DNA of 5,294 bases from an uncultured Oscillospiraceae bacterium (lineage in GTDB: Bacteria > Bacillota_A > Clostridia > Oscillospirales > Oscillospiraceae): assembly GCA_944387745.1 (NCBI GenBank), contig CALXGD010000141.1:1-5294 (forward strand), in the 5' to 3' direction. Under the pieces are notes generated by a model that searched no databases, had not been told where the DNA came from, and saw only the letters and a list, made by a program, of their open reading frames with translations. Positions 1 through 5,294 of this stretch are shown here, in pieces (within the stretch, counting starts at the first letter, position 1; each line of letters begins with the position of its first letter). A program made the position numbers and the translations under genes.

Positions 1-26
1 GGGGGAAGCTTTTTTGACCGGAAGAA

Positions 27-60
27 GCAGAAAATTCTGCGGGCGGCCACAGGCCGCCCC
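27..60. repeat. Palindromic REP-like intergenic element
   Basis: Two adjacent inverted repeats sit just upstream of rsmI. The first is GCAGAA/TTCTGC (27-32 and 35-40). The second is a perfect 8-bp stem, GGGCGGCC/GGCCGCCC (41-48 and 52-59), with a three-base ACA loop. The second arm is followed by CTACA rather than a T run, so it does not look like an intrinsic terminator in the + direction. From memory, GC palindromes flanked by a GTAGGGG-like edge recur between genes of gut Oscillospiraceae. That would make this one copy of a dispersed REP-like family, but only one copy is present in the window, so this is inference. Confidence 0.5.
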
Positions 61-82
61 TACATGGATCGGGAGGTCTGTC

Positions 83-931
83 ATGTCTGGAACCCTATAT
101 CTGGTCCCCACCCCCATCGGCAACCTGGGGGACATTTCTCAGCGGATGGCCGATACTTTGGCCCAGGCGGGCTTCATCGCCGCCGAGGACACCCGAGTAT
201 CGGTGAAGCTGCTCAACCACCTGGGGCTGAAAAAGCCCATGGTGTCCTACTACCGCCACAACACCCAGACCAGCGGCCCGGCCATTTTGGAGCGGCTGCT
301 GGCGGGGGAGAGCTGCGCCCTGGTCACCGACGCCGGCACCCCGGCCGTCTCCGACCCGGGGGAGGAACTGGTCTCTCTGTGCGCCCAGGCGGGCGTTCCA
401 GTGGTGTCCATTCCAGGCCCCTGTGCCCTGGTCACCGCCCTGGCCGCCTCTGGCCAGCCCACCGGCCGGTTCACCTTTGAGGGGTTTCTGGCCATGAACA
501 AAAAGAACCGCCGCCGGCACCTGGAGTCCCTGCGGAATGAGGAGCGGACCATGATCTTCTACGAGGCCCCCCACAAGCTGCCCGCCACCTTAAAGGACCT
601 GGCGGAGACCTTTGGGCCGGACCGGCCCGTCTCCCTGTGCCGGGAGCTGACCAAGCTCCACGAGGAGATTGTCCGCACCACCCTGGGGGAGGCGGCGGCC
701 CGGTATGAACAGGAGGCGCCCAAGGGGGAGTTTGTGCTGGTGGTCCGGGGGGCGGAACCTTTGGCGGAGGGGCCGACCACATTGGAGGACGGCCTGGACC
801 GGGTGCGGGAACTCCGGGAGGCGGAAGCTCTCTCCCTGCGGGATGGGGTGAAGCGCGCCGCCAAGGAACTGGGCCTGTCCCGGAACGAGCTGTATGCCCG
901 CGCCCTGGCGGAGCAGACAGAAAACCGTTGA
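83..931 (+). CDS. rsmI: 16S rRNA (cytidine(1402)-2'-O)-methyltransferase RsmI
   Basis: This 282-residue cytoplasmic SAM-dependent methyltransferase adds the 2'-O-methyl group to C1402 of 16S rRNA in the decoding centre; RsmH adds the N4-methyl group there. It has the tetrapyrrole-methylase-like fold. The family signatures appear in order: LYLVPTPIGNLGDIS (residues 5-19), AEDTR (34-38), LVTDAGTPAVSDPG (80-93), the SIPGPCALVTAL loop (109-120) and FYEAPHK (159-165). A C-terminal helical segment (LSLRDGVKRAAKELGLSRNELY, about 250-271) is typical of the family. Length is normal (B. subtilis YraL is about 290 residues). The start at 83 is chosen because GGGAGG (71-76) lies at a good distance and the protein then begins at the conserved N terminus; a TTG at 14 in the same frame would add 23 unconserved residues encoded across the palindrome. 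The stop codon overlaps the -35 box of the next transcription unit. No promoter for rsmI is visible in positions 1-82. Confidence 0.96.
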   Translation: MSGTLYLVPTPIGNLGDISQRMADTLAQAGFIAAEDTRVSVKLLNHLGLKKPMVSYYRHNTQTSGPAILERLLAGESCALVTDAGTPAVSDPGEELVSLCAQAGVPVVSIPGPCALVTALAASGQPTGRFTFEGFLAMNKKNRRRHLESLRNEERTMIFYEAPHKLPATLKDLAETFGPDRPVSLCRELTKLHEEIVRTTLGEAAARYEQEAPKGEFVLVVRGAEPLAEGPTTLEDGLDRVRELREAEALSLRDGVKRAAKELGLSRNELYARALAEQTENR

Positions 932-956
932 CACGGCCCCGCAGGTGTGGTATAGT
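928..956 (+). promoter_or_regulatory. Strong sigma-A promoter for the ABC-F leader
   Basis: A perfect -35 box TTGACA (928-933) is followed by a 17-bp spacer and a -10 box TATAGT (951-956). The -10 box is preceded by TGG (948-950), giving an extended -10 element. The -35 box shares bases with the rsmI stop codon TGA (929-931). Transcription would start near 962-964 and produce a leader of about 330 nt before the ABC-F start at 1295. This is the best promoter match in the window. The start site is predicted from spacing only. Confidence 0.85.
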
Positions 957-1004
957 CAGTTCGATTTCGTCCCAATTCTTTTGTGTGTCCCCACACCCTG
1001 CGGG
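938..1004. repeat. Long-arm inverted repeat spanning the promoter -10 and start site
   Basis: The left arm CCCGCAGGTGTGG (938-950) is complementary to the right arm CCACACCCTGCGGG (991-1004) over 13 pairs with one bulged C, across a 40-base loop. The left arm lies inside the promoter spacer and is therefore absent from RNA started at that promoter. It would be present only in RNA reading through from rsmI. In promoter-started RNA the right arm can instead form a local hairpin, CCCAC-A-CCC with GGG-A-GTGGG (990-1010). No T run follows, so a simple terminator role is unlikely. A protein-binding or readthrough-silencing role is possible but unproven. Confidence 0.55.
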
Positions 1005-1069
1005 AGTGGGAGCAGCAAGAAAATTGTTGAGCTTGGGAATGGATTGAACTAGAGATAGGAGGCGGGAGC

Positions 1070-1090
1070 ATGCGCAATTCCCTTTGCTGA
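1070..1090 (+). CDS. Six-codon leader peptide uORF (MRNSLC)
   Basis: A perfect AGGAGG (1057-1062) lies 7 nt before an ATG that opens the tiny frame Met-Arg-Asn-Ser-Leu-Cys followed by TGA. It is by far the best ribosome-binding site in the leader, which argues that the peptide is translated. The ATG can be hidden in a stem with CGCATG at 1091-1096, and the codons Ser-Leu can pair with AGAGGG at 1151-1156, so a ribosome paused here would alter downstream folding. By analogy with other ABC-F and erm leaders, it may be a drug-sensing stalling peptide. The peptide does not match a leader I know. Confidence 0.65.
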   Translation: MRNSLC

Positions 1091-1114
1091 CGCATGACGG
1101 GAACATTTTGTGGG

Positions 1115-1134
1115 GGCCGGGGACGGCTCCGGTC
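1115..1134 (+). other. GC-rich leader hairpin
   Basis: GGCCGGGG (1115-1122) can pair with CTCCGGTC (1127-1134) over eight pairs, two of them G-U, with an ACGG loop. The following TTGTCA is too poor in T for a convincing terminator. It more likely acts as a spacer or pause hairpin between the uORF and the first stem copy. The pairing is seen directly; the role is inference. Confidence 0.45.
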
Positions 1135-1145
1135 TTGTCATGCCG

Positions 1146-1168
1146 CCGCGAGAGGGGATTGCCTGTTC
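1146..1168 (+). promoter_or_regulatory. Candidate antiterminator arm: upstream copy of the terminator stem sequence
   Basis: This segment resembles the terminator region at 1231-1255: both carry CCGCGAG, then GGGGA, then CCTGTTC. Its first nine bases, CCGCGAGAG (1146-1154), can pair without interruption with TTCTTGCGG (1253-1261), the 3' arm of the terminator, using G-U pairs. That would break the terminator. It can instead fold locally, CCG-c-GAG with CTTCGG (1146-1152 and 1171-1176) plus AGG/CCT inside, which would leave the terminator free. These are mutually exclusive folds, as expected of an attenuator switch. No folding energies were computed. Confidence 0.5.
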
Positions 1169-1230
1169 CGCTTCGGCTGAATGTGAGATGGGTGAGGGCC
1201 GCTTTCTGCGCCCGGACCCTGGCCGGTGCG

Positions 1231-1273
1231 CCGCGAGGACGGGGAGACCCTGTTCTTGCGGCCTTTCATTTTT
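1231..1273 (+). terminator. Intrinsic terminator/attenuator before the ABC-F gene
   Basis: CCGCGAGGACGGGG (1231-1244) pairs with CCCTGTTCTTGCGG (1248-1261) in a 14-pair uninterrupted stem, including four G-U pairs, around an AGA loop. It is followed by the T-rich stretch TTTCATTTTT (1264-1273). It ends only six bases before the ribosome-binding site of the downstream gene and lies well after the rsmI stop, on the far side of a strong promoter. It would therefore terminate leader RNA rather than rsmI RNA. This position is typical of an attenuator controlling readthrough into the gene. Confidence 0.8.
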
Positions 1274-1279
1274 GCCGGC

Positions 1280-1287
1280 AAGGAGGG
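1280..1287 (+). promoter_or_regulatory. Ribosome-binding site that sets the ABC-F start
   Basis: AAGGAGGG lies 7 nt before ATG 1295 but only 1 nt before the in-frame ATG at 1289. It therefore supports 1295 as the true start and makes 1289 unlikely. A GTG further upstream at 1226 would place coding sequence across the terminator and is also disfavoured. Confidence 0.85.
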
Positions 1288-1294
1288 CATGACC

Positions 1295-2806
1295 ATGTCA
1301 CAGATTTTATTGCAACAGGTTTCTTTTACCTATGACGGGGACCACACCCCGGTATTTCAGGCTCTGGATCTCCAGCTGGATACCAGCTGGAAGCTGGGGC
1401 TGGTGGGGCGCAACGGGCGGGGAAAGACCACCCTGCTGCGCCTGTTGGAGGGGTCGCTGACCGGCAGCGGGACTCTCCTGTGCCCGGAGCTGGCCATCTA
1501 CTTCCCGCGGCCTCTGGCCGGGGAGGGACGCGCCGTCCGGGAGGTTCTGTTGGAGGGCGTCCCGCCGGAGGAGGAGTGGAAGCTCCTGCGGGAACTGAAC
1601 AAGCTGGAGCTGGGGGAGGAGGTGCTGGAGCGGCCCTTCCAAAGCCTCAGCGGCGGGGAGCAGACCCGGGCCCGGCTGGCCGCGCTGTTCTACGCGGAGG
1701 GATGCTATCCCCTCATCGACGAGCCCACCAACCACCTGGACGAGGCGGGCCGGGCCCTGATAACCCGGTATCTCCGAGGCGTGCGCCGGGGTTTCCTGCT
1801 CGTCTCCCACGACCGGGCGGTGCTGGACGGGTGCGTGGACCACATTCTGGCTCTGAATCCGTCGGGACAGGAGCTGATGCGGGGGACCTTCTCCACTTGG
1901 TATGAGGAGAAGTGCGCCCGGGACCGGCGGGAGGAGGCCCGCAACGCGGCCCTGCGGGGGGAGATCCAGCGCCTGGAGCAGGCGGCCCGGCGCACAGAGG
2001 GCTGGTCCGACCAGGTGGAGCGGAGCAAGTACCGGGGCGAAAATTCCGGCCTAAAGGTGGACCGGGGCTATGTGGGCCACAAGGCGGCCAAACTGATGAA
2101 GCGCTCCAAGGCCATCGCCGCCCGGCAGGCGGAGGCGGCGGAGGAGAAGCGGAGCCTACTCCGGGATGTGGAGCACGCCGACCCGCTGAAGCTCTTTCCT
2201 CAGTCCTACCGGGGCGGCCGGCTGCTGGAGCTGCGGGAGGCGGCGGTGTGTTATGGAGAGCGGCCGGTCTGCGCCCCCTGCTCCTTCTCCCTGGAGTCGG
2301 GGGACCGGGTGGCCCTGACGGGGGGCAACGGGAGCGGAAAGACCAGCCTGCTCCGGCTGATCCTGGGGGAGGCGGTGTCCTACACCGGGACCCTGCGCCG
2401 AGCCTCCGGACTGGTGATCTCCTATGTGCCCCAGCACGCCGGCGGCCTGTCCGGGACGCCCGCCGAATTTGCCCGCCAGCAGGGGCTGGACCGGACCCAG
2501 TTTTTCACCGTGCTGCGGAAGCTGGACTTCTCCCGCCCCATGCTGGAGCGGGATATGGCGGAGTACAGCGCGGGACAGAAGAAAAAGGTGCTGCTGGCCG
2601 CCAGCCTGTGCCAGCGGGCCCACCTGTATCTGTGGGACGAGCCCCTCAATTACATCGACCTGTTTTCCCGGATGCAGATCGAGGAGCTGATTTTGACCTA
2701 CCGGCCCACCCTGCTCTTTGTGGAGCACGACCGGGCCTTCCGGGAGCGCGTTTCCACCCGGACGGTGGAGCTGCGCCCTCCCGCCCCCTGGAGAGAGGGG
2801 CAGTGA
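1295..2806 (+). CDS. ABC-F ribosomal protection ATPase, Lsa/CplR type
   Basis: This 503-residue soluble protein has two ATP-binding domains and no membrane segments. Domain 1 has Walker A GRNGRGKTT (38-46), signature LSGGEQ (118-123), Walker B LIDEPTNHLD (140-149) and H-loop SHD (H172). A charged helical linker (about 200-290, containing DRGYVGHKAAKLMKRSK) is the antibiotic-resistance region. Domain 2 has Walker A GGNGSGKT (343-350), Q380, signature YSAGQKKK (424-431), Walker B LYLWDEPLNYIDL (444-456) and the H-loop FVEHD (H478). The DEPLNYID and FVEHD forms and the length (Lsa(A) is 498 residues) point to the Lsa/CplR branch. Those proteins enter the ribosomal E site and displace lincosamides, pleuromutilins and streptogramin A. 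Both catalytic glutamates (E143, E449) are present, so it should be active. It has its own promoter and an attenuator leader, suggesting drug induction. The exact drug spectrum cannot be read from sequence. Base use matches the neighbours, so there is no sign of recent transfer. Confidence 0.92.
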   Translation: MSQILLQQVSFTYDGDHTPVFQALDLQLDTSWKLGLVGRNGRGKTTLLRLLEGSLTGSGTLLCPELAIYFPRPLAGEGRAVREVLLEGVPPEEEWKLLRELNKLELGEEVLERPFQSLSGGEQTRARLAALFYAEGCYPLIDEPTNHLDEAGRALITRYLRGVRRGFLLVSHDRAVLDGCVDHILALNPSGQELMRGTFSTWYEEKCARDRREEARNAALRGEIQRLEQAARRTEGWSDQVERSKYRGENSGLKVDRGYVGHKAAKLMKRSKAIAARQAEAAEEKRSLLRDVEHADPLKLFPQSYRGGRLLELREAAVCYGERPVCAPCSFSLESGDRVALTGGNGSGKTSLLRLILGEAVSYTGTLRRASGLVISYVPQHAGGLSGTPAEFARQQGLDRTQFFTVLRKLDFSRPMLERDMAEYSAGQKKKVLLAASLCQRAHLYLWDEPLNYIDLFSRMQIEELILTYRPTLLFVEHDRAFRERVSTRTVELRPPAPWREGQ

Positions 2807-2812
2807 AAAACA

Positions 2813-2845
2813 CTGGCATTTTAGGAACAAATGTGCTAATATAAT
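2813..2845 (+). promoter_or_regulatory. Probable promoter for uppP
   Basis: An AT-rich patch in a GC-rich setting contains TGCTAATATAAT (2834-2845). It offers either TAATAT with an extended TGC, placed 18 bp after CTGGCA (2813-2818; 4 of 6 to the -35 consensus), or a perfect TATAAT (2840-2845) with a poorer -35. Transcription would start near 2849-2852. This gives uppP its own promoter right after the ABC-F stop, so the two genes need not be co-transcribed. The -10 region is convincing; the choice of -35 is not. Confidence 0.65.
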
Positions 2846-2860
2846 ACCATCGAGCAGTTC

Positions 2861-2912
2861 CCGGAGCGGTCCCCGCCCACAGCGCCCTCATAGGCGGGGC
2901 GGGACGGTCCGG
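2861..2912 (+). other. GC-rich stacked hairpin in the uppP 5' leader
   Basis: Three nested stems stack into one long hairpin: CCGGA/TCCGG (2861-2865 and 2908-2912); GTCCC-c-GCCC/GGGCGGGAC (2869-2878 and 2897-2905, one bulged C); and CGCC/GGCG (2883-2886 and 2893-2896) with a CTCATA loop. It ends 11 bases before the uppP Shine-Dalgarno GGAGG (2924-2928). No T run follows, so it does not look like a terminator. It could affect mRNA stability or bind a regulator. No function is known to me. Confidence 0.5.
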
Positions 2913-2933
2913 CAAGAGATAACGGAGGCAGCT

Positions 2934-3786
2934 ATGACATATCTGATGGTCGCGGTCCTGGGCGTGGTCCAGGGAGTGGCGGAATTTTTGCCCCTTTCCA
3001 GTTCCGGGCATCTGACCCTGACTCAGCATTTCTTTAACATGGAGACACCGGACAACCTCTTCAACATCCTGCTTCACTTTGCCACCTTGATTGCGGTGTG
3101 CGTCTACTACTGGCAGGATATCTGGGAGATGATCCTGGAGTTCTTCCGCTTCTTTGGGGACCTCTTCTCCCACACCCCCAGCCGGGGGGAGCCCCCCCGC
3201 CGCCCGCCGGCAGATTCTACTGCTGATCGTGGCCACTCTGCCCCTGTTTCTGGTGCTGCCCATCAAGGACTATGTGGAGCAGGTGGGCAATTACCCGGCG
3301 GCGGTGAGCTGCATTTTGCTTCTCACCGGCGTGGTCCTGTTCCTGTCCGACCGCATGGCCAGGGGCCGGAAAAACGCCCGGAACACGACCTTGAAGGACG
3401 CCCTGCTCATCGGCGTGGCCCAGGGCTTTGCCACCCTGCCCGGCCTGTCCCGCTCCGGCAGCACCATCGCCGCCGGCATGGCTCTGGGGCTGGACCGGAA
3501 ATTTGCGGTGCGCTTCTCCTTCCTCATGTCCCTGCCCGCCGTGTTTGGCGCTACCTTGTTGGAGGTAGTGGATGTGGCGAAGGAGGGGAATTTCGACGCC
3601 GCCCTGCTGCCCAAGTACCTGCTGGGGATGGCCATCGCCGGGGTGGTGGGCTATTTCTCCATCGGCCTTGTGAATCTGCTGGCCTCTAAGGGCAGGTTCG
3701 GGGCCTTTGCCTACTACTGCTGGGTAGCCGGCGGAGTGTTCCTGGTGCTCAGTCTCACAGGCTTCACACTGGTGCCGGCGGCATAG
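2934..3786 (+). pseudogene. uppP: Undecaprenyl-diphosphate phosphatase UppP, broken by a one-base frameshift
   Basis: UppP (BacA) is a multi-pass membrane enzyme that removes a phosphate from undecaprenyl diphosphate, recycling the lipid carrier for peptidoglycan; excess enzyme gives bacitracin resistance. The start ATG follows GGAGG (2924-2928) by 5 nt. The first 88 or so codons carry motif 1, QGVAEFLPLSSSGHL (residues 13-27, with the catalytic E17 and H26). The frame then leaves the family sequence at a G6-A-G-C7 tract (3184-3198). Family sequence resumes one frame over, with motif 2 PGLSRSGST (169-177 of the corrected protein, R173), and runs through hydrophobic helices to the stop at 3784-3786. 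Removing one C (or one G) restores a 283-residue protein, close to the usual 270-280. Read as given, translation runs in the wrong frame to 3689 and makes about 251 residues, with only the first third native. Both halves look well preserved, so a sequencing error or a very recent or slippery change is more likely than an old pseudogene. Confidence 0.88.
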
Positions 3787-3885
3787 TTCCCCAGCCGGAG
3801 CCTCCCGGTTCCCGCGGATTCCAGCCCCAGAGGGCGGGCATATCGGGGAGCGGCAGACCGGGGCACAGAATGGAACTGAGAACTC

Positions 3886-3895
3886 GGAGAAAGGA
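3886..3895 (+). promoter_or_regulatory. Ribosome-binding site for the ftsK-like gene
   Basis: GGAGAAAGGA lies 11 nt before ATG 3907, a somewhat long spacing. No other in-frame start is near, and the residues after 3907 begin a typical basic FtsK tail, so this start is accepted. The spacer from 3787 shows no clear promoter; a short GCCC/GGGC hairpin (3824-3835) without a T run is present. Confidence 0.5.
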
Positions 3896-3906
3896 TCTTT
3901 CACACT

Positions 3907-5294
3907 ATGGCGACGTCACGAAAGAAGTCTGGGGGAGGCCGCTCCACCTCCCAGGGGGGGCGGAGAACGGCCGCCTCCAATTCCAGATCGAAGAGCGGCT
4001 CATCCCGGGGCGGCGGCCGACAGGCCCCCGCGCCCGCCCACCGGCCCTTCCGCCGGGAGGCGGGGGCGGTGGTGTGTCTGCTCCTGGCCATCTTCACGGT
4101 ACTGGGCTGCTTCCAGGTGAAGGCCCTGTTCATCGACGGCCTGTGCGGACTGCTGAAGGGGCTCATCGGCTACGGCTTCTGGCTGGTGCCCCCGGCCCTG
4201 GTGCTGTCCGGCTATGTCCTGGCCTTCCACCGGGGGAGGCCGGTGCGCCTGCGGATATTCTGCGCCCTGGTGCTGCCGGTGCTCCTGTCCTGCATCATCC
4301 ACAGCGTCTCTGCCCAGGCCCTGCCCTGGGACGGCACTCTAGTGAAGAGCCTGTGGGACAGTGGGGAGGCCATGACCAGCGGCGGGCTGCTCTCCGGCGC
4401 GCTGGCCCAGGCCTGCGTCCAGGTGTTCAGCAAAGTGGGGGCGGCAGTGATTTTTGTCCTTGTCCTCATTCTCGCCGGACTGGGGGCCTTCAACCGCACC
4501 ATTGTGGATGTGGCCGACTGGTTCTTCTCCCGGCCCAGGTATGAGTATGAGCCGGAGGAATATGAGCCACCAGAGCCCCCGGAGCGGCAGGCGGCCCGGC
4601 CCCCCCGGCCGGACGGGCGGCGGGCGGATATTGATATCCCGGTGGAGGACGGCCCCCTGGTGGGGAAGGAGCCGCCCCCGCCGCCAGAGCGGAAAAAGAG
4701 CTTCTTTGACCGCAGACCCCGGGTGCCCGCTCCCGACCAGGTGCTCACCGGCAGGGGAGGACAGAGCGAGTCCGCCGAGGCCCCCCAGCCCCCGGCTCCC
4801 GAGCCCTGTCCCGCCCCGGCACAGCCCACCCAGCCGGAGGAAAATGTGCCACCCAGCTATGTAACGTCCACGGCTGAACAGCCGAAAACCTTTACACCAC
4901 AGCCAGCTCCCCCCGCGGAGAGGCCGCCTGTCCAAGCTTCGCCGCCGGAGGTCCCGACTCCTCCGGTGGAGATCGTCCGGGAGCCCGCCGTCCCCCGTGG
5001 GGACAAGGGCGACAGGGGAGAGGCGGAGCAGGCCGCCCTAGAGGTGGCCCGGCATCTCCAGGCGGGCCTGGAGCAGGAGACGCCCCCCTATCAGCACCCG
5101 CCCCTGGATCTGCTCCAGGAGGGGAAGGGCGAGCTGGGGGGAGAGGCCCTGGTGGAGCTCAACGCCAACAAGCAGCGGCTCTCCGACACCATCCACTCCT
5201 TCGGCATCGACGCCAACATCGTCAATGTCACCCGTGGCCCATCTGTCACCCGGTACGAGCTGGAGCTGGATCAGGGAGTGCGGCTTAATAAGCT
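3907..5294 (+). CDS. FtsK/SpoIIIE DNA translocase, N-terminal part (runs off the window)
   Basis: The frame stays open from ATG 3907 to the window end (462 full codons). FtsK/SpoIIIE proteins are septum-anchored ATP-driven pumps that move chromosomal DNA at division or sporulation. Visible parts in order: a basic Ser/Gly/Arg-rich cytoplasmic tail (1-50); a membrane domain of four or five hydrophobic segments (about 53-70, 80-106, 115-133, 160-195); a long acidic and proline-rich linker (about 210-390) with PPPPPE and EAPQPPAPEP stretches; then the conserved start of the motor alpha domain, YQHPPLDLL (395-403) and SFGIDANIVNVTRGPSVTRYE (431-451). The Walker ATPase domain and DNA-reading gamma domain lie beyond the window. 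Whether it is the division or the sporulation paralogue cannot be told from this part. Confidence 0.93.
   Translation, partial: MATSRKKSGGGRSTSQGGRRTAASNSRSKSGSSRGGGRQAPAPAHRPFRREAGAVVCLLLAIFTVLGCFQVKALFIDGLCGLLKGLIGYGFWLVPPALVLSGYVLAFHRGRPVRLRIFCALVLPVLLSCIIHSVSAQALPWDGTLVKSLWDSGEAMTSGGLLSGALAQACVQVFSKVGAAVIFVLVLILAGLGAFNRTIVDVADWFFSRPRYEYEPEEYEPPEPPERQAARPPRPDGRRADIDIPVEDGPLVGKEPPPPPERKKSFFDRRPRVPAPDQVLTGRGGQSESAEAPQPPAPEPCPAPAQPTQPEENVPPSYVTSTAEQPKTFTPQPAPPAERPPVQASPPEVPTPPVEIVREPAVPRGDKGDRGEAEQAALEVARHLQAGLEQETPPYQHPPLDLLQEGKGELGGEALVELNANKQRLSDTIHSFGIDANIVNVTRGPSVTRYELELDQGVRLNK

What the first reader, a model, noticed from the sequence alone, without database searches (positions are those of the whole stretch)
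928..1294. Apparent drug-sensing attenuator leader for the Lsa/CplR-type ABC-F gene, with leader peptide MRNSLC
Seen directly: an extended -10 promoter, AGGAGG 7 nt before a six-codon ORF, and a 14-pair hairpin with a T-rich tail ending six bases before the gene's ribosome site. Established: ABC-F resistance genes such as vmlR and msrD are induced by drug-stalled ribosomes on short uORFs that prevent leader termination. Inference: drug stalling on this uORF allows readthrough into the ABC-F gene. I do not recognise the peptide or the leader.
Basis: partly seen in the sequence, partly recalled or inferred. Interest (0 to 1): 0.75.

Follow-up and report, generated by a model that had tools for sequence, protein, structure and literature searches.

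The report
Drug-sensing RNA switch before resistance gene
A gut bacterium appears to keep a ribosome-protecting antibiotic resistance gene off with a self-folding messenger RNA that is predicted to switch on when a drug freezes a ribosome at the start of a tiny upstream gene; the principle is known, but this version, which also seems to precede a resistance gene that spreads on plasmids, was not found described.

Summary
Observation confirmed: extended -10 promoter (928-956), AGGAGG plus six-codon uORF MRNSLC (1070-1090), 15-pair terminator (1230-1262) with T-rich tail, then the ribosome site of an ABC-F gene (1295-2806) nearest Lsa, not CplR. It is not chance: in a family-wide sample 14 of 16 assessable homologous ABC-F genes have the uORF, 13 also an assigned terminator. 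Comparison supplied the switch: uORF codons pair with a downstream segment A (anti-antiterminator), while A can instead pair with the terminator's 3' arm C. Both helices show compensatory changes. Mimicking a ribosome stalled on the uORF AUG shifts 41 of 50 leaders, 5 nt before the terminator is complete, from terminator pairing to pairing of C with the middle region, against 18 of 300 shuffled controls. Weak points: the window's own leader switches only at 7 nt, completed terminators mostly win back (16 of 50 switch), and why the A-C hairpin should not itself terminate is unsolved. uORF peptides vary (2-8 residues) while RNA pairing persists, so start-codon stalling rather than the peptide is probably sensed. 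Plasmid lsa(E) has the same layout. This is vmlR/cplR-type attenuation: a new member of a known kind. No drug response was tested.

The parts
928..956 (+). Promoter: -35 TTGACA 928-933, 17-nt spacer, TG, -10 TATAGT 951-956
   Evidence: 11 of 12 consensus matches; by the listing, 52 of 58 leaders have a permissive TTG...TA...T site 53-66 nt before the uORF start (window 142, L061 125, L027 80, three none)
958..1050 (.). Imperfect palindromic repeat element between the -10 and the uORF
   Evidence: inverted repeat 958-975/1033-1050; RNA fold of 957-1056 -36.9 kcal/mol, z -4.37; related copies in unnamed relatives
1057..1062 (+). Shine-Dalgarno AGGAGG of the uORF; in the repressed fold GGAGGCG pairs with segment D
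   Evidence: pairs 1059-1065 with 1168-1174; helix 1, 96.9% of cells paired, no two-sided changes
1070..1090 (+). uORF MRNSLC*; codons 2-6 contain segment U (1074-1087)
   Evidence: GGAGG.GGGA..ATGCGCAA invariant over 20 leaders
1092..1143 (+). P1, apical hairpin of SL-1, starting just after the uORF stop codon
   Evidence: 11 pairs, 5 with changes on both sides
1146..1162 (+). Segment A: pairs with U (1148-1162 with 1074-1087) in the repressed fold, or with C (1146-1157 with 1250-1261) as proposed antiterminator
1164..1174 (+). Segment D, pairs with the uORF start and Shine-Dalgarno region at the base of SL-1
1230..1244 (+). Segment B, 5' arm of the terminator
1248..1262 (+). Segment C, 3' arm of the terminator and alternative partner of A
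1263..1273 (+). T-rich tail, predicted termination zone
1281..1286 (+). Shine-Dalgarno AGGAGG of the ABC-F gene, outside the terminator
1295..2806 (+). ABC-F gene, 503 aa, closest to the Lsa family (ARE3)
   Evidence: ABCF_Lsa_all 604.8 bits (cut-off 750), NF000355 416.3 bits (cut-off 380); Lsa(A) 7nhk 418.5 bits over residues 1-494

Best explanation
A ribosome-mediated transcription attenuator. Without drug, ribosomes clear the tiny uORF, its codons (U) pair with A in a long hairpin SL-1 (anti-antiterminator), B pairs with C, and transcription stops near 1263-1273. When a drug blocks the first peptide bonds (predicted: lincosamides, streptogramin A, pleuromutilins, the spectrum of known Lsa proteins), a ribosome halts with AUG 1070 in its P site and covers about -15 to +16. 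U cannot close on A; A is free and engages the first-transcribed part of C before B does, so a terminator does not form in time and RNA polymerase reads through into the ABC-F gene. Shown: the sequence parts, their conservation, compensatory changes in U-A, P1, B-C and (more weakly) A-C. Computed only: the switch on a mimicked start-codon stall. Inferred: transcription from near 963, drugs as trigger, that A-C is not itself a working terminator (it has a loop of about 90 nt), that readthrough raises ABC-F, and that the peptide matters little.
For: Homologues: 14 of 16 with the uORF (one is the sample's centre genome, without it 13 of 15). Pattern SD+ATGCGCAA: 15 places in 300 genomes, 0 for the reversed pattern; 13 lie before ABC-F genes, the other 2 are start codons of ordinary genes. 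On 20 leaders SL-1 plus terminator pair in 95.8% of 920 cells, 14 of 46 pairs changed on both sides, 0/500 shuffles on each of five measures; A-C 87.0% of 238 cells, 6 of 12 pairs changed on both sides, 0 to 14 of 500 shuffles. The best partner of U and the best partner of C overlap by 8 nt or more in 44 of 50 leaders; A-C beats mononucleotide-shuffled A by more than 2 sd in 40 of 50. Start-codon stall: A-C wins in 39 of 50, B-C in 6; free 1 and 45; control block between A and B 5 and 42. Switch 41 of 50 against 18 of 300 with shuffled middle. Leaders of lsa(E), a Paenibacillus lsa-type gene and a Subdoligranulum plasmid gene go from B-C to middle-C when stalled, full length. Precedents: vmlR, cplR.
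Against: The window's own leader does not switch at 5, 4 or 0 nt before completion, only at 7 (7.2 vs 0.4 expected pairs). With the terminator complete only 16 of 50 leaders (5 of 24 clusters) switch; at 5 nt 9 of 50 do not, and 16 of 24 clusters do. In 34 of 50, the window included, the A-C duplex covers all or all but 1 nt of the terminator's 3' arm, so A-C is not set off from the T run; my first idea that it is, failed, and only its long loop speaks for antitermination. A-C beats a dinucleotide-shuffled middle at 5/100 or fewer in only 25 of 50 (window 11/100), U-A in 38 (U there includes part of P1). A-C changes may partly follow from A resembling B. RNAalifold of the blocked alignment chose B-C. 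In the window the ABC-F SD is predicted less open when stalled (0.04) than free (0.69). The structure counted comes from the same alignment. Pausing, pseudoknots and protein factors were not modelled; no RNA or drug data.
Confidence: 0.75

Rival explanations
1. Nascent-peptide sensor: the drug arrests the ribosome because of the uORF peptide (as for macrolide leaders), so MRNSLC itself is read.
For: 36 of 50 peptides have Arg at position 2 and many end in Cys. In vmlR, changing the uORF to MRK lowered induction by lincomycin (PMC9226507 passage), and PMC10201436 stresses that uORF identity matters (passage).
Against: 30 different peptides of 2 to 8 residues among 50 leaders; leaders with MRK*, MRN* or MI* keep the U sequence beyond the stop (by eye); 551 of 825 uORF nucleotides from codon 2 to stop pair with the downstream segment in the predicted fold (no control made). 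A ribosome modelled at the stop codon gives A-C in 19 of 50 and B-C in 28, against 39 and 6 at the start codon.
Confidence: 0.13
2. Mainly translational attenuation: the ABC-F ribosome site is hidden until drug stalls the uORF ribosome.
For: cplR and vmlR combine both layers (PMC10201436, PMC9226507).
Against: The SD lies outside the terminator (1281-1286); modelled SD openness is alike free, stalled and at the stop codon (means 0.22, 0.20, 0.25 over 50 leaders), and in the window falls from 0.69 to 0.04 on stalling.
Confidence: 0.07
3. Plain partial terminator that lowers a constitutive gene; uORF and alternative pairing incidental.
For: The terminator is strong and conserved; once complete, 34 of 50 leaders do not switch in the model.
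Against: Conserved uORF ribosome site and start, compensatory changes in U-A and A-C, and the shuffled control.
Confidence: 0.05
4. Amino-acid attenuator or T-box type sensor of charged tRNA.
For: Arg codon 2 is common and a Cys codon frequent.
Against: No run of one codon; codons vary between leaders; no Rfam match at gathering level in the window and nothing relevant at E up to 10 in 900-1310.
Confidence: 0.02

Closest known systems
vmlR leader of Bacillus subtilis (uORF MIN; PMC9226507, passages read)
   Same: uORF lies in an anti-antiterminator SL-1; stalling on the uORF frees an antiterminator; intrinsic terminator; PLSA-type ABC-F
   Different: There an SD-sequestering hairpin adds translational control; no such layer was found here; the gene is ARE2, here Lsa-like; the leader sequences were not aligned here
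cplR leader of Clostridioides difficile (uORF MR[I/M]; PMC10201436, section 20 and passages read)
   Same: Clostridial ABC-F, tiny uORF starting Met-Arg, 5' hairpin holding the uORF, terminator and antiterminator
   Different: cplR terminator hides the gene's SD, here the SD is outside; gene family differs (CplR 129.8 bits, Lsa 604.8); the uORF here is six codons
lsaA leader of Enterococcus (uORF MAGN predicted by uORF4u; PMC10201436 passage)
   Same: Lsa-family gene with a predicted tiny uORF
   Different: Only the peptide is given in the text read; that leader was not fetched; the peptide differs
lsa(E) leader on Enterococcus faecium plasmid (L127, CP006623.1)
   Same: Same U-A-B-C layout; model R1 matches it at 618-752; B-C free, middle-C stalled; gene 48.3% identical
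   Different: uORF MYNFSC*, AT-rich, terminator about 160 nt before the gene; the searches named in the report listed no description of this leader

Membership tests
uORF-dependent transcription attenuators of ARE ABC-F genes (vmlR/cplR kind) | Downstream antibiotic-resistance-type ABC-F gene | tested here: met
   NF000355 416.3 bits, above cut-off 380; Lsa(A). Resistance itself not tested
uORF-dependent transcription attenuators of ARE ABC-F genes (vmlR/cplR kind) | Short uORF with ribosome site between promoter and terminator, conserved in homologues | tested here: met
   14 of 16
uORF-dependent transcription attenuators of ARE ABC-F genes (vmlR/cplR kind) | Intrinsic terminator before the gene | tested here: met
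   detected within 60 nt of the gene in 44 of 58 leaders
uORF-dependent transcription attenuators of ARE ABC-F genes (vmlR/cplR kind) | Mutually exclusive anti-antiterminator / antiterminator / terminator | tested here: inconclusive
   Met for the group by covariation and folding; for the window's own leader only at 7 nt before completion, and A-C is not set off from the T run
uORF-dependent transcription attenuators of ARE ABC-F genes (vmlR/cplR kind) | Drug-dependent readthrough requiring uORF translation | not testable with these tools
   needs RNA and reporter experiments
uORF-dependent transcription attenuators of ARE ABC-F genes (vmlR/cplR kind) | Second, translational layer: gene SD sequestered (described for cplR and vmlR; not taken as required) | tested here: not met
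Lsa (ARE3) ABC-F proteins | NCBIfam ABCF_Lsa_all at its cut-off of 750 bits | tested here: not met
   604.8 bits: best family by far but below the curated cut-off, so Lsa-like
CplR ABC-F proteins | NCBIfam ABCF_CplR at its cut-off of 780 bits | tested here: not met
   129.8 bits
Any Rfam family | Covariance-model match | tested here: not met
   among 14 of the fetched loci only two T-boxes, not the leader

The most novel reading that the evidence does not exclude
One leader RNA class is the ancestral control unit of much of the Lsa family, from gut Oscillospirales to plasmid-borne lsa(E), and its uORF is selected as RNA rather than as peptide: the element reports any ribosome frozen at a start codon, whatever the drug or cause, through a race between A-C and B-C.
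Probability: 0.45. Interest if true: 0.58.

Novelty: new member of a known kind. Interest (0 to 1): 0.45.

Why it matters
It adds a leader class with compensatory base changes, not matched by the Rfam copy searched, for an ABC-F group found in many gut Clostridia, and ties it to mobile lsa(E), suggesting that inducible control travels with the gene. Because uORF length and peptide vary while the RNA pairing stays, the set is a natural experiment on whether tiny ABC-F uORFs sense drugs by peptide or merely by start-codon arrest, a relation that PMC10201436 says warrants investigation.

Tried and rejected
Rfam: nothing for the leader. The leader before other genes: matches not at ABC-F genes proved to be start codons of ordinary genes or coding sequence (L068, L073; L099-L103), so no other regulon showed in the genomes sampled. 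The window lies in no held whole genome, so copies in its own genome could not be sought. RNAalifold of the 20-leader alignment with the uORF blocked did not propose A-C, full length or truncated. D-B pairing as antiterminator was considered by eye and rejected, since it would give termination on drug; not computed. Translational control of the ABC-F SD: no consistent signal. An inverted repeat seen by eye at 940-952/990-1003 was not listed; no claim is made. Model R1 matched only 20 of 38 distant leaders at E up to 1. Literature: MRNSLC 0 papers; the listings showed no description of this leader, but only passages of a few papers were read, supplements (such as the uORF table of PMC10201436) could not be, and the library is open-access only.

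Full report
What is there. TTGACA-17-TATAGT with TG lies at 928-956. AGGAGG 1057-1062 stands 7 nt before ATG 1070; the frame ATGCGCAATTCCCTTTGCTGA gives MRNSLC* (1070-1090). A 15-pair stem 1230-1262 with a T-rich tail to 1273 precedes AGGAGG 1281-1286 and the ABC-F start at 1295. The ABC-F protein (503 aa) scores 604.8 bits with NCBIfam ABCF_Lsa_all (cut-off 750), 416.3 with the general ribosome-protection model NF000355 (cut-off 380) and 129.8 with CplR; among solved structures Lsa(A) is far the best (418.5 bits, residues 1-494). Neighbours are RsmI (83-931), an UppP/BacA-type gene and an FtsK-type gene. The nearest ABC-F relatives are in Oscillospiraceae and unnamed gut bacteria.

Homologues. 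A scan of genome contigs returned 49 loci; the three weakest, partial ones (L047-L049) were left out. A pattern search in 300 genomes and an ABC-F search in 61 added more. Together with the window this gave 77 upstream regions, 71 after removing repeats. In 58 a uORF was assigned by hand, from a mechanical candidate list or by eye (L031, L083, L084); 13 had none assigned (L023, L028, L034, L036, L040-L045, L076, L079, L089). A terminator within 60 nt of the gene was detected automatically in 44 of 58, three of which (L018, L031, L059) I later judged unclear. Fifty leaders went on: 41 of those 44, four set by hand (L005, L011, L017, L062) and five with a terminator 72-173 nt before the gene (L024, L026, L032, L033, L038). 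Dropped: L018, L021, L025, L027, L031, L059, L061, L072. The least biased figure is: 17 ABC-F genes in 61 genomes; L076 has too little upstream DNA; of 16, 14 have the uORF and 13 also an assigned terminator (not L078), two have neither (L079, L089). One of the 14 is the centre genome of the sample, known beforehand.

Specificity. The pattern hit 15 places in 300 genomes, none when reversed; 13 precede ABC-F genes (two repeat leaders already in hand, L003 and L025) and two are start codons of ordinary genes. Model R1, from 17 leaders, matched 20 of the 38 more distant leaders at the right place and strand at E up to 1, and missed 18 (the reverse strand of many places also scores, and a few weak matches lie elsewhere). 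In 295 genomes it matched 14: nine at ABC-F genes, including the eight best, and five at 26.2 to 23.2 bits at ordinary gene starts or in coding sequence.

The switch. The consensus fold of 20 close leaders is one long hairpin SL-1: uORF ribosome site with D, uORF codons U with A, P1 at the apex; then the terminator B-C. Of 920 cells 95.8% pair, 14 of 46 pairs have changes on both sides (2 of 7 in U-A, 5 of 11 in P1, 4 of 12 in B-C), and no shuffle of 500 reaches any of five measures; the structure was derived from the same alignment. The A-C helix pairs in 87.0% of 238 cells, 6 of 12 pairs changed on both sides; 0 to 14 of 500 shuffles reach the measures and all slid versions are lower. Two of its pairs at one end fail in about half the leaders. 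Over 50 leaders the best partner of U and of C overlap by 8 nt or more in 44. Against a dinucleotide-shuffled middle, U-A is at 5/100 or fewer in 38 of 50 and A-C in 25 (window 0 and 11 of 100). A-C beats mononucleotide-shuffled A by more than 2 sd in 40 of 50; the median leader's A pairs with its own C better than with all but 12% of the other leaders' C, and with its own U better than all but 8%.

Modelling. Each leader was folded as an ensemble, free or with -15 to +16 of the uORF barred from pairing (a ribosome halted at AUG). Five nucleotides before the terminator is complete, free leaders form B-C in 45 of 50 and A-C in 1; stalled ones A-C in 39 and B-C in 6; a block of up to 31 nt between A and B gives 5 and 42; a ribosome at the stop codon 19 and 28. 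Counting any partner of C in the middle region, 41 of 50 switch, against 18 of 300 with the middle shuffled. Grouped at 72% identity, 16 of 24 clusters switch. With the terminator complete only 16 of 50 (5 of 24 clusters) do, and the window's leader switches 7 nt short (7.2 against 0.4 expected pairs) but not at 5, 4 or 0. RNAalifold of the blocked alignment kept B-C. In 34 of 50 leaders the A-C duplex takes in the terminator's 3' arm to its end or all but 1 nt, so why A-C would not terminate is open; its loop of about 90 nt in the window is the only argument. The picture, if right, is a race during transcription.

Why the peptide probably matters little. Among the 50 leaders there are 30 peptides of 2 to 8 residues: MRKTTC (12), MRK (7), MRNSLC, MRNSHR, MRN, MRR, MI, MINFSCK, MRHFSCK and others; of 825 uORF nucleotides after the start codon, 551 pair with the downstream segment in the predicted fold (no control). 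Three-codon uORFs keep the U sequence beyond the stop (by eye). PLSA drugs act right after initiation with little context dependence (PMC10201436 passage). Against this, in vmlR an MRK uORF induced less well (PMC9226507 passage).

Translational layer. Modelled openness of the ABC-F SD is alike in all states on average; in the window it drops on stalling (0.69 to 0.04), which does not help the model.

Mobile relatives. Of 140 plasmid records with a match to the ABC-F, 114 are Enterococcus. Plasmid lsa(E) (48.3% identical) has uORF MYNFSC, U TAACTTTTCTTGC, A GCAAGAAAGTTA and terminator arms of the same motif, about 160 nt before the gene; R1 matches it at 618-752, 19.0 bits, E 1.3e-4 in 10,452 bases. 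At full length lsa(E), a Paenibacillus lsa-type gene and a Subdoligranulum plasmid gene fold to B-C free and middle-C stalled; cut 5 nt short, the last two already favour middle-C without a ribosome, and R1 did not match the Paenibacillus leader.

What is known. vmlR (PMC9226507, passages) and cplR (PMC10201436, section 20 and passages) work in this way, with uORFs MIN and MR[I/M]; uORF4u gave MAGN for lsaA. [quoted passage not shown] The lsa(F) paper (PMC13339394, term search of the main text) has no occurrence of uORF, leader, attenuat- or terminator. The listings showed no description of the present leader; they cover open-access text only. Hence: a new member of a known kind, with a good comparative case.

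Repeat element. The window has 142 nt from the -35 to the uORF where 52 of 58 leaders have 53-66 (L061 125, L027 80). It looks like a small dispersed palindromic repeat; its effect is unknown.

Noticed in passing
window 958-1050: About 93-nt imperfect palindromic repeat between -10 and uORF, with diverged copies in two unnamed relatives and a short match in a third; REP/MITE-like by appearance, name recalled, not tested.
   Followed up: partly
window 910-931 and 1009-1030: 22-nt direct repeat, 82% identical, spaced 99 nt; the first copy overlaps the -35, the second lies in the repeat element.
   Followed up: no
window about 2934-3786: The UppP/BacA-type gene is spread over two reading frames that change near a G+C-rich stretch around 3180-3210; assembly error or true break not decided, left as it is.
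   Followed up: no
L127:630-845: Plasmid lsa(E) of Enterococcus faecium has an attenuator-like leader of the same layout, uORF MYNFSC*.
   Followed up: partly
L035:4494-4695 and L001:6315-6557: T-box leaders near ABC-F loci; in L035 it begins at the end of the ABC-F match.
   Followed up: no
L079, L089: Members of the ABC-F group without the uORF leader.
   Followed up: no
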